A model generated the notes under the pieces. That model did not search any database, was not told the DNA's origin, and saw only the letters and a list, made by a program, of their open reading frames with translations. Shown piece after piece: positions 1 to 64,000 of a stretch of 64,000 nt of DNA; the stretch's first letter is position 1; every line of letters begins with the position of its first letter. Origin of the DNA: Halolamina pelagica (GTDB lineage Archaea; Halobacteriota; Halobacteria; Halobacteriales; Haloferacaceae); contig NZ_LGUC01000001.1 in assembly GCF_001307315.1 (NCBI RefSeq), positions 744,001 through 808,000 of the forward strand, given 5' to 3'. Both the position numbers and the translations under genes were made by a program.

Positions 1-34
1 CCCGGTTCGGTAGGCGACGCCGCCCCTTCTCACG

Positions 35-868
35 TTATTCGCGTACTGAAACTCCCGGTGCGGGCGGCATCGACCGCTTGTGCGCGCTCCTCTCGACTAG
101 TTCGACGACGCGCTCGACGTGGTCCTCGGTGACACCGTCGACGTAGCGCACCGTCGCGGCCTTCGATAGCGGGCCGTCGACGTGCAGCGCCAGCACGGCG
201 TCCAGGTGGTCGTAGTTCAGCCCCATCTCTTCCTCGTCGGTCTGGCCCGCCCACATCTCGGCCGTTGGGGTCTGCATTACCAGTTCGTGGGGGACGCCGA
301 CGTGGGCGGCGAGCTGGCGGACCTGCTGTTTGTACAGGTCGCCGATGGGGTTGCAGTCGACGGCCTGATCGCCGTACTTCGTGAAGTAGCCGGTCATCGC
401 CTCGCTGCGGTTGCCGGTTCCCAGCACGATCCGGTTCTCGACGTTGGCGACGTAGTAGTTCAGCACCGCCCGGGTGCGGACGCGGACGTTGCCAGCGGCG
501 GTCCGGTCGTCGACGCCCTCCGGGAACGCCTTGTCGAACTGCTCGGCGATGGGCTCGATCTCGATCACGTCGTAGGGGATCCCCAGCGACTGGGCGACCG
601 CCTCGGCGTCGCTCATCAGCTCGTCGTCGCTGACGCGGGCGGGCATCGTCAGCCCGTGGAGCCCCTCCTCACCCAGCGCCTCGACGGCGAGATAGGCGGT
701 CAGCGTCGAGTCGATGCCGCCGGAGAGTCCCAGCACGGCGCCGTCGGCGCCGGCGGCGTCGACGGTGTCCTCGATGAACGAGACGATCTCCTCGCGGGCG
801 GTTTCGAGTTCTTCCTCCGAGAAGCGGATGTCGAGCGGCGCGTTCTCGGTCAGGACGTCTTCGGGCAT
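35..868 (-). CDS. nadE: NH3-dependent NAD+ synthetase
   Basis: Converts nicotinic acid adenine dinucleotide, ATP and ammonia to NAD+, the last step of NAD synthesis in the cytosol. The 277-residue protein has the N-type ATP-pyrophosphatase P-loop SGGIDS at residues 49-54 and the family motif GTGNRSE at 150-156. There is no N-terminal glutaminase/nitrilase domain, so it is the short ammonia-using form. The ATG at 868 is chosen because the frame upstream of it reads as low-complexity, Arg-rich sequence unlike the family. The gene stands alone, convergent with nothing in the window, and its end lies 34 nt from the window edge. Confidence 0.95.
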   Translation of the reverse strand: MPEDVLTENAPLDIRFSEEELETAREEIVSFIEDTVDAAGADGAVLGLSGGIDSTLTAYLAVEALGEEGLHGLTMPARVSDDELMSDAEAVAQSLGIPYDVIEIEPIAEQFDKAFPEGVDDRTAAGNVRVRTRAVLNYYVANVENRIVLGTGNRSEAMTGYFTKYGDQAVDCNPIGDLYKQQVRQLAAHVGVPHELVMQTPTAEMWAGQTDEEEMGLNYDHLDAVLALHVDGPLSKAATVRYVDGVTEDHVERVVELVERSAHKRSMPPAPGVSVRE

Positions 869-1016
869 ACGCGGGAGTTCTGTCCGCGCCGGCAAATAGG
901 CACGCCCCGATCCGGTGACGTGGACGCGTGTCCGGTTCCGCCGGGGTCGACGCCGATGGGGTGGTGGATTCCGAAACCGACTTACCGGAGGCTGGCGTTC
1001 CTCGGAATGCAAGCAC

Positions 1017-1087
1017 GCGCCGTTGGTCCAGTGGTAGGACAGTAGCTTCCCAAGCTACCGGCCCGGGTTCAATTCCCGGACGGCGCA
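1017..1087 (+). tRNA. tRNA-Gly (anticodon CCC)
   Basis: A complete cloverleaf can be folded by eye. The acceptor stem GCGCCGT (1017-1023) pairs with ACGGCGC (1080-1086) and is followed by discriminator A. The anticodon stem GTAGC/GCTAC encloses TTCCCAA, giving anticodon CCC. The T arm is CGGG TTCAATT CCCG. CCA is not encoded and there is no intron. Fragments of its 3' half recur in the next 180 nt (see the repeat entries). Confidence 0.95.
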
Positions 1088-1172
1088 TTTCTGCCGAACG
1101 AAGTGAGGCGAAATCGCCGACGGGAATTGAAGTAGACGAGTCGCGCGCAACGAAGCGGGCACGTCTCGGCGT

Positions 1173-1194
1173 GGTTCAATTCCCGGACGGGGCA
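1173..1194 (+). repeat. Partial copy of the tRNA-Gly 3' end
   Basis: Eighteen bases (1173-1190) are identical to tRNA-Gly positions 1066-1083, i.e. the T arm and part of the acceptor strand, then GGCA in place of CGCA. It looks like an attachment-site scar or duplicated tRNA 3' end. An inverted copy of the same T-arm core (CGGGAATTGAA) lies at 1121-1131, so the two can form a hairpin. No integrase or mobile gene lies between. Confidence 0.7.
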
Positions 1195-1216
1195 CTCCTT
1201 CCCTACGGTCAGCCGT

Positions 1217-1270
1217 GCGCCGTCCGTTGTCTCGTTCGCTACGCTCACGAGACTCCCGGACGGCGCTTTT
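1217..1270 (+). terminator. Strong hairpin followed by T run
   Basis: GCGCCGTCCG (1217-1226) pairs perfectly with CGGACGGCGC (1257-1266). Inside it, GTCTCG (1229-1234) pairs with CGAGAC (1248-1253). TTTT follows at 1267-1270. The right arm is a third partial copy of the tRNA-Gly acceptor strand. It could end transcription from the tRNA region, but it could equally be a palindromic repeat of the kind scattered in haloarchaeal genomes. Confidence 0.45.
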
Positions 1271-1361
1271 GGGTCACGGGGCGCGATCCGCTCCAGTGTC
1301 AAGGACGTTGTTGTTCGACCCCGACGCCGCTTTCTTCACCACCACCGCCGAATCCCCGCGC

Positions 1362-1691
1362 ATGCACACCGTCTACCACGTCTCCGACGTCGACGCCTAC
1401 CGCGTCGCCGAGCCGAAAGTTCGGAACCTCCTCGACGACGACACGCTCGAACTCGACGGCGTCGCGGTCGTCGTCGATCGACCCGTGGTCATCGACGCCG
1501 CGGCGGGGGAACTCCGGGAGACGACCGATGCGCTGGTCGGGATGGGGGCGACGGTGAAGCTCTGCTCGAACGCTGCCGTCGGCGCCGAGGCTGGCGAGGC
1601 TGATTTCGGTGAGGGCGTCGAATTCGTCTCCTCCGGTGTGGGCGAGTTGACGCGGTTGCAGGACGGCGGGTGGGCGTATATCCGGCTCTGA
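1362..1691 (+). CDS. DsrE-like family protein
   Basis: Small 109-residue cytosolic protein whose alternating hydrophobic strands and single Cys near residue 68 (KLCSNAA) resemble DsrE/DsrF-like folds, which handle sulfur relay or act as small-molecule-binding proteins. The ATG at 1362 fits the family start; the frame is open further upstream through the tRNA-repeat region, but that part is not protein-like. The single Cys sits where DsrE proteins carry their reactive cysteine. The partner and substrate are unknown, and no sulfur-transfer genes are nearby. Assignment is by overall pattern, so function is uncertain. Confidence 0.6.
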   Translation: MHTVYHVSDVDAYRVAEPKVRNLLDDDTLELDGVAVVVDRPVVIDAAAGELRETTDALVGMGATVKLCSNAAVGAEAGEADFGEGVEFVSSGVGELTRLQDGGWAYIRL

Positions 1692-1786
1692 GGAGATCTC
1701 TCAATGATCAGTCTTTTCACCACTGCCCGTGATTAATGCGCTGTTCGTGTGCCGAAACAATCCACCGTCGAAGCCGAAATTTGACG

Positions 1787-2272
1787 ATGACTGACGATAG
1801 CCTGCTCTCGAGTGAGCGGAACGCGGCACTGTTCACGGCGCTCGGCGTCGTCGCTCTCGTTGCCGGATTCACGGTTCTCGACGGGTGGCTGCTGCGCTGG
1901 ATTGGCGCCGCCATCGTCGTCGGTGGGGTCGTTTCTCTCGCATTCTGGCGATTCGACGCTTCCGCGCGGACGGCAGCGACTCCAGCAGCGGCGTCGGTGC
2001 TCGTCGTCGGTGGATTGGTCGCGTGGCGAGGGATTCGGGCCGGGTCCGTACTGTGGACGACGGTCGGTGTCGGCGTCGCTGTCGCGCTGGGGCTGCTGAT
2101 GCTGTTCCCGAACCGACTGGTGCTCGCCTGTGGACTCCTCACGGCCACGTTCGGCGGCGCCGGCGTCCTGTCCGTCGCGACCGGAGCACTCGCCACTGGG
2201 CTGGTGCTCGTCGGGTGGGCTGTCGGGTTCGCCTGGGTGGGCTACCAGAACCGGCCGACTGCGGAAAACTGA
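1787..2272 (+). CDS. Multi-pass membrane protein, unknown function
   Basis: 161 residues with about six hydrophobic segments: roughly residues 13-32, 37-55, 64-77, 84-104, 110-125 and 132-150. They are separated by very short loops and preceded by an acidic N-terminus (MTDDSLLSSE). There is no signal peptide or catalytic motif. The ATG at 1787 is preferred over an upstream ATG at 1736 because the added 17 residues are Cys/Arg-rich and atypical. It is convergent with the acyltransferase gene; the two stop codons are only 4 nt apart. I do not recognise the family. Confidence 0.7.
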   Translation: MTDDSLLSSERNAALFTALGVVALVAGFTVLDGWLLRWIGAAIVVGGVVSLAFWRFDASARTAATPAAASVLVVGGLVAWRGIRAGSVLWTTVGVGVAVALGLLMLFPNRLVLACGLLTATFGGAGVLSVATGALATGLVLVGWAVGFAWVGYQNRPTAEN

Positions 2273-2276
2273 CCGC

Positions 2277-3188
2277 TTATTCGCTCGACTCGCCCGGCGG
2301 CTGCAGGTCCCGCTGGAACTCGTCGAAGGCGTCCAAATCCTCGGGCAGGTCGTACTCGATGCGGCGCTCCTCCTTGTTGCGCTCCAGTCGGTCCTCGATC
2401 GGATCAGCCACGTCCTCCCACCCCGGCTTCACGCGGACCGACTTCGCGGGCTGGCCGACCGCAACGTGGTGAGCTGGCACGTCGCCGTCGACGATCGCCT
2501 TCGCGCCGACGACCGAGTTCTCGCCGAGCTTCGAGCCAGCCCGCACGAGGGTGTCGTAGGTCAGGCGGGCGTCGTCCTCGATGATCGTCCGGTAGTTGTC
2601 GACCTCGGTCTGGTCGACGACGTCGTGGTCGTGAGAGAGCACGTGAGCAGAGTCCGAAATCGAGACGCGGTCGCCGATTTCCAGCGCGCCGCGGTCGTCG
2701 AGGTGCACGTCGTCGTGGACGACGACGTTGTCGCCCATGGTGATGTTGTGACCGTAGGTGAACGTGATCCCCTTGAAGAAGCGGCAGTTGTCGCCACACT
2801 CCTCGAACAGGTGGGTCGCGAGCATCTGCCGGAAGCGCAGCGCGAACTCGACGTTGTCGGCCATCGGCGTCGCGTCGAACTGCCGCCAGAGCCACTGGAG
2901 GTGTTTCGAGCGCTGGAAGCGGTCCTCGTCCTTCTCGGCGTAGTACTCGGATTCGAGGGTCGAGTTACACGGATCGTACCCCTGCAGGCGGACGCGCTCG
3001 GCCGGGTTCACGTCGCCGCCGTCCTGCCAGCGCTCGTAGGCGTCGCGGTCGCCGAACAGGTCCACCAGCACGTCCTGCACCACGTCGCAGGTGTCCTCGT
3101 CGGACGCAAGTCGCTCGTCGACCGCCTCGATGAACTCGTCCACTCCTGCCTCGGCGTCCGACGGGAGCGAGGCGTGACGTTTGGTCAT
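2277..3188 (-). CDS. Hexapeptide-repeat (left-handed beta-helix) acyltransferase
   Basis: A 303-residue protein with an acidic N-terminal region of about 135 residues, then a left-handed beta-helix from roughly 138 to 240. The helix shows repeats such as ITMGDNVVVHDDVHL, LEIGDRVSISDSAHV and SVVGAKAIV, then GQPAKSVR, the usual end of maltose/galactoside O-acetyltransferase-like enzymes. It probably transfers an acetyl or acyl group to a sugar or sugar-like acceptor. The extra N-terminal region is longer than in typical bacterial members. Start ATG at 3188; an upstream in-frame ATG would add 15 unsupported residues. The acceptor cannot be deduced from neighbours. Confidence 0.8.
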   Translation of the reverse strand: MTKRHASLPSDAEAGVDEFIEAVDERLASDEDTCDVVQDVLVDLFGDRDAYERWQDGGDVNPAERVRLQGYDPCNSTLESEYYAEKDEDRFQRSKHLQWLWRQFDATPMADNVEFALRFRQMLATHLFEECGDNCRFFKGITFTYGHNITMGDNVVVHDDVHLDDRGALEIGDRVSISDSAHVLSHDHDVVDQTEVDNYRTIIEDDARLTYDTLVRAGSKLGENSVVGAKAIVDGDVPAHHVAVGQPAKSVRVKPGWEDVADPIEDRLERNKEERRIEYDLPEDLDAFDEFQRDLQPPGESSE

Positions 3189-3326
3189 GCCCCGAAACTG
3201 GGGTGGCGCGGCCATATGGGTTCGGGTGTTCACACGCCGTACAACTGCCGTCGGGCAGTCGCCTCAGTCGATGCTCACGAGTCGACGACGGCTCGCGGGA
3301 CCGAAGAAAACCGGTTGGTCGGTTGT

Positions 3327-4802
3327 TCAGGCCAGGAACACGTGTCGCGGCCGGTCCGCCAGCACGTCACGCCCCCACTGGACGGTGTCGCGGAACGCGT
3401 CCGAGCGGAAAAAGGCCATCGCGTCCTCCTGTGAGACCCACTGGCTCGCGATGAACATGTCGTTCTCGTCCTCGCGGTTCATCATCAGGTCCGTCTCCAT
3501 GTGGCCCTCCATATCCTCGAGCAGGCCGCCGACGGTGTCGAACTTCTCGACGAACTCCTCGTGGTAGTCGGGCTTGACGGTGTAGAACATCCCCATCGTG
3601 CCGAAGCCGGACTCCTCGCCGGCCCGGGAGACCACGCCCGGCAGGTCCGAGAGGAACCCTGCCGCCGTCTCGGCGGCGCTTGCGGTGTCCCAGATGCTCA
3701 CGACCGCCACGCGGTCGGTGTAGGTGCCCTCGTAGACGGCAGTCTTGACGTGGGTGTCGTAATGCTCGAAGTTGCCCCGGAGGCCGTCGACCTCGTCGGC
3801 GACCTCGTCTGCGCCGGCCTCGCTGTACAGCACCGTGGCGTACACGTCCTCGCCGTGGGGCTGACCCGCGTAGATGTCGAGGTCCTCGAGCTGGCCCCGG
3901 ATGTCGCCCTCGTCGGCGTCGTCCCCGCCGTCGTCGTGATGGCCGTCGCCGTCGCCGTGGTCGTCGCCGTCGCCGTGGTGGTGGCCCGCCGCAGCCTCGG
4001 CGTGGTGGCCCTCGGTGTCGCTGGTCGGCACGGTCTCGCCGCGCAGGTACGCGCCCAGGTCCGCGGGCGGGAACCGCCGGCCGACGTAGAACGAGCCGAA
4101 CTCGCCGTACTTCGAGGTGGCGTCGTCGAACCGCAGCTCGTAGACGATGTCCTTGATGTCGACGGCGTCGCCGGCGAACAGGGTCACGCCCCACTCCCAG
4201 TCGTCCAGTCCCAGCGAGGAGGAGATGATCTGGTCGACTTTCCCGCCCCACTTCCGGGCGGTTTCGCCGTGGCCGGCCATCAGGTCGGCGCGCTCGTCGA
4301 ACGGCAGGTCGTACCAGTTGACCTCCTCGCCGCGGCGCTTGTCCATCGGGTAGAAGCAGACGTACTCGTCGTCGGGCAGTTCGGGCTTGATCTTCCCCTC
4401 GATGTACTGCTTGAGCCCCTCGTCGACCTCCTCCTCGTCCTCCGAGAAGTAGGCGTCCGAGACGTAGCCCGACACTTCCGTGACCGAGACGTAGGCGGTG
4501 GTCTGCTCGGTGTACTCGCCGAGGGCGGTGTGTTCGAACCGCCGCTCGGCCGTCGAGAGGTGGTCGAGCGTCGGCCGCAGGTGCAGCACCATGAGGTCGG
4601 CCTTGTCGCCGACGACGCTGAACACCGCCGAGGTGCCCTCGTCTGCGTCGACGACCGCCTCGTGGTCTTGGAGGTACTCGACGCCCTCGGAGATCGCCCG
4701 CTCCCGTTCTCGGTCGGGGGCGTCGCGCCAGGCGTCCCAGTCCACGTTCCGGAAGTCGTGGAGGACGAACCATCCCTCTTCGGTCTGCGGTGGCTCGGTC
4801 AT
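3327..4802 (-). CDS. pitA: PitA-type heme protein: chlorite dismutase/HemQ domain fused to ABM domain
   Basis: A 491-residue two-domain protein. Residues 1-250 match the chlorite dismutase/HemQ family: YPMDK at 151-155 supplies the Tyr and Lys positions of coproheme decarboxylases, and MAGHGETARKW (His178) is the proximal heme ligand region followed by SSSLGLDDWEWGVTLF. Residues 262-300 form an Asp/Gly/His linker with eight histidines. Residues 308-490 form an antibiotic-biosynthesis-monooxygenase-like (ABM) ferredoxin fold. This domain order is that of haloarchaeal PitA. The family relation is clear; whether it decarboxylates coproheme, senses heme or detoxifies an oxidant in this organism is inference. 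It is divergent from a PadR regulator 203 nt away. Confidence 0.9.
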   Translation of the reverse strand: MTEPPQTEEGWFVLHDFRNVDWDAWRDAPDRERERAISEGVEYLQDHEAVVDADEGTSAVFSVVGDKADLMVLHLRPTLDHLSTAERRFEHTALGEYTEQTTAYVSVTEVSGYVSDAYFSEDEEEVDEGLKQYIEGKIKPELPDDEYVCFYPMDKRRGEEVNWYDLPFDERADLMAGHGETARKWGGKVDQIISSSLGLDDWEWGVTLFAGDAVDIKDIVYELRFDDATSKYGEFGSFYVGRRFPPADLGAYLRGETVPTSDTEGHHAEAAAGHHHGDGDDHGDGDGHHDDGGDDADEGDIRGQLEDLDIYAGQPHGEDVYATVLYSEAGADEVADEVDGLRGNFEHYDTHVKTAVYEGTYTDRVAVVSIWDTASAAETAAGFLSDLPGVVSRAGEESGFGTMGMFYTVKPDYHEEFVEKFDTVGGLLEDMEGHMETDLMMNREDENDMFIASQWVSQEDAMAFFRSDAFRDTVQWGRDVLADRPRHVFLA

Positions 4803-5005
4803 ACACGTAGTTGGGAACCAGGGGGCTTGGGCGTTGCGTGTTCGCGCGCTCCCACGCCCGAACCGGCCCAGAGCGGGACCGATCGTGTGCGCTGGTGGGT
4901 CGGCCGCACACGTGTCTCACGCCGGTCTCGACGGTCGCGTGCGCGGCTGAAACGCCGATTGGCGGACCGAAACGCTTTCGAGTACCCCCGCCGGTACGCT
5001 GAACG

Positions 5006-5531
5006 ATGCGGAAGAGCGGCCCCCGAAAGGCCTCATCTCGTACATCGTGCTCGAACTCCTCGAGGAGAAACCCCGCTACGGCTACGAGATCCTCAAGGAG
5101 ATCGGCGACATCAGCGGCGGACACTGGGAACCGTCCTACGGCTCCGTCTACCCCATCCTCTACAAGTTCGAGGACAACGGCTGGGCGGAACGGATCGAAC
5201 GCGAGGACGAGCCCGACCGGAAGTACTTCGAGCTCACCCCGAGGGCGAGGAGGAACTCGCCGAGAAGCGCGTCGAGACCGGCGCCAAAGCCCGGGAGTTC
5301 GCCGACGTGATTCTCGGGTTCTACCACGTTTACGTCGCGTTCGCGACCGACGAGCGCTTCGACGTGGAACACCCCGCCGAACACTGGCGGTTCGACGAGA
5401 CGTTCTCCCGGTGGATCTGCGAGCAGGTCGTCCGCCACCACGAGTACTACTTCGACGACTTCCAGCGCATCGAGGACACGCCCGAGGAGTTCTACGAGCG
5501 GATGGGCGTCGAGGAAGACCCCTACGAGTAG
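5006..5531 (+). CDS. PadR family transcriptional regulator (two apparent frameshifts)
   Basis: Winged-helix DNA-binding regulator. Read with one extra C in the run at 5020-5024 and one in the run at 5237-5240, it gives a continuous protein of about 175 residues: MRKSGPPKGLISYIVLELL, the PadR core EKPRYGYEILKEI and SYGSVYPILYKFEDNGW, then ELTPEGEEELAEKR. A C-terminal helical effector region ends in GVEEDPYE. As written the frame breaks twice. It sits between pitA (divergent) and a ZIP transporter 70 nt downstream in the same direction, so those are its most likely targets. PadR proteins are usually repressors released by a small ligand; the ligand here is unknown. Confidence 0.85.
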
Positions 5532-5601
5532 TCGGCGCGCTTAGGTGGTTCGGGAATCTCTGTCGCAGTAACGTGTCCCGACACCGGCCACGGAGGCTCC
5601 G

Positions 5602-6459
5602 ATGAGCTTCGAGTCCACGTTCGTCGACGTCGTCGGCACCGATCCGGTCGTCCAGGGGCTCGCCGGCGGGCTGTTCATCGCGCTTCTGAACGCCCTCGGC
5701 GCCACCGTCGTGCTGGTCTGGCGGGACCCGAGCCGGAAGTGGCTCGACGGCTCGCTCGGCTTCGCGGCCGGGGTGATGGTGTCGGCCAGCTACACGAGCC
5801 TGCTCGTTCCCGGCATCGAGTTCGCCGCCGACCCTGCCTACCGGGGGCTCGGCCTCGGCCCGGTCGAACTGCGGGGGATCGTCCCCGTCCTGATCGGCTT
5901 CGCGCTCGGCGTCGCGCTGCTCGACAGCGGCGACCGCTGGGCACACAAGTTGAGTTTCCTCGTCAGCTCCCGGCTGACCGAGACGGACTCGGCGTCGCAG
6001 GAACACGACCCGCGGCTCACCTCCGTCCTCCTGTTCACGCTCGCGATCACGATCCACAACATGCCCGAGGCGCTGGCCGTCGGCGTCGGCTTCGGCAGCG
6101 GCGACGTCGCGGAGGGCCTCTCGTTGATGCTGGCGATCGGGATCCAGAACGTTCCCGAAGGGCTGGCGGTGTCGGTCGCGGCGGTCAACGCGGGGCTCGG
6201 CCGCCGCTGGTACGCCACCGTCGCCGGCGTCCGGGCCGGCCTGGTCGAAGTGCCACTCGCCGTCGTCGGCGCGTGGGCCGTCGTCGTCGCCGCCCCGTTG
6301 CTCCCCTACGCCATGGGCTTTGCCGCCGGCGGGATGCTGTACGTCATCGTCGACGACATCGTCCCGTCGACCCAGGAGCACGGCCACGGGCGGGTCGCGT
6401 CGCTCGGGCTGATGCTCGGCGCCGCCGTGATGCTCACGCTCGACGTGGTGCTCGGCTGA
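5602..6459 (+). CDS. ZIP family divalent metal transporter
   Basis: A 285-residue integral membrane protein with about eight hydrophobic helices. It carries the two ZIP metal-path motifs: HNMPEALAVG at 152-161 and QNVPEGLAVS at 182-191. ZIP proteins import zinc, iron or manganese down their gradient. The loop between helices 3 and 4 lacks the long His-rich stretch of eukaryotic members; it has only a short polar segment around residues 123-140. It follows the PadR gene and is convergent with the site-2 protease gene, stops 18 nt apart. Start ATG at 5602. The metal preferred cannot be read from the sequence. Confidence 0.9.
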   Translation: MSFESTFVDVVGTDPVVQGLAGGLFIALLNALGATVVLVWRDPSRKWLDGSLGFAAGVMVSASYTSLLVPGIEFAADPAYRGLGLGPVELRGIVPVLIGFALGVALLDSGDRWAHKLSFLVSSRLTETDSASQEHDPRLTSVLLFTLAITIHNMPEALAVGVGFGSGDVAEGLSLMLAIGIQNVPEGLAVSVAAVNAGLGRRWYATVAGVRAGLVEVPLAVVGAWAVVVAAPLLPYAMGFAAGGMLYVIVDDIVPSTQEHGHGRVASLGLMLGAAVMLTLDVVLG

Positions 6460-6477
6460 ACCGGCGCCCCGCAGCGA

Positions 6478-8331
6478 TCAGTTGAGCAGCTGCGGGCCGA
6501 ACACCACCAGCAGCAGCGACGCCAGCATCGCCAGCCCGACGCTCGTCGTCACCGCCCGCGTGGCGGCGTGTTTGTCCTCGATCGGGAGCCGCGACACCAC
6601 CGCCTCGACGCTGGCCCGGAGGATCCGCCCGCCGTCGAGCGGGTAGCCCGGGATGCAGTTGAAGAAGGCGAGGTTGAGGTTGATCCAGCCGGTCCAGAAC
6701 AGCAGGTTCGCGAGCAGGAACACCCCGCCGCCGAGCGGTTCGAGCGGCCCGGTCACCTCGTAGAAGTTCCGGTTGGCCGCGACGAAGCCGGCGAAGTTGT
6801 ACTGCGCGCCGCCGACGGCGCCGATGAACGGCAGCAGCAGGATCACCAGCGTCGCCCCGATCACCGACTGGCCGCCGATCGCCGTCTCGACGTCGCCGGT
6901 CAACAGGCCCAGGAACTCGGCGGCGGGGTAGCTGTCGACCCCGAGGCTACTCGCCTGGATGCCGCCGTAGCTCGCGACCGGCGAGATGCCGAGGTAGCCG
7001 CCGGTCTCGCCCGCACGGTAGTCTTCGGCGAGGGTGACGGTCTCGGTCCGGCGCTCGCCGTCGACGATGGCGACGACCTCGACCGACTGGCCCGCATCCC
7101 GGCCGGCGAGTGCGGCGGTCACGTCCGCCGGGGTGTGCGTCGACTCGCCGGCGATGCTGAGCACGGTGAAGGAGTCACGAGCCGGGAAGCCGGAGGCGTT
7201 GAGCGGGTGGTCGTCGGCCGTCCCGCCGACGCCCGGGAGGTCGGGCGAGGTCGCTCGCACGATCACGCCCATCGGCGCGGTCGTCGTCTCGCCGTCGTCG
7301 GTCCGGAGTTCGACGACCGACCGGTTCCCGACCGCCTCGCGGAACCCGCGCTCGGTGCGGACCTCGGTGCCGTTGACGGCGGTGATGGTGTCGTTCACGT
7401 CGACCCCCGCCGCGCCCTCGCGGTCGAACGGCGACCCGCCGTGGAGTCGGGTGACGAGCAGCGACCGTTCGACGGCCGCCTCGGTGCCGTCGCCCATGGT
7501 GACGGTGACCTCGCTCGCGGTGCTGGTCGCGAGGTAGGCGTCGAGTTCGGTGGCGTTCTCGATCTCCCGGTCGCCGGCCATCACGATCCGGTCCCCGGCC
7601 TCGATGCCGGCGTCGTCGGCCGCGGAGCCGGGGAGAACCCCGCCGATCGCGGCGCCGGAGGCGACGCTGATGGAGCCGACGACCGGGCCGAGCAGCAGGG
7701 CGAAGGCGAGGATCGTGACTGCGTAGTTGTTCGTGACGCCGGCGGCGAACATCCGGGCGCGGGCGCCGCGGTTCGCGGTTCGCTGGCTCTCCTCGTCGGG
7801 TTCGACGAACGCGCCGATCGGGATAACCGACAGCGTGACCAGCCCCATCGACTCGATGTTGATGTTGCCGACCCGACAGAGCAGGCCGTGGCCACCCTCG
7901 TGGACGACGAGGCCGATCAGCAGGCCGGCGAGGATCTCCGGGGCGACCGACAGCGGGAGGAACTCGTTGACGCCGGGGATCACCAGCACGTTCGCGGGCT
8001 CGTTCACCGGCGTCGGCGCCGGCGGGTTCTGGAGGATCGAGCGGCCCTGCTGGAGGAGGAGGAGGAACATCCCGACCATGATCACCAGCGTCACGCCGAG
8101 TCCGACGTTGGTCCAGGCTCGCCAGAACCGCTTGGGGCCGGCGAGCCAGTCGAGAAACGCCCGGCCGCGCTTGGTGTGGATCGTCGTGATCGGCCCCGAG
8201 ACGCTGACCGACTCTGGGACGTATCCCTGGCCGTCGAGCCAGTACGCCGCGAGGGTATAGGCGGCGACGCCGACCAACACCCACGTGAGCGGGCCGAAGT
8301 CGGGAACAGCCTGAAGCAGCCCGTCGATCAT
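6478..8331 (-). CDS. Site-2 protease family (M50) membrane metalloprotease with PDZ domains
   Basis: 617 residues. The zinc motif HEGGH lies at 144-148 in a hydrophobic helix, and the second motif [11 protein letters not shown], with metal-ligand Asp566, lies near the C-terminus. Between them, residues about 220-430 form one or two extracytoplasmic PDZ-like modules ([38 protein letters not shown]). Such enzymes cut transmembrane substrates inside the bilayer, typically anti-sigma-like or regulatory proteins; archaeal substrates are mostly unknown. Length is greater than minimal S2P because of the PDZ region. Start ATG at 8331. It is transcribed toward the ZIP gene and shares no operon with it. 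Confidence 0.9.
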
Positions 8332-8385
8332 CTGCCCGAGAGTCCGGTCCGCCCGGGCAAATGCGTTCGGGTCCCGGGGCGTCGT

Positions 8386-10079
8386 TCAGCCCTCGCGACG
8401 GAGCCGTTCGACCACGAACGAGCGGTCGAGTTCGCCCAGGAACTCGCCGAGCCGGGGTCCCTGAGTCTTGTCGAAGAACAGCCGGTAGCCAGCCGCGAAC
8501 AGGTCGCTCGTCTCCAGGTCGTGGGCCTCGGCGAGCTCGTAGATCTCGCCCTGGATCGCCTCGCCGTCGTGGTTCGACTCGACGAACGCCGCGAGGTCGT
8601 CGAGCGCCGCCGCCTCGTCGTCGGTCAGGTCCACGTCCGGGAGGTCGGGCTGGAGCCGGTAGTTGTAGGCGTTGTCACACCGCTCGGCCCACGCGCGGGC
8701 CTTCTCGACGCGTTCGAGTGCGGCCTCGACCGTTGCCTCGTCGGCGTCTTCGGGGATGTGGCCCTCGTTGCGGGCCATCTGGACGCGAAGGTCGCGGTCC
8801 TCGACCATCCCCAGCACCGCCGCGAACGTGTAGGGGAGGCGGATGCGGTCCTCGCGGACTTCGTCCACTACGAATGGATAGGCGCGCTCGGCGAACCGCG
8901 TCAGCTCCGCGTCGTCGACCTCGCCGAAGTAGGCGCGTTCGAACCGGTCGAAGTCGTCGACCAGCTGATCGAGCCGCGAGACGTCGAAGTCCCGGGCCTT
9001 GTTCGGGTCGAGCGCGAAGAAGTACCGTAGCACTTCGGGTTCGAGCAGGTCGAGCACCTCCGGAACGGTGACGACGTTCCCCTCCGAGGAGGAGAGCGGC
9101 TCGCCGTTGAGCGTGAACCACTCGTACGTCATCGGCACCGGCGGCTGGATGCCGAGGACGTTCCGGGCGATGTCCTCGCCGCTGGGCCACGAGCCCTCGG
9201 CGTGGTCCTTCCCGAACGGCTCGAAGTCGACGCCGAGCAGGCTCCACTGGGCGGGCCACTCGAAGCGCCAGGAGAGCTTGCCGTCCCGGAACGTCGCCTC
9301 GCTGTGGTGGCCACAGCCCTCGATCTCGCGGTCGCCCGCCGTGATTCCCGTACACTCGTACTCGACGACGCCGGCGTCCAGATCCGCGACGGTCACGTCG
9401 GTGGTGACGATGCCGCACTCCTCGCAGACGACGCGGAACGGCGAGTAGCTCGCGTCGACGGAGTCCTGGTACGCCGAGAGCACCTCCCGTGCCGTGTCGA
9501 CGTTCTCGAGGATCGTCCGGATCTCGGGTTCGAACTCGCCGGCCTCGTACAGTTCGGTGTTCGAGAGCACCTCGACGGGAACGTCCACCATGTCGGCGGC
9601 CTGGGAGAGCAGGTCCGCGAAGTGTTCGCCGTAGGAGTCGTGGCAGTCGCCGAACGGGTCGGGGATGTCGGTGTACGGCTTGCCGAGGTTCTTCCCCAGC
9701 GCGCCGGCGTCGACGGCGCCGAGTTCGACGACGTTCCAGTCGGCGTCGGCGAGCCGTCGGGGGAGCTTCCGCAGCGGGTCGCGGTCGTCGGAGGTGAACA
9801 CCTGCCGGACCTCGTACCCGCGCTCGCGGAGCACTTCGGCGACGAAGTGGCCCCGGAGGATCTCGTTGAAGTGGCCGAGGTGGGGGATGCCGGAGGGGAG
9901 ACGCCGCCCTTGATGACGATCGGCTCGGCGGGGTTGCGGGCTTCGATCTCGTCGGCGACCGCGTCGGCCCAGAACGCGTGGAACTCGTCCTCGCCGCCGC
10001 CGTCGCCGGCGTCGCTGCCGGCGGTCGGGCCGGAAGAGGGGCCGACGGCGTCGGCGTCGGGCGTCTGTTCGCTACTCAT
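8386..10079 (-). CDS. lysS: Lysyl-tRNA synthetase, class I (one apparent frameshift)
   Basis: Charges tRNA-Lys. About 564 residues once one C is restored on the coding strand (G run 9895-9898 on the plus strand). That joins the N-terminal IVIKGGVSPSGIPHLGHFNE, holding the HIGH-type signature, to the rest of the enzyme. The KMSKS-equivalent is PLSSSEGNVV. Two CxxC-type zinc clusters lie near CEECGI and the GCGHHSEA segment. The acidic N-terminal extension (SEQTPDADAVG) is a haloarchaeal trait. The start at 10079 overlaps the pyrH stop by 8 nt, implying co-transcription. A real inactivating mutation is unlikely in an essential gene, so a base-call error is favoured. Confidence 0.92.
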
Positions 10080-10794
10080 GCTGGGTCCAGTACGTCGGTT
10101 CGTCGGTCTCGCCCGTGGGGACGATGTCGGTGCCGGTGTGGTCGCCGCGCAGGACGGCGTCGACGACGGCCTGGGGGTCGGTGCCGTCGAGAACGATCGT
10201 GCGCAGCGAGGACCGCTGGATGAGTTTCGCCGCCAGCAGGTCGACGGGCGCGGAGGCACCGGCGCCACGCTCCATCGGCGCGATGACCTCGACCAGTTCG
10301 CTGGGCGTGAGCTGGCCGTACTGTTCGGCGTCGTCGTCCTCCTCGGGGTCGGCGCTGTACACGCCGTCGGCGCTGGTCGCGAACACCAGGAGTTCGGCGT
10401 CGACGTACTCCGCCAGCGCGGCCGCGACGGCGTCGGTGGTCTGGCCGGGCGTGACCCCGCCCATGACGGTCGTGTCGCCCCGGCGGATCGCCTCGCCGGC
10501 CTCGTCGTAGCTGGTCGCCGGCGTGCGCTGGACGCCGTGGCCCATCGCGGCGATGAGCAGCCGAGCGTTCAGCCGCGTGACGCCGATCCCGAGCTCGTCG
10601 AGTTGGAACTCGTTGGCCGCCAACTCCCGGGCGGCGCCGATGTACTGTCTCGCGACGGTGCCCCCGCCGACGACCGCGCCCAGCTCACAGCCCTCCGCCG
10701 AGAGCGTCTGCAGGGCGTCGGCGAACCCTTCGACGCGCTCGGGGTCGAGCCCGGGCGCGAGCACGCTACCCCCGATAGAGACGACGACTCGCAT
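10072..10794 (-). CDS. pyrH: UMP kinase, archaeal type
   Basis: Phosphorylates UMP to UDP in pyrimidine nucleotide synthesis. The 240-residue protein belongs to the amino-acid-kinase fold: N-terminal MRVVVSIGGSVLAPG phosphate-binding loop, GAVVGGGTVARQYI, and the nucleotide region LVFATSADGVYSADPEED. The shape is that of archaeal UMP kinases (short, without an allosteric GTP region). Its last 8 nt overlap the lysS start, so pyrH-lysS is a tight two-gene operon. No start ambiguity: the ATG at 10794 begins exactly at the conserved strand. Confidence 0.93.
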   Translation of the reverse strand: MRVVVSIGGSVLAPGLDPERVEGFADALQTLSAEGCELGAVVGGGTVARQYIGAARELAANEFQLDELGIGVTRLNARLLIAAMGHGVQRTPATSYDEAGEAIRRGDTTVMGGVTPGQTTDAVAAALAEYVDAELLVFATSADGVYSADPEEDDDAEQYGQLTPSELVEVIAPMERGAGASAPVDLLAAKLIQRSSLRTIVLDGTDPQAVVDAVLRGDHTGTDIVPTGETDEPTYWTQHE

Positions 10795-10886
10795 TAGGAG
10801 CAGTTGCGGCGGTGGCGCTCTTAAGGCCGGTGGTCGGCCGTCGCCGCGAGAAAAGGCCTAAGCCCGTGCCCACCCGCCTCACAGCT

Positions 10887-11669
10887 ATGCAGGCTCTCTC
10901 CATCGTCGGCTCCGGCAGCGCCGAAATCCGGGACGCGGTCGTCGCACACCTCGACGGCCGGGTCGCCGCCGTCGGCCGAACCGAGTCGGTCGACGACGCC
11001 CCGGGCGACGCCGACGGCCGGTTCGAACTGAGTGAGGACGGCGACTGGACCGCCTCGGGCGGCGACCGTTCCTTCGCGGACCTGCTCGACGAGCTCGCCC
11101 CCGACTACGACTACGCCGTGATCTCGGGGTTCTCCAAACTCCGGCTCCCGACGGTCGTGATCGGGGACGCGGAGGTGCCGGGCGACGTGCTCCGGCGCGT
11201 CGACGACGCCGCGGCGCTCGATCCGGGCGATATCGCCGCGGAGCTCGACGAACTCGACCCGTACGTCACCCTGGAAACGCTCGTTACGGAAGCAAAGCAG
11301 TCGCCGCTCGCGGAACGCTCGGGCGCTATCGCGACGTTCACCGGCCGCGTGCGGGCGAAAGACGCCGCGGACGATAGCCGGACGACCCACCTCAAGTTCG
11401 AGAAGTACGACGGCGTCGCCGAACAGCGGATGGCCGACATCGCCGCGGCGCTCGAGGAGCGCGAGGGCGTGTTCGAGGTGCTGTTCCACCACCGGACCGG
11501 CGTCGTCGTCGACGGCGAGGACATCGTGTTCGTCGTCGTGCTCGCCGGCCACCGACGGGAGGCGTTCCGGACCGTCGAGGACGGAATCGACCGGCTGAAA
11601 GACGAGGTGCCGCTGTTCAAGAAGGAGACTACGGAGGACGAGGAGTTCTGGGTGCACGACCGCGCGTGA
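10887..11669 (+). CDS. moaE: Molybdopterin synthase catalytic subunit MoaE with degenerate MobB-like N-terminus
   Basis: 260 residues. The C-terminal half (about 120-260) is MoaE, which with MoaD inserts the dithiolene sulfurs into precursor Z: GAIATFTGRVRAKD, HHRTGVVVDGEDIVFVVV, and the Lys-rich active-site stretch VPLFKKETTEDEEFW. The N-terminal 110 residues resemble MobB (DYDYAVISGFSKLRLPTVVI), but the expected Walker A is reduced to IVGSGSAEIRDAV, with no GKT, so nucleotide binding is probably lost. Start ATG at 10887; upstream in-frame codons are Arg-rich and lie in the pyrH promoter region. Divergent from pyrH. No other molybdopterin genes are in the window. Confidence 0.88.
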   Translation: MQALSIVGSGSAEIRDAVVAHLDGRVAAVGRTESVDDAPGDADGRFELSEDGDWTASGGDRSFADLLDELAPDYDYAVISGFSKLRLPTVVIGDAEVPGDVLRRVDDAAALDPGDIAAELDELDPYVTLETLVTEAKQSPLAERSGAIATFTGRVRAKDAADDSRTTHLKFEKYDGVAEQRMADIAAALEEREGVFEVLFHHRTGVVVDGEDIVFVVVLAGHRREAFRTVEDGIDRLKDEVPLFKKETTEDEEFWVHDRA

Positions 11670-11880
11670 CGCCGCGCCGCCGCGCCGAGTCTGCTCGCGG
11701 CCCGGTTTCGACGGGCGAACCGGGCGCGATCACGTTCTCGAGAAAGGTGGTCGATAACCGACTCAAAACTGTTTGTAAAAGGTCTAAGCTGTTTTCAGGC
11801 GCTCGTTAACGACTCGTTTTACGCCGATTTCACGCCTCAATCCGCCTGAAACGGTTCGAATTCCGGTGGACGGTCTGGAA

Positions 11881-11887
11881 TTTATAT
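11881..11887 (+). promoter_or_regulatory. TATA box of the 87-aa winged-helix gene
   Basis: TTTATAT lies 38 nt before the ATG at 11925, fitting an archaeal TATA box with a short leader. An inverted repeat TTTCAGGC (11793-11800) / GCCTGAAA (11844-11851) lies upstream and might be an operator. Confidence 0.5.
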
Positions 11888-11924
11888 CCCCCCAAGGCCG
11901 TGGCCCTGAGTGAGGCGAACACCA

Positions 11925-12188
11925 ATGAGCGCAACCCGGAATCCCTCCACCGACGGCGTGACCGCGAGCGACGATCTCTCGAAAGAGGAGCGCCTCACGC
12001 GCTACCTGCGCGAGAAGGCTGAAGACGGCGAGATGTACTTCAAGTCGAAGTTCATCGCCGACGACGTCGACCTCTCGCCGAAGGAGATCGGCGCGCTGAT
12101 GGTGAAGCTCAGCGACGCGGCATCGGACCTCGAGGTCGAGAAGTGGTCGTACACGAGCGCGACCACGTGGCGCGTCGAACCGGCCTAA
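11925..12188 (+). CDS. Small haloarchaeal winged-helix-like protein (DUF7123-type)
   Basis: An 87-residue acidic protein. Residues about 18-85 read as a winged helix: DDLSKEERLTRYLREKAEDG, then YFKSKFIADDVDLSPKEIGALMVKLSD (probable helix-turn-helix) and a beta-wing WSYTSATTWRVE. I associate this pattern with the haloarchaeal DUF7123 family, which has no known function. The ATG at 11925 is chosen over one five codons upstream because it starts the conserved-looking segment and fits the TATA box. It is monocistronic, with 120 nt before the next gene. It may bind DNA; no partner is evident. Confidence 0.75.
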   Translation: MSATRNPSTDGVTASDDLSKEERLTRYLREKAEDGEMYFKSKFIADDVDLSPKEIGALMVKLSDAASDLEVEKWSYTSATTWRVEPA

Positions 12189-12308
12189 CCGATCCGTCCC
12201 GTAACCGACCACACGCCGCCGGGCACGCGACGCCGGCGGTCCCCCTGACAGCCGCCCTCCTCTTCTGCCGTACCAAGCCTTATGCGCGAGCGTCGGTAAT
12301 CCGGACTG

Positions 12309-13454
12309 ATGGCAGATAGGTCCGGGTCCGACGAGGTCCCCCACCCGGAGGCGCTCGACGCGTGGTTCCACCTGACGGCGGTCCGGCGCGACGGCGACCG
12401 AATCCGCTACCACGGCGAGTCGTTGGTCCCGCGCTCCCGACTCGCCGAGGAGCTACGGCCCGCCTTCGAGGCTGCGGGGTACGACATCCGCTTTTCGGTT
12501 GACGACGCGGGCAACGACGTGCTGGTCGCCCGCCCCTTCGGCGCTACCACCACGTCCGAGACCACCCCTACCACCAACATCGCGCTCCTGTTGGCCACGA
12601 TCGTTTCGACGATGTTCGTGGGCGCGACAGTTTGGTACTACATCCCGCTCTCGGCGATCGCCGAGAACCCCCTCCGCGTGCTGGAGGCGTGGCCGTTCAC
12701 CGCCGCGGTGCTGGGCGTGCTGTTGACCCACGAGATGGGTCACTACCTCGCCGGGCGCTGGCACGGCGTCGACGTGAGCCTCCCCTACGTGATCCCGTTC
12801 TACATCCCGTTCGGGACGATGGGCGCGGTGATCCGGATGCGGAGCCGCATCCCCGACCGCGAGGCGCTGTTGGACATCGGCGCCGCCGGGCCGCTGGCGG
12901 GGCTGGTCGCGACGATCGTCGTCACCGCCATCGGCGTCTCGCTCGACCCGATGTCGGTCCCAGAGCGCGTGCTGGCGGGAAACAGTGAGGCGATCATCTT
13001 CCACAACCCACCGCTGTTGAACCTGATCGCCGACACGCTGGGGCAGCCGACCGACTACAACGACCCGACGAAGGCGGTTCACCCCGTCGTGATGGGCGGC
13101 TGGATCGGGATGTTCTTCACCGTGTTGAACCTGCTCCCGGTCGGCCAACTCGACGGCGGCCACATCACGCGGGCGCTGCTGGGTCGGCGACAGGAGACCG
13201 TCGCCGCGCTGGTCCCCGGTGCGCTGTTCGCGCTCGCGGGCTACCTCTGGTACGTTCGGGACATGGGGATGCAGAACTCAGTCGGCCTCTGGGTTCTCTG
13301 GGGGTTCATCACCCTGCTCGTCTCCTTCGGCGGCTCCGCGAACCCCGTCGACGAGACGCCGCTGGGCTGGAAGCGCACCCTCGTGGCTGCGCTGACGTTC
13401 GGGCTGGGGGCGCTCTGTTTCCTCCCGGTGCCGATCGAGATCGCGACCGTCTGA
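12309..13454 (+). CDS. Site-2 protease family (M50) membrane metalloprotease, short form
   Basis: 381 residues. A soluble N-terminal domain of about 85 residues is followed by a six- to seven-helix membrane core. It carries the zinc motif HEMGH at 141-145 and the second motif NLLPVGQLDGGH with Asp282. There is no PDZ domain, unlike the other M50 gene at 6478-8331. The architecture (N-terminal domain plus HEMGH plus LDGGH) matches archaeal and cyanobacterial EGY1/S3P-like intramembrane proteases. Start ATG at 12309; about 15 nt separate its stop from the convergent thiL stop. The substrate is unknown. Confidence 0.9.
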   Translation: MADRSGSDEVPHPEALDAWFHLTAVRRDGDRIRYHGESLVPRSRLAEELRPAFEAAGYDIRFSVDDAGNDVLVARPFGATTTSETTPTTNIALLLATIVSTMFVGATVWYYIPLSAIAENPLRVLEAWPFTAAVLGVLLTHEMGHYLAGRWHGVDVSLPYVIPFYIPFGTMGAVIRMRSRIPDREALLDIGAAGPLAGLVATIVVTAIGVSLDPMSVPERVLAGNSEAIIFHNPPLLNLIADTLGQPTDYNDPTKAVHPVVMGGWIGMFFTVLNLLPVGQLDGGHITRALLGRRQETVAALVPGALFALAGYLWYVRDMGMQNSVGLWVLWGFITLLVSFGGSANPVDETPLGWKRTLVAALTFGLGALCFLPVPIEIATV

Positions 13455-13469
13455 GCCCGCGGCGGCCGA

Positions 13470-14354
13470 TCACTCCGTCTCGCCGTGTGTGTAGCCTCGA
13501 TCCGGGAGCGGCTCGCCGGCCGCGAGCACGCCGTCGTCGGTCACTTCGCCGATCACCGTCGCGTCGGTGCCGGTCGCTTCGACGGCCGCCACCGCGGCGG
13601 CGGGGTCGGGCGTCGTGAACACGAGTTCGAAGTCCTCGCCGACGTGGGCCGCACACTCCCGGCGGTCGGCCTCGCTCTCGGCGACGGCGTCGACAGCCGG
13701 ATGGACCGGGAGCCGGTCCCACTCGACGGCGAACCCGCAGTCGCTCGCCTCCGCCAACTGGTGGAGCGAGCGCGCCAGCCCGTCGCTCGAGTCCATCATG
13801 GCGCTCGCGTGGTCCCGGAGGGCGCGGCCGGCGGCCACACGCGGGGTGAACCGGAACAGCTCGTTTCCCGCGTCGGCGTCGCCCGCGGCGAACCGTCGGA
13901 GTGCGGCCGCCGTCCGGCCGAGCACGCCCGTCACACAGACCGCCTCGCCCGGGGTCGCACCGCTCCGGTAGATCGGCTCATCGGCGTGGCCGACGGCGGT
14001 CGTGGCGGTCGTGAACTCGGAGTGGTGGTCCAGATCGCCGCCGACGTACTCGGCGTCGACCAGCTCGCAGACCTCGCTCGCGCCCCGGACGAACGCTGCA
14101 AGCGCCGCCTCCTCGAACGCGGGGGCGGCGTACACCGCGACCGCACAGGTCGCGTCGGCGCCCATCGCCGCGAGATCCGAGAGCGACGCGCCGACCGCCC
14201 GCCAGCCGGCGGTCTCACGGGTCGTTCCCGCGGGGAAGTCCGAGCGTTCGTGGAGCATGTCGGTCGTGATCGCGAGGTCGTCGACGACGGCCGCGTCGTC
14301 GCCGGCGGCGGAGAGGGATGTCGAGAGCATCGCCAACGCGCTTCGCTCGTCCAT
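13470..14354 (-). CDS. thiL: Thiamine-monophosphate kinase
   Basis: Converts thiamine phosphate to the cofactor thiamine diphosphate. The 294-residue protein has the AIR-synthase-like fold. An Asp-rich N-terminal Mg-ATP site (GDDAAVVDDLAITTDML) is followed by GASLSDLAAMGA, GGDLDHHSEFTTATTAVG and MDSSDGLARSLHQLAE. The C-terminal AHVGEDFELVFTTP is typical of ThiL rather than PurM or SelD. It starts at 14354, divergent from the flippase-like gene with an 89-nt gap. Confidence 0.9.
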   Translation of the reverse strand: MDERSALAMLSTSLSAAGDDAAVVDDLAITTDMLHERSDFPAGTTRETAGWRAVGASLSDLAAMGADATCAVAVYAAPAFEEAALAAFVRGASEVCELVDAEYVGGDLDHHSEFTTATTAVGHADEPIYRSGATPGEAVCVTGVLGRTAAALRRFAAGDADAGNELFRFTPRVAAGRALRDHASAMMDSSDGLARSLHQLAEASDCGFAVEWDRLPVHPAVDAVAESEADRRECAAHVGEDFELVFTTPDPAAAVAAVEATGTDATVIGEVTDDGVLAAGEPLPDRGYTHGETE

Positions 14355-14443
14355 GGGGTCGACTGGTCGCGGGCGCCGATAAAGGGCCGGCGTCGAGCGC
14401 CGTTATCGGAGGCTTGAAACGCGCGCCGGGAGTTCCCAACGCC

Positions 14444-15478
14444 ATGGAAACCGACCAGCTCAAGACGACTCTGGTTGGCTTCGTGGCGGCGATCGCCGTG
14501 CTCGCGGTGTTGCTGTACTTCGTGGGCGTCGGCGACCTGCTCCGGTACCTCCGCGACGCCGAGTTGTCGACCGTCGGGCTGGTCGTCGTCGTCACCGTCG
14601 GCTGGCTGTTCGCGTGGGGGATGGCGCTGCATACGGTTCTCGACGTGCTCGGGACGGCGGTGTCGCCGCTCAAGACGTTCCTCGTGTTCGCGGGGGCGAC
14701 GTTCAACAACAACGTCACCCCGTTCGGCCAGGCCGGGGGCGAGCCCGTCACCGCGCTGCTGATTTCGGAGGTGACTGACACCGAGTACGGCACCGGCCTA
14801 GCGGCGATCGCGAGCGTGGACACGCTCAACTTCGTCCCCTCGATCACGCTGGCGCTGTTGGGAATGGGCTACTTCGCGACCGGGACGACGTTCAACACGC
14901 GCCTGGAGTCGGCGGCGATCGTCGTCGTCGGCCTCACCGTCGCGGTCGTCGGCGCCCTCGTGTTCGCCTGGCGGAACCACGAGCGCGTCGAGGCGGCAGT
15001 CGTGACTGCGGCCGCCCGCCTGTTTCGGGTCGTGGGGACGTACGTCCCGCGTTTGAGCGATCCGGGTCGAGCGGCCATCGAGCGTCGCGTCGGGCACTTC
15101 TTCGAGGCTATCGAACGCGTCGCGACCAACCCACGGGGGCTCGCGCTCGCGCTGGGGTTCTCCGCGCTGGGCTGGTTCCTCCAGATGTCGGGGCTGTGGC
15201 TGGCGTTTCAGGCCATCGGCGAGCCGGTGAGCCTGGCGGTGGTGATGTTCGTCGTCCCCATCGGCGCCATCGCGGGGATGACGCCGCTACCCGGCGGCGC
15301 CGGCGGGATCGAGGCCGTGCTCGTCTTCCTGCTCGTCGCGGCGCCGCTGCCCGGCGTCACCGAGTCGGTCGCGCTCGCGGCGGTGGTCATCTACCGCGGC
15401 GCGGTGTTCTGGGTACCGATCGCGATCGGCGGCGTGGTGATGGGGACCGTCGGGGCGGGCGCCCGTGCCGGCGCCTGA
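14444..15478 (+). CDS. Flippase-like (UPF0104/LPG-synthase-type) membrane protein
   Basis: 344 residues with about eight transmembrane segments, including TTLVGFVAAIAVLAVLLYF near the N-terminus and FNNNVTPFGQAGGEP (residues about 86-100), the conserved loop of this family. A Pro/Gly-rich stretch, MTPLPGGAGGIEAVLVF, lies near residue 285. The membrane domain is shared by bacterial lysylphosphatidylglycerol flippases, and in haloarchaea by proteins linked to dolichol-linked glycan or lipid translocation. No catalytic synthase domain is fused, so a lipid-flipping role is inferred. The start at 14444 is supported by the hydrophobic helix that begins 10 residues later. Confidence 0.8.
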   Translation: METDQLKTTLVGFVAAIAVLAVLLYFVGVGDLLRYLRDAELSTVGLVVVVTVGWLFAWGMALHTVLDVLGTAVSPLKTFLVFAGATFNNNVTPFGQAGGEPVTALLISEVTDTEYGTGLAAIASVDTLNFVPSITLALLGMGYFATGTTFNTRLESAAIVVVGLTVAVVGALVFAWRNHERVEAAVVTAAARLFRVVGTYVPRLSDPGRAAIERRVGHFFEAIERVATNPRGLALALGFSALGWFLQMSGLWLAFQAIGEPVSLAVVMFVVPIGAIAGMTPLPGGAGGIEAVLVFLLVAAPLPGVTESVALAAVVIYRGAVFWVPIAIGGVVMGTVGAGARAGA

Positions 15479-15506
15479 CACCCGGCGTGGACACCGATAC
15501 GATGGG

Positions 15507-15513
15507 TTTATCC
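15507..15513 (+). promoter_or_regulatory. TATA-like element of the S19e operon
   Basis: TTTATCC sits about 27 nt before the S19e ATG at 15537, placing the transcription start at or next to the start codon (leaderless). Confidence 0.45.
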
Positions 15514-15536
15514 GGAACAGGGAAGAAATCCTCCCT

Positions 15537-15992
15537 ATGGCAACCCTCTACGACGTTCCGGCAGAGGACCTCCTCGAGGCCCTCGCCGAGGAGCTCGACG
15601 GCCGCATCGAGGAACCCGACTGGGTAGAGTTCACCAAGACCAGCGTCGACCGTGAACTCCCGCCCCAGCAGGACGACTTCTGGCAGGTCCGTACCGCCAG
15701 CCTCCTTCGGAAGGTGGCGATCCGCGGTCCCGTCGGCGTCGAACGACTCGCGACGGAGTACGGCGGCTCGAAGTCCGGCACGACGCGGTACCGCGTCTCC
15801 GGCAACGAACACACCGGCGGCTCGCGCAAGATCATCCGGACCGCGCTCCAGCAGCTCGAGGACGAGGGCCTCGTGGAGACGGCCAAGGGTGAGGGGCGAC
15901 GCGTGACCGACGAGGGGCAGAGCCTACTCGACACCGTCGCGAGCGAGACGCTCGAGGACCTCGACCGGCCGGAGCTCCAGAAGTACGCCTGA
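15537..15992 (+). CDS. rps19e: 30S ribosomal protein S19e
   Basis: A 151-residue ribosomal protein present in archaea and eukaryotes, needed in eukaryotes for 18S rRNA maturation. Recognisable by MATLYDVPAEDLLEALAEEL, the core DDFWQVRTASLLRKVAIRGP, the winged-helix region GVERLATEYGG, and GSRKIIRTALQQLEDEGLVE. It heads a run with the PDCD5-like gene 43 nt later and the PP-loop ATPase overlapping that. The length is normal for archaeal S19e and the start is the only plausible ATG. Confidence 0.96.
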   Translation: MATLYDVPAEDLLEALAEELDGRIEEPDWVEFTKTSVDRELPPQQDDFWQVRTASLLRKVAIRGPVGVERLATEYGGSKSGTTRYRVSGNEHTGGSRKIIRTALQQLEDEGLVETAKGEGRRVTDEGQSLLDTVASETLEDLDRPELQKYA

Positions 15993-16035
15993 GGACGCCG
16001 CAACCGTTTTGCGCAGAGAGCAGTAACACACGCCT

Positions 16036-16386
16036 ATGAGTGGAAACTCCGAGGAGGACCGACTCGAACAGCTTCGTCAGGAGCGACTCGAAGAACTGCA
16101 GGACCAGGCTGGCGGTGAGGAGGCCCAGCAGGCCGCTCAGGAGCAACAGGAGCGCGCCAAAGCCCAGCAGGACGCGCTGCTGAAGCAGTACCTCACCGAC
16201 GACGCCCGCCAGCGACTGAACGCAGTCGAGATGAGCAAGCCCGAGTTCGCGGAGAAGGTCAAGCGGCAGGTGACCGCGCTGGCTCAGAGCGGACGGATCC
16301 AGGGGAAGATCGACGAAGACCGGATGAAGCAGATCCTCCGCGAGCTGAAACCCGAGGAGAAGAGCTTCGACATCCGCCGGCGCTGA
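16036..16386 (+). CDS. PDCD5-family DNA-binding protein
   Basis: A 116-residue, Gln/Glu-rich helical protein of the PDCD5/TFAR19 family, conserved with S19e in archaea. It has a long charged N-terminal helix (residues 5-55), then the conserved core [41 protein letters not shown] and a C-terminal basic tail FDIRRR. Archaeal members bind nucleic acid weakly; the cellular role is not settled. Its stop overlaps the next start as TGATG, implying translational coupling. Confidence 0.93.
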
Positions 16387-16976
16387 TGGAACTGGCGCTT
16401 CTCTACAGCGGTGGGAAAGACTCCTCGCTCGCGGCGCTGACGCTCGACCGCTTCTACGACGTGACGCTCGTGACCGCTCACTTCGGCATCACCGAGGAGT
16501 TCGAGAACGCCCGGCGCGCCGCCGACGCGCTGGGGTTCCCGTTCGATACGGTCGAACTCGATCGCGAGGTCGCCGAGGAGGCCGTCGACCGCATGATCGA
16601 GGACGGGTACCCGCGCAACGGGATCCAGCGCGTTCACGAGCACGCACTCGAAGTCGTCGCCGACCGCGACGTGGTCGCCGTCGCCGACGGCACGCGGCGG
16701 GACGACCGCGTGCCGACCGTCTCCCGCGCCACCGCACAGAGTCTCGAGGACCGACACGGGATCGACTACCTCTCGCCGCTTGCAGGGTTCGGTCGCGGCG
16801 CCGTCGATCGGCTGGTCGAGCAGGAACTCGACGTAGAGACCGGCCCGAGCGAGGAGATCGCTCGCGCCGACTACGAGGGGGAACTCCGGACGCTCATCCG
16901 CGAGCGCGGCGGCGAGGAGGCCGTCGCGACCGTGTTCCCCGACCACGACCAGACGATCGTCCGCGGACTGGCCTAA
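16386..16976 (+). CDS. PP-loop ATP-pyrophosphatase of unknown target
   Basis: A 196-residue protein of the N-type ATP-pyrophosphatase (HUP) fold, with the P-loop SGGKDSS at 8-14 right at the N-terminus. A mid motif NGIQRVHEHAL and ADGTRRDDRVPTV follow, and the C-terminal part is GFGRGAVDRLVEQ. Relatives adenylate a carbonyl, usually on tRNA or a small molecule. It has no zinc cluster or THUMP domain, so it is not TtuA, ThiI or NcsA. I associate it with the haloarchaeal DUF7411 family. It is coupled to PDCD5 (TGATG) downstream of S19e and 37 nt ahead of hisS, which suggests a translation-related substrate. Confidence 0.8.
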   Translation: MELALLYSGGKDSSLAALTLDRFYDVTLVTAHFGITEEFENARRAADALGFPFDTVELDREVAEEAVDRMIEDGYPRNGIQRVHEHALEVVADRDVVAVADGTRRDDRVPTVSRATAQSLEDRHGIDYLSPLAGFGRGAVDRLVEQELDVETGPSEEIARADYEGELRTLIRERGGEEAVATVFPDHDQTIVRGLA

Positions 16977-17013
16977 CACAGGATTCAAGCGCCGGCGCCC
17001 GGAACGCTGGGGC

Positions 17014-18324
17014 ATGTACGACCGCCTGAAGGGGTTCAAGGATTTCTACCCCGGCGAGATGGCCGCCCGCCGTGAGGTCATCGACACGACCGAGTCGGTA
17101 GCCCGGCGCTACGGGTTCCGCGAGATCGCCACGCCCGCACTGGAGGACGTGGGGATGTACGTCGACAAGTCCGGCGAGGAGATCGTCGAGGAGCTGTACA
17201 ACTTCACCGACAAGGGTGGTCGCGACGTGACGCTCACGCCGGAGCTCACGCCGACGGTCGCGCGCATGGTGGTCGCCAAACAGCAGGCGCTCTCGAAGCC
17301 GATCAAGTGGTTCTCGACGCGGCCGTTCTGGCGCTACGAGCAGGTCCAGCAGGGCCGCTTCCGGGAGTTCTACCAGACCAACGTCGACATCTTCGGCTCC
17401 GAGGCGCCCGAAGCCGACGCCGAGATCCTCGCGTTCGCCGCCGACACGCTGTCGGAGCTGGGGCTGCCCGCTTCGGAGTTCGAGTTCCGGGTCTCCCACC
17501 GGGACATCCTTGGCGAACTCCTCCGCTCGTTCGACGAGGACGTCGACGTGCAGGCGGCGATCCGGGCGGTCGACAAGAGCGAGAAGGTCGACCGCGCGGA
17601 GTACCTCGGGCTGTTGGCCGACGCCGGGCTCTCGATCGAGGACGCCGAAGCGTTCGACGACCTCCTCGCGGCCGGGAACGAGGATCTGGACGCGCTGCTG
17701 GCGGAGGTCGACCGGCCGACGCTGACTGCCGCCGTCGAGAACTTGCAGGCCGTGCTGGCGGCGACCGAGGACTTCGGCGTCCGCGACCACTGTGAGGTCT
17801 CCCTCCGGACGGCTCGGGGGCTCGACTACTACACCGGCGTCGTGTTCGAGTGTTTCGACACTCAGGATCGGGTCTCCCGAGCGATCTTCGGCGGCGGCCG
17901 CTACGACGACCTGATCGAGTCCTTCGGCGGCCAGCCCACCCCCGCTGTCGGCGTCGCCCCGGGCGTGATGAACTCGACGCTGCCGCTGCTGCTGCAGGAA
18001 GCCGGCGTGTTCCCCGAGGAGGAGATATCGACGGACTACTACGTCCTGACGGTCGGCGATACCCGCGCTGTGGCGTCCCGAATCGCCCGCGAGCTTCGGG
18101 CGGCCGGGAACGTCGTCGAGACCGACGTGTCGGCCCGGAGCTTCGGCGCCCAGATGGGCTACGCCGACTCGATCAACGCCGAGACGGTCGTCATCGTGGG
18201 TGAACAGGACCTCGCAAACGACGAGGTCACGATCAAGGAGATGCAGAGCGGGGATCAGACCACCGTGCCCGTCGACGAGTTCCCTGGCGATCGCGAGCAG
18301 CCACGCTACGAGGACTTCGCGTAG
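17014..18324 (+). CDS. hisS: Histidyl-tRNA synthetase
   Basis: Class II synthetase charging tRNA-His; 436 residues. Motif 1 lies in the DVGMYVDKSGEEIVEELYNF region, with TELTPTVARMV just after it. Motif 2 is RPFWRYEQVQQGRFREFYQ, and the His-specific stretch RTARGLDYYTGVVFE is followed by FGGGRYDDLIESFGG. A C-terminal anticodon-binding domain begins near STDYYVLTVGDT. Start ATG at 17014 directly precedes the conserved RLKGFKDFYPGEM. It probably shares a transcript with the S19e-PDCD5-PP-loop genes. Confidence 0.96.
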   Translation: MYDRLKGFKDFYPGEMAARREVIDTTESVARRYGFREIATPALEDVGMYVDKSGEEIVEELYNFTDKGGRDVTLTPELTPTVARMVVAKQQALSKPIKWFSTRPFWRYEQVQQGRFREFYQTNVDIFGSEAPEADAEILAFAADTLSELGLPASEFEFRVSHRDILGELLRSFDEDVDVQAAIRAVDKSEKVDRAEYLGLLADAGLSIEDAEAFDDLLAAGNEDLDALLAEVDRPTLTAAVENLQAVLAATEDFGVRDHCEVSLRTARGLDYYTGVVFECFDTQDRVSRAIFGGGRYDDLIESFGGQPTPAVGVAPGVMNSTLPLLLQEAGVFPEEEISTDYYVLTVGDTRAVASRIARELRAAGNVVETDVSARSFGAQMGYADSINAETVVIVGEQDLANDEVTIKEMQSGDQTTVPVDEFPGDREQPRYEDFA

Positions 18325-18475
18325 GGCGAACAGGCGACGACAGCGACGCGCCGGGGGTCGTCGCGCTCCCGCCTCGGCCCCGACGCGCTGGATTCACCGC
18401 ACACAGGGGGTGGTCCCGTCTTCCTACTTGAGTTCGGCCCCCAGAGTTATGCTGCCGGCCGGCCCACCTCGGGGT

Positions 18476-18682
18476 ATGTCCACCACACTACCGTCAGCGT
18501 CGCTGGCGCTCCTGCAGCTTCCGATGGGGGAGGGGATGCTCGGGCAGGCGCTTCTGGTCCTGCTGGCGATCGCCGTCGTTATCGTCGTCGGCCGGGTGGT
18601 CCTCAGCATCGCGTGGAAGCTGGTGCTGATCGCCTCGGTCGTGATTGGCGCGCTCTGGCTGGTGAGTACGGTTCTGGGCTGA
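18476..18682 (+). CDS. Small membrane protein, unknown function
   Basis: A 68-residue protein with two hydrophobic helices: about residues 21-37 (MLGQALLVLLAIAVVIV) and 43-67. No charged tail or known motif. The start at 18476 gives a short Ser/Leu-rich N-terminus; it is not a cleavable signal by eye. It is convergent with trpG, with stops 3 nt apart. Small twin-helix proteins like this are common and poorly annotated in haloarchaea. Confidence 0.55.
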   Translation: MSTTLPSASLALLQLPMGEGMLGQALLVLLAIAVVIVVGRVVLSIAWKLVLIASVVIGALWLVSTVLG

Positions 18683-18685
18683 CAG

Positions 18686-19324
18686 CTACTCCAGCGCGCC
18701 GTCGAGGAAGTTCCCGATCACGTCGTGGCCCACCGCCGTCAACACCGACTCGGGGTGGAACTGCACGCACTCGATGGGGTGCTCCCGGTGGCGGACGCCC
18801 ATCACTAGCTCTTCGGCGTCGCCGTCCTCGGGGTCGTCGACGGTCGTCGCCGTCACCGTGAACGCGCCCGGAACGTCGGTCGCGACCAGCGAGTGGTAGC
18901 GACCGGCCTGGAACCCTTGTTCGAGCCCCTCGTACACGCCCTCGCCGTCGTGCTCGACCGGAAACGCCTTCCCGTGGATCGGCCGTGGGGCGTGACCGAC
19001 CTCGCCGCCGTACTCGTAGACGGCGGCTTCGAGGCCGAGACAGACCCCGAGCGTCGGAACGTCGGGGCTGACCTCGCGGAGCACGTCCATCGTCAGGCCG
19101 ACGTCGCGCTCGTTCTTGGGGTGGCCCGGGCCGGGACTGATGACGACCGCGTCCGGGTCGATCTCCTCGACCTGCTCGAGCGAGGCCGTGTTCCGCAGGA
19201 CGACCACCTCGGCGTCGGGTGCGCCCTCGCCGACGTACTCGACGAGGTTGTACGTGAACGAGTCGAAGTTGTCGACGAACAGCACCGTCGGCGATTCGTC
19301 GGCCGCCGCCGTCGGCGTGCTCAT
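18686..19324 (-). CDS. trpG: Anthranilate synthase component II (glutamine amidotransferase)
   Basis: Releases ammonia from glutamine for TrpE. The 212-residue class I amidotransferase has nucleophile Cys95 in TLGVCLGLEA, and His190/Glu192 in QFHPESVLT complete the triad. The usual His after GVCLG is Leu here, a small deviation next to the active site. N-terminal ADESPTVLFVDNFDSFTYNLV is typical. It is the last gene of trpDFEG; its start overlaps the trpE stop by 4 nt (ATGA). Confidence 0.94.
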   Translation of the reverse strand: MSTPTAAADESPTVLFVDNFDSFTYNLVEYVGEGAPDAEVVVLRNTASLEQVEEIDPDAVVISPGPGHPKNERDVGLTMDVLREVSPDVPTLGVCLGLEAAVYEYGGEVGHAPRPIHGKAFPVEHDGEGVYEGLEQGFQAGRYHSLVATDVPGAFTVTATTVDDPEDGDAEELVMGVRHREHPIECVQFHPESVLTAVGHDVIGNFLDGALE

Positions 19325-20961
19325 GGGTCACCTCCTTCGATCCGTTCCAGCGCGTCCAACACGCCGCGGACTTTCTGTTCGGTTTCCTCGTACTCGCTTT
19401 CGGGGTCGCTGTCGGCGACGACGCCCGCACCCGCACGGACCCGAACCGCGTCCGACTCGTCGCCGTCGCCGTGTTCGACCGTCGCGGTCCGGATCACGAT
19501 CGCCGTGTCGGCGTCGCCGGTCCAGGAGAAGTAGCCGACGCCGCCGCCGTAGACGCCCCGCGGCTCGACTTCGAGCTCGTCGAGCAGCTCCATCGCCCGG
19601 ACTTTGGGCGCGCCCGTGAGCGTGCCGGCGGGGAACGCCGCCCGGGTGGCGTCGAACCCGTCGAAATCCGGTGCGAGCCGTCCGGTGACGGTGGACTCGA
19701 TATGCTGGACGTGGCTGTACTTGAGCACGTTCATGAACTCCTCGACGCGCACGCTGCCCTGTCGAGAGACCTGCCGCACGTCGTTTCTGGCGAGGTCGAC
19801 CAGCATCGTGTGCTCGGCGCGCTCCTTGTCGTCGGCGAGCAGTTCGCCCGCGAGGCGGCGGTCCTCGACGGGGCTGGCGCCGCGGGCGGAGGTGCCCGCG
19901 ATGGGGTTCGAGACGACGCGCTCGCCCGTCACCGAGACCAGCGTCTCCGGGCTGGCGCCGACGACCGAGCGGTTCCCGAAGGAGAGCAGGTACATGTACG
20001 GCGAGGGGTTGACCTCCCGCAGCGACTCGTACAGGCCGAGCGCATCGAGATCGCCCTCGATCTCGTGGCTGCGGGAGACCACGCCCTGGTACACGTCGCC
20101 GTCGAGGACGTGTTCCTGCATCTCGGCCACCGCGGCCTCGTACTCCTCGCGGGCGCCGGCGGTCGCGCGCTCGCGGTCGAACCCACCGGGATCGGGCGTG
20201 CTGGCGACTGCGAGATCGGCGGCGACGGACTCCGCTTCGGCGACGAGTCGGTCGTACACCGCGCCGGCGTCGTCGCCCGCGGCGACGACCGGCGTGAACA
20301 CCAGCTCCACGGTGCCCTCGCGGTCGTCGAAGGCGAGGGTCCGGGTCGTGAGCACGAACTGTGCGTCGGGGACGACGGGGTCGGGCCTGTCGACGCCCAC
20401 CTCCGCGAGGTGGAGGTCGTAGACGGCGTCGTACGCCAGGAAGCCGACCAGCCCGCCGTCGAGCCGCTGGCGGTCGCTCGCCTCGAAGCCGACGCGCTCC
20501 ACGTCCGGGAGCGCGAGTCGCAGCCGATCCAGCGTGTCGGGGTCGTCGAGTTCGGTTCCGCAGGCGCCGACTTCCGCGCCCGCCGCGGCGTCGACCCCGT
20601 CGAGGAAGCGCGCCGCGGGGCCGAACCCCTGGACTTCGGTCCGGTCGGGGTACACCGAGACCAGCGCCTCCGGGTCGTAGCCGACGAAGGAGAAACGCGC
20701 GTGGCGGTCGGCGTCGCCGTCGCCGGCGGCCGGATCGGTGTGGCCGTCCGCGGGGGCGAACGCGCCCGCCGGGTCGCTGGATGCCACTTTCTCGGCGCTT
20801 TCGAGCAGGAACGTGTGGTCGCTGCGGTCCGAGAGCGCGGCGTACGCCGACAGCGGCTCGGTGTCCACGTCGAGCGTCGCGGTGAGTCGCGCGACGGCGG
20901 GGCCGTCGGCCTCGGCGAGCAGCGCCTCGAACTCGTCTCGAGAGTGGTCGAACGCCGGCAT
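19321..20961 (-). CDS. trpE: Anthranilate synthase component I
   Basis: Makes anthranilate from chorismate with TrpG, the first committed step to tryptophan. 546 residues. The chorismate-binding C-terminal half shows DVYQGVVSRSHEIEGDLD, NPSPYMYLLSFGNRSVVGASPE, NPIAGTSARG and FPAGTLTGAPKVRAMELLDELE. The N-terminal half contains the region that binds feedback tryptophan. The start at 20961 overlaps the trpF stop by 1 nt and its end overlaps trpG, so the operon is translationally coupled. Confidence 0.95.
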   Translation of the reverse strand: MPAFDHSRDEFEALLAEADGPAVARLTATLDVDTEPLSAYAALSDRSDHTFLLESAEKVASSDPAGAFAPADGHTDPAAGDGDADRHARFSFVGYDPEALVSVYPDRTEVQGFGPAARFLDGVDAAAGAEVGACGTELDDPDTLDRLRLALPDVERVGFEASDRQRLDGGLVGFLAYDAVYDLHLAEVGVDRPDPVVPDAQFVLTTRTLAFDDREGTVELVFTPVVAAGDDAGAVYDRLVAEAESVAADLAVASTPDPGGFDRERATAGAREEYEAAVAEMQEHVLDGDVYQGVVSRSHEIEGDLDALGLYESLREVNPSPYMYLLSFGNRSVVGASPETLVSVTGERVVSNPIAGTSARGASPVEDRRLAGELLADDKERAEHTMLVDLARNDVRQVSRQGSVRVEEFMNVLKYSHVQHIESTVTGRLAPDFDGFDATRAAFPAGTLTGAPKVRAMELLDELEVEPRGVYGGGVGYFSWTGDADTAIVIRTATVEHGDGDESDAVRVRAGAGVVADSDPESEYEETEQKVRGVLDALERIEGGDP

Positions 20962-21620
20962 CAGGCGGTCCCCGTCTCGGCCGTCCGACTGGCTTCGCGA
21001 ACGAACGCCCGGAGAGCGTCGTGGGCTTTCCGCCCCGGTTCGTCGGCGCGCTCGACGCCGCTTGCCACGTCGACGGCGAAGGGGTCGACGGTCTCGACGG
21101 CCGCAGCGACGTTCTTGGGTGTGAGCCCGCCAGCGAGCACTAGCGGCGTCGACAGCGCCTCGCGAAGCTCGCGGGTCGCGGCCCAGTCGTGGGTCTCGCC
21201 CGTGCCGCCGGCGCCATCGTCGCTCAGGGAGTCGACCAGCAGCGCGTCCGCGGCGCCGTCGAGATCGCGCGCCCGGTCGGGTTCGTCGGCGTCGAGGGCG
21301 ACGATCACGTCGACGCCCGCACGCTCGCGGATCTCACGCACCTCGTCGGGGCTGAACTCGCCGTGGATCTGGAGCGCGTCGGGGTCGACGCGGTCGGCCA
21401 CGTCGACGGCCCCACCGACGCTCTCGGGGATCGTGACGGCGACGGTCGTGACGAACGGCGGCACCGACGCAGCCAGCGTCGCTGCGCGCTCGGGGATCAC
21501 TTCCCGCGGCGTGTCGACGCCGACGTCGGTGATGAACCCCAGCGCGTCGGCGCCCGCGTCGACGGCGGCACGCACGTCCGCGTCGGTGCCCAGCCCACAG
21601 AGCTTCGTTCGAACCATCAC
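20961..21620 (-). CDS. trpF: Phosphoribosylanthranilate isomerase
   Basis: TIM-barrel isomerase of tryptophan synthesis; 219 residues. The N-terminal [22 protein letters not shown] carries the catalytic Cys, and the catalytic Asp lies in the LLVDSLSDDGAGGTG region. The phosphate-binding segment LVLAGGLTPKNVAAAVE is followed by VDVASGVERADEPG. Its start overlaps the trpD stop by 4 nt. Length is normal. Confidence 0.94.
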   Translation of the reverse strand: MMVRTKLCGLGTDADVRAAVDAGADALGFITDVGVDTPREVIPERAATLAASVPPFVTTVAVTIPESVGGAVDVADRVDPDALQIHGEFSPDEVREIRERAGVDVIVALDADEPDRARDLDGAADALLVDSLSDDGAGGTGETHDWAATRELREALSTPLVLAGGLTPKNVAAAVETVDPFAVDVASGVERADEPGRKAHDALRAFVREASRTAETGTA

Positions 21621-22625
21621 TCCGCCTCGACCGGCTCGCCACAGAGCGCGTCGAACTTCTCGGCCGCCGCGCCGTCGTCGATGGACTGGGCGGCCGTCTT
21701 GACGCCCTCCCGGAGATCGTCGGCGAGCCCGGCGACGTAGATCGCGGCGCCGGCGTTGGCGAGGATCACGTCCCGTTTCGGCCCGGTCACGTCGCCGGTG
21801 ACGATCCCGCGGAGGTCCTCGGCGTTCTCTTGGGGGTGCCGCCGGCGATGGCGTCGACGGGCGCGCTGTCGAGCCCCAGGTCGTCCGGGGTGAGGGTGTA
21901 CTCGGTAACCTCTTCGCCTTCGACTTCCGCGACCGTCGTCGGCCCGTGGAGCGCGATCTCGTCCATGCCGTCGCCGTGGACGACCAGCGCGTGCTCGACG
22001 GGCATATGGGTCAGCGCGTTCGCGACCAGGGGCACCAGCTCCTCGCTGTAGACGCCGAGCACCTGCGCGTCGGCGCCCGCGGGGTTGGTCAGCGGCCCGA
22101 GCACGTTGAAGATCGTCCGCATCCCGAGCTCTTTGCGCGGGCCGATGACGGCCTTCATCGCGGGATGGAACACGGGCGCGAGCATGAAGCCGATGTCGTC
22201 GCGCTCGATCGCGTCCTCGACGGCGGGGGTTCGGCCTCGACGTCGGCGCCGGCCACTTCGAGCACGTCGGCGCTCCCCGAGGAGGAGGAGACCGAGTAGT
22301 TGCCGTGCTTGGCGACGGCGACGCCCGCCCCGGCGGCGACGATGGCGCTGGTCGTGGAGACGTTGATCGTGCTGTAGTCGTCGCCGCCGGTGCCGCAGGT
22401 GTCGACCAGCGGCCCGCCGTCGGGGTCGATGGTGCGCGCGGCGTCGCGCATCCCCTGGGCGAAGCCGGCGATCTCGGCCTCGGTCTCGCCTTTGGCCCGA
22501 AGTGCGGACAGCAGCGCGCCGATCTGTGCCTCCGTCGCCTCCTCGAAGACCAGCGTCGCGGCCGCACGGGCCTCGTCGACGCTCAGGTCCTCGCCGTCTG
22601 TCACGCGTCGGATGAGTTCCTGCAT
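21617..22625 (-). CDS. trpD: Anthranilate phosphoribosyltransferase (two apparent frameshifts)
   Basis: Adds phosphoribosyl to anthranilate. As written, the gene is broken at the G runs 22225-22229 and 21832-21836 (plus strand). Adding one base to each gives a continuous protein of about 336 residues: [19 protein letters not shown], the PRPP loop [36 protein letters not shown], then [34 protein letters not shown], and the C-terminus ending [14 protein letters not shown]. First gene of trpDFEG, with its own promoter 30 nt upstream. The breaks are most likely base-call errors. Confidence 0.93.
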
Positions 22626-22641
22626 GGATGGGGGATCCGAA

Positions 22642-22667
22642 TGTACGGATTGGGTGTATAGTGTACA
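22642..22667 (-). promoter_or_regulatory. trp promoter with TGTAC operator-like pair
   Basis: On the coding (minus) strand, ACTATACAC, a probable TATA box, is centred about 30 nt before the trpD ATG at 22625. It is flanked by TGTACA (22662-22667) and TGTACG read on the plus strand (22642-22647), spaced 20 nt, two helical turns. TGTACA is the consensus TRP box of the methanogen repressor TrpY. No trpY homologue is visible in this window. Confidence 0.55.
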
Positions 22668-22800
22668 ACTTTGTTCATCGACTTAAGGCTGTCGCGAGAC
22701 TGGAGCACACGGCGGCGGCGCTGAATCACCTGCCGGAGCCGACTTTCGAAAGCTTCAACTAAGCCCGCGGGGTATCTGTGAGTGCGAAGTAAGCCCGGTC

Positions 22801-22875
22801 GGGTTGGTAGTCTAGTCCGGTTATGACACCTCCTTGACATGGAGGAGGCCGGCGGTTCAAATCCGCCCCAACCCA
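22801..22875 (+). tRNA. tRNA-Val (anticodon GAC)
   Basis: Acceptor stem GGGTTGG (22801-22807) pairs with CCAACCC (22868-22874), with discriminator A at 22875. The anticodon arm CCTCC-TTGACAT-GGAGG gives anticodon GAC, and the T arm is GGCGG TTCAAAT CCGCC. 75 nt, no intron, no encoded CCA. It marks the left edge of an accessory-looking stretch. Confidence 0.95.
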
Positions 22876-23084
22876 TTCTCGCCGTTCACGTTTTACAAGG
22901 ATACTCCAGAGCTATCGTCGTCTTTCTGCTCCCCCGCTGACCCGATATCGGCGGGCTGTTTCCGGTTCTGAACTCACCGTCTCAGCCGGTCAGGCAGGCG
23001 TTCCGAACGACGTCGAAGAACGCATCGAGCCGGGAACCGCGATGGTGACCTCACCCCCAACGCCCGCGACTGTGTCACACGCCG

Positions 23085-23678
23085 CTATATTGGACACCGC
23101 TCCCGCAGCCGACCGAGGCGATAACTGATACGGGAAGCGAGCTGCTGCGTCGCCGTTCGTGCGGCTTCCACACGTCGAGCGGCTGCGAACCGAACACCGT
23201 CGTAGGTGTTCCCGAGTAGGTTGCCGAAGTATATGGCCCGGACGAACGCCTGCACGTCGGCGGCCATCGCGTCCCCGTAGGTACGTCGTAACGCTGCCAC
23301 CGCTTCCCGGCCGGGATCTTCGTTCGTCTCGGCGTATCGCTGGGCGAACTGCAGAGCAGGGAGCTCGTCGTCGTCGACAGCCGACTCGACGTCGTTTTCG
23401 AGGATGGTGGTGATGGTCTCACGGTCGACGCCTGTCTCCTGTGCGAGGTCGGTGTGATACCGGGTGCAGTACTGGCACTCGTTGACCGCCGTGACCGCCA
23501 GCATAATCTTCTCGGCGAACGCGTCGCTGACTCTGTCGGCGCGCTTGGCGCGAACGAGTCGGGGAAGGGTTTGCACGAATCGGACAGTTCCACTCGCCAA
23601 CGACCGGGGCGTGAACGTCTTTTTCTGGAACTCGCTGTCGGCGGGGTTTTCGGCTCCCATGTCGTCTTTTCGTTCCAC
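23085..23678 (-). CDS. Carboxymuconolactone decarboxylase (AhpD-like) family protein
   Basis: A 197-residue all-helical protein with the CMD/AhpD signature AVTAVNECQYCTRYH: Cys68-X2-Cys71 plus His75, the redox-active CXXC of alkyl hydroperoxidase D-like enzymes. The rest (LRRTYGDAMAADVQAFVRAIYFGN) fits the longer haloarchaeal members. It probably acts as a thiol-dependent peroxidase or disulfide reductase in the cytosol. ATG at 23678 or at 23660 (MGAENPAD) are both possible. It is divergent from the osmC-like gene 296 nt away, and both proteins suggest peroxide stress. Confidence 0.85.
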   Translation of the reverse strand: MERKDDMGAENPADSEFQKKTFTPRSLASGTVRFVQTLPRLVRAKRADRVSDAFAEKIMLAVTAVNECQYCTRYHTDLAQETGVDRETITTILENDVESAVDDDELPALQFAQRYAETNEDPGREAVAALRRTYGDAMAADVQAFVRAIYFGNLLGNTYDGVRFAAARRVEAARTATQQLASRISYRLGRLRERCPI

Positions 23679-23974
23679 TCTTCGTTGTAAATCGATTGTG
23701 GTTGTTGGTTTCGCCAGTCAATCGAGCGCGGCGGGATTGTCGTTTCGTGGCAATACTGTCCTCCCTCTTTCGGTGTCAGATCCGGAGGCGTTCATCAGCG
23801 CCAACAATCTGCCAATATTGTCGTTACCCCCACGCCGGACCGCCGACCAAACCACGAGCACAGCGCCGTTGAAGCCGCGGCGCACCGACTTGCGGTGTGG
23901 GCTGTCGACTGTGCATCAATCGTGGATAATGGGGGGAACCCTTCCTCTTAGTGCGGGGCTGTCCGTCCACAGCA
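23679..23974. other. Divergent intergenic region, AT-richer than surroundings
   Basis: 296 nt between the CMD-like and OsmC-like starts. ATTTACA at about 23688-23694 may serve the left gene. The palindrome CAATATTG (23813-23820) sits within a loose ACAAT-N8-ATTGT inverted repeat and could be a regulator site. I see no convincing small gene here. Confidence 0.4.
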
Positions 23975-24523
23975 ATGGCGATTCCCACGATGACTATCGA
24001 AAACGGAGTCGATATGGAGAAGTTCGAAGGACTCACTGCTGCCGCACAGTCGGACGCTGACAACGCCCAATTTCGCTTTTTCGCCGAGACGGAGTGGACA
24101 GGCGGGACGACGTGTACCACGTCGGTGAGCGACATCGAGAAAGGTGGGGAGATGGTTTCCTCGCCCGAATTCACGATGGAGGGTGCGCTGTTCGGACACC
24201 GGGATGGGCCCAACGCCCTCGAGCAGCTACTCGGCTCTATCGGCACCTGCCTCACGATTACGTACGCCGCCCACGGTGCCGAGATGGGCATCGAACTCTC
24301 GGAGATGCGCTTCGAGTTCGAGGGCGGTGTGGATATGCGTGGCCTCCTCGGTCTCGGTGACGACGTCCGCCCGGGGTTCGAGTCGATCGAGTGTACCGCA
24401 AACATCGAGTCGCCGGCCTCGACCGAGCAGCTCGAGGAGCTCAAGCAGGTGGCCCGCGAGCGGTCCCCACTTCTCGATACCCTCGAGAACGAAATCACCG
24501 TCGCTATCGAGCACGAACAGTAG
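23975..24523 (+). CDS. OsmC family protein
   Basis: A 182-residue protein of the OsmC/Ohr fold, thiol-dependent hydroperoxide reductases. It shows an acidic N-terminus, FRFFAETEWTGGTTC, and the central helix NALEQLLGSIGTCLTITYAAH with the conserved Cys in GSIGTC (the peroxidatic position of the second OsmC cysteine). The C-terminal strand pair ESIECTANIESPAS follows. A first reactive Cys aligned with that of Ohr is less clear, so it belongs to the broader OsmC group. The ATG at 23975 is preferred; a second ATG five codons later is also possible. Convergent with the ZIP gene. Confidence 0.85.
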   Translation: MAIPTMTIENGVDMEKFEGLTAAAQSDADNAQFRFFAETEWTGGTTCTTSVSDIEKGGEMVSSPEFTMEGALFGHRDGPNALEQLLGSIGTCLTITYAAHGAEMGIELSEMRFEFEGGVDMRGLLGLGDDVRPGFESIECTANIESPASTEQLEELKQVARERSPLLDTLENEITVAIEHEQ

Positions 24524-24591
24524 TCGTCTCGCGTCGGCACTGAACCCCATCGAGTGGCGACGACTGAGGTGAGTGAACCCCGCCGCCGGCG

Positions 24592-25478
24592 TCAGATCAC
24601 GAGCGACCACGCGATGACGACTGCGACGCCGCCGAGGATCGAACTCAGGGCGGCGTGTCGGCGGAGCCGATCCTGTAACTGGTGGACGTCGACGTCGTGA
24701 TCCGCGGCGTCGACCGGACACGTCTCGCTCCCCGTGGTACACTCGGGCAGCAGATCGACGGCGACGTGGAGGAACACACCGGCTGCGACGCCGAACAGGA
24801 GCCCGCGAAGCTCGCCCCCTGGCGAAATACCGACGATACCCACCGGGAGAGCCACGAGGCCGACCGCCGCTGCGGGCAACAGCAGGGTCGTAACTGACTC
24901 CCCGCGCTCGGCGAGGCGGCGGGCCGCGGCATACCCCGCGGGTGCCTTGTGCGAGATCAAGGCGATCCCGAGGATGGAGGTGAGCGAGGGCATCGCCGTG
25001 TAGATCGCCCCGATGATCGCCCCGGCCGAGAGCGCGTGGATCGTCAGCTCCGTCGCGGTATGATCGACGGGCAAGTCCAGATGGGTGAAGCGGTGGCCGA
25101 TCGTGTGGCCGACGTATCCGCCGAGGAAGCCGATCGCTATCCCCAAACTCCCGAGGCGGCCGTGCTGGCCGAGAGCCTGCGGTATCAGAAAGAGCGCGGC
25201 GCTGGTCACCATCGCGCCGCTGGCCAGCCCGTACCCCAAACAGGCTCCAGCGGGTGGCTGCTCCGCACTGCACGTGCGCCAAGTGGCGCACCGATGGCCA
25301 TCGCCGCAAACGCCGTCCACGATATCGCCACGAGCTTCCAGTTGACACCGGTGAGCGTCGCGGCTACAGAGAGGACGGTCAAGGCCACCACCCCGGCCAC
25401 CCCGATGATCCGTCCCGATCGGTCGCCGTCCGACTCGTCACTTCTGAGCGAAGGGTACTCCCGAGCACTATTGTACAC
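24592..25478 (-). CDS. ZIP family metal transporter (one apparent frameshift, GTG start)
   Basis: About 295 residues with eight hydrophobic helices. An N-terminal piece GRIIGVAGVVALTVLSVAATL joins, once one C is restored (G run 25252-25254 on the plus strand), to ACLGYGLASGAMVTSAALF. The ZIP-type motifs follow: His-rich GHTIGHRFTHLDLPVDH, then IHALSAGAIIGAIYTAMPS and LISHKAPAGYAAA (HK(A)PAG being the second motif), and HVAVDLLPEC. The GTG start at 25478 lies 25 nt downstream of a TATA element, fitting a leaderless mRNA. It likely imports or exports zinc, iron or manganese. Confidence 0.82.
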
Positions 25479-25793
25479 TAATAACTATACTACATAAGTT
25501 AATAAACGTTCCGTGCCGCTTCTTGCCTAGCACGGACGGCCGTGTTTGTGAACTGTGGACCGCAGCAGTACGGCGTAGTTAGCCAGTCATGGCGAGGGCC
25601 TTCCCCGCTCACCGAAAGTGGTCCGCTACAGACCAGCAAGATAGGGGAATGCACGGGTCAAGCAACACACGAGGTTCGAGGAGACGGCGTTCGCGGCGTC
25701 GGCGGTTTACGAACGGGGTTGTGGATCGGCCGTGGGCTCCCATATCTCGGTCGCGCTCGGGGGCCAGGAGGGTCGACGACGCTCCCGCGAGGG
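25479..25793. other. 315-nt intergenic stretch with small hairpins
   Basis: No gene supported. It holds the AT-rich promoter of the ZIP gene, with the TATA element GTTAATAAAC at 25498-25507 read on the minus strand. Two short hairpins adjoin it: CCGTGC (25511-25516) with GCACGG (25530-25535), and CACGG (25531-25535) with CCGTG (25540-25544). The rest shows nothing recognisable; reading frames there are Arg-rich and not protein-like. Confidence 0.5.
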
Positions 25794-26198
25794 TTATCGC
25801 CGACGCGACTGTCGTTCCCGTTCGAGGCGCTGGCAGCCGACCACGAGCGAATCCGGAACGTCGCCCGCCGTTCGCTGCAGCGACTCGAGGACGATCGCGA
25901 TCTCGTCGAACTGCGGACCGCGGGCGGCGACGAATGGCTCCCGCTGCCACTCGATGAACCCACAGTCGGCCAACAGCGGAAGGTGAACGTGTCGCAGTCG
26001 GAGCCGAAACTCAGCCAGCACTATCGGGACGTTCGGATTACGGGCGCTCTCCGGAAGTGCGACGGTCTCCCCGGGTGGCGCGTCCGAGAGGGAGACGACG
26101 AGCTGGCGCCGTGGCTCCGCCGATAGCGCCGTAAACACGGTGTTCCACCTGTCGATCACCGCCTTCGCGTTCTCGACACGAACGGCCACGTCGCCCAT
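25794..26198 (-). CDS. Winged-helix transcriptional regulator (DUF7344-like)
   Basis: A 134-residue protein reading as a compact winged helix: DRWNTVFTALSAEPRRQLVVSL (helix 1-2), a recognition region around VPIVLAEFRLRLRHVHLPLLADCG, and a wing FIEWQREPFVAARGP, then a dimerisation helix. The pattern fits the haloarchaeal DUF7344/ArsR-like group, in which many small proteins regulate adjacent genes. A TATA box (TATATA near 26221-26228) is placed for a leaderless start at 26198. It is in line with the ZIP gene downstream, so metal or redox control of ZIP, OsmC and CMD is a reasonable guess only. Confidence 0.7.
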   Translation of the reverse strand: MGDVAVRVENAKAVIDRWNTVFTALSAEPRRQLVVSLSDAPPGETVALPESARNPNVPIVLAEFRLRLRHVHLPLLADCGFIEWQREPFVAARGPQFDEIAIVLESLQRTAGDVPDSLVVGCQRLERERQSRRR

Positions 26199-26220
26199 AG
26201 CCCGGAATTGTTGGGGTACT

Positions 26221-26228
26221 CATATATA
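26221..26228 (-). promoter_or_regulatory. TATA box of the winged-helix gene
   Basis: CATATATAGG on the plus strand (CCTATATATG on the coding strand) is centred about 27 nt before the ATG at 26198. Confidence 0.5.
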
Positions 26229-26401
26229 GGTTTACTCCCTGCTTCGGCGCCCCTCTCGCCGTTTTTCGAGAGGCGCAGGCGTACCGCCAGCTGCGGGGGT
26301 CGTCGACTTCGGGCTGACCAAACCGTGTGCCGGACCGGCTTGGAGCGGCTCCTGGCGGGCGGAGGTTTATCCGGCTACCTCTCCGAGTGACACGAGTACA
26401 C

Positions 26402-27826
26402 ATGGGCACGAGCGACGAGGCCGGTGGGCAAAACAGGGCTGGCGACGAACCCGAAGAGGCGTCGACGAGCGGTGACGGGGAGACGACAGTCACCGAGGAG
26501 GGGTCGGAGCTCGAACGCTCAATCGGCCTCACCGGGGGACTGTCGATCGGGATCGGGACGATGATCGGCGCCGGGATCTTCGTGTTTCCGGGGCTCGCCG
26601 CCGGGGATGCGGGGCCGGCGGCGGCCGCCTCGTTCGCGATCGGCGCCGTTATCGCCCTCCTGGTGGCGCTCCCGGCGTCGGAGCTGGCGACGGCGATGCC
26701 GAAATCCGGCGGCGGCTACTACTACATCTCGCGTGCACTCGGCACGCTCCCGGGCGCCGTCGTCGGTATCAGCATCTGGCTGGGGCTGGTGTTCGCCACC
26801 GCGTTCTACCTCGTCAGCTTCGGCAGCTACGCCGCCGCGCTGCTGTCGGAGGCCGGGGTCAACGTCGCCGGCCTCCCGATCGTGGGCACGTTGGCGCTCC
26901 TGTTCGGCGTCGTCCTCACCGTGGTCAACCTCGTCGGGACCGAGAACGCGGCGAAGCTCCAGAACTACGTCGTCGGGCTGCTGTTGACGATCCTCGTGGT
27001 GTTTCTGAGCTACGGCGGCCTCGACGTACTGGGGGTGTTCGGGTCGGAGAGCACGCCCGAGCAGTTCCTGCCGTTCGGGGTGATGCCGGTGTTCACGACC
27101 GCGGCGCTGGTGTTCACCTCCTACCTCGGCTTCGCGCAGGTGGCGACGGTCGCCGGCGACATCAAGGACCCGGGGCGGAACCTCCCGCTGGCGATGGTCG
27201 GCTCGGTGCTGACTGTCGCCGTGCTCTACGTCGCCACCATCTTCGTCGCGACGAGCGCGTTCGGAAGCGGGCGCCTCGCAACGTTCGGCGAGACGGCCAT
27301 GGTCGAAGTGGCGCGGGCGTTCGTCGGCGACGCCGGGGCGATGGCCATCCTGCTCGGCGGGCTGCTCGCGACGGTATCGAGCGCGAACGCGTCGGTTCTC
27401 TCCACTTCGCGGGCGGTGTTCGCGGTGAGCAAGGACGCGCTGCTGCCGACGATGGCGAGTCGCGTGAACCTCCAGTACGGCACGCCCCACATCGCGCTGT
27501 CGATGGCTGGCGGGCCCGTGCTGGTGTTGGTCGCCTTCGGCCGGGTGGAGGTGCTCGCTGAGGTGGCCTCGTTCCTCCACCTGGTCATGTACGGGCTGAT
27601 GTGCGTGGCACTGATCGCGATGCGTCGCGACGAGCCCGAGTGGTACGACCCCGATTTCCAGGTGCCGGCCCATCGCGCCGTCGCCGGCACGGGCGCGGTC
27701 GCGAGCTTCGGGCTCATCGCGTTCATGCAACGCGAATCGCAGATCATCGGCGTCGCCATCATGATCGCTGCCGCCGGGTGGTACAAGTACTACGCGGGCG
27801 ATGTACGGCTCAAGGGGGCGCTGTAG
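26402..27826 (+). CDS. APC family amino acid permease
   Basis: 474 residues. An acidic 45-residue N-terminal tail precedes twelve membrane helices. The first helix carries the APC signature [20 protein letters not shown], whose unwound segment binds the substrate amine and carboxylate. Later features include [17 protein letters not shown]-like turns, and [13 protein letters not shown], typical of the cationic/neutral amino-acid transporter branch. The start at 26402 follows a TATA-like TTTATC at 26366-26371. Its stop directly abuts the ATG of the UspA-type gene, so both are on one mRNA. The substrate is not predictable. Confidence 0.92.
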
Positions 27827-28582
27827 ATGGCCGACGAGCGTTCGGAGACACCCATGACCACTGATTCACACACGATCCGCGAACCGCCGCGGCTCCTCAT
27901 CCCGATCGAGGTGCTCGAAGGAGAGTCGATCTCGGCGTCGCTCGTCGAGTTTCTCGCGCCCGCGGAGGTGGTGTTGCTCGGCTACCACGACCTCCCCGAG
28001 CAGACCCCGACCGAACAGGCGAGCATGCAGTACGAGGAGAAGGCCAGAACGGCCATCGACGACATCGCCGACTCGTTCCGCGGCGCCGGCGGCAAAGTCG
28101 AGACGCGGATCGCGTTCACCCACGACCGCGACCAGACGGTCGACCGAGTCGCGGCCGAGGAGTCGGTGACGGGACTGCTCCTCCCCAACCCGGTCGGCGA
28201 GATCGAGGAGGTGATCGTCCCGATCCGCGGGGCGATCGACGTCGACCGACTCGCCGACCTCGTTGCCACCCTGCTGGAGGACGGCAGCCGGCGGGTCACG
28301 CTCTGGGGGCTCGCCGAGGAGGGCGACGAGTTCGACGCCGAGGCGGCCGTCGAGTACACCCGCAACACGCTCTCCGAGCGAGGGCTGCCCGACGACCAGG
28401 TCAGTACGGAAGTGTCGGTCGCGGAGTCGCCCGTCTGGGACATCATCGAGCGCTCGAGCGAGTTCGACGTGATCGTGATGGGCGAGGGCGGTCCGGGGCT
28501 GCTCGCCTCGCTGTTCGGCGACCCCTCCGAGCGCATCGCCGAGGGCGCCGTCGCGCCGGTGATCGTCGTCCGCAATCGGTAG
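27827..28582 (+). CDS. UspA-type universal stress domain protein, permease partner
   Basis: A 251-residue cytosolic protein with a UspA/HUP-type fold. It opens with RLLIPIEVLEGESISASLVEFL, and the C-terminal part shows ERSSEFDVIVMGEGGPG, FGDPSERIAEGAVAPVIVVRN, the Usp end motif (G-X2-G-X9-G-S/T-like). The middle region spans two half-domains. In haloarchaea, UspA domains are often fused to, or encoded next to, APC permeases and are thought to regulate them. Here the start codon begins one base after the permease stop, supporting such a partnership. Confidence 0.82.
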   Translation: MADERSETPMTTDSHTIREPPRLLIPIEVLEGESISASLVEFLAPAEVVLLGYHDLPEQTPTEQASMQYEEKARTAIDDIADSFRGAGGKVETRIAFTHDRDQTVDRVAAEESVTGLLLPNPVGEIEEVIVPIRGAIDVDRLADLVATLLEDGSRRVTLWGLAEEGDEFDAEAAVEYTRNTLSERGLPDDQVSTEVSVAESPVWDIIERSSEFDVIVMGEGGPGLLASLFGDPSERIAEGAVAPVIVVRNR

Positions 28583-28638
28583 GCTGCCCGCAACGGCGCT
28601 CCAACGCACTTTTGCCGGCTCCGCCCGACCGCCTCGAC

Positions 28639-28959
28639 ATGTCCCCAATCGCCGTCAGCATCGGCGTCCCCGACGAGGACGACGCCCGTGAACTCTCCCG
28701 CACGCTCGTCGAGGAGCGTATCGCCGCCGGCACGCGAACGACCTCGGGCCTCAGCCACTACCGCTGGGCGGGGTCGGTCCACGAGCGCACCTACTGGACG
28801 GTCACCGCGTTCACCACCAGCGACCAGCTCGACCTGCTGTACGAACTCGTCGACGGCATGCACGACGACGACCTGCCGGGGATCACCTACACCGAGATCG
28901 ACGCGAGCGAGGCGTACCTCGACTGGATCGACGACGGCACGGGTCGAGACGGCGACTGA
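28639..28959 (+). CDS. cutA: CutA-like divalent-cation tolerance protein
   Basis: A 106-residue trimeric ferredoxin-like fold protein: N-terminal SPIAVSIGVPDEDDARELSRTLVEERIAAG, the central SHYRWAGSVHERTYWTVTAFT, matching the YxWxGxixxxxExxl core of CutA, and the C-terminal LPGITYTEIDASEAYLDWI (cf. vPeiiaipi..gs..YL.WI). In bacteria linked to copper tolerance; the biochemical role in archaea is unclear. Start ATG at 28639. Confidence 0.87.
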   Translation: MSPIAVSIGVPDEDDARELSRTLVEERIAAGTRTTSGLSHYRWAGSVHERTYWTVTAFTTSDQLDLLYELVDGMHDDDLPGITYTEIDASEAYLDWIDDGTGRDGD

Positions 28960-29012
28960 CGGCTGGCTCCTGGGCGACTGACTCGGCGTCCCGAGACGAC
29001 AGGGATACGCAG

Positions 29013-29348
29013 TCAGTCCGAGCGCTCGGGGAGGAGCTGTCCCCACAGCACCTTCTCGACGAGCCGGACCGTCAGCGGCTCGTCGACCGTGATGCGACAG
29101 GAGAGCCGCGGGTAGCCGAAGCGCGCCGCCGCGGCGTCATGCCAGTGGGTCGGCGTCGGCGCGGACGCCACTTCGACGCCGCAGGTGCCACAGAGCCCCC
29201 GGCCGCCGCAGTTGGCGTGTTTCGAGACGCTGCCGTACACCGCGAAGCCGTTGTCGCGGAGTGCGTCTCGCAGCGTCCGGCCGCGTTCGACGTCGACAGT
29301 CGAGCGCTCATCACCGTCGACGACCGTCACCGGTACCGTGTCGCACAT
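29013..29348 (-). CDS. 2Fe-2S ferredoxin (plant-type)
   Basis: A 111-residue electron carrier with cluster ligands Cys47, Cys53, Cys56 (ANCGGRGLCGTC) and Cys84 (YPRLSCRI). The spacing C-X5-C-X2-C-Xn-C is close to the plant-type C-X4-C-X2-C pattern with one extra residue, as in some archaeal ferredoxin-like proteins. It lacks the large acidic insertion of the major halophilic ferredoxin. Start ATG at 29348; the frame is open upstream but overlaps the divergent ABC-transporter promoter. The redox partner is unknown. Confidence 0.85.
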   Translation of the reverse strand: MCDTVPVTVVDGDERSTVDVERGRTLRDALRDNGFAVYGSVSKHANCGGRGLCGTCGVEVASAPTPTHWHDAAAARFGYPRLSCRITVDEPLTVRLVEKVLWGQLLPERSD

Positions 29349-29443
29349 ACCGTCACCTTCGGTCCCCGCCGATGTGAGTTCCGGGGCCGCCGGAAACGCG
29401 GCGTTTCGGACCCGGAACCAGCTGGCGCCTCTGTACCGTGGAA

Positions 29444-29451
29444 GCTTTACC
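29444..29451 (+). promoter_or_regulatory. TATA-like element of the ABC importer operon
   Basis: GCTTTACC is centred about 28 nt before the ATG at 29476, giving a leaderless or very short-leader mRNA for the five-gene operon. Confidence 0.4.
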
Positions 29452-29475
29452 CGCGCCCCCGCTCCGTTTCCAGTA

Positions 29476-31113
29476 ATGCAGGGCGAGGACGCTCCGACGA
29501 ATCGACGAACGTTTCTCACGGCGGTCGGGGGCGCTGCTGCGGCGGCGCTCGCCGGCTGTACTGACGGCGAGGGCACGCCGACGGGTGACGGAACCTCGTC
29601 GTCGACCCCGTCCGACACGCCGACCGACGCGTCGACGCCCGCGGGCGGCCCCCAGTCGGGCGGGACGCTCCGGGTCGGCTTCGAGTCCGAGCTCACGGGG
29701 CTGGACCCACACCGCACCGAGAGTGTGGTCTCGTGGCTGGTGGTGTTCAACGTCTGTGAGACGCTGATCACCTTCGAGGACGGCGCGCCGGCCGGCCGGC
29801 TGGCGACCGACTGGGAGATCGGCGACGACGGCCGTACGTACACGTTCACGCTGACCGAGGACGCCCGCTTCCACGCGCCCGTCGACCGCGCGATGACCGC
29901 CGACGACGTGGTCTACTCCTTCGAGCGCATGAACCAGGACGGCGCGATGGGTTCGGACCTCGTCGCCGTCGACAGCGTCGAAGCCACCGGCGAGTACGAG
30001 GTGACGTTCACGCTCGCGGAGACGTTCGCGCCCTTCTTCAACTTCCTCGGTCGCGTGCCGTGGGTGATCGTCCCCGAGGAGGCCGTCGAGGAGCAGGGCG
30101 GCGAGCTCGGCGACTTCCAGGAGCCCGTCGGCACCGGCCCGTTCCAGTTCGACGAGTACGAACCCGGCGAGAAGCTCACGCTGACGGCGTTCGACGACTA
30201 CCGCGCGGACGACGTGCCGCTGCTCGACGCCGTCGAGATCACCCCGATCCCGGACGCGGACTCCCGGGTCGCCGCGCTCCGTGGGGGCGACGTGGACATG
30301 GTCCGGGGCGTCTCCGGCAGCGACGCCGAGACGCTGCGGGAGGACGCGGAGACCAAACTCTCCCGCCAGCGCGGCACCCAGTGGGGCCAACTCCACATCA
30401 ACTGCAGCGAGCCGCCGTGGGACGACCCCGCGGTCCGGCGCGCCGTCGCCCACGCGATGGACCGCAGCGCGATCGTCGAGGCCGCGGTCTCGGGCTACGG
30501 GCAGGCCGCGTGGCAGCCCTACGCCGAGGAGAGCGTCTGGCACTACGACCTCGGCGACAGCCGTCGCACGCACGATCCCGAGCGCGCCCGCGAGATCCTC
30601 GACGACGCGGGCAACCCCCTCGACGGCGAGACGCTGACGATCAAGACCAACACGCGCTACGGGCTGATGGAGACCACCGCGGAGCTGCTGGTCGCCCAGC
30701 TCGGGGCCGCGGGCATCGACGCCGAGACCGAAGTGCTGGAGTGGGGGACCCAGCTCTCCGACTTCCTCGGCGGCAACTTCGGCGCGATGGCGTTCTCGGT
30801 CCCGTTCAAGATCGACCCCGACCGGCACTACTACGGGTTCGTCCACCCCGAGGGGACGCAGTTCAGCCACTACGGCGAGGACCAGCCCGACGCCCAGCGC
30901 ATGTACGAGCTGCTCGAACGGGGCCGCAGCGAGACCGACCAGGACGAACGCGTCGAGATCTACGGCGAGTTCGAGCAGCTGGTGAACGAGCACTGCCCCT
31001 GGATCTCGGTCGCCCGCGCCGACGGGCTCGCGGGACTGCGCGCGGACGTGTACGGCGTGCAGCCGTGGCTGCTGCCGTACACGCGGTTCTGGACGATGTG
31101 GACGGAGGACTGA
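29476..31113 (+). CDS. Peptide/nickel-type ABC transporter substrate-binding lipoprotein
   Basis: A 545-residue SBP_bac_5-family protein. The N-terminus TNRRTFLTAVGGAAAAALAGC is a Tat signal with a lipobox Cys, followed by a Thr/Ser/Asp-rich tether. The mature part shows LRVGFESELTGLDPHRTES, TYTFTLTEDARFHAP, DDVVYSFERM, TGPFQFDEYEPGEKLTL and CPWISVARADGL near the end. It captures oligopeptides or related solutes outside the membrane for the downstream permeases and ATPases. First gene of a five-gene operon; 12 nt separate it from the permease. Confidence 0.93.
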   Translation: MQGEDAPTNRRTFLTAVGGAAAAALAGCTDGEGTPTGDGTSSSTPSDTPTDASTPAGGPQSGGTLRVGFESELTGLDPHRTESVVSWLVVFNVCETLITFEDGAPAGRLATDWEIGDDGRTYTFTLTEDARFHAPVDRAMTADDVVYSFERMNQDGAMGSDLVAVDSVEATGEYEVTFTLAETFAPFFNFLGRVPWVIVPEEAVEEQGGELGDFQEPVGTGPFQFDEYEPGEKLTLTAFDDYRADDVPLLDAVEITPIPDADSRVAALRGGDVDMVRGVSGSDAETLREDAETKLSRQRGTQWGQLHINCSEPPWDDPAVRRAVAHAMDRSAIVEAAVSGYGQAAWQPYAEESVWHYDLGDSRRTHDPERAREILDDAGNPLDGETLTIKTNTRYGLMETTAELLVAQLGAAGIDAETEVLEWGTQLSDFLGGNFGAMAFSVPFKIDPDRHYYGFVHPEGTQFSHYGEDQPDAQRMYELLERGRSETDQDERVEIYGEFEQLVNEHCPWISVARADGLAGLRADVYGVQPWLLPYTRFWTMWTED

Positions 31114-31125
31114 GAACGCCCGGCA

Positions 31126-32081
31126 ATGGTCTCACGGCTCCAGGCGTTCCTGATCCGGCGGCTGCTCTGGGCGCTGCCGGTGCTCGCGCTGGTCTCGATC
31201 GCGATCTTCGGGCTGATCAGGCTCGTGCCCGGCGATCCCGCGATCGTGATGCTCGGCGCCGACGCCCCGCCGGAGCAGTTGGCGGCGGTCCGCGCCGAAC
31301 TCGGCCTGGACGACCCGCTGCCAGTGCAGTACGTCGACTACGTCGCCGACGCCGTCCGGGGCGACCTGGGCCACTCCTACGTCGACGAGCGCGCGGTGAG
31401 CGGGGCGATCGCCTCGCGGCTCCCGACGACGCTGTTTCTCACGGCCGCGGGGTTTCTGGTCTCGCTCTCGATCGCGATCCCCGCGGGCCTCCTGAGCGCG
31501 ACGAACCGCGGCGAGTGGCTCGACGGCGTCGGCCTCGGCTTCGGCCTGCTGGGCGTCTCGATCCCGAACTTCTGGCTGGGCGTGGTGCTGCTGTTGCTGT
31601 TCGGCGTCCACCTCGACTGGCTCCCGGTCGCGGGCTACGTCTCGCCGCTTTCCGACCCCGTGGCGGGGGTTCGCTACCTCCTGCTGCCGGGGATCACGCT
31701 CGGGACCGCGATGGCCGCCGTCGTGACCCGGATGCTGCGCTCGGAGCTGCTGGAGGAGCTGCGCCGGGAGTACCTCGACGCCGTCCGGATGAAGGGCGTC
31801 GGCGAACTGCAGGTGCTGACCCACGCGACGAAGAACGCCTTCATCCCCGTCGTCACCGTCATCGGGATGCAGTTCGGCTACCTGCTCGGCGGCTCGATCG
31901 TCGTCGAGACGGTGTTCTCGATCCCCGGGATGGGCCGGCTGCTGATCGACGCGATCCAGAGCCGCGACTACATCATGCTCCAGGGCGTGGTGCTCGTCTA
32001 CACCACGTTCTTCGTCGCGGTGAACATCGTCGTCGACGGCGCGTACTTCTACCTGAACCCGAAACTGGGGGTGAGCGATGA
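31126..32081 (+). CDS. DppB-like ABC transporter permease (apparent frameshift at the stop)
   Basis: About 318 residues, six helices; binding-protein-dependent permease with the EAA-type loop YLDAVRMKGVGELQVLTHATKNAF and DPAIVMLGADAPPEQL in the N-terminal region. As written, the frame has no stop and runs on for hundreds of codons over the next gene. Adding one G to the run 32067-32071 gives NPKLGGER and a TGA at 32079-32081, overlapping the next ATG as ATGA, the usual operon arrangement. The long run-on reading is therefore rejected. Pairs with the DppC-like permease. Confidence 0.9.
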
Positions 32082-32995
32082 GCGACGCGACCGAGTCGGA
32101 CGCGGACGAGGGGACGACGCCATCCACGCGGCCGCAGTCGCCGCTGGCCCGCCGCGCCCGGGCGTTCGTCCGACGGTTCCGTCGGAACCGCCTCGCGGTG
32201 GGCGGCCTGCTCGTCACGGCCGCCTTCGTCGTGATCGCGCTGCTGGCGCCGGTGCTGGCCCCCTACGACCCCGCGGTCGTCGACGTGCCCGCACGCCTGC
32301 AGAGCCCCAGCCTCGCCCATCCGTTCGGCACCGATCGCTACGGCCGGGATCTGTTCTCGCGGGTGCTGTACGGCGCCCGGATCGCGCTCCAGGTCGCCGT
32401 GGCGACGCCGCTGGTCGCCGGCGCCGTCGGCGTCCCGATCGGGCTGGTCGCGGGCTACGTCGGCGGCCGCGTCGACGACGTGTTGATGCGCCTGATGGAC
32501 AGCATCTTCGCGTTCCCCGCGATCCTGCTCGGGCTCACCCTCGTCGCGGTGTTCGGCCAGTCGCTGACCAACATCGTCGCCGCGCTCGGGATCGTCTACA
32601 TCCCGCAGTTCGCCCGCGTCACCCGCGGCAGCGCGGTCTCGGTTGTCGAGGAGGAGCACGTCCGGGTCGCCCGATCGCTCGGCGCCTCCCACGCCCGGAT
32701 CGTGCTCGTCCACGTGCTGCCGTTCTGCCTCTCGGCGATCCTCGTGCAGGCGACGGTGACCGCCGCACTCGCAATCGTGTTGGAGTCCTCGCTCTCCTTC
32801 CTCGGCGTCGGCGTCCCCTCGCCCACCCCCTCCTGGGGGTCGATCCTCCGGGTCGGCAAGGGGTACGTCGACAGCGGCGAGTGGTGGTACAGCGTGTTCC
32901 CCGGCGTGGCCATCGTCGTCGCCGTCCTCGGCTTCAACCTCCTCGGTGACGGCCTGCGCGACGTGCTCGACCCCCGAACCGACCCCAACAGGTGA
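32078..32995 (+). CDS. DppC-like ABC transporter permease
   Basis: 305 residues. An acidic N-terminal tail is followed by the OppC-type N-terminal helix (FRRNRLAVGGLLVTAAFVVI) and five further helices. The core carries HPFGTDRYGRDLFSRVLYGAR and the EAA loop HVRVARSLGASHARIVLVHVLP. It ends GDGLRDVLDPRTDP, the usual C-terminus of the family. Start overlaps the upstream permease (ATGA); 6 nt separate it from the first ATPase. Forms the membrane channel with DppB. Confidence 0.94.
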   Translation: MSDATESDADEGTTPSTRPQSPLARRARAFVRRFRRNRLAVGGLLVTAAFVVIALLAPVLAPYDPAVVDVPARLQSPSLAHPFGTDRYGRDLFSRVLYGARIALQVAVATPLVAGAVGVPIGLVAGYVGGRVDDVLMRLMDSIFAFPAILLGLTLVAVFGQSLTNIVAALGIVYIPQFARVTRGSAVSVVEEEHVRVARSLGASHARIVLVHVLPFCLSAILVQATVTAALAIVLESSLSFLGVGVPSPTPSWGSILRVGKGYVDSGEWWYSVFPGVAIVVAVLGFNLLGDGLRDVLDPRTDPNR

Positions 32996-33001
32996 TCCAG
33001 C

Positions 33002-34050
33002 ATGACTGACCCCATCCTCCGAGTCCGGAACCTTCGAACCCAGTTCGGCCGTCGCGACCCGCTCGTCGCCGTCGACGGGATCAGCTACGACCTCCGCGCG
33101 GGCGAGACGCTCGGCATCGTCGGCGAGTCCGGCGCCGGCAAATCCGTCTCCGTGCGCTCGCTCGTCGGGCTGATCGACGAGGGCGAGGTCACCGGCTCCG
33201 TCGAGTGGCGCGGCCAAGAACTGGTCGGCGCCCCCACGCGGACACTTCGCGAGGTCCGCGGCTCGGAGATCGGAATGGTGTTCCAGAACGCCGAGGCGGC
33301 GTTCGACCCGATCGAGACCGTCGGGAGCCAGATCGTCGAGGCGGTCCGGGCGAGCCGGGACCGATCGAAGCAGGCCGCCCGCATCGAGGCGATCGACTTG
33401 CTCGAGGAGGTCGGCATCGGCGATCCGGCGGGCCGCTTCGACGACTACCCCCACGAGTACTCCGGCGGGATGGCCCAACGTGCCGCGATCGCGATGGCGC
33501 TTGCGGGCGAGCCGGATCTGCTGATCGCCGACGAACCCACGACCGGGCTCGACGTGAGCGTGCAGGCCGGCATCGTCGACCTGTTCCGCGATCTCGTCGC
33601 CGAGCGAGAGATGTCGCTGCTGCTGATCAGTCACGATCTCGGCGTGGTCTCCCAGCTCTGTACGCGGATCATGGTGATGTATGCCGGCCGGATCGTCGAG
33701 CGCGGCAGCCGGCGCCAGCTGCTCGACTCGCCGCGACACCCCTACACGGGGCGTTCCTCCGGAGCGTCCCCGACGTGGACGTGCGCCGGGCGCTCGAACC
33801 CATCGGCGGCTCGCCGCCGAGCCTCGACGATCCGCCCTCTGGCTGTCGGTTCCACCCGCGCTGCCCCGCCGCGGAAGCGGGGCTCTGTGACGGCGCCGCG
33901 CCGCCGACGGTCGGCTTCGACGACGGGGACGACGCCGAGCGCCACGAAGCGACTTGCCACGGCTACACCGACGCCCACCCGGGCGGCGACGCGTTCGATC
34001 GGGACGCCGTCGACTGGGTCGAGCCGGCTGCCTCGGAGGTGGACGAGTGA
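33002..34050 (+). CDS. DppD-like ABC transporter ATPase (one apparent frameshift)
   Basis: About 349 residues after adding one G to the run 33748-33751. Walker A GESGAGKS, signature EYSGGMAQRAAIAMAL (a SGGM variant of SGGQ), Walker B LLIADEPTTGLD, and switch His in LLISHDLG. After the break, HPYTGAFLRSVP and the C-terminal oligopeptide motif SGCRFHPRCPAAEAGLC (an iron-sulfur-like Cys cluster region) continue in the shifted frame. Energises import together with the next gene; its stop overlaps the next GTG start as GTGA. Confidence 0.92.
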
Positions 34051-35066
34051 GCGACCCCCTGCTCTCGGTCCGCGAGCTGAAACGCCACTACCCCGTCCGC
34101 TCGGGGATCCTCAAGCGAAAGACGGGCGCGGTCCGGGCCGTCGACGGCGTGAGCTTCGAGCTCCGGCAGGGGGAGACGCTCGCGATCGTCGGCGAGTCGG
34201 GCTGTGGGAAGTCGACGCTCGCGGAGACGGTGATCGGGCTGGACGAGCCCACCGCGGGCGAGGTCGTCTTCGACGGCGCGTCGCTCGCCGGCGGCGTCGA
34301 CAAGTCGTTCCGTCGGCGAGTCCAGATGGTGTTTCAGGACCCGTTCTCCACGCTGAACGAGCGCATGACCGTCGGCCGCCTCGTCGCCGAACCGCTGGTG
34401 ATCCACGACGAGCGCGAGGACGACCGCGCGGCGTACGTCCGGGAACTGCTCGAAACCGTCGGGCTCGACCCCGTCCGCCACTACGACGCGTTCCCGCACG
34501 AACTCTCCGGCGGGCAGCGCCAGCGCGTGGGCATCGCGCGGGCGCTCGTGCTCGACCCCGACCTCCTCGTCCTCGACGAGCCCGTCTCGGCGCTCGACGT
34601 GAGCGTCCGTGCGGGGATCCTGGAGCTGCTCCGGGAGCTCCAGGCCGAGCGCGGCCTCACGTATCTCCTGATCAGCCACGACGTGAGCGTCGTCCGGCAG
34701 GTCGCCGACCGCGTGGCGGTGATGTATCTCGGCGAGTTCGTCGAACTCGGCGAGCTCGCCGGCGTGCTCGACGACCCTGCCCACCCGTACACGGAGGCGC
34801 TGCTGTCGAGCGTGCCGCGGGTCCGGGCCGAGCCGGCGCCCGACGAACGCATCCGCCTGCCGGGCTCACCGCCCGATCCCGCGGACCCGCCCGACGGCTG
34901 TCGGTTCCACCCCCGATGCCACCTCCGGGAGCGGCTCGACGACGACGCCGCGGCCCGGTGTGTCGCCGACGAGCCGACACTCACCGAGCGGGGCGACGGC
35001 GGCGACCCCCGACAGAGCGGCGACGGCCGGACCGTTGCCTGCCACTTCCGGCCGGCGGACGAGTAA
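34047..35066 (+). CDS. DppF-like ABC transporter ATPase (GTG start)
   Basis: 339 residues. Walker A GESGCGKST, signature ELSGGQRQRVGIARAL, Walker B LLVLDEPVSALD, switch LLISHDVS, and the C-terminal family motif DGCRFHPRCHLRERL. The GTG at 34047 overlaps the preceding TGA, and the encoded MSDPLLSVRELKRHYPV matches the usual N-terminus; no upstream ATG is in frame in a sensible place. Last gene of the operon. Substrate class (dipeptide, oligopeptide or nickel) cannot be told from sequence. Confidence 0.94.
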   Translation: MSDPLLSVRELKRHYPVRSGILKRKTGAVRAVDGVSFELRQGETLAIVGESGCGKSTLAETVIGLDEPTAGEVVFDGASLAGGVDKSFRRRVQMVFQDPFSTLNERMTVGRLVAEPLVIHDEREDDRAAYVRELLETVGLDPVRHYDAFPHELSGGQRQRVGIARALVLDPDLLVLDEPVSALDVSVRAGILELLRELQAERGLTYLLISHDVSVVRQVADRVAVMYLGEFVELGELAGVLDDPAHPYTEALLSSVPRVRAEPAPDERIRLPGSPPDPADPPDGCRFHPRCHLRERLDDDAAARCVADEPTLTERGDGGDPRQSGDGRTVACHFRPADE

Positions 35067-35093
35067 TTACCAGCAAGCATCCCACGAAGTAGG

Positions 35094-35103
35094 AATTATT
35101 AAG
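35094..35103 (+). promoter_or_regulatory. TATA box of the methionine synthase pair
   Basis: AATTATTAAG is centred about 29 nt before the ATG at 35128, predicting a leaderless transcript for the two metE-like genes. Confidence 0.5.
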
Positions 35104-35127
35104 CGACTGCATCCGTTACGATGGTGT

Positions 35128-36147
35128 ATGACCGACCGAGTCGCGACTACACTGGGACTGTACCCGCTCCCGGACTGGGCGAAAGACGAACTCTCGAGCC
35201 TCAAAGGCCACCAGAAAGCCGACCTCGTCGACGGCAGCGAGGGGCCGGAGGTCCGTGCGGCCTACGAGCGCGTCCGCGAGGAACTGATCGACGACCAGCG
35301 CGAGGCCGGCCTCGACCGGATCGTCGAGGGGCAGGGCCGCTGGGACGACTGGCTCGCCCACCCGCTGGCGGTGCACGACGGCGTCGAAACCGGCGGCATC
35401 GTGCGCTACTACGACAACAACAACTTCTACCGCGACCCGCGGGTCGTCGACGACCTCGCCGCCGACGGGGGCGACGTGGCCGCCGAACTCGATGCCGCGA
35501 CGGCCCTCCTCGAGGACGAGGAGTCCCTCCAGGCGGTCCTCCCGGGCCCCTACACGCTCGCCGACCTCGCGACCGACGAGTACTACGGCGACGACGCCGA
35601 GTTCCTCGCCGCGATCGCGGAGTTCCTCGCCGGCGAGGTCGAGGCGCTCCCCGAGCACGAGACGCTGTTCCTCCTCGACCCCTCGCTGGTGACTGATTCG
35701 CCCGAGGGCGAGGCAAACGAGCGCGTCAGCGACGCGGTTGACACGGTCGCGGCCGCCACCGACGCCGACGTGGTGCTCCAGAGCTACTGGGGCGCTCACG
35801 AGGAGAAGACGTACGCCCACCTGATGGACGCCGACGTGGACGCGTTCGGCTTCGACTTCGTCGCCGGCGACCGCGACGCCCACCTCTACAACGTCACCGA
35901 GTACGGCACGAAAGACGCCATCTCGGTCGGCCTCGTCGACGGACAGAACACCGCCGTCGAGAGCCCCGAGACAGTCGCTGAACGCATCGACTGGGTGACC
36001 GAGCAGATCCCGAGCCAGACGTTCGACACCGTCTACGCGACGCCGAACACCGAACTCGCCTACCTGCCCGTCTCGACGTACCGGGAGAAGCTCTCGGTGC
36101 TCGGCGAGGCGGTTGAACTGGCGCCGGAAACGGAGGTGAGCGCCTGA
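35128..36147 (+). CDS. MetE-like protein without zinc ligands (methionine synthase partner)
   Basis: A 339-residue TIM-barrel protein of the UROD/MetE superfamily: TTLGLYPLPDWAKDEL, AVLPGPYTLADLATDEYYGDD, and a GLVDGQNTAVESPETVAERI segment near the end. The place of the catalytic HxC motif reads VVLQSYWGAH, and the whole protein has no cysteine, so it cannot hold the catalytic zinc. It resembles the N-terminal half of long bacterial MetE, or a folate-binding or structural partner. It is translationally coupled (TGATG) to the zinc-containing gene downstream, implying a heteromeric enzyme. Confidence 0.85.
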   Translation: MTDRVATTLGLYPLPDWAKDELSSLKGHQKADLVDGSEGPEVRAAYERVREELIDDQREAGLDRIVEGQGRWDDWLAHPLAVHDGVETGGIVRYYDNNNFYRDPRVVDDLAADGGDVAAELDAATALLEDEESLQAVLPGPYTLADLATDEYYGDDAEFLAAIAEFLAGEVEALPEHETLFLLDPSLVTDSPEGEANERVSDAVDTVAAATDADVVLQSYWGAHEEKTYAHLMDADVDAFGFDFVAGDRDAHLYNVTEYGTKDAISVGLVDGQNTAVESPETVAERIDWVTEQIPSQTFDTVYATPNTELAYLPVSTYREKLSVLGEAVELAPETEVSA

Positions 36148-37226
36148 TGGCCCGCGACGCCGCCAACCGCGAGCAGTTCCGCCCCGACGACCACGACCAC
36201 GAGCACTTCCTGCTCACCAGCGTCGTCGGCTCCTACCCCAAGCCGACGTGGCTCAACCGTGCCGACGACCTCGTCGACGATCCCGACGCCTCCTTCGACG
36301 AGGCCGACCTCGAGGAAGCCCACGACGACGCCTGCCGCCTCATTACCGAGGAGCACGAGCGAACCGGCCTCGACACGGTCGTCGACGGCGAGATGCGGCG
36401 CAACGAGATGGTGGAGTTCTTCGCCGAGCGCATCGACGGCTACGAGTTCAACGGCCCCGTGAAAGTGTGGGGGCACAACTACTTCCACAAGCCGAGCGTC
36501 GTCGAGGAAGTCAGCTACGACGAGCCGTGGCTGGTCGACGAGTTCGAGTTCACCGACGCCGTCGCCGAGCGCCCCGTCAAGGTCCCGATCACGGGTCCAT
36601 ACACGCTCGCCAACTGGGCGTTCGACGAGCACTACGGCGACAGTGAGGCGCTCGCGTACGACCTCGCGGACCTGGTGAACGAGGAGATCGAGAAGCTGGT
36701 CGAGGCGGGCGCCCGCTACATCCAGATCGACGAGCCCGCGCTGGCGACGACGCCGGACGACCACGCGATCGTCGGCAGCTGTCTGGAGCGCATCGTCGAC
36801 GGCGTGCCCGACGAGGTCCGCGTGGGCGTCCACGTCTGTTACGGCGACTACTCCCGGATCTACCCCGAACTCAACGAGTTCCCCGTCGACGAGGTCGACC
36901 TCGAACTCTGCAACGACGACTACCAGCAGATCGAGACGCTCGCCGACGGCGAGTTCGCGCCCGACCTCGCGCTGGGCGTCGTCGACGTGCACGACGCCGA
37001 GGTCGAGAGCGTCGAGGAGATCAAGCAGAACATCAAGCAGGGGCTGAAGGTGGTGCCGCCGGAGCAACTCACCGTCTCGCCGGACTGCGGGCTGAAGCTG
37101 CTCCCCCGCGAGGCCGCCTACCAGAAGACCGAGAACCTCGTCACCGCGGCTCGCGAGGTCGAGGCCGAACTCGACGCCGGCGAGATCGAGGTGCCGGCTC
37201 GGGACGCCCCGACGGCCGACGACTGA
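36147..37226 (+). CDS. metE: Cobalamin-independent methionine synthase, catalytic (archaeal core MetE)
   Basis: Transfers a methyl group to homocysteine. 359 residues; the zinc ligands are present as His229 and Cys231 (GVHVCYGDYS), Glu253 (VDLELCND) and Cys314 (SPDCGLKLLP). N-terminal LLTSVVGSYPKPTW is the usual start of this family and IQIDEPAL lines the active site. Archaeal core MetE proteins probably use a methylated corrinoid or pterin carrier rather than methyl-tetrahydrofolate triglutamate; the donor here is unknown. The start at 36147 overlaps the upstream stop. Confidence 0.9.
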   Translation: MARDAANREQFRPDDHDHEHFLLTSVVGSYPKPTWLNRADDLVDDPDASFDEADLEEAHDDACRLITEEHERTGLDTVVDGEMRRNEMVEFFAERIDGYEFNGPVKVWGHNYFHKPSVVEEVSYDEPWLVDEFEFTDAVAERPVKVPITGPYTLANWAFDEHYGDSEALAYDLADLVNEEIEKLVEAGARYIQIDEPALATTPDDHAIVGSCLERIVDGVPDEVRVGVHVCYGDYSRIYPELNEFPVDEVDLELCNDDYQQIETLADGEFAPDLALGVVDVHDAEVESVEEIKQNIKQGLKVVPPEQLTVSPDCGLKLLPREAAYQKTENLVTAAREVEAELDAGEIEVPARDAPTADD

Positions 37227-37232
37227 GCGGTA

Positions 37233-37921
37233 GTGTTCAGATAAGCTGGTTCCATGCGAAGGCGAACGCTTGAAGCCAATTTTCGACAGTATCTGCTTCG
37301 GCATGGCTGAAACAGTTTGAGAACTGGTTAGTTCGTCGTTTTAGTTCTCGAAAGACACGTTCGACGCTATTCCGATTACCGTGTTTTTCGTATCGGTAAT
37401 CGAGGCCATGTCGGTGGAGTGCTGCTTGCAGCCACGGTGCAGAATCGACGAGAAAGACTGCGTCATCGACGAGATGTTTCTCGCGGAGTTCGGAGAGGAA
37501 CATCTCGGTAATCGCTTGATTTCTCGTCGGAGAGAGCTTGACGTGCAGCAAGCGGTTCGTGTCGGTATCGACAGCAGCGTACAGCCAGAACCGTTCATCG
37601 TTGAGTTGGATCACGGTCTCGTCAACCGCGACGTGATCCGGATTTGCACCGCCAAGCGGCTGTAAATCGGCCTTCTGCACCCAGTTGTGAACGGTCGTTC
37701 GACAGCGTTCGACACCCAACCTATCGAGAATCGAAATGGTATCCGAAAGTGATAATCCAGCCAGATGGAGTCGGATACCGAGCTTCATCGCGGGCTCGGG
37801 TGTCGCCTCTCGCTTCACAAAATCTAACTCGAAGCAGTCGCTACCTCCGTTGAGGCGGGCGATTTCGAGCATTGACCACTCACAGATCGTCCCGCCTCAC
37901 TCTTCATCCTTATCTGAACAC
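37233..37921 (-). mobile_element. IS6-family insertion sequence
   Basis: A 689-bp element with perfect 13-bp terminal inverted repeats: GTGTTCAGATAAG at 37233-37245 and its complement at 37909-37921. It encloses one intact transposase gene. The 8-nt flanks differ (GAGCGGTA on the left, CGCCGCCT on the right), so no target-site duplication is seen. It lies 6 nt past the metE stop. Its base composition is clearly lower in G+C than the neighbours. Confidence 0.92.
37237..37872 (-). CDS. IS6-family DDE transposase
   Basis: A 211-residue DDE transposase: an N-terminal helix-turn-helix (LHLAGLSLSDTISILDRLG, then RTTVHNWVQKAD), catalytic Asp in HVAVDETVIQLN, second Asp in DAVFLVDSAPWLQAAL, and Glu in RNSVERVFRELKRRTNQF. 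Length and spacing are those of haloarchaeal IS6-group elements. The reading frame is intact, so the element is potentially active. Start ATG at 37872, about 37 nt inside the right terminal repeat. Confidence 0.93.
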   Translation of the reverse strand: MLEIARLNGGSDCFELDFVKREATPEPAMKLGIRLHLAGLSLSDTISILDRLGVERCRTTVHNWVQKADLQPLGGANPDHVAVDETVIQLNDERFWLYAAVDTDTNRLLHVKLSPTRNQAITEMFLSELREKHLVDDAVFLVDSAPWLQAALHRHGLDYRYEKHGNRNSVERVFRELKRRTNQFSNCFSHAEADTVENWLQAFAFAWNQLI

Positions 37922-37974
37922 CGCCGCCTTTCGTAGAGGGAAGGTTCTTAAGGTGTTCGACGGTACGACGAGGT

Positions 37975-39323
37975 ATGGGACTGTTCGACCGACTCCGGGG
38001 CGAGAGTGACCCCCGAGTCGTCTTCCTCGGTATCGACGGTGTGCCGTTCAGCCTACTCGACGAGCACCCTGACGAGTTCCCTAACTTCGCCGCGCTCGCC
38101 GACGAAGGCAGCGCCGGCCCGATCGACAGTATCGTTCCGCCGGAGTCGAGCGCCTGTTGGCCGTCGCTGACGACAGGAGTCAACCCCGGCGAGACCGGCG
38201 TGTACGGCTTCCAGGACCGCGAGGTCGGTACGTATGACACCTACGTCCCGATGGGCCGAGACGTGCAGGCAACCCGGCTCTGGGACCGCGTCGCCAACGA
38301 CGGCCGCGACGCGACGGTGATGAACGTCCCCGTGACGTTCCCGCCCCAGCGCAACGTCCAGCGCATGGTGTCCGGCTTCCTCTCGCCCAGCGTCGAGAAG
38401 GCCGCCTACCCCGACGATCTCCGGGACTATCTCCAGTCGATCGACTACAAGATCGACGCCGACGTGAAGCAGGGCCACGAGGAGGACAAGGAGCCGTTCA
38501 TGCAGGACGCCCACGAGACGCTGGATAAGCGCTACGAGGCGTTCACCCACTACCTCGAACAGGACGACTGGGACCTCTTCTTCGGCGTGTTCATGACGAC
38601 CGATCGCGTGAACCACTTCCTGTTCGAGGACTACGAGCGCGACGGGCCGAACAAGGACGCGTTCATGGAGTTCTACCGGCAGCTCGACGAGTACATCGGC
38701 AACATCCGGGAGATGCTGCCCGACGACACAACGCTCGTGGTCGCCTCGGACCACGGGTTCACCAGCCTCGACTACGAGGTCCACCTGAACGAGTGGCTCG
38801 AGCAGGAGGGCTGGCTCTCGTACCAGGACGACGATCACGAGGAACTCGGCGACATCGCCGACGACACCCGTGCGTACTCGCTGATCCCCGGCCGGTTCTA
38901 CGTCAACCTCGAGAACCGCGAGCCCCGCGGGAGCGTTCCCGAGGCGGAGTACGACGCGGTCCGCGACGAGCTCAAGGCCGAACTCGAGGCGCTCGAAGGC
39001 CCCGACGGCCGGAAAGTCTGTGAGCGCGTCGTCGAGAAGCAGCAGGCGTTCCGGGGCGACCACGACGACATCGCGCCCGATCTGGTCGCGATTCCGAACC
39101 ACGGGTTCGACCTCAAAGCCGGCTTCACCGGCGGCAGCGACGTGTTCGCCGACGGCCCCGAAACGGGATGCACAGCTTCGACAACGCCTCGCTGTTCATC
39201 GACACACCCGACGCCGATATCGAGGACTGCGACCTGCTCGACATCGCGCCGACGATTCTGGAGCTGATGGAACTGGAGTTCTCCCGGACGGAGTTCGACG
39301 GCGCCAGCCTGGTCCGGAACTAA
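37975..39323 (+). CDS. Alkaline phosphatase-superfamily phosphodiesterase (one apparent frameshift)
   Basis: About 449 residues after adding one C to the run 39156-39159, which restores RNGMHSFDNASLFIDTPDADIEDCDLLDIAPTILELMEL... to the C-terminus. Type I phosphodiesterase/nucleotide pyrophosphatase fold: metal Asp in VVFLGIDGVPF, probable nucleophile in ACWPSLTTG, and metal site ASDHGF followed by the late HSFDN. Substrate unknown; haloarchaeal relatives are often linked to surface glycan or nucleotide metabolism. It starts 54 nt after the insertion sequence, so the IS may have displaced its native promoter region. Confidence 0.85.
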
Positions 39324-39371
39324 CCCCTCGGCTCCCGAAAGCGGCATACCCCTGCCGCCATACCCTCCGCC

Positions 39372-40469
39372 ATGGAGTACGAGGAGCCCAAGTTCTTCGA
39401 AGTGATGGGCTACGTCGGCGACGCCGAACGCGACGTGATCGACATGGTCAGCGGCAACCCCGACTGGGAGCCGCCGCAGGCGCTCCGGGAAGGGCTGCAA
39501 GAGTACGCGACGTTCGAGCCGGATCGGTTCCAGTACCCCCCAGCGACGGCACCGCGGCGCTCAAAGCCGAGATCGCCGAGCGCCGCGGCGTCGACCCCGG
39601 CCGGATCGTCGTCACCAACGGCACCGGGGAGGCGAACTACCTGGGCATGGCGGCGGCGCTGGAACGAGACGCCGGGGACGAGGTGCTCCTGACCGATCCA
39701 GTGTACCCCTACTACCCGGGGAAGACGCGGATGCTCGGCGGCGACGCGACGTTCGTGCCCGCGAACCGGGACGGCAGCCTCGACGTGGACGCCTACCGCG
39801 AGGCGATGGGCGACGAGACCGGGCTGGTGGTGCTCAACACGCCGAACAACCCTACCGGGGCGGTGTACGATCACGCGAAGGTGGCGACGATCGTCCGGCT
39901 CTGTGAGGAGCACGACGCCGTCGCGGTCGTCGACGAGGTGTACGACCACTTCGACCTCTCGGGCACGTTCGAGTCCGCGCTCACGATCGACTCCGAGCAC
40001 TGCGTCGTCACCTCGGGGTTCTCGAAGTCGCTGGCGATCACGGGGTTCCGTGTCGGGTACGCGATCTTCCCCGAGTGGCTCGCCGAGAACGCGAAAGCCC
40101 GCCACATGCTGGTCAACGTCGCCACCACCCGACCGGGGCAGTACGCCGTCCTCCGCGGGCTCGAGGGGCCGACGCGGCCTACTACGAGGCCGCCCGGGAG
40201 CTGATCCGCGAACGCGTGGACACGTTCACCGAGGCGCTCGACGCCGCCGGCGCCGAGTACACCCGCCCGGACGGCGCCTTCTACGTGATGGCGCGCTTCG
40301 ACGACTACCCTGGGACGATGGCGAACGTGAAGCGACTCATCGACGAGGCCGGCGTCGCCGGCATGCCAGGTGAGGGGTTCGGTGAGGCGTACAGCGACTG
40401 GCTCCGCTTCGCGTTGGTGACCCCCGCGTCGAGGAGGCCGCCGACCGCCTGGCCGCGTTCTTCGCCTAA
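39372..40469 (+). CDS. Pyridoxal-phosphate aminotransferase, class I/II (three apparent frameshifts)
   Basis: About 366 residues when one base is added at each of three runs: C 39536-39541, G 40165-40168 and C 40421-40425. The pieces then join as DMVSGNPDWEPP, PSDGTAALKAEIAERRGVDPGRIVVTNGTGEANYLG, NTPNNPTGAVYDH (the NPTG motif), VVDEVYDHFDL, SGFSKSLAITGFRVGYA (PLP-binding Lys), and a C-terminal TRPDGAFYVMARFDDYPG. Likely an aspartate- or aromatic-type enzyme. Three breaks in one gene are more easily explained by error-prone base calls than by decay, because each repairs the same way. Confidence 0.85.
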
Positions 40470-40623
40470 CGGAGCGCTCGCCCACTCAGCGGCGGTTTCT
40501 CGCTCCGCCGACATCCGGCCAGTTGTCGGTGTCTCGTGAGCCCGTAAACCGTATTTCGAGATAGCGAACGGGGGCCGGTGCCGCCACACAACGCTCAAGC
40601 GCCCTCGGCGAGAACGCCCGGCC

Positions 40624-40989
40624 GTGTCGACCCGCGAGGAGAAACGCGAACTCGGCCTCGAACTGCTCGCCCATCTGGAGGACGAGGAGCTCTCGCTGGC
40701 CGAGACGATCGATCGGCTGGAGGCAGTGACGACCAGCCCCTCGCTCACCCGGGAGATCCTCGACGACGCCGAGAAGCGCGGGCTGATCGAGCGGGAGGAC
40801 GGTCGCCTGCGCACACGCACGGGCGGGACGTTCGTCCGGATGGGCAGTGACGTGGTGCAGCGGGAGGGTGACTACGACTGCCGGCGCTGTGGCGCGAGCA
40901 TCTCGACGGGCCACTTCGTCCAGTTCGAGAGCGGGGAACTGGGGCCGTTCGGGCCGTCGTGTATCAGAAAAGTGCTCGGACGGGAGTAG
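40624..40989 (+). CDS. DUF5830-type winged-helix zinc-ribbon protein
   Basis: A 121-residue protein with GTG start. Residues about 1-65 form an HTH (LLAHLEDEELSLAETIDRLEAVTTSPSLTREIL, then AEKRGLIEREDGRL). A C-terminal zinc-binding segment CRRCGASISTGHF plus CIRKVLG supplies Cys/His ligands. I associate the arrangement with haloarchaeal DUF5830. It may bind DNA or RNA. Convergent with the zinc-finger gene, whose stop abuts it. Confidence 0.7.
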   Translation: MSTREEKRELGLELLAHLEDEELSLAETIDRLEAVTTSPSLTREILDDAEKRGLIEREDGRLRTRTGGTFVRMGSDVVQREGDYDCRRCGASISTGHFVQFESGELGPFGPSCIRKVLGRE

Positions 40990-41648
40990 CTACCAGGCCG
41001 ACCAGGCGCTCGTCTTCTCGTCGCGGCCGAAGACGCGCTTGATGTCCTTCGCGAACGCGAGGTCGCCCTCGTGGTCGAGCTTCTTGTGGCGGTAGTCGTC
41101 GGCGACGGCGTCGCGGAGCTGGAGGCTCTGGACCTCGAACTCGTCGTCGCCGAACTCGTAGGTCTTGCCGACGACGAACTCGAAGTCGCCCGGCAGGAAC
41201 GCCTTCGTGGACCGGGACTGCTCGTTGCGGCCGTCGCCCTCCTTCGGGTGGATGGTGATGTTCACGCCGACGTTGTCGACGACGCGGGTCCAGACCGTTT
41301 CGACTTCGTCCATCGTGGCGTGTTCGGTGCGGCGCTCGGGGCCGAGCTCGATGCTCGTGACCTCGACCTGCTGGATCGCCGCCTCGGTCTCGACGACGAA
41401 CTCGTCGCCGGCCTCGATCTCCTCCTCGGCGACGGCGTTCAGCGTCGCCTTGTAGGAGTCGCCGTCCTGGGAGACCACCACGTCGACGGTGACCTCGTCG
41501 GGCGTCTCGATCTTCTCTTTGTGGACGTGGCCACACTCCGTACACCGGACCGTCGTCTGTCCGCCGGGACTCAGTACCTCGTGGACTGTCTCCTCGTGGG
41601 GGAACAGGAGGGACAGGGAAGCGGCAGGCGATCAGCAGACTCACTCAT
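40990..41648 (-). CDS. HVO_0476-type zinc finger protein (one apparent frameshift)
   Basis: About 219 residues when one base is added at the G run 41598-41602: MSESADRLPLPCPSCSPHEE, then VRCTECGHVHKEKI. The two CxxC knuckles (CPSC and CTEC) build a zinc ribbon, followed by beta-rich domains (VTVDVVVSQDG, FVVGKTYEFGDDEFEVQSLQL) and a Lys/Arg-rich C-terminus FAKDIKRVFGRDEK. The architecture is that of a conserved haloarchaeal family of unknown role; nucleic-acid binding is plausible. Confidence 0.78.
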
Positions 41649-41732
41649 ACCTCCGATTGCCGGTCGAACGGTTTAAAAGCGCGTGTTCGGGGGCGCCGTG
41701 AGAGGGAGGCGCGCGGTCCGGCGCTGTCCGGC

Positions 41733-42440
41733 TCAGGGGAGCGCCCGGAGCGCCGCCAGCATCTCGTCCAAGTCTTTGGTCGACGCCGCGAGCGAGAACC
41801 CGTCACGCTTCGCGAGGGCGGGGGCGTGGTCCCACACGTCTTCGGGCTCGATGCCGTGGAGGACGACGGCGTTCGGCGTCGGCGTCAGCACTCGCAGGGC
41901 GACCAGCGGCGACTCGCCGCGCGTCACCTCGGTGAACACGAGCGCGCGGTCGGTCGACTCGCCGTAGAGCCGGTAGAACTCCTCGCTCGACAGGCGGGTG
42001 ATCGCCTCGATGCTGTCGATCACGGTGTGGCCGTTGACGTGCGTGGACTCGCTGCCCGCGAGTTCGGTCGCCCCGGTCGCCTCGTAGAACTCCGAGAGCG
42101 GGACGGCCCGCGAGTACTCCCGCAGGTCGTGGACGATGTCGCTCTCGAAGCCGGCGGTCACCACGCGAGCGTACTGCCGGACGTGGGCGCCGCCGCGGGC
42201 GGTGTCGATAGCGAGCAGCCCCTCGACCAGCCGTCGGACGACGCCGATCCCGGGGCTCTCACGGCGGCCGCTCTCGTAGTCGGAGATCACCGACGAGGAG
42301 ACGTCCATCTCCTCGGCCAGCGCCGTCTGGGACACCTCGAAGTCGGTGCGCCACTTCCGCAGCGTCGCGCCGGGATCGTCCGAGAGGACCACTTCGCCGG
42401 CGATCCGGCGGGCGAGTCGGCGCTCTGCGTTCTCGGTCAC
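41733..42440 (-). CDS. XRE/HTH_3 family transcriptional regulator
   Basis: 235 residues. A helix-turn-helix at about 25-62 (ATLRKWRTDFEVSQTALAEEM, SSSVISDYESGRRESPG) is the Cro/C1 type. The rest is a conserved alpha/beta effector domain with VIDSIEAITRLSSEEFYRLYGE and a nucleotide- or ligand-like fold near LVFTEVTRGESPLVAL. This matches the archaeal MJ0586-like regulator family. Start ATG at 42440. Separated from the NYN gene by 63 nt in the same direction, so they may share a transcript. Confidence 0.85.
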   Translation of the reverse strand: MTENAERRLARRIAGEVVLSDDPGATLRKWRTDFEVSQTALAEEMDVSSSVISDYESGRRESPGIGVVRRLVEGLLAIDTARGGAHVRQYARVVTAGFESDIVHDLREYSRAVPLSEFYEATGATELAGSESTHVNGHTVIDSIEAITRLSSEEFYRLYGESTDRALVFTEVTRGESPLVALRVLTPTPNAVVLHGIEPEDVWDHAPALAKRDGFSLAASTKDLDEMLAALRALP

Positions 42441-42503
42441 GCGTCGGCGTGGGCGGGCCCGCGAGATAGGCGTGTCGGTGCGGCGCTTCGCCCGGCGTCG
42501 ACG

Positions 42504-42950
42504 CTACTCCCCGAGCGTGACGCTCTCGTCGGCCGCCGAGCGCAGCGCGTCCGAGCGACCGTAGCTCCCGGGCGCGATCGCGAGCGTGCGGACCCCCTCC
42601 CGCCCCGCGAGCTCGAAGGCGGGTTTGAAGTCGGTGTCACGGGAGGCGACGGCGATCGTGGCGACGCGGTTCCGGAGCACGAACTCCGCGGCGTCGACGG
42701 CGAGTCGCACGTCCACGTCGCCGCTGGTGGTGATCACTTCGAACCCGTGGGCTTCCGCCGCCCGAATCAGGCTGCCGGGCGCCGCCTCGTTGAGGTAGAG
42801 TCGTGCGGCGACGACCCGACCGGAAGCGGCCGCGGCCGCACGCACGTCGTCCAGATCCACGTCGAACTCCTCGCGCAACACGTTCGGCCCATCGACGAAC
42901 AGCGCGACCCCCTCGCGCCGGTCGCCCAACAGCCGCCGAACCCAGTCCAT
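42504..42950 (-). CDS. NYN-domain (PIN-like) protein, TIGR00288 family
   Basis: 148 residues of the NYN/LabA PIN-like nuclease fold: ALFVDGPNVL (first acidic site), TTSGDVDVRLAVDAAEFVL, and ASRDTDFKPAFELAGREG carry the conserved Asp residues that coordinate metal. Such proteins act in RNA processing or decay; archaeal substrates are unknown. Start ATG at 42950; the upstream frame (24 residues) falls in a palindromic promoter segment. Divergent from the halolysin gene. Confidence 0.82.
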   Translation of the reverse strand: MDWVRRLLGDRREGVALFVDGPNVLREEFDVDLDDVRAAAAASGRVVAARLYLNEAAPGSLIRAAEAHGFEVITTSGDVDVRLAVDAAEFVLRNRVATIAVASRDTDFKPAFELAGREGVRTLAIAPGSYGRSDALRSAADESVTLGE

Positions 42951-42995
42951 AGCCGTCCCTGCACCTCGCTCGTGATATCGGTTCCGGGAAGCGCC

Positions 42996-43065
42996 GGTAT
43001 CTTCGATACCGCTTATAAACAAATGTATAAACTGTATTAGTTGAACGGTTTTTGAGCTATATTTA
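42996..43065. promoter_or_regulatory. Divergent promoter region with palindrome and TATA elements
   Basis: A perfect inverted repeat GGTATC-TTC-GATACC (42996-43010) lies upstream of the NYN gene. A direct repeat TATAAAC (43014-43020 and 43026-43032, 12 nt apart) follows, then TATATTTA (43058-43065) before the protease. The stretch 43011-43085 is strikingly AT-rich for this genome. Confidence 0.45.
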
Positions 43066-43115
43066 GACTAAATCAGTACAAATATATGTTGCCACCCTCG
43101 TTGTGTTTCTGCACT

Positions 43116-44702
43116 ATGCCAGAGGATAGCGAACACGGTTGGCAGCGACGTGGCGTTCTGAAAGGGATCGGCGCGCTGGGCGCCGCCGCGGGACTCGCGG
43201 GCGTGGGCTCCGCGACGCCGGGGCGGGATCCGGGTCCCAAAGAGGGCGAGGTGCTCGTGGGCGTGTCGGCGACCGCTGACGGCGTCGCCGCGACCGTCGA
43301 GCAGTACGTGCCGGGCAACGCCGAGCTCGTTCACGCCAACGAGACGCTGCGCTACGTCGCAGTGAGCTTCCCCGAGCAGGCGAGCGACGCCGCTCGCCAG
43401 AACTTCGTCGAGGCGGTGACGCAGAAAGATCACGTCAAGTACGCCGAGGCGAACGCGACCCACGAGGCGCTCGCGACGCCGAACGACCCGCAGTTCGGCG
43501 ATCAGTACGCCCCGCAGCAGGTCAACGCGCCGAGCGCGTGGGACACGACGTTCGGCGACTCCTCGGTCACCATCGCCGTCGTCGACACCGGGGCGCAGTA
43601 CGACCACCCGGACCTCTCGGGCAACTACGCCTCCGACCCCGGCCGGGATTTCGTCGATGCCGACTCCGACCCGTACCCCGACGTACCGCAGGACGAGTAC
43701 CACGCGACCCACGTCTCCGGCTGCGCGGCGGCCGTCGTGGACAACGGCACCGGCGTCGCGGGCCAGGGGAACTCCACGCTGATCAACGGCCGCGCGCTGG
43801 ACGAGAACGGCAGCGGCTCCACCGCCGACATCGCCGACGCGATCGAGTGGGCCGCCGACCAGGGCGCCGACGTGATCAACCTCAGCCTCGGCGGCGGCGG
43901 GTACACTGACACGATGAAGAACGCGGTGAGCTACGCGACCACAAACGGCGCGCTGGTCGTCGCCGCGGCCGGGAACGACGGCTCCTCGTCGGTCTCCTAC
44001 CCAGCAGCCTACTCCGAGTGCGTCGCGGTCTCGGCCGTCGACGACAGCGAGAACCTCGCGTCGTTCTCCCAGTACGGCGACTCGGTCGAACTCGCCGCGC
44101 CGGGCGTCGACGTGCTCTCGACGACGACCGAGACCCGCGGGAGCTACGAACGGCTCTCGGGCACCTCGATGGCGTGTCCGGTGGTCTCCGGCGTCGCCGG
44201 CCTCACGCTCGCGCAGTGGGATCTCTCGAACAGCGACCTCCGGAGCCACCTGAAGAACACGGCCGCCGACATCGGGCTCCCCGACACGCAACAGGGCAGC
44301 GGGCAGGTAGACGCCGCGGCGGCGGTCACCACCGAACCCGGCAGCGGCGACGGCGGCGGCGGCGGTGACGGCGGGTCGGGCGACTCCACGTCGTCGTCGG
44401 TCAGCGGAACTCTCGACGGCTACTGGGACTACGACGACTACAGCTACGGCTGGAACTACGACAGCCCCTCGCAGGTCGTGATCGAACTCGACGGCCCCAG
44501 CGACGCCGACTTCGACCTCTACGTCAACACGGGCACCACCGCGAACGCGACGCCCAGCGACTACGACTACGGCTCCTACACGACCGACAGCCAGGAGTCG
44601 ATCACGATCGACAGCCCCGACGACTCGACGGCGATGCAGGTCGACGTGGACTCCTACAGCGGGTCGGGGAGCTACACTGTGACGATCACCGAGTACCAGT
44701 AG
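43116..44702 (+). CDS. Halolysin-type subtilisin-like serine protease (S8)
   Basis: A 528-residue exported protease. Tat signal RRGVLKGIGALGAAAGLAGV (11-30), then an I9-type propeptide to about residue 120, and the catalytic domain with Asp157 (AVVDTGA), His196 (YHATHVSG), Asn287 (AAAGNDG) and Ser351 (SGTSMACP). A Gly/Ser/Asp linker near 405-425 leads to a C-terminal PPC-like domain. ATG 43116 starts just before the Tat motif; an ATG 30 nt upstream is also in frame and cannot be excluded. Likely digests extracellular protein in salt. Confidence 0.93.
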   Translation: MPEDSEHGWQRRGVLKGIGALGAAAGLAGVGSATPGRDPGPKEGEVLVGVSATADGVAATVEQYVPGNAELVHANETLRYVAVSFPEQASDAARQNFVEAVTQKDHVKYAEANATHEALATPNDPQFGDQYAPQQVNAPSAWDTTFGDSSVTIAVVDTGAQYDHPDLSGNYASDPGRDFVDADSDPYPDVPQDEYHATHVSGCAAAVVDNGTGVAGQGNSTLINGRALDENGSGSTADIADAIEWAADQGADVINLSLGGGGYTDTMKNAVSYATTNGALVVAAAGNDGSSSVSYPAAYSECVAVSAVDDSENLASFSQYGDSVELAAPGVDVLSTTTETRGSYERLSGTSMACPVVSGVAGLTLAQWDLSNSDLRSHLKNTAADIGLPDTQQGSGQVDAAAAVTTEPGSGDGGGGGDGGSGDSTSSSVSGTLDGYWDYDDYSYGWNYDSPSQVVIELDGPSDADFDLYVNTGTTANATPSDYDYGSYTTDSQESITIDSPDDSTAMQVDVDSYSGSGSYTVTITEYQ

Positions 44703-44994
44703 CGACCAGAAATCGCCGGGTGGGCGGAACCCGGCGGGCGGCCGGCGATGGTGGGTCAGACAGCCAACACACCGCCGGTCACCCGACGCCTTCTCTCTCG
44801 TACCGCATCCAGTGTTCGAGTTGTCGGCGATACCACGCCACGTTGGTGATGCCGCCGCACGTACTCTGGCGACACCCGTTCACACCCGAACGTTCGGGGA
44901 CGGGCTTACTGCCCGACGGGATCGGGACCTCCGCAACCGTCGCTGGCGGTCGAGAGCCCCAGACCTATTAGCCGCCGCCGCCAACCCCGGTGTA
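44703..44994. other. Intergenic region, nothing recognised
   Basis: 292 nt between the protease and the rhomboid gene. Reading frames here are Arg-rich with no motif or start-site support. I see no repeat, hairpin or RNA gene that stands out. Confidence 0.4.
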
Positions 44995-45888
44995 ATGGCG
45001 ACCTGCGACGAGTGTGGCAAGCAAGAGAACATGCCGTACGAGTGCCGCCGCTGTGGCGGCACGTTCTGTGCGGACCACCGACTCCCGGAGAACCACGACT
45101 GTCCGGGGCTGGAGTGGGACGACCCGGTCGGCGTGTTCAACCAGGCCGAGGAGCGTGACGCCGGGGCGAGTCAGGGGAGCCGTGCCGGCCTCCGACGCCG
45201 TGCCCGGTCGATCTGGCGGAGCTACGTCCAGAACAACGCGACGTTCGTGTTCCTGCTGTTGATGTGGGTGACCTGGGTCACCCAACTGCTGGTCCGAAAT
45301 CTGGTCTCGCCCGAGCTCGAGGCCACGCTGTTCGTGCTCCGCTCGACCCACCCGGAGTACGTCTGGACGTGGATCACTTCGGTGTTCGCCCACGGCGGTA
45401 TCTTCCACATCGCGGCCAACAGCATCGGGATCTTCTTCTTCGGCCAGGTGGTCGAGCGCCGAATCGGCACCAAGCGCTTCGTGGCGCTGTTTCTCGCCTC
45501 TGGCGCCGTCGCCGGCCTCGCCCAGATCGGCGCGAGCATCCTGCTCTCGCCGGCGGTCGCGACCGGCGTCGTCGGCGCCTCCGGGGCGCTGCTGGCGATC
45601 ATGGGCGTCTTGACGATCCTGAACCCCGGGCTCACGGTGTATCTCTACTTCTTCCTCCCGGTGCCGATCTGGGCGCTGACCATCGGCTTCGCCGCGCTGA
45701 GCCTGCTCCAGGGGTTCGGACAGGTCGGCGGCGGCGCCGGCATCGCCCACTGGGCCCACCTGGCCGGGCTGGCGATCGGGCTGATCTACGGGCTGTACGT
45801 CCAGGACCAGATCGAACCGCCCCGCCAACTCCAGTTCGGCGGCGGCGGCCCGGGCGGCCCCGGACGCCGGGGCGGCGGCCGGTTCTGA
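44995..45888 (+). CDS. Rhomboid intramembrane protease with AN1-type zinc finger
   Basis: 297 residues. The N-terminus (1-40) is an AN1 zinc finger: Cys4, Cys7, Cys18, Cys21, Cys26, His29, His35, Cys37. Residues about 80-270 are the rhomboid core of six helices with catalytic Ser196 (GASGALLAIMG) and His255 (HWAHLAGLAIG), plus HIAANSIGIFFFG. The C-terminal tail is Gly-rich. The domain pairing is that reported for Haloferax RhoII, which affects S-layer glycosylation; whether the same holds here is inference. Endonuclease V follows after 3 nt. Confidence 0.88.
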   Translation: MATCDECGKQENMPYECRRCGGTFCADHRLPENHDCPGLEWDDPVGVFNQAEERDAGASQGSRAGLRRRARSIWRSYVQNNATFVFLLLMWVTWVTQLLVRNLVSPELEATLFVLRSTHPEYVWTWITSVFAHGGIFHIAANSIGIFFFGQVVERRIGTKRFVALFLASGAVAGLAQIGASILLSPAVATGVVGASGALLAIMGVLTILNPGLTVYLYFFLPVPIWALTIGFAALSLLQGFGQVGGGAGIAHWAHLAGLAIGLIYGLYVQDQIEPPRQLQFGGGGPGGPGRRGGGRF

Positions 45889-45891
45889 CCC

Positions 45892-46686
45892 GTGGCGCTG
45901 GACCGCCCCGAGTTCCGGCCCGATCCCGCGCTCTCGCGCGACGCGATGGAGACACTCCAGCGTGACATCGCCGACGCTGCCACGTTCGCCGACGACCTGC
46001 CGTTCGATCCCGACACCGTCGCCGTCGACGGCCCCGTCGAGGCCGACGCGAGCGGGACCGAGCGGCTCGGCGCGAGCAGCGACGCGCCGGTGATCGTCGG
46101 CGTCGATCAGGCGTTCCTCGACGACCGCGCGGTGTCGGCGATCGTCGCGATCCAGGACGGCGCCGTGATCGAGCGCGCTCACGCCGTGACGCCTCTGGAG
46201 ATCCCGTACATCCCCGGACTCCTCGCGTTCCGTGAGGGCGGCCCGATCCTCGCGGCGTTCGAGACGCTCTCGGTCGAGCCAGACCTCGCGGTGTTCGACG
46301 GCTCCGGCCGGATCCACTTCCGGCAGGCCGGCATCGCGACCCACGTCGGCGTGGCGCTCGACCTGCCGAGTATCGGCGTCGCGAAGAAGCTGCTCTGCGG
46401 CGAGCCGGCCGAGCCGGTCGACGACCGACCGGCGGGCTGGTCGACGCCGATCGAGGCAGATGGAACTGTCGAAGCGCCCGATAGTACCGTGATCGGCTAC
46501 GCCTATCAGTCCCGGCAGTGGGACCGCGACCAGTCGATCAACCCCCTCTACGTCTCGCCGGGCCACCGCGTCTCGGCGGCGACGACGCGTGACCTCGTCG
46601 ACGCGCTCTGTGCGGGGTACAAGCTCCCCGAACCCACGCGGCTCGCCGATCGGAACGCCGACGACACGAAAGCGGCGCTCGGCTGA
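45892..46686 (+). CDS. nfi: Endonuclease V (GTG start)
   Basis: Cleaves DNA (or inosine-containing RNA) one base from deaminated purines. 264 residues; the catalytic acidic residues lie in APVIVGVDQAFLDD and LAVFDGSGRIHFRQAG. The strand-separating segment IPYIPGLLAFREGGPIL and the late PSIGVAKKLLCG are family hallmarks. GTG at 45892 gives a sensible acidic N-terminus and sits 3 nt after the rhomboid stop, so both are co-transcribed. Confidence 0.93.
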   Translation: MALDRPEFRPDPALSRDAMETLQRDIADAATFADDLPFDPDTVAVDGPVEADASGTERLGASSDAPVIVGVDQAFLDDRAVSAIVAIQDGAVIERAHAVTPLEIPYIPGLLAFREGGPILAAFETLSVEPDLAVFDGSGRIHFRQAGIATHVGVALDLPSIGVAKKLLCGEPAEPVDDRPAGWSTPIEADGTVEAPDSTVIGYAYQSRQWDRDQSINPLYVSPGHRVSAATTRDLVDALCAGYKLPEPTRLADRNADDTKAALG

Positions 46687-46772
46687 GCCGCCGGGGCGAT
46701 CGGCGCGGCTCGCTGCCGCCCGCCCGGCTTCCTTTGCGCACACTTAACCCTCGGCCGAACCAGCACGTAGCT

Positions 46773-47603
46773 ATGCGACCGGAGACGGTGCTGATCACTG
46801 GCTGTTCGTCCGGCATCGGCCGCGCCACCGCCGAGGCGTTCCTCGACGACGGGTGGACGGTGTACGCGACGGCCCGGGACACCGACGACCTCGACGCGCT
46901 CGCCGATCGAGAGAACTGCGTCGTCGACGAACTCGACGTGACCGACGACAGCGACGTGCGCAACGTCGTCAACCGGATGCTCCGCAACGACGACCGGATC
47001 GACTGTCTCGTCAACAACGCCGGGTACGCCCAGTTCGGACCGACCGAGGAGCTGCCCGTCGACGCCGTCGCGGACCAGTTCGCGGTGAACGTGTACGGCC
47101 CCCACCGACTCACGCGTGCGGTGCTCCCGCATATGCGCGAGGCGGGCGAGGGGACCGTCGTGAACGTCTCGTCGGTGGCCGGCCGAGTGTCGATGCCCGG
47201 CGGCGGCGCCTACTCGGGCTCGAAGTTCGCGCTCGAGGCGATGACCGACGCGCTGCGCTGGGAGGTCGAGGGCCACGGTATCGACGCCGTGCTCGTCGAG
47301 CCCGGCCCGGTCGAGACGCAGTTCACCGACCGCGCGAACGAGGAATCGGACCGGACGGAACGGACCGGCGCCTACGAGTGGTTCTGGTCGATGTTCGAGG
47401 ACACCGAGGCGGTCGGCGGCGGCGGGACCGGCGCGGTCGAGCCCGAGCGCGTCGCGACGACGATCGTCGACGCCGCCAACCTCACGGACCCGCCCGCGCG
47501 GATGCCCGTTGGGCGGCTGGCGGAGCTGCTGGTGAAGTCACGATACCTCCCCGACTCGGTGGTGGATCTCGCGATCCGGTTCGCGCGCAAACGGCTGGCG
47601 TAG
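46773..47603 (+). CDS. SDR family oxidoreductase
   Basis: A 276-residue short-chain dehydrogenase: the NAD(P)-binding ETVLITGCSSGIGRATAEAF at the N-terminus, DCLVNNAGYAQFGPTE (NNAG), a VVNVSSVAGRVSMPG Ser and the YSGSKFALEAM (YxxxK) active site. PGPVETQFTDRANEE follows. The Cys in the TGxxxGIG loop is a mild variant. Substrate unknown. Start ATG at 46773; convergent with the ArsA gene, stops 14 nt apart. Confidence 0.9.
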   Translation: MRPETVLITGCSSGIGRATAEAFLDDGWTVYATARDTDDLDALADRENCVVDELDVTDDSDVRNVVNRMLRNDDRIDCLVNNAGYAQFGPTEELPVDAVADQFAVNVYGPHRLTRAVLPHMREAGEGTVVNVSSVAGRVSMPGGGAYSGSKFALEAMTDALRWEVEGHGIDAVLVEPGPVETQFTDRANEESDRTERTGAYEWFWSMFEDTEAVGGGGTGAVEPERVATTIVDAANLTDPPARMPVGRLAELLVKSRYLPDSVVDLAIRFARKRLA

Positions 47604-47617
47604 CGCGACCGATCCTT

Positions 47618-48739
47618 TCAGTCCAGACAGGCCGCAACGACGCGCAGCGCCGCCTCGCCGCGCACGTCGTCGGCCAGCAGCGGCACGCGCTTGACGTCCC
47701 GGCCGCGGTAGAGGTCGCTGGCTCGACCCAGCGCGTCCTGCTGGACGTTCCAGCGGCGCTGGCAGAACGCACAGTTCTCGAGGTTCGGCGTGACGATCCA
47801 GTCGTCGTCGACGGCGTCCAGGTCCGCCACGTCGGCGGGGTCCTCCATCACGCGGTTGACGACCAGCGTGCTCACGGGAATGTCGAACTCGTCCAGGCGT
47901 TCGACGAGGCGTTCGGACTCCACGACGCTCATCGTTTCTGGCACCATCACCACCCGGAAGTCAGTCCGGGATGGGTCACGCAGAATGCCTCGCAGCCGCT
48001 CGATGCGTTCTTTGAGCTCGTCGAGATCCTGCTGGCCCGCGGCGTCGCCGTCCTCGCCGCCGCCGAACATCCCCTTCAGGCCGTCCATCATCCCGGAGAA
48101 CTGCTGGCGGAGCTTCACCATCCGGCCGACCATCGTGTCGAGCATCTCCGGCAGCTGGAGCAGGCGCAGCGTGTGGCCCGTCGGCGCGGTGTCGACGACG
48201 ACGCGGTCGAACCGCGGGTCGTCCATGTGTTCGATCAGCTTCTGCATCGCCGCCGCCTCGTCGGCGCCGGGCATCGTGCCGCCGAGCAGCGACTCCATCC
48301 CGGCGCCGTCGCCGAGCATCCCCGCGAGGTCGCCGACGGGACCTTCCTCCTGCTGAGCCGCGAAAAATCCCTCCTCCATCGCGGCGTCGGGGTCGATCTC
48401 GACGCCCCACAGCGGCACGTCCTCCCGGAGCCGGCTCGGGTGGGCCGGGATGTCGACGTCGAGCGTGTCCGACAGCGAGTGGGCCGGGTCGGTGGAGACG
48501 ACGAGCGTCTTGGTGCCCGCCGCGGCGGAGGCAAGCGCCGTCGCGGCCGCACAGGTCGTCTTCCCGACGCCGCCTTTCCCGCCGTAGAGGACGTACTCCG
48601 GCGCGTCGACGCGCTCAGGGAGTGCCGTCTCCGTGTCCAGTGTCTCGGGGGACGCGTGGTCGTCGTGGGCGGACGACTCCACGTCGATTGACTCGTCGTC
48701 CTCGACCGAATCGACCGGCTCCACGTCGATTTCGCTCAT
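47618..48739 (-). CDS. ArsA/Get3 family ATPase
   Basis: A 373-residue soluble P-loop ATPase. After an acidic 45-residue head, the deviant Walker A is GGKGGVGKTTCAAATAL (Lys60) and switch I is STDPAHSLSD. Switch II is VVDTAPTGHTLRLLQLPEML, and the Get3-type motif ENCAFCQRRWNVQQDAL carries a CxxC that could bridge a dimer through zinc. No arsB or arsR gene is near, so a tail-anchored-protein or general membrane-protein role is as likely as arsenite efflux. Confidence 0.88.
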   Translation of the reverse strand: MSEIDVEPVDSVEDDESIDVESSAHDDHASPETLDTETALPERVDAPEYVLYGGKGGVGKTTCAAATALASAAAGTKTLVVSTDPAHSLSDTLDVDIPAHPSRLREDVPLWGVEIDPDAAMEEGFFAAQQEEGPVGDLAGMLGDGAGMESLLGGTMPGADEAAAMQKLIEHMDDPRFDRVVVDTAPTGHTLRLLQLPEMLDTMVGRMVKLRQQFSGMMDGLKGMFGGGEDGDAAGQQDLDELKERIERLRGILRDPSRTDFRVVMVPETMSVVESERLVERLDEFDIPVSTLVVNRVMEDPADVADLDAVDDDWIVTPNLENCAFCQRRWNVQQDALGRASDLYRGRDVKRVPLLADDVRGEAALRVVAACLD

Positions 48740-48788
48740 TGGCGGCTCTCGGCGGCGGGGACTTGTGTGTCTCTCGGTCCGGAGCCGG

Positions 48789-49682
48789 TCAGCCCTCCCA
48801 GTCGGTCGGGACGTACTGCTCGAAGCCGGGCTCCGGCTCGGCCCCCAGCGGCCGAAACGCGCGCTGGCCGTCGACCCGGAACTCGGCGATCGTCGACGCC
48901 GCCGTCCCGGTGAGATGGCCCACGAACGCCATCGCCAGCGGGTACGCCACGTCGTGGCGGGCGGGATTCGTGGGGATGACTCCGTACTCGTTACGCAGCA
49001 GCGCCGGCGGGTCGTCGATCCCACGGTCGACGTGGGGCGTCAGTGACCCCTCCCGCACCGTCAGGAAAGTGCCCCGGTCGGTCAGCGTGTACGCCCCCAG
49101 CTGCTCGGCGACGGTGAGCGTGTCGCCCATCCCCTGTCCGGTCTCGCGGTACCAGTCGCCGGCCGGGTCGCGGTCGGCCGCCGCCCAGATGCGCTGCTCG
49201 CGGATGTGGGTGCCCGAGCGGTCGCCCCGGGAGACGAACGGCGCTTCGGCCTCGGCGACGGCGCGGAAGGCCTGGACCGGGTCCAACCCCGCGGCGTCAG
49301 CCGGGTCGTCGGGCGGCCCGACGAGGAGGAAGTCGTTGACCATCAGCCGCCGGCGGTTGAGCCCGTGCCCGGAGCGGAGGAACGCGTCTTCGAGCGGGCG
49401 GGCGTGGACCACCACCACGTCACAGTCGCCGCTGCGGGCAGTCTCCAGCGAGCCGCTGGTGCCGCGGGGAAGCATCCGGACCGACGCGCCGAACGCTCGC
49501 TCGAACCCGGGGACGACGGCGTCGAGCAGGCCGCTGTCGTACGCCGTCGTCGCCGTCGCGAGGGTGAGCGTCCCCGCACCGTCGAACGCCTCGGCGTTCG
49601 CGGCGCCGGGATCGCCGCCACAGCCCGCGAGCGTCAGCGCCCCGCCGACGCCGACAGCCCGGAGGTAGTCCCGCCGATCCAT
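48789..49682 (-). CDS. Tungstate/molybdate-type ABC substrate-binding lipoprotein (TupA-like), orphan
   Basis: A 297-residue exported protein: Tat signal with lipobox (RRDYLRAVGVGGALTLAGC), then the TupA-type oxyanion-binding core: LATATTAYDSGLLDAVVPGFER, GSLETARSGDCDVVVVHARPLED, NDFLLVGPPDDPADAAGL, and APFVSRGDRSGTHIREQRIW. These are the residues that hold tungstate in this family. No tupB permease or tupC ATPase lies next to it, so its partners must be elsewhere. Start ATG at 49682. Confidence 0.85.
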   Translation of the reverse strand: MDRRDYLRAVGVGGALTLAGCGGDPGAANAEAFDGAGTLTLATATTAYDSGLLDAVVPGFERAFGASVRMLPRGTSGSLETARSGDCDVVVVHARPLEDAFLRSGHGLNRRRLMVNDFLLVGPPDDPADAAGLDPVQAFRAVAEAEAPFVSRGDRSGTHIREQRIWAAADRDPAGDWYRETGQGMGDTLTVAEQLGAYTLTDRGTFLTVREGSLTPHVDRGIDDPPALLRNEYGVIPTNPARHDVAYPLAMAFVGHLTGTAASTIAEFRVDGQRAFRPLGAEPEPGFEQYVPTDWEG

Positions 49683-49791
49683 ACTGAGACAACCGCCCGA
49701 AGTTACAAATAATCACTGGAGTAGCCAAAATCAGTTTCACCGCGCCGCAGCCGACCACAAGCCACATCGTTCTGCGACGGCGACGCCCGCT

Positions 49792-50430
49792 GTGCAGCGA
49801 CGCGCTCGTGTGGCACTCGGGGCGACGGTTCTCCTGATCGTCGGCCTCGGTGCCGTGCTCACTTCGCCCCGGTGGGTGCTGACGCGGCTGGACTGGCTGG
49901 CCGCCGATTCCGTGCGGTTCACCGCCGCGTTGGTCGCGCTGGCGCTCGTGCGGCCGCTGCTCGCGTGGCCCACCACGCTCATCGCCGTCGTCGTCGGCTA
50001 CGGCTGGGGGCTCCGCGGGCTCCCGGTCGCGCTGGCGCTGATCGCGCTCACGAGCGTCCCGCCGTTCCTGCTCGCCGGCCGCTCGGCCGGCGGCGGCCGG
50101 GTCGCGACGGCGGGCGCGCGCGCCGTCGACGCAACCGGTGACCTCCGAGGGGTGATCGTCAGCCGCCTGCTCCCGGCGCCGTCAGACGTGGTCTCGGTCG
50201 GGATCGGGCTCTCGGGCGTCCCGTTGCGGGCGTTTCTCGTCGGCACGACAGTCGGTGAACTGCCGTGGGCGTTCGCGGGCGTCGTGGCCGGTGGCTCGAT
50301 CCAGCGCGTGCTCCGGAAGGGGTTGAGGGCGGTGATCGAGCCGCAACTGATCCTCGCCGCGGCGATCGCCGCGCTGCTGTTGCTCGCTGGGCCGGCGTAC
50401 CGCCAGCTCCGGGGTCCGGAGCCGCGCTAG
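49792..50430 (+). CDS. VTT/DedA-like (TVP38/TMEM64) membrane protein
   Basis: A 212-residue protein with five to six helices and the VTT (SNARE-associated) domain: VVGYGWGLRGLPVALALIALTS, then PPFLLAGRSAGG and the conserved RLLPAPSDVVSVGIGLSGVPLRAFLVGT (residues about 125-150), the re-entrant segment of DedA/TVP38 proteins. These may act as lipid scramblases or undecaprenyl/dolichyl-phosphate flippases. The GTG at 49792 is the most plausible start. It is convergent with gpmI, the two stops about 2 nt apart. Confidence 0.75.
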   Translation: MQRRARVALGATVLLIVGLGAVLTSPRWVLTRLDWLAADSVRFTAALVALALVRPLLAWPTTLIAVVVGYGWGLRGLPVALALIALTSVPPFLLAGRSAGGGRVATAGARAVDATGDLRGVIVSRLLPAPSDVVSVGIGLSGVPLRAFLVGTTVGELPWAFAGVVAGGSIQRVLRKGLRAVIEPQLILAAAIAALLLLAGPAYRQLRGPEPR

Positions 50431-50431
50431 C

Positions 50432-51960
50432 TCACTCGAACAGCGACTCGCCGGTCATCTCGTCGGGCTGGGGCATCCCCAACAGGGAGAGGATCGTCGG
50501 CGCCACGTCGGGCAACGAGCCTCCCTCCCGGATCGCCCGGCCGTGGGCGTCGCCCTCGGGCGAGACGTAGATCACCGGGACTGGGTTGAACGTGTGGGCG
50601 GTGTGGGGCGACTCGGGCGTCCCCATGTCGTCGGCATTGCCGTGGTCCGCCGTCACGAGCAGGTGTGCCCCCACTTCCGCGAGCACGTCCGCGAGCCGAC
50701 CCAGTTCGCGGTCGACCGCTTCGATCGCCGCCACGGCCGCGTCGAAGTCGCCCGTGTGACCAACCATGTCCGGGTTCGCGTAGTTCAACACGAGTGCGTC
50801 AGGCTGGGGATCACCCTCGGCGACGGCTGCGACGGCGGCGTCGGTCACCTCCGCCGCGGACATCTCGGGCTGGTGGTCGTAGGTGGGGACGTCCGGCGAG
50901 GCGACGATCCGGCGCTGCTCGCCCGCGAACGGACGGTCCCGGCCGCCGTTGAAGAAGTAGGTGACGTGGGGTTCCTTCTCGCTCTCGGCGACCCGCAGCT
51001 GGGCCATCCCCGCGTCGGCCCACAGCTCGCCCAGTGTGCGCTCGGGCTCGTTCGGCGGGAACGCGACCGGGAACGGGTACGTCTCCTCGTAGCGGGTCAT
51101 CGTCGTCAACCGAACGTCGGGGCGGTCGAGGGTGAACGGCCACTCGTCAGTTCCCACCCCACCCAACAGCCGACAGAGCTGGCGGGCCCGATCGGCTCGG
51201 AAGTTGAACACGATCACCGCGTCACCGTCTTCGACCGGGGCGCGCCACTGACCAGCGTCGGCTCCACGAACTCGTCGGTCTCCCCGCGCTCGTAGCTCTC
51301 TTCGACGGCGGCCACTGCGGAGTCGGTTTCGTATCGCGCATCTCGGTTTACGATGGCGTCGTACGCCTTCCGCGTGCGCTCCCAGTTGTGGTCCCGGTCC
51401 ATCGCGTAGTACCGGCCCGTGACGGTGGCGACGTGGCCGGTTTCGTGCTGTTCGATCGTGCGCTGCAGGTCGGCGAGGTAGTCAGCGCCGCTTTTCGGCG
51501 GCGTGTCGCGGCCGTCGGTGAACGCGTGGGTGACGGCGTCGACGCCGCGTTCGGCTGCCAGTTCGATCAGTGCGTGGAGGTGGGACTGATCCGAGTGGAC
51601 GCCGCCGTCGCTGACGAGGCCCGCGAAGTGGACCCGGCCGCCGGTGTCGGCGGCGTGCTCGAACGCCGCCGCGATGGCGTCGATCTCGCCCAGTTCGTTC
51701 TCGGCGATGGTGTCGTTGATCCGCGTGAACGGCTGTTTGACCACCCGGCCGGCGCCGAGATGCATGTGGCCGACTTCGCTGTTGCCCATCTGTCCCTCGG
51801 GGAGGCCGACCCGGCGGCCGTGGGCGGTCATCGTCCCGAACGCCCCGGCCTCACGAAGCGCGTCGAAGTTCGGCGTCGCCGCGGCGCCGACGGCGTCCCG
51901 ACCTGACTGATCGTCGGGCGCGAGCCCCCAGCCGTCCAGGATCACGAGTGCAGCGTCCAT
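50432..51960 (-). CDS. gpmI: Phosphoglycerate mutase, cofactor-independent (one apparent frameshift)
   Basis: Interconverts 3- and 2-phosphoglycerate in glycolysis and gluconeogenesis. About 509 residues after adding one base at the G run 51237-51240: N-terminal MDAALVILDGWG with the metal Asp, catalytic Ser61 in GQMGNSEVGHMHLGAG, and HAFTDGRDTPPKSG. In the second part come FNFRADRARQLCRLL, NYANPDMVGHTG and LLVTADHGNADDMG. An essential enzyme would not be expected as a pseudogene, supporting a base-call error. Confidence 0.94.
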
Positions 51961-52046
51961 GGCAGAACGATCGGGTGGCCGGCGTATCACGCCTTCGGTG
52001 CAGCCAAAGACACATACCTGTTCGCGCGAAACGGATCGGCAGACGA

Positions 52047-54343
52047 ATGGACTGGGATAGGGTCGACAGGCGCCACATGCTTGCCCTACTCGCCGGCGGC
52101 GGCGCCACGGCAAGCGGCGCCTACCTCTTTTCGGGCAGTCCCGAGCCAGCCACCACCGACTCACTCGGCGACGAGGAGTCCCGACGACTCGCGGAGGCGC
52201 ACGCGCCGACGCTGTACTACGGCGCCCACGAGCAGTGGCCCGCAACGGATCCTCGGGAGTACGAGTCCGAGCGCGACGGCAACACCGTGGTCGACGGGTT
52301 CGACGCACTCGACGGCTACAGCGTCGACGCCCGCGAGACCGAGTATCCCCACCCGACGGTGTTCTACAACGCCGTCGACTACCCCGACTCGCCGCTCGTC
52401 TGCGTGCAGTTCTGGGCGTACTCGGCGTTCGACCAGTTCTCGACGAACTTCCACTGGCACGACTGGGAGGTGCTACACGTGTTCGTCGATCGCTCCGGGG
52501 ACGGCGAGGCGAGTTCGAGCACCGGGTCGTCGACGGCCGACGGCACGAACCAGTCGACGCCGGCCGGGACGGGCGAACCGGTGTTGTTCGTCGCCTCCGC
52601 CCACTCCCGGAAGGTGCCCAACAACGAGCACCTGGATCCGGACGTGGAGCGGGCGTCGATCATCAGCGAGGTGGGCTCACACTCCAGCACGCTCGGGGTG
52701 AACGCCCGGCCGACGACGTTTCAGCGAACCGCGGTCGACGGCCTCGCACCCGACATCAGCAACGACCCCGTGGAGGTCATCTCCGGCGAAGCGTCGCTCC
52801 CGCTGGCGTACGGCCTCCCGCGTGACGAGGGGCTGACGTTGCCGTACGCCGTGCCGGAGTACGAGGGCAAGCGCCTGCCGGAGCACGATCGCCTGCCGAA
52901 CGTCCGCCCGGGGGACTTGATCCCCGAGGAGCTCACGGTCGACACGTACGACGCGCTGGCGAGCCCGCCAGCGTCGATCCCGAAACGCGAGGGCGAGGTC
53001 GCGTTCGTGCCGGACGTGCAGGCCGAGGCTGCTGTCGACGCCGACGCCCGGTACGAGCTGGTGGAGATCGAAGCGATCCGGCACATCGACGACTTCACCG
53101 GGCCACAGCTGAGCTTCAGCTTCACCGTGCCGGAGTTCGTCGAGGACGCCGTCTCGGGCCACATCACGACCGTCGGCGTCCCGTGGGACCAGCCGCGTTT
53201 TCAGAACCCCGAGACCGACATCAGCGACCCCCAGCACCGCGCCGCACTGGCCGACCGCTACGAGCCGATCGAGGCCGGTGGGGACGTGAGCCGCATCCTG
53301 GGCGCCGTCCGTGAGGCCACCGGCGCCGACGAGGCGCCCGGCAAAAACGGCGTCTCGCTGCTCGCCCCTCGATCGAGACCGTGGCGCTACTGGAGAGCGA
53401 TCCCGAAGCGGTCCCGTCATTCTCTGGCGTGATCACGCTCGAGAACCCCGAGAAAGGCGACCACCAGCTCACCGTCAACGGCGCGGGGATGGCACCCTAC
53501 AGCGAGCGCTTGACCCACGAGGGCGGCACGACCCGCGCCGGCGTCGACGGGGCGATCCCGATGAGCGCCAACGAGGACGCCGTCAAAGTCCGCGGCGAGA
53601 CCGCCGAGGGGACGGCGCTGGCGTCGGTCGCGCTCGACGACGACTTCGCCGGCACCGTGTACGACGGCCGCCCGCCCAGCGACGACGGCCGGTTCGGGAT
53701 CTACGCCCACCGCGAGGGCGCCTACACCGCGGAGATCCGCGACGAGTCCGGGGCGACGGGCGCGCTCCGTGTCAACCCCAACCCCGACGACGAGACGATC
53801 GATCTCTCGGGGATCGAGACGGGGAAGGTCGCGCTGACGGAGTTCCTGCTCCGGTTCCTCGTGGAGACTCGCCTCCAGGTCGCGGCGATCCGCGACGACG
53901 AGGATATCGACAGCGTGCCCACGGGACAGAACATCGACGAGGGGACGGTGGCCGAGGTCGTCGCGGCTGCGGAGGAAAACGCCGGCGAGCTCGTCGACGG
54001 CGTCGACGACGCGGTCGCCGAACTCCTCGGCGAGGAGAACGAGGACAGCGACGACAACGGCGGCGGGAACGGCAGCCTCGGCGGCGGTGTCGCGGGCGTC
54101 GTCCGCGCGGTCGACGCCGCGGTGCTGATCGCCGTCGCCGCCCGGGCAGCCGCCCGCGACGGTCGCGGGGATGACGCCGACCGACGGCTGGAAGGGCTCA
54201 GGACCCGACTCACGAGCCTCGACGACGCCGTCGAGGGGCAGGGCATGCCTGGTGAACTAGCGGGGTTCGTCACCGGCCGAACGGAACGGATCCGGCCGCG
54301 GATCGACGCCGCCGTCGAGGCCGAACTGGACACGGAGTCGTAG
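52047..54343 (+). CDS. Large exported protein of unknown function (one apparent frameshift)
   Basis: About 765 residues after adding one C to the run 53365-53368. The N-terminus MDWDRVDRRHMLALLAGGG resembles a Tat or membrane-anchored signal. It is followed by a Ser/Thr-rich loop (around residue 160-175) and long acidic beta-type sequence with an HWHDWEVLHVFVD core, recalling surface or hydrolase-like folds without a named family. The C-terminal third has an acidic/Gly-rich linker (DDNGGGNGSLGGG) before a hydrophobic Ala-rich helix. It starts 87 nt from gpmI, divergent. I do not recognise a catalytic triad. Confidence 0.7.
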
Positions 54344-54433
54344 CCGGCTATCGCAACCTGATTGGCACACGATCACGGCATCACGCTCCGTGGCTCGGAC
54401 ATGGCGTCCGAGCGGGTCACGAGCCGTGACCGG

Positions 54434-56305
54434 CTACCCCTCGTCGGGGCGATGGGGCCGGCTGCTCCCATCGTCGGGGTCGAGGCGGAGGTACTTCGCG
54501 AACAGGTCCGCGACGCGCGTGTAGGCGTCGACGACGTTCTCACGCTGGCTGAACCCGTGCGGTTCCTCGGCGTAGGACTGGAGTTCGTGCCGTTTGCCGT
54601 GTTTCTCCAGTTCCTCACAGAGCTGTTCGGACTGGCTGAGCGGCACGCGAGTGTCCTCCTCGCCGTGGAGCACGAGCACGGGGTCCTGAATGTCGGGCAC
54701 GTCCCGGATCGGGCTGGCCTCGCGGTAGTTCGCGAGATCGGTCGCGAGGTCGCCGAGCTCGCGCTTCATCAGCTGCCAGCCGACGTCGTCGGTGTCGTCG
54801 ACGAACGTTTCGTAGTCGTAGACGCCGTAGAACGCCGCGCCGGCGTCGTAGGCGTCGGTGTTCCCCAGCGCGTTCACCGTCATCAGGCCGCCGCCGGAGC
54901 CGCCGAAGATCCCCGCACGGTCGCCGTCGACTGCGGCGAAGGCGTCGGCCGTGGCTTCGGCCGCGTCGATCACGTCGTCGAGGTCGCCGCCGCCCCAGTC
55001 GCCGTCGTTTGCCATGCGGTGATCCCGGCCGTAGCCGTCCGAGCCACGATAGTTCGGCATCGCGACCGCGTAGCCCAGCGCCGCGAAGTACTGCGAGCGG
55101 TAGTCCCAGCCGAAGTCGTCGAACGCGGTCGGACCGCCGTGGGGGTGGACCAGCACGGGCACCGAGTCAGGCTCCTCGGGGAACCCACCGACCGGGGGGT
55201 AGACGATAGTGTGGATCTCTCGACCGCCGGAGCGGAACGTGAACTCCGTCGGTCGGGCGAGTCGCTCGGGGAACCCGACCGAGCCGGTCTCGATCGCCGG
55301 CTCGCCCGCGCTGGCGTTCCAGACCTGCGGCGGCGTCGTCGGATCGCCCCGGACCGTGTACACGTCGCCGTCCAGCCAGACGGGGGCAGTGTGGAACGCG
55401 TCCTCCTCGCTCAGCAGGTCGGCGTCGCCGTCGAGGTCGGTGACACCGACGTACGAACGGCCCGCGGCGGTCGCCGTGAACGCGAGGCGGTCGCCGGCGG
55501 GGTGCCACGCGGGCGCGCCGACTTCCGTCTCCGCGGCGGCGTGGACCGTGGTCGTCTCGACTGCGCCCTCGGCCGCCGCTGCGACCGCCTCGCCGTCGGC
55601 GTAGTGGATCTCGTCGAACCCGTTCGCGTCGTGGACGAACGCGACACCGTCGCCGTCAGGGTGGGGCCGCGGCGTCTGGACCCGGACGGCGTCTTCGGCA
55701 ACGACGAGTTCGGGGTCGGCGGCGACGGTGCCGTCCTCGATCGGGAACCGGACCAGTTCCGACTCGAAGTCGAACAGGCTGCGGTGGGGCGCCCGGATCG
55801 CGTAGAGGGCGTCGTCGCCCCAGCGCGGGTCGTTGTACAGATAGTCGTCGTCCGCGAGCACGCGCTGGCTCCCGGTGTCGGGGTCGACGAGGACCAGCGC
55901 GGCCCGCGAGACCGCGTTCGTGACGGCGGCGATCCCGGGGGTCCCCCACGCGAGCCCGAGATCCGGGTCGTCGTGGTGAGTGACCGTCTCGACCTCGCCG
56001 GTGTCGGCGTCGACCGTCGAGAGCGTCCCGGCGGCGTCGACGAACGCGATTCGGTCGCCGTCGGGAGCCCACGCGAGCCACTGGGTGTCGCCACGGCCGC
56101 GACGCATCGCGGTGACTCCCTCGCTCGTGAGGCGGGCGTCGGCGCCGTCCTCGTGGAGCCAGAGATCGGTCTGGTCCTCGCGGGTTCGTGCGTAGGCGAT
56201 GCGGTCCCCGTCGGGGCTCGGCGCCGCCTGCACGGCGAGGTCGGCGGTCGCCATGTCGGCCAGCAGGCCGTCGCGGGACGTGTCCCGCAGGTCGCGTCGG
56301 TACAT
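54434..56305 (-). CDS. S9 family prolyl-oligopeptidase-like peptidase
   Basis: 623 residues. An N-terminal beta-propeller region (about 25-350) with repeated PDGDRIAY / WAPDGDRIAF / HPDGDGVAF blades precedes an alpha/beta-hydrolase domain. Catalytic Ser470 (GIFGGSGGGLM), Asp551 (HGEEDTRVPLSQSE) and His583 (EEPHGFSQREN) complete the triad. HPHGGPTAFDDFGWDYRSQ and NYRGSDGYGRDHR are typical of acylaminoacyl or dipeptidyl peptidase-like members. No signal peptide, so likely cytosolic. Start ATG at 56305. Confidence 0.92.
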   Translation of the reverse strand: MYRRDLRDTSRDGLLADMATADLAVQAAPSPDGDRIAYARTREDQTDLWLHEDGADARLTSEGVTAMRRGRGDTQWLAWAPDGDRIAFVDAAGTLSTVDADTGEVETVTHHDDPDLGLAWGTPGIAAVTNAVSRAALVLVDPDTGSQRVLADDDYLYNDPRWGDDALYAIRAPHRSLFDFESELVRFPIEDGTVAADPELVVAEDAVRVQTPRPHPDGDGVAFVHDANGFDEIHYADGEAVAAAAEGAVETTTVHAAAETEVGAPAWHPAGDRLAFTATAAGRSYVGVTDLDGDADLLSEEDAFHTAPVWLDGDVYTVRGDPTTPPQVWNASAGEPAIETGSVGFPERLARPTEFTFRSGGREIHTIVYPPVGGFPEEPDSVPVLVHPHGGPTAFDDFGWDYRSQYFAALGYAVAMPNYRGSDGYGRDHRMANDGDWGGGDLDDVIDAAEATADAFAAVDGDRAGIFGGSGGGLMTVNALGNTDAYDAGAAFYGVYDYETFVDDTDDVGWQLMKRELGDLATDLANYREASPIRDVPDIQDPVLVLHGEEDTRVPLSQSEQLCEELEKHGKRHELQSYAEEPHGFSQRENVVDAYTRVADLFAKYLRLDPDDGSSRPHRPDEG

Positions 56306-56426
56306 GGGCCGGAAGTGGCGGGCCCGCAGGGATAGCCTTTTGGCCCCCGGAAACGCCCGCCGTCGGCGGGGGGAGGCGGGTCCTGCAGTGAGACAGCCTT
56401 TTTGCTCCCTGCCGCCAAGCCGGAGT

Positions 56427-57089
56427 ATGGACTCGGCGGTACTGCTGAACCTTCTGGGCAACGAGAACCGCCGGCGCATTCTGCGGCTCCTCTCGCATAA
56501 GTCCTGCTACGTCACGGAGATCAGCGAGTACCTCGGCGTGAGCCCGAAGGCGGTCATCGATCACCTGCGCAAACTGGAGGAGGCCGGCCTGGTCGAGAGC
56601 CACACCGACGACCAGCGACGGAAGTACTTCCACATCGCCCGCGCGGTCAGGCTCGAAGTGAGCGTCTCGCCGCACAGCTTCGGCGCGAAAAGCGCCTACC
56701 CCGCGAGCCGTGGCCTCGACATGACCGGCTGCTGTGCGCATCTGGAGATCGACATCGGCGACCAGCCCGAGGACGACGGGCTGGCGGGGCTCGCGAAGGA
56801 GTTCGACCGGCTCCAGAGCCTCGAACGCGAGCTCTCGCTGGCCCAGCGGTGGGTCGACGGCCGGGTGAACGAGGTGCTCGACCGGCTGAACGGCCACATC
56901 GGCGCCGAAGCCGACTCACGGTTCTACGCCGCGGTGCTGTCGGCGGTCGTTACCACCGACGGCTCACGCAGCGAGATCGTCGACGACGTCGACGCCGACG
57001 AGAGCGCCGTCGCGGACGCGCTGGAGCAGCTCACCGAGCACGGGCTGCTCCGGCGGGTCGAGGGCGCCGACGCCTGGGAGCTCGCCTAG
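56427..57089 (+). CDS. ArsR family transcriptional regulator with effector domain
   Basis: 220 residues. The N-terminal winged helix is NLLGNENRRRILRLLSHKSC, TEISEYLGVSPKAVIDHLRKLEEAGLVES, and a wing DDQRRKYFHIA. After it comes a region with CCAHLEIDIGD, a coiled helix (RLQSLERELSLAQRWVDGRVNEVL) and a second winged-helix-like end (ADESAVADALEQLTEHGLLRRVEG). It is divergent from the S9 peptidase and partly overlaps the end of the gene on the other strand by 4 nt. Target unknown. Confidence 0.82.
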   Translation: MDSAVLLNLLGNENRRRILRLLSHKSCYVTEISEYLGVSPKAVIDHLRKLEEAGLVESHTDDQRRKYFHIARAVRLEVSVSPHSFGAKSAYPASRGLDMTGCCAHLEIDIGDQPEDDGLAGLAKEFDRLQSLERELSLAQRWVDGRVNEVLDRLNGHIGAEADSRFYAAVLSAVVTTDGSRSEIVDDVDADESAVADALEQLTEHGLLRRVEGADAWELA

Positions 57090-57580
57090 ATCGACTTCGT
57101 CAGCCCGGCTCGGAGGTCCCGTCCGAAGTAGTAGCCGAGCAGCGACGCGACCGCGCCGCTGCCGGCGCCGATGGCGCCCAGCGCCAGCCCGTACTGCTGG
57201 AGCCACTCGACGCCGATCGGGAGGAACACGCCGCTGAACACCTGCGTCACCGCCAGCACCGCCGCCACCGCCGCGCCCGCCACGCCGACTTCGAGATACT
57301 GGCGACGCGAGCGCGCCAGCCCGAGGAGGAACGTCGCCGCGACCACCCCCACAATCCGGCCGACGGTCCCCATGAACGGGACGACCCCGCCGATCGCGCC
57401 GCCGGCGACGACCCCGACGGTCACGACCGCCAGCGCGAGGAGGAACGCACGGAGGGAGAACAGCCGGCCCAGTCGTCGGCGAGCGCCAGCGAGCCGGCCG
57501 TCGCTCGACGCCGCCTCGTCGTCGGTGTCGGCGGCGAGATCCGCCGCAGTGTCCGTCTCCGGCTCGCGCGATCGCTGCAT
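57086..57580 (-). CDS. Membrane protein, unknown function (DUF456-like)
   Basis: A 164-residue protein: a polar, acidic N-terminal 35 residues, a basic stretch (RLAGARRRLGRLFSLR), then about four helices (LLALAVVTVGVVAGGAIGGVVP, GRIVGVVAATFLLGLA, VGVAGAAVAAVLAVTQVFSGV, and ALGAIGAGSGAVASLLGYY). The Gly-rich spacing resembles glycine-zipper or DUF456-type membrane proteins. The start at 57580 is the first ATG. Its stop overlaps the neighbouring regulator by 4 nt, on opposite strands. Confidence 0.65.
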   Translation of the reverse strand: MQRSREPETDTAADLAADTDDEAASSDGRLAGARRRLGRLFSLRAFLLALAVVTVGVVAGGAIGGVVPFMGTVGRIVGVVAATFLLGLARSRRQYLEVGVAGAAVAAVLAVTQVFSGVFLPIGVEWLQQYGLALGAIGAGSGAVASLLGYYFGRDLRAGLTKSI

Positions 57581-57682
57581 ACCCCGTACTGGGGGAGCCG
57601 GCAGTATGGGTCTTGCGCCGTCACGGCCCTGGGAGCGCCGGAAGAAGGCAGTTTCAAGTCCGACCGACCGGAACCTGCGGGT

Positions 57683-58951
57683 ATGAATCCCGGGGACCGC
57701 GTCCGCGTCGATCACGACGGCGCGACCGACGAAGGCGTCCTGATGCCGACGACCGACGAGGACCATCTCGTGCTCAAACTCGACGGCGGCTACAACGTGG
57801 GGATCGCCCGCGACGGCGCCGACGTCGAGATACTCGAGTCCGACGTGTACGACATCGCGGAGGGCGAGGCCGGCGGCGACGCCTCCGAAGTCGAGTTCGA
57901 CGAGGCGCTCCCGACGATCGCGCTCGTCTCGACCGGCGGGACGATCGCCTCCACCGTCGACTACCGCACCGGCGCCGTCACGGCTCGGTTCGACGCCGAG
58001 GACGTGCTGCGGGCGGTGCCCGAACTCGCGGGGCGGGCGAACTACCGTGGCCGCGTCGTCGCCGACATCCTGAGTGAGAACATGGAGCCCGCGATCTGGC
58101 AGGAGCTCGCCCGGGCCGTCAAAGAGGAGATCGAGGCCGGCGCCGACGGCGTCGTCGTGATGCACGGCACCGACACGATGCAGTTCTCGGCGGCCGCGCT
58201 CTCGTTCATGCTCGAGACGCCGGTCCCGATCGTGTTCACGGGGAGCCAGCGCTCGGCGGATCGCCCCTCCTCGGACAACGTGATGAACGCGGTGTGTGCC
58301 GTCGAGGCGGCGACGGCCGACGCGGCCGAGGTGATGGTCTGCATGCACGCGACGCCCTCGGACGACGACTGCGCACTCCACCGCGGCACGCGCGTCCGGA
58401 AGAACCACACTTCCCGGCGCGACGCCTTCGAAACCGTCGGGAGCGAACCGCTCGGAACGGTCGACTACGACGCGGCGAAGGGCGGGCAGGGCGACGCCGC
58501 GGGCGTCGAGTTCCACGGCGAGTACGCCGACCGCGGCGAGACCGACCTCGCGATCCACCCCGATCTCGCGACCGACGTGGAGCTCGTCAAGCCGACGCCC
58601 GGGATGGACCCGGCCGCGTGGGAGTACCTCGACGGGAAGTCCGGCGTGGTCGTCGAAGGAACGGGGCTCGGCCACGTTCACACCGACCTCATCCCTCGAC
58701 TCGCGGAGCTCGTCGAGAACGGCACGACCGTCGCGATGACTTCCCAGTGCATCGAGGGCCGGGTCTGTGACCGCGTCTACGACACCGGGCGGGACCTGCT
58801 CGACGCCGGCGTCGTGGAGTGTGGCGACACGCTTCCGGGCACGGCGAAGGTGAAGCTGATGTGGGCGCTCGAGAACGCAAACCAGCCCGCGGACGCGATG
58901 GGTCGGGACCTCGAAGGTGAGCTCACCAGGGAGTCCCAGCCATGGACGTAA
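57683..58951 (+). CDS. gatD: Glu-tRNA(Gln) amidotransferase subunit D
   Basis: The asparaginase-like subunit of archaeal GatDE, which makes Gln-tRNA(Gln) by amidating Glu-tRNA(Gln). 422 residues: N-terminal SH3-like barrel (NPGDRVRVDHDG...GYNVGIA), then the asparaginase fold with IALVSTGGTIASTVDYRTGAV (catalytic Thr), VVVMHGTDTMQFSAAALSFM (second Thr-Asp) and TGSQRSADRPSSDNVMNA. gatE is not in the window. Start at 57683; its end overlaps the GNAT start by 10 nt. Confidence 0.95.
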   Translation: MNPGDRVRVDHDGATDEGVLMPTTDEDHLVLKLDGGYNVGIARDGADVEILESDVYDIAEGEAGGDASEVEFDEALPTIALVSTGGTIASTVDYRTGAVTARFDAEDVLRAVPELAGRANYRGRVVADILSENMEPAIWQELARAVKEEIEAGADGVVVMHGTDTMQFSAAALSFMLETPVPIVFTGSQRSADRPSSDNVMNAVCAVEAATADAAEVMVCMHATPSDDDCALHRGTRVRKNHTSRRDAFETVGSEPLGTVDYDAAKGGQGDAAGVEFHGEYADRGETDLAIHPDLATDVELVKPTPGMDPAAWEYLDGKSGVVVEGTGLGHVHTDLIPRLAELVENGTTVAMTSQCIEGRVCDRVYDTGRDLLDAGVVECGDTLPGTAKVKLMWALENANQPADAMGRDLEGELTRESQPWT

Positions 58952-59969
58952 CGCGGGCGACCGAGTACAGCACGGACGCGGAGATCGAAGTCCGGGAGGC
59001 GGTTCCGGGCGACTACCCGGCGGTCGTGGCGTTCACCGCCGACACCTGGGAGAACGGCGACTACATCCCCGACGCGTTCCCGCGGTGGATGGCCGACGAC
59101 GACCCGGACACGCGGACGTTCGTCGCCGTGGACACCGCCGCGGCGCCGCCGGCGCCGGAATCCGTCGACGGCGTCGATCCCGACGACGTGCCCGAACTCG
59201 CCGACGACCGCGCGGTAGGGATCTGCCAGGCGGTCGGCCTCAGCGAGCACGAGGGGTGGATGCAGGCGATGCGGGTCGATCCCGAGTACCGCGGCCGGCG
59301 GCTCTCGCGGGCGCTGAACGACGCCGGCTTCCACTGGCTCTACGAGACGGGACGGCGCGTGGCCCGGAACATGGTGTTCTCCTGGAACACCGGCGGCCTC
59401 GGCGCCTCCCGGGTCAACGGGTTCGATCCCGGCACCGAGTTCCGGTGGGTCCAGCCCGCCCCGGACGCCGACGCGACCGCGCGAACCGACGAGGCCGGCG
59501 TCGTCGACGCCGATCCCGACGCTGCGTGGGGGTTCTGGGCCGACGCGGCCGCGCGGGACGCGCTCGACGGGCTCGCGCTCGACCCGTCGGAGTCGTGGGC
59601 GGTGTCGGAGCTGACCCGCGACCGCCTCCGGCAGGCCGCCGCGGCCGACCGTCTGGTGGTCGTGTCGGCGCCCGACGGCGGTGTCGGGGGTTCAGCTACC
59701 GGGTCCGGACGAGCAAGCGTGAGGACGGCGACGGCGAGCCACGGACCCGCGCTGAGTACGGCGTCGCAGCGTGGCGCGATCCGGCGTCCTGCGACGCGCT
59801 GCTGGCCGCGATCCGCCGCGACGCCGCGTCCGTCGGCGCCGACACGACGCGGGTGCTGATCCCCGAGGCGGTGGAGTGGGTGAGCGACGCGGCGCTTGCG
59901 GGCGCCGACGTGGGCGACGAGCCCGACTTCGTGATGCGGGCAGATCTGACCGAACGTCACTGGGCGTAG
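58942..59969 (+). CDS. GNAT family N-acetyltransferase (one apparent frameshift)
   Basis: About 342 residues when one base is added at the G run 59686-59690, joining VSAPDGGVGG to FSYRVRTSKRED. The N-terminal GNAT domain shows VREAVPGDYPAVVAFT, the acetyl-CoA-binding HEGWMQAMRVDPEYRGRRLSRALNDAGF (R-x-x-G-x-A-like loop), and NMVFSWNTGGLGASRVNGF. The C-terminal part is a second, degenerate acyltransferase-like region ending DFVMRADLTERHWA. Starts 10 nt before the gatD stop, so co-expressed. Substrate unknown. Confidence 0.85.
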
Positions 59970-59993
59970 TCCCCGGGCGCTTCTGTCGCCGGC

Positions 59994-60491
59994 TCAGACG
60001 GCGACGACCCAGGCGCGGTACTCCTCCTCGCACTCGTACACCTCGCGGAACACGCGGTCCGCGAAGTCCGCGAGGCGGTTGGCGTCCGAGCGGGCGGTGA
60101 TGCGAACGTTGGTCCCCTCCGCCGTCTCGGGCGACTCGAGTTCGTCGATGCGGAACTCCGGGAACTCGTCGACTAGCGACTTGACACGCTCCAGTTCCGC
60201 GTCTGTGGCGTCGAGGTTGAACGTCTTCTCGGCGAACTGGAGCCACGGCTGGGGCTCCTCCTCCGCGTCCTCGTCGTCGCCGGATGGGTCGGCGGCGCGC
60301 TGCCGGCCGTCGTCGCCGGATGGGTCGGCGGCGCGCTGCCGGCCGCCGTCGCCGTCCGGGTCGAACGCCGGCGTCTCCGGCGGGGCGGCCTCGATGGTGA
60401 GGAAGGCGCTGCCGCGGTTTCGGTGGGCGGTGACGGCGTCGGCGAACAGCTTTCGCCGATCGGTCGGCGTGTCGGCGTCGAAGCGGGTCAT
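59994..60491 (-). CDS. Haloarchaeal protein with duplicated acidic linker, unknown function
   Basis: 165 residues. Two ordered halves are joined by a linker with the 12-residue unit GRQRAADPSGDD in tandem. The N-half starts MTRFDADTPTDRRKLFADAV and ends FLTIEAAPP. The C-half (FAEKTFNLDATDAELERVKSLVDEFPEF, then FADRVFREVYECEEEYRAWVV) looks like an alpha/beta domain. Conserved haloarchaeal families with such halves exist, but I do not recognise this one. Convergent with the GNAT gene; 24 nt separate the stops. Confidence 0.65.
   Translation of the reverse strand: MTRFDADTPTDRRKLFADAVTAHRNRGSAFLTIEAAPPETPAFDPDGDGGRQRAADPSGDDGRQRAADPSGDDEDAEEEPQPWLQFAEKTFNLDATDAELERVKSLVDEFPEFRIDELESPETAEGTNVRITARSDANRLADFADRVFREVYECEEEYRAWVVAV
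60273..60344 (-). repeat. Two perfect 36-bp tandem repeats inside a coding gene
   Basis: 60273-60308 and 60309-60344 are identical 36-mers. They keep the frame and encode two copies of a 12-residue acidic/basic linker unit (GRQRAADPSGDD). The third unit begins and then diverges. A recent slippage duplication is likely. Confidence 0.75.
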
Positions 60492-60518
60492 ACCGGCTCT
60501 GGGGCGCGCGGCGACTAA

Positions 60519-61160
60519 TCAGTCCCGGATAGCGAGGAGCGCGTGCCAATCCTCCTCCTCACCGAGTGCAGTGATCCCGGTGAACCCCGCCGCGTCGAGA
60601 CGGTCGCGGATCGCCGCCTCCTGCCAGAAGGTGAACTGCCGGCCGTCCGGCAGTTCCACAGCATCGGCACCGCGCGTCTCGCTCGCCATCACCGAGAGCA
60701 GCAGGGCGCCGCCGGGGGCGACCACGCGGGCGAACTCTTGGAGTGCCGAACCTGCCGTCCCCCGTGGGAGGTGGAGGAACGCGGCACTGCTCCAGAGCCC
60801 CTCGAAGCGTTCGCGACCGAACGGGAGTGCCCGCATGTCGCCGCAGACGAACCGTGCATCAGCGACACGCTCGTTCGCCTCCCGGAGGAACGCGGGCGTG
60901 ATGTCGAGCCCGACGGTTTCGAGGCCGATATCGGCCATCGGGGCGGTGTCGGCACCGGGACCGCAGCCCACGTCGAGGACTCGAGGCGGGCGGTCGTCCG
61001 TCTCGGGGAGCGCGTCCCGGAAGGCGGCACCGTGGCGGTCGAACAGCGAGAAGTCGAGGTACTTATCGACGAAGTGGGTCGCCTGATCGGCGTACGTGCG
61101 CGCCGTGGTGGCGACGTGGACGGCCTCGTCGTCGATGGGTGTCGCGGGTGGATCGCCCAT
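60519..61160 (-). CDS. Class I SAM-dependent methyltransferase
   Basis: 213 residues; the Rossmann-like SAM-binding core is PRVLDVGCGPGADTAPMADIG (motif I), VGLDITPAFLREANER (motif II), CGDMRALPF and RVVAPGGALLLSVM. This is the Methyltransf_11/25 type acting on small molecules, lipids or quinones. N-terminal helices start TTARTYADQATHFVDKYL. The ATG at 61160 is preferred over one nine codons upstream. Head-to-head with adk. Substrate unknown. Confidence 0.85.
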   Translation of the reverse strand: MGDPPATPIDDEAVHVATTARTYADQATHFVDKYLDFSLFDRHGAAFRDALPETDDRPPRVLDVGCGPGADTAPMADIGLETVGLDITPAFLREANERVADARFVCGDMRALPFGRERFEGLWSSAAFLHLPRGTAGSALQEFARVVAPGGALLLSVMASETRGADAVELPDGRQFTFWQEAAIRDRLDAAGFTGITALGEEEDWHALLAIRD

Positions 61161-61217
61161 GCGGGGTGGATCAGTCGGCGGTCGCAAAAACGTGCCGCGC
61201 GACTGCTTTCTTCAAGC

Positions 61218-61225
61218 CTTTATGC
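61218..61225 (+). promoter_or_regulatory. TATA-like element of adk
   Basis: CTTTATGC is centred about 26 nt before the ATG at 61247, fitting leaderless transcription. Confidence 0.45.
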
Positions 61226-61246
61226 GCGGCCCGAGTGAGTCCAACT

Positions 61247-61861
61247 ATGGCCGACTACCACATCCTACTGCTGGGTCCGCCCGGCGCCGGCAAAGGCACG
61301 CAGGCGACGCGACTCTGTGAGACCTACGACCTCGATCACGTCTCGACAGGCGACGCCCTGCGGGCGAACAAGGACATGGAGACGGAGTACGGCACGCCCC
61401 GGAGCTTCATGGAGGCCGGCGAGCTCGTCCCGGACGAGGTCGTCAACGAGGTGCTCGCGGCGGCGCTCGAGGACGCCGACGGCTACGTGCTCGACGGCTA
61501 CCCGCGCAACCTCGACCAGGTCGAGTACCTCGACGACGCGACCGACCTGGACTACGTGTTCTTCCTGGACGTGGACCGCGACGTGCTGGTCGAGCGCCTG
61601 ACCGGCCGCCGCGTCGACCCCGAGACCGGCGAGAACTACCACGTCGAGTTCGACATGCCCGAGGACGAGGACGTGCGCGAGCGGCTCGTCCAGCGCGACG
61701 ACGACGAGGAGGACGTGGTTCGCGACCGACTCGAGGTGTACGAGGAGAACACCGAGCCCGTGATCGAACACTACCGGGAGACGGGCGACTTGGTCGAGAT
61801 CGACGGCGAAGGGACGCCCGAGGACGTGTTCGAGCGACTCAGCGACGCTATCGAGGCGTAA
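61247..61861 (+). CDS. adk: Adenylate kinase
   Basis: Balances AMP, ADP and ATP. 204 residues; P-loop LLGPPGAGKGTQ (G10-T18 region), AMP-binding STGDALRANKDMETEYG, and ldgyPRNLDQVEYLDD, with Arg-rich RLTGRRVDPETGENYHVEF in the lid. The lid has no zinc Cys, as usual in halophiles. It is 85 nt upstream of the DUF106 gene, an association seen in archaea. Confidence 0.95.
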   Translation: MADYHILLLGPPGAGKGTQATRLCETYDLDHVSTGDALRANKDMETEYGTPRSFMEAGELVPDEVVNEVLAAALEDADGYVLDGYPRNLDQVEYLDDATDLDYVFFLDVDRDVLVERLTGRRVDPETGENYHVEFDMPEDEDVRERLVQRDDDEEDVVRDRLEVYEENTEPVIEHYRETGDLVEIDGEGTPEDVFERLSDAIEA

Positions 61862-61945
61862 CCGCCCCCTCGTTTCTCCGACTGCCGGCTACGTCGACAG
61901 CGGCAAGTAAAAGGTTCATTACGCCCGGTAGCGAAGGGAGTCTCA

Positions 61946-62851
61946 ATGGTACGGACCGAGAAGCGCGTCCGCGAACTCGTCTCGGAGGACCCCGCGATGC
62001 GGGATGTCGTCGAGACGGTGCTCGACCGCGCCGACGACGGCGAGGTCGGCTGGACGGACGTGAAAGGCGAGATCGAGAGCGGCCAGTGGGGCCGACTGAT
62101 CGAGAAGGAGGTGCTCGTCGAGGGCGAGACGGGGTTCCGGATCGAGGATCCCGCGGCCGCCCGTGAGGCGCTCGAGTCCGACGACGACCTCACCACCTCG
62201 TCGGTCGACCTCGACGACGTCGAGGGCACGTCGTGGTCGAAGTGGGACAAGATGGCCGGTGGCGGGACGGTGCTGTTCATGGTCGGGTACGCCTACGCCC
62301 CGGTTCGGAACGTCGTCGGCAGCACCATCGACCTCGTTCTCGGGCCGCTGCTCGAGGTGCTCCCGTTCTACGCGGTCGTCCTGCTGCTGGCGATGACGAC
62401 CGGGCTCTACTCCACGGTGCTGCGTGCGCTGCTCATGGATATGGACAAGATGAGCATGTACCAGGACCGGATGAAGGACATCCAGGAGCGCCGGAAGGAG
62501 GCCAAGGAGCGCGGCGACGACGCCGCGATGCAGAAGATCCAGGAGGAGCAGATGGAGGCGATGGGCGATCAGCTCGGCATGTTCAAAGAGCAGTTCCGCC
62601 CGATGGCCTGGATCATGTTCCTCACCATCCCGGTGTTCCTGTGGATGTACTGGGCCATCGGCGCCCGCGGCGCGACCAGCCACCACGTGCTGGGTGAGGT
62701 CGTCTTCCCCATCTGGGGGAGCATGACCTGGACCGAGCCGATGCTCGGGCCGATCCAGCCGTGGATCTTCTGGTACTTCATCTGCTCGACGGCGTCGATC
62801 CAGATCATCCAGAAGGCGATGAACATCGAGATGACGCCGTCGACCTCGTAA
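61946..62851 (+). CDS. DUF106/EMC3-TMCO1 (Oxa1 superfamily) membrane protein
   Basis: 301 residues. An acidic cytosolic N-terminal domain (1-95) is followed by helix GGTVLFMVGYAYAPVRNVV, a long helix ending LLMDMDKMSMYQDRMKDIQ, and a charged coiled coil KDIQERRKEAKERGDDAAMQ. Two further helices, MAWIMFLTIPVFLWMYWAIG and WIFWYFICSTASIQIIQKA, follow. This is the archaeal DUF106 pattern, related to YidC/Oxa1/EMC3/TMCO1 insertases; the coiled coil probably contacts the ribosome. It likely helps insert membrane proteins, a role inferred from the family. Confidence 0.9.
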   Translation: MVRTEKRVRELVSEDPAMRDVVETVLDRADDGEVGWTDVKGEIESGQWGRLIEKEVLVEGETGFRIEDPAAAREALESDDDLTTSSVDLDDVEGTSWSKWDKMAGGGTVLFMVGYAYAPVRNVVGSTIDLVLGPLLEVLPFYAVVLLLAMTTGLYSTVLRALLMDMDKMSMYQDRMKDIQERRKEAKERGDDAAMQKIQEEQMEAMGDQLGMFKEQFRPMAWIMFLTIPVFLWMYWAIGARGATSHHVLGEVVFPIWGSMTWTEPMLGPIQPWIFWYFICSTASIQIIQKAMNIEMTPSTS

Positions 62852-62877
62852 CTGCGCCGACGCTTCTTTGGTTTACC

Positions 62878-62985
62878 GCGGCTGACCGGTTGCCGGGTCG
62901 CTCGCCGATCACCCCGGCTGACTGTTGCCGTGTCGCCCCACGATCGACACGGCCGACCGTTACCATGTCGTCCCACCGCCACCGC
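62878..62985. repeat. Three degenerate 36-nt tandem repeats
   Basis: Units begin near 62880 (GGCTGACCGG...), 62916 (GGCTGACTGT...) and 62951 (GGCCGACCGT...), period 35-36 nt. Each holds a GTTGCCG/GTTACCA core and a GTCGC/GTCGT run. The copies are about two-thirds identical. They fill most of the DUF106-Hsp20 gap and show no coding or RNA signature I recognise. Confidence 0.5.
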
Positions 62986-63019
62986 CGGCTTTTTCGAGAC
63001 GCGCCCCCATAGCCGAACT

Positions 63020-63373
63020 ATGGACACAGTTCGCGAGGCGCTCCGAGAGCTCCCGGACGCCGTGTTTGCCGACCTGCTCGAGAGCGAGTCTGCCTACCGA
63101 CTCGTGATCGACCTGCCGGGGGCGACCGCCGACACGACCGACCTGCGCAGCGAGGGCGGTCGACTCCAGATCGAAGCGCGCCGCGAGAAGTCGTTCGGCG
63201 GGGCGTTCGACTACGTGCGCGAGGACCGGCCGCTGTTCCTCGACGTCGAGATCCCGCTCCCGCCGGACGCCGGCAGCGATGCGGATGCGTCGATGGAGCG
63301 TGGCGTTCTCACCGTCACCATCCCGAAACGGTCGGCCGGGCCGGCCCAGTCGATCGACATCGACGAGGCCTGA
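63020..63373 (+). CDS. Hsp20/alpha-crystallin family small heat shock protein
   Basis: 117 residues. The alpha-crystallin domain is AYRLVIDLPGATADTTDLRSEGGRLQIEARREK, then LFLDVEIPLPPDAGSDADASMERGVLTVTIPK. The ending VTIPK matches the family, and the IXI-type tail is weak (QSIDIDEA). A holdase chaperone binding unfolded protein. Very short N-terminal arm. Followed at once by the UbiB-type kinase. Confidence 0.85.
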   Translation: MDTVREALRELPDAVFADLLESESAYRLVIDLPGATADTTDLRSEGGRLQIEARREKSFGGAFDYVREDRPLFLDVEIPLPPDAGSDADASMERGVLTVTIPKRSAGPAQSIDIDEA

Positions 63374-63429
63374 TGGTCGGACCGAGTTGCCACACAGGCG
63401 GGGAGCCGACGCGCCCAACGGTGGGGTGA

Positions 63430-64000
63430 TTCAGGCTGGCGTCGCTCCGAGCCTACTGGCGGTTCCTCGTCGTCATCAAGGGGTTCTTCCCGCTGCTGTT
63501 CGCGTGGACGCGGGACCGGAACCGGTTCCTGCTGTTCGGACGGAGCCGCAGCGTCGATAGCGAGACGCGCGTCCGCCGAGCCGAGGCGCTGCTCGAGACG
63601 CTGTTGACGCTCGGGCCGACGTTCATCAAACTCGGCCAGCTGCTGTCGACCCGCCCCGACGTGGCGCCGCCGGAGTACGTCGACGTGCTCTCGACGCTGC
63701 AGGACGAGGTGCCGCCGGCCGACTGGGCAGCGGCCAAAGAGGTGCTGGAGGCCGAACTCGGCCCCGTCGACGAGACGTTCGACGAGTTCGACACCGAGGC
63801 GATCAGCGGCGCCAGCCTCGGGCAGGTGTACCGCGCCGTCCACGACGGCGAGCAGGTCGCCGTGAAAGTCAGGCGGCCGGGGATCGTCCCCCTGGTCAAC
63901 GCCGACCTGCGGGTGATCCGCTGGTCGCTGCCGGTGCTGATCTACCTCGTCGACGAGTCGAGCGCGTTCTCGCTGTCGAACCTCGCCGACGAGTTCTCGA
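63430..64000 (+). CDS. ABC1/UbiB (AarF) family protein kinase-like, truncated by the window
   Basis: Partial. The frame is open from 63430 and runs off the window end (about 190 codons). The N-terminal sequence LRAYWRFLVVIKGFFPLLF, then LLTLGPTFIKLGQLLSTRPD, EYVDVLSTLQDEVPP, ISGASLGQVYRA and VAVKVRRPGIV are UbiB hallmarks, including KxGQxxS and the Ala-rich loop, plus the VAVK Lys. No ATG, GTG or TTG codon lies in frame between the upstream TGA (63427) and the conserved part, so the start is unresolved. In other organisms UbiB aids quinone or lipid synthesis. Confidence 0.85.

Follow-up and report, generated by a model that had tools for sequence, protein, structure and literature searches.

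A 10-bp-phased array of TGTAC boxes before trpD as a probable TrpY operator of tryptophan genes in haloarchaea

We propose that the trpDFEG operon of Halolamina pelagica has an operator phased at 10 bp, in which two TGTAC motifs before trpD form the second and the last box and to which dimers of a TrpY-family protein would bind with tryptophan, repressing both trpDFEG and trpCBA; we put the probability of this reading at roughly 0.8. The window analyzed is a stretch of 64,000 nucleotides (contig NZ_LGUC01000001.1, positions 744,001 to 808,000). In the proposed mechanism, TrpY-family dimers would sit next to one another on the boxes at high tryptophan, and the array, extending from below the TATA element to beyond the start site, would block either the recruitment of RNA polymerase or the start of transcription. 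With spacings in multiples of 10 bp, identical contacts would all point to the same side of the helix, which is what one expects of protein dimers bound next to each other. TrpY would also act at an equivalent array before trpCBA, giving a tryptophan regulon of two operons. TrpY as the binder, tryptophan as its ligand (here a co-repressor) and repression as the effect are components of the proposal that we infer from sequence and from related systems.

The forward strand carries TGTACG at 22642-22647 and TGTACA at 22662-22667, with a start-to-start spacing of exactly 20 nt, just as a preliminary description of the window had placed them. Read on the trpD (minus) strand, the pair becomes TGTACA (22667-22662) and CGTACA (22647-22642), preceding the trpD ATG at 22625-22623. 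Judged from the window alone, the pair is modest evidence and moderately surprising: there are two instances of the pattern TGTAC-N10-25-TGTAC where 0.15 would be expected, and TGTAC itself is found 92 times, compared with the 34 predicted by dinucleotide shuffles, an excess across the window that is probably due to codon usage. The strong evidence is comparative. We located trpD in 138 of the 146 genomes of the haloarchaeal order and read 130 upstream regions, the window's own included. At least one TGTAC/GTACA site is present in the 90 bp before trpD at 128 of these 130 loci, compared with 21 of 260 control windows. Pairwise distances between sites are 10 (61 pairs), 20 (23), 30 (65) and 40 bp (2), so that all 151 are multiples of 10; these pairs are not independent events, the sequences being related, and the sample spans about 16 families. 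Motif and spacing, the loss of which in relatives had been named beforehand as the result that would speak against an operator, are thus both kept upstream of trpD. One genome, G040, carries a second copy of trpD (G040:C39:84531-84917) with a box array at 84921-84945, which suggests that this genome may have a second regulated trp cluster.

An ungapped profile of 59 columns, built from the 130 trpD upstream regions, has the consensus CGACACG-CTTAAG-tcga-TGTACg-gatt-TGTaCA-ttac-AAgaCG-aaac-cGTACA-TTGGTG. In the window, all of the following elements are read on the minus strand. A BRE-like element, CGACAG, occupies 22689-22694 (profile positions 0-5, with C, G and A conserved at 86-96%) and is followed by a TATA-like CTTAAG at 22682-22687 (positions 7-12), the probable TATA box of the trpDFEG promoter, in which TTA is conserved at 94-97% and the variants are CTTAAG, TTTAAG and GTTAAG. 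Box 1, at 22672-22677 (positions 17-22), is a degenerate TGAACA (consensus TGTAC[A/G]); its identification is supported by an intact TGTACA in two congeners, TGTACAaagtTGTACA in G146 and TGTACAgagtTGTACA in G147. Box 2, TGTACA at 22662-22667 (positions 27-32; G and CA are 98-99% conserved), is 10 bp from box 1. The last box, in slot 30, is CGTACA (TGTACG on the forward strand) at 22642-22647 (positions 47-52, where C and A reach 98-99%); it is separated by 30 bp from box 1 and by 20 bp from box 2. The window's array therefore has boxes at 0 (degenerate), 10 and 30, in the regular phase expected of TRP boxes in a trp promoter region. The earlier idea of a TRP-box operator holds in that the array is conserved and phased, but the pair on which it was built was incomplete, lacking the degenerate third box.

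The arrangement of the promoter differs from that first described, in which the two boxes flanked the TATA element and trpD was leaderless. The sequence between the boxes, CTATAC (22656-22661), reads TTACAA, CTACAA or TTGTAA in relatives, and the conserved TATA-like element is CTTAAG, upstream of all boxes. The distance from this element, together with a conserved A, places the probable transcription start region at 22652-22661, with the start itself at about 22657; CTATAC falls within this region, as does profile position 37, an A conserved at 99%. Start sites usually fall about 27 bp downstream of the TATA centre, from which we infer a trpD leader of about 32 nt. Such a short leader is probable from the TATA-to-ATG distance and from a GGTG that is conserved just before the ATG in relatives. 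The operator thus begins shortly after TATA and probably continues beyond the start site. It could be argued that the TGTAC repeats simply reflect the core promoter and leader (initiator, ribosome site) instead of a repressor site, given that the BRE/TATA elements, the near-invariant A and the GGTG are conserved as well.

The array before trpC makes this core-promoter reading improbable. It has the form CTTATGTACA-N4-(c/a)GTcCA-N4-TGTACA, with boxes at 0/10/20 and the ATG within a few nt; in H. pelagica it is TGAACAgttcCGTACAttagTGTACA, within C1:325256-325286, and all 19 exact box pairs before trpC are spaced by 10 or 20 bp. The boxes of trpC stand in a different register to TATA and the start codon from those of trpD, which argues that the core promoter is not what sets the phase of the boxes, and in Methanobacteriales the boxes lie around TATA. 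What stays constant is the phase, and the core promoter shifts.

The specificity of the array is equally informative. We used two models: R1, a sequence-only model of the trpD array run on 30 relatives (E≤1), and R2, a model of the trpC array. R1 matched in 27 of the 30 relatives, essentially at the trpD operator only. R2 found a site in 95 of 99 genomes; where the position of trpC was known, the site was directly upstream of it in 10 of 11 genomes (the G009 site is just beyond the end of trpC), and 12 of 16 secondary matches were trpD operators. A model from one trp operon recognizes the sites of the other operon and almost nothing else in the genome, so the array is not a general promoter feature. 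Two weak R1 matches were set aside. One, TGTACAGATCTGTACA in G147, has a cystathionine/methionine-type gene on one side and a probable ABC transporter on the other, and we considered it unrelated; at L205:1501-1516 it forms a perfect 10-bp box pair, seen in one congener. The other, TGAACAAACTTGTTCA in G149, is a TGAACA...TGTTCA palindrome (L171, around 1501-1521) whose target gene is unclear and which resembles boxes 1 and 2 of the window's genus.

Near-confinement to trp operons also bears on which protein binds. The main rival reading is that the array is the operator of some other aromatic-amino-acid regulator, for example the Lrp-type LrpA2 (Trh1). Lrp-type proteins often use phased multiple sites, which would suit this reading. 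LrpA2 (Trh1) is an Lrp/AsnC regulator of haloarchaea and, like TrpY, an amino-acid-responsive HTH protein; in H. salinarum, expression of LrpA2 rises 14.9-fold when aromatic amino acids are lacking, and this Lrp protein has been suggested as the regulator (PMC4162585). We nevertheless consider this reading unlikely. Arrays found almost only at trp operons are more in keeping with a regulator dedicated to tryptophan than with a broad one, and both the box sequence and the 0/10/30 phase match the trpY-trpE region of Methanobacteriales, in which TrpY is encoded beside the boxes.

Action of the conserved element in RNA, as an attenuator or leader structure, would be conceivable since TGTACG and CGTACA could pair. 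Using RNAalifold on 60 diverse sequences, we found no consensus structure and zero pairs, and on this ground the RNA-structure reading was rejected. In addition, boxes 1 and 2 are upstream of the probable start site, and the trpC array ends a few nt before the ATG. The absence of a predicted RNA structure favors a DNA operator, and we regard a role in RNA as very improbable indeed.

The genes that the operator would control follow on the minus strand. The first gene of trpDFEG, trpD (21617-22625; anthranilate phosphoribosyltransferase, Pfam PF02885 and PF00591), is succeeded by trpF (20961-21620; PF00697, E 2e-32), trpE (19321-20961; PF00425 and PF04715, with TIGR01820 over cut-off) and trpG (18686-19324; PF00117, E 2.7e-45). 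The frames of trpF, trpE and trpG are open in the window, whereas that of trpD is broken in the assembly by about two frameshifts (near 22220 and 21840) with stops in translation; most relatives' trpD genes have open frames of 325 aa or more. With an estimated genome completeness of 79.9%, the frameshifts look like assembly indel errors, but trpD may be a true pseudogene. Upstream of trpD, a tRNA-Val (gac) is encoded at 22801-22875 on the forward strand, and a near-identical sequence occupies the same place in G152 (L161).

A search for a TrpY homologue, which the preliminary description had recommended, was successful. The genome encodes its own TrpY-family HTH-ACT protein at G000:C1:434236-434724, which scores 228 bits over positions 1-163 of 163 against NF053754 (NCBIfam, TrpY family transcription regulator; cut-off 180). 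Members of this family are single-copy and over cut-off in 139 of the 146 genomes of the haloarchaeal order, and are present in all 121 of its high-quality genomes. The H. pelagica protein shares 39% identity with a Methanobacteriales TrpY that is encoded divergently from trpE, with conserved residues across both domains. In the DRR stretch of the HTH region, D54, R55 and R56, together with T61, do not vary among the haloarchaeal, Methanobacteriales and f19 sequences compared; in the ACT region, the protein has the SIRQ...DP stretch in common with Methanobacteriales TrpY. The C-terminal ACT-like ligand domain (PF01842) scores E 8.9e-5 and 22.6 bits, which is under the Pfam cut-off of 27; the Methanobacteriales TrpY also falls under this cut-off. 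In the f15 lineage (G015 and G030), the TrpY protein and the R2 site are both absent and the trpD of G015 has no array, in genomes that are only 76-78% complete. Across the phylum, TrpY-family genes are nearly universal (83 of 90 over cut-off), which makes co-occurrence of TrpY with the array weak evidence.

The trpY gene of H. pelagica is about 330 kb from trpD and adjoins hisA/hisB, unlinked to trp. Within L293:765-3867 (G000:C1, about 432264-435366), trpY follows hisA and hisB, from which a single ORF on the opposite strand separates it, and a UPF0029 gene comes next; a hisB-like C-terminus precedes trpY in several other families too. We found no box array upstream of trpY, either at this gene or at the other haloarchaeal trpY promoters read, so that autoregulation as in M. 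thermautotrophicus is not indicated.

For comparison, we reached genomes of Methanobacteriales via one Methanobrevibacter record from a 16S-probe scan. In many of these genomes a 167-aa ORF is divergent from trpE, and the two examples scanned match NF053754. The trpY-trpE intergenic region carries TGTACA-type boxes in 0/10/30 phase, with a TATA box (tttaaata) between the boxes of the trpE promoter. Two individual trpE promoters serve as examples: that of L233 reads TGTACA-TATACA-...-aGTACc, and that of L262, a locus in which we saw no divergent trpY, reads TGTACA-aaaa-aGTACA-...-aGTACA. The haloarchaeal system thus resembles that of Methanothermobacter thermautotrophicus in having TGTACA boxes before trp genes and an HTH-ACT regulator of the same family, with the DRR and SIRQ stretches in common. 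It differs in that there are two separate operons (trpDFEG and trpCBA) with boxes downstream of TATA, and in that trpY is unlinked and without a box array; the layout in which a trpY divergent from the trp operon shares its boxes was not found in the H. pelagica genome.

Among the other Halobacteriota, in-phase arrays occur in 4 of the 20 trp regions sampled, at most 2 kb upstream of trpE, with 0 matches in the shuffled or Markov sequences that served as controls. They stand ahead of trpDFE (G177, G186), trpC (G165) and trpE (G207). Like the haloarchaeal arrays, these precede the first trp gene, here in 0/10/20 or 0/20/30 phase, in genomes with a TrpY-family protein, and the G177 array is likewise downstream of a TATA-like element. 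Their boxes are more degenerate than those of haloarchaea, and most of the sampled non-haloarchaeal regions (16 of 20) gave no array passing the threshold.

Tryptophan-dependent repression by TrpY is the best explanation of these data, because TrpY of M. thermautotrophicus has been reported to bind TRP boxes and repress the trp genes with tryptophan (PMC6737238) and because H. salinarum induces both of its trp operons when aromatic amino acids are missing (PMC4162585). The evidence is not all on one side. According to a recent paper (PMC13147458), which cites Large et al., 2007, the trpCBA promoter of H. volcanii is not tightly regulated. In Thermococcus, the TrpY homologue does not bind the trp promoter specifically and does not regulate trp (PMC6737238); the archaeal control of aromatic operons there is exerted by Tar (TK0271), which is an activator and not a TrpY protein. 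The near-universal gene, the small number of non-haloarchaeal arrays and a trpY that is unlinked and without boxes are also points against TrpY. On balance, the haloarchaeal system works like the TrpY/TRP-box system and probably is one, as suggested by a protein that passes the family cut-off and by boxes that match in both sequence and phase.

We found no description of TRP boxes in haloarchaea in the literature searched, which included few subscription papers, and an earlier report may exist. A 2019 study of Thermococcus stated that functions were not estimable for branches that include the haloarchaeal TrpY homologues (PMC6737238). Our proposal would extend the known TrpY system to a lineage in which its function had not been assigned, and would link a nearly universal haloarchaeal protein to two particular operons as its predicted regulon, with the boxes exactly located. 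TrpY and phased TRP boxes may even be an ancestral tryptophan switch of Methanobacteriota and Halobacteriota, in which the 10-bp phase was kept while TATA and start site moved and the operon split, an idea that we judge equally likely to be right or wrong. If it is true, the protein array through which TrpY acts would be the same although its place in the promoter differs.
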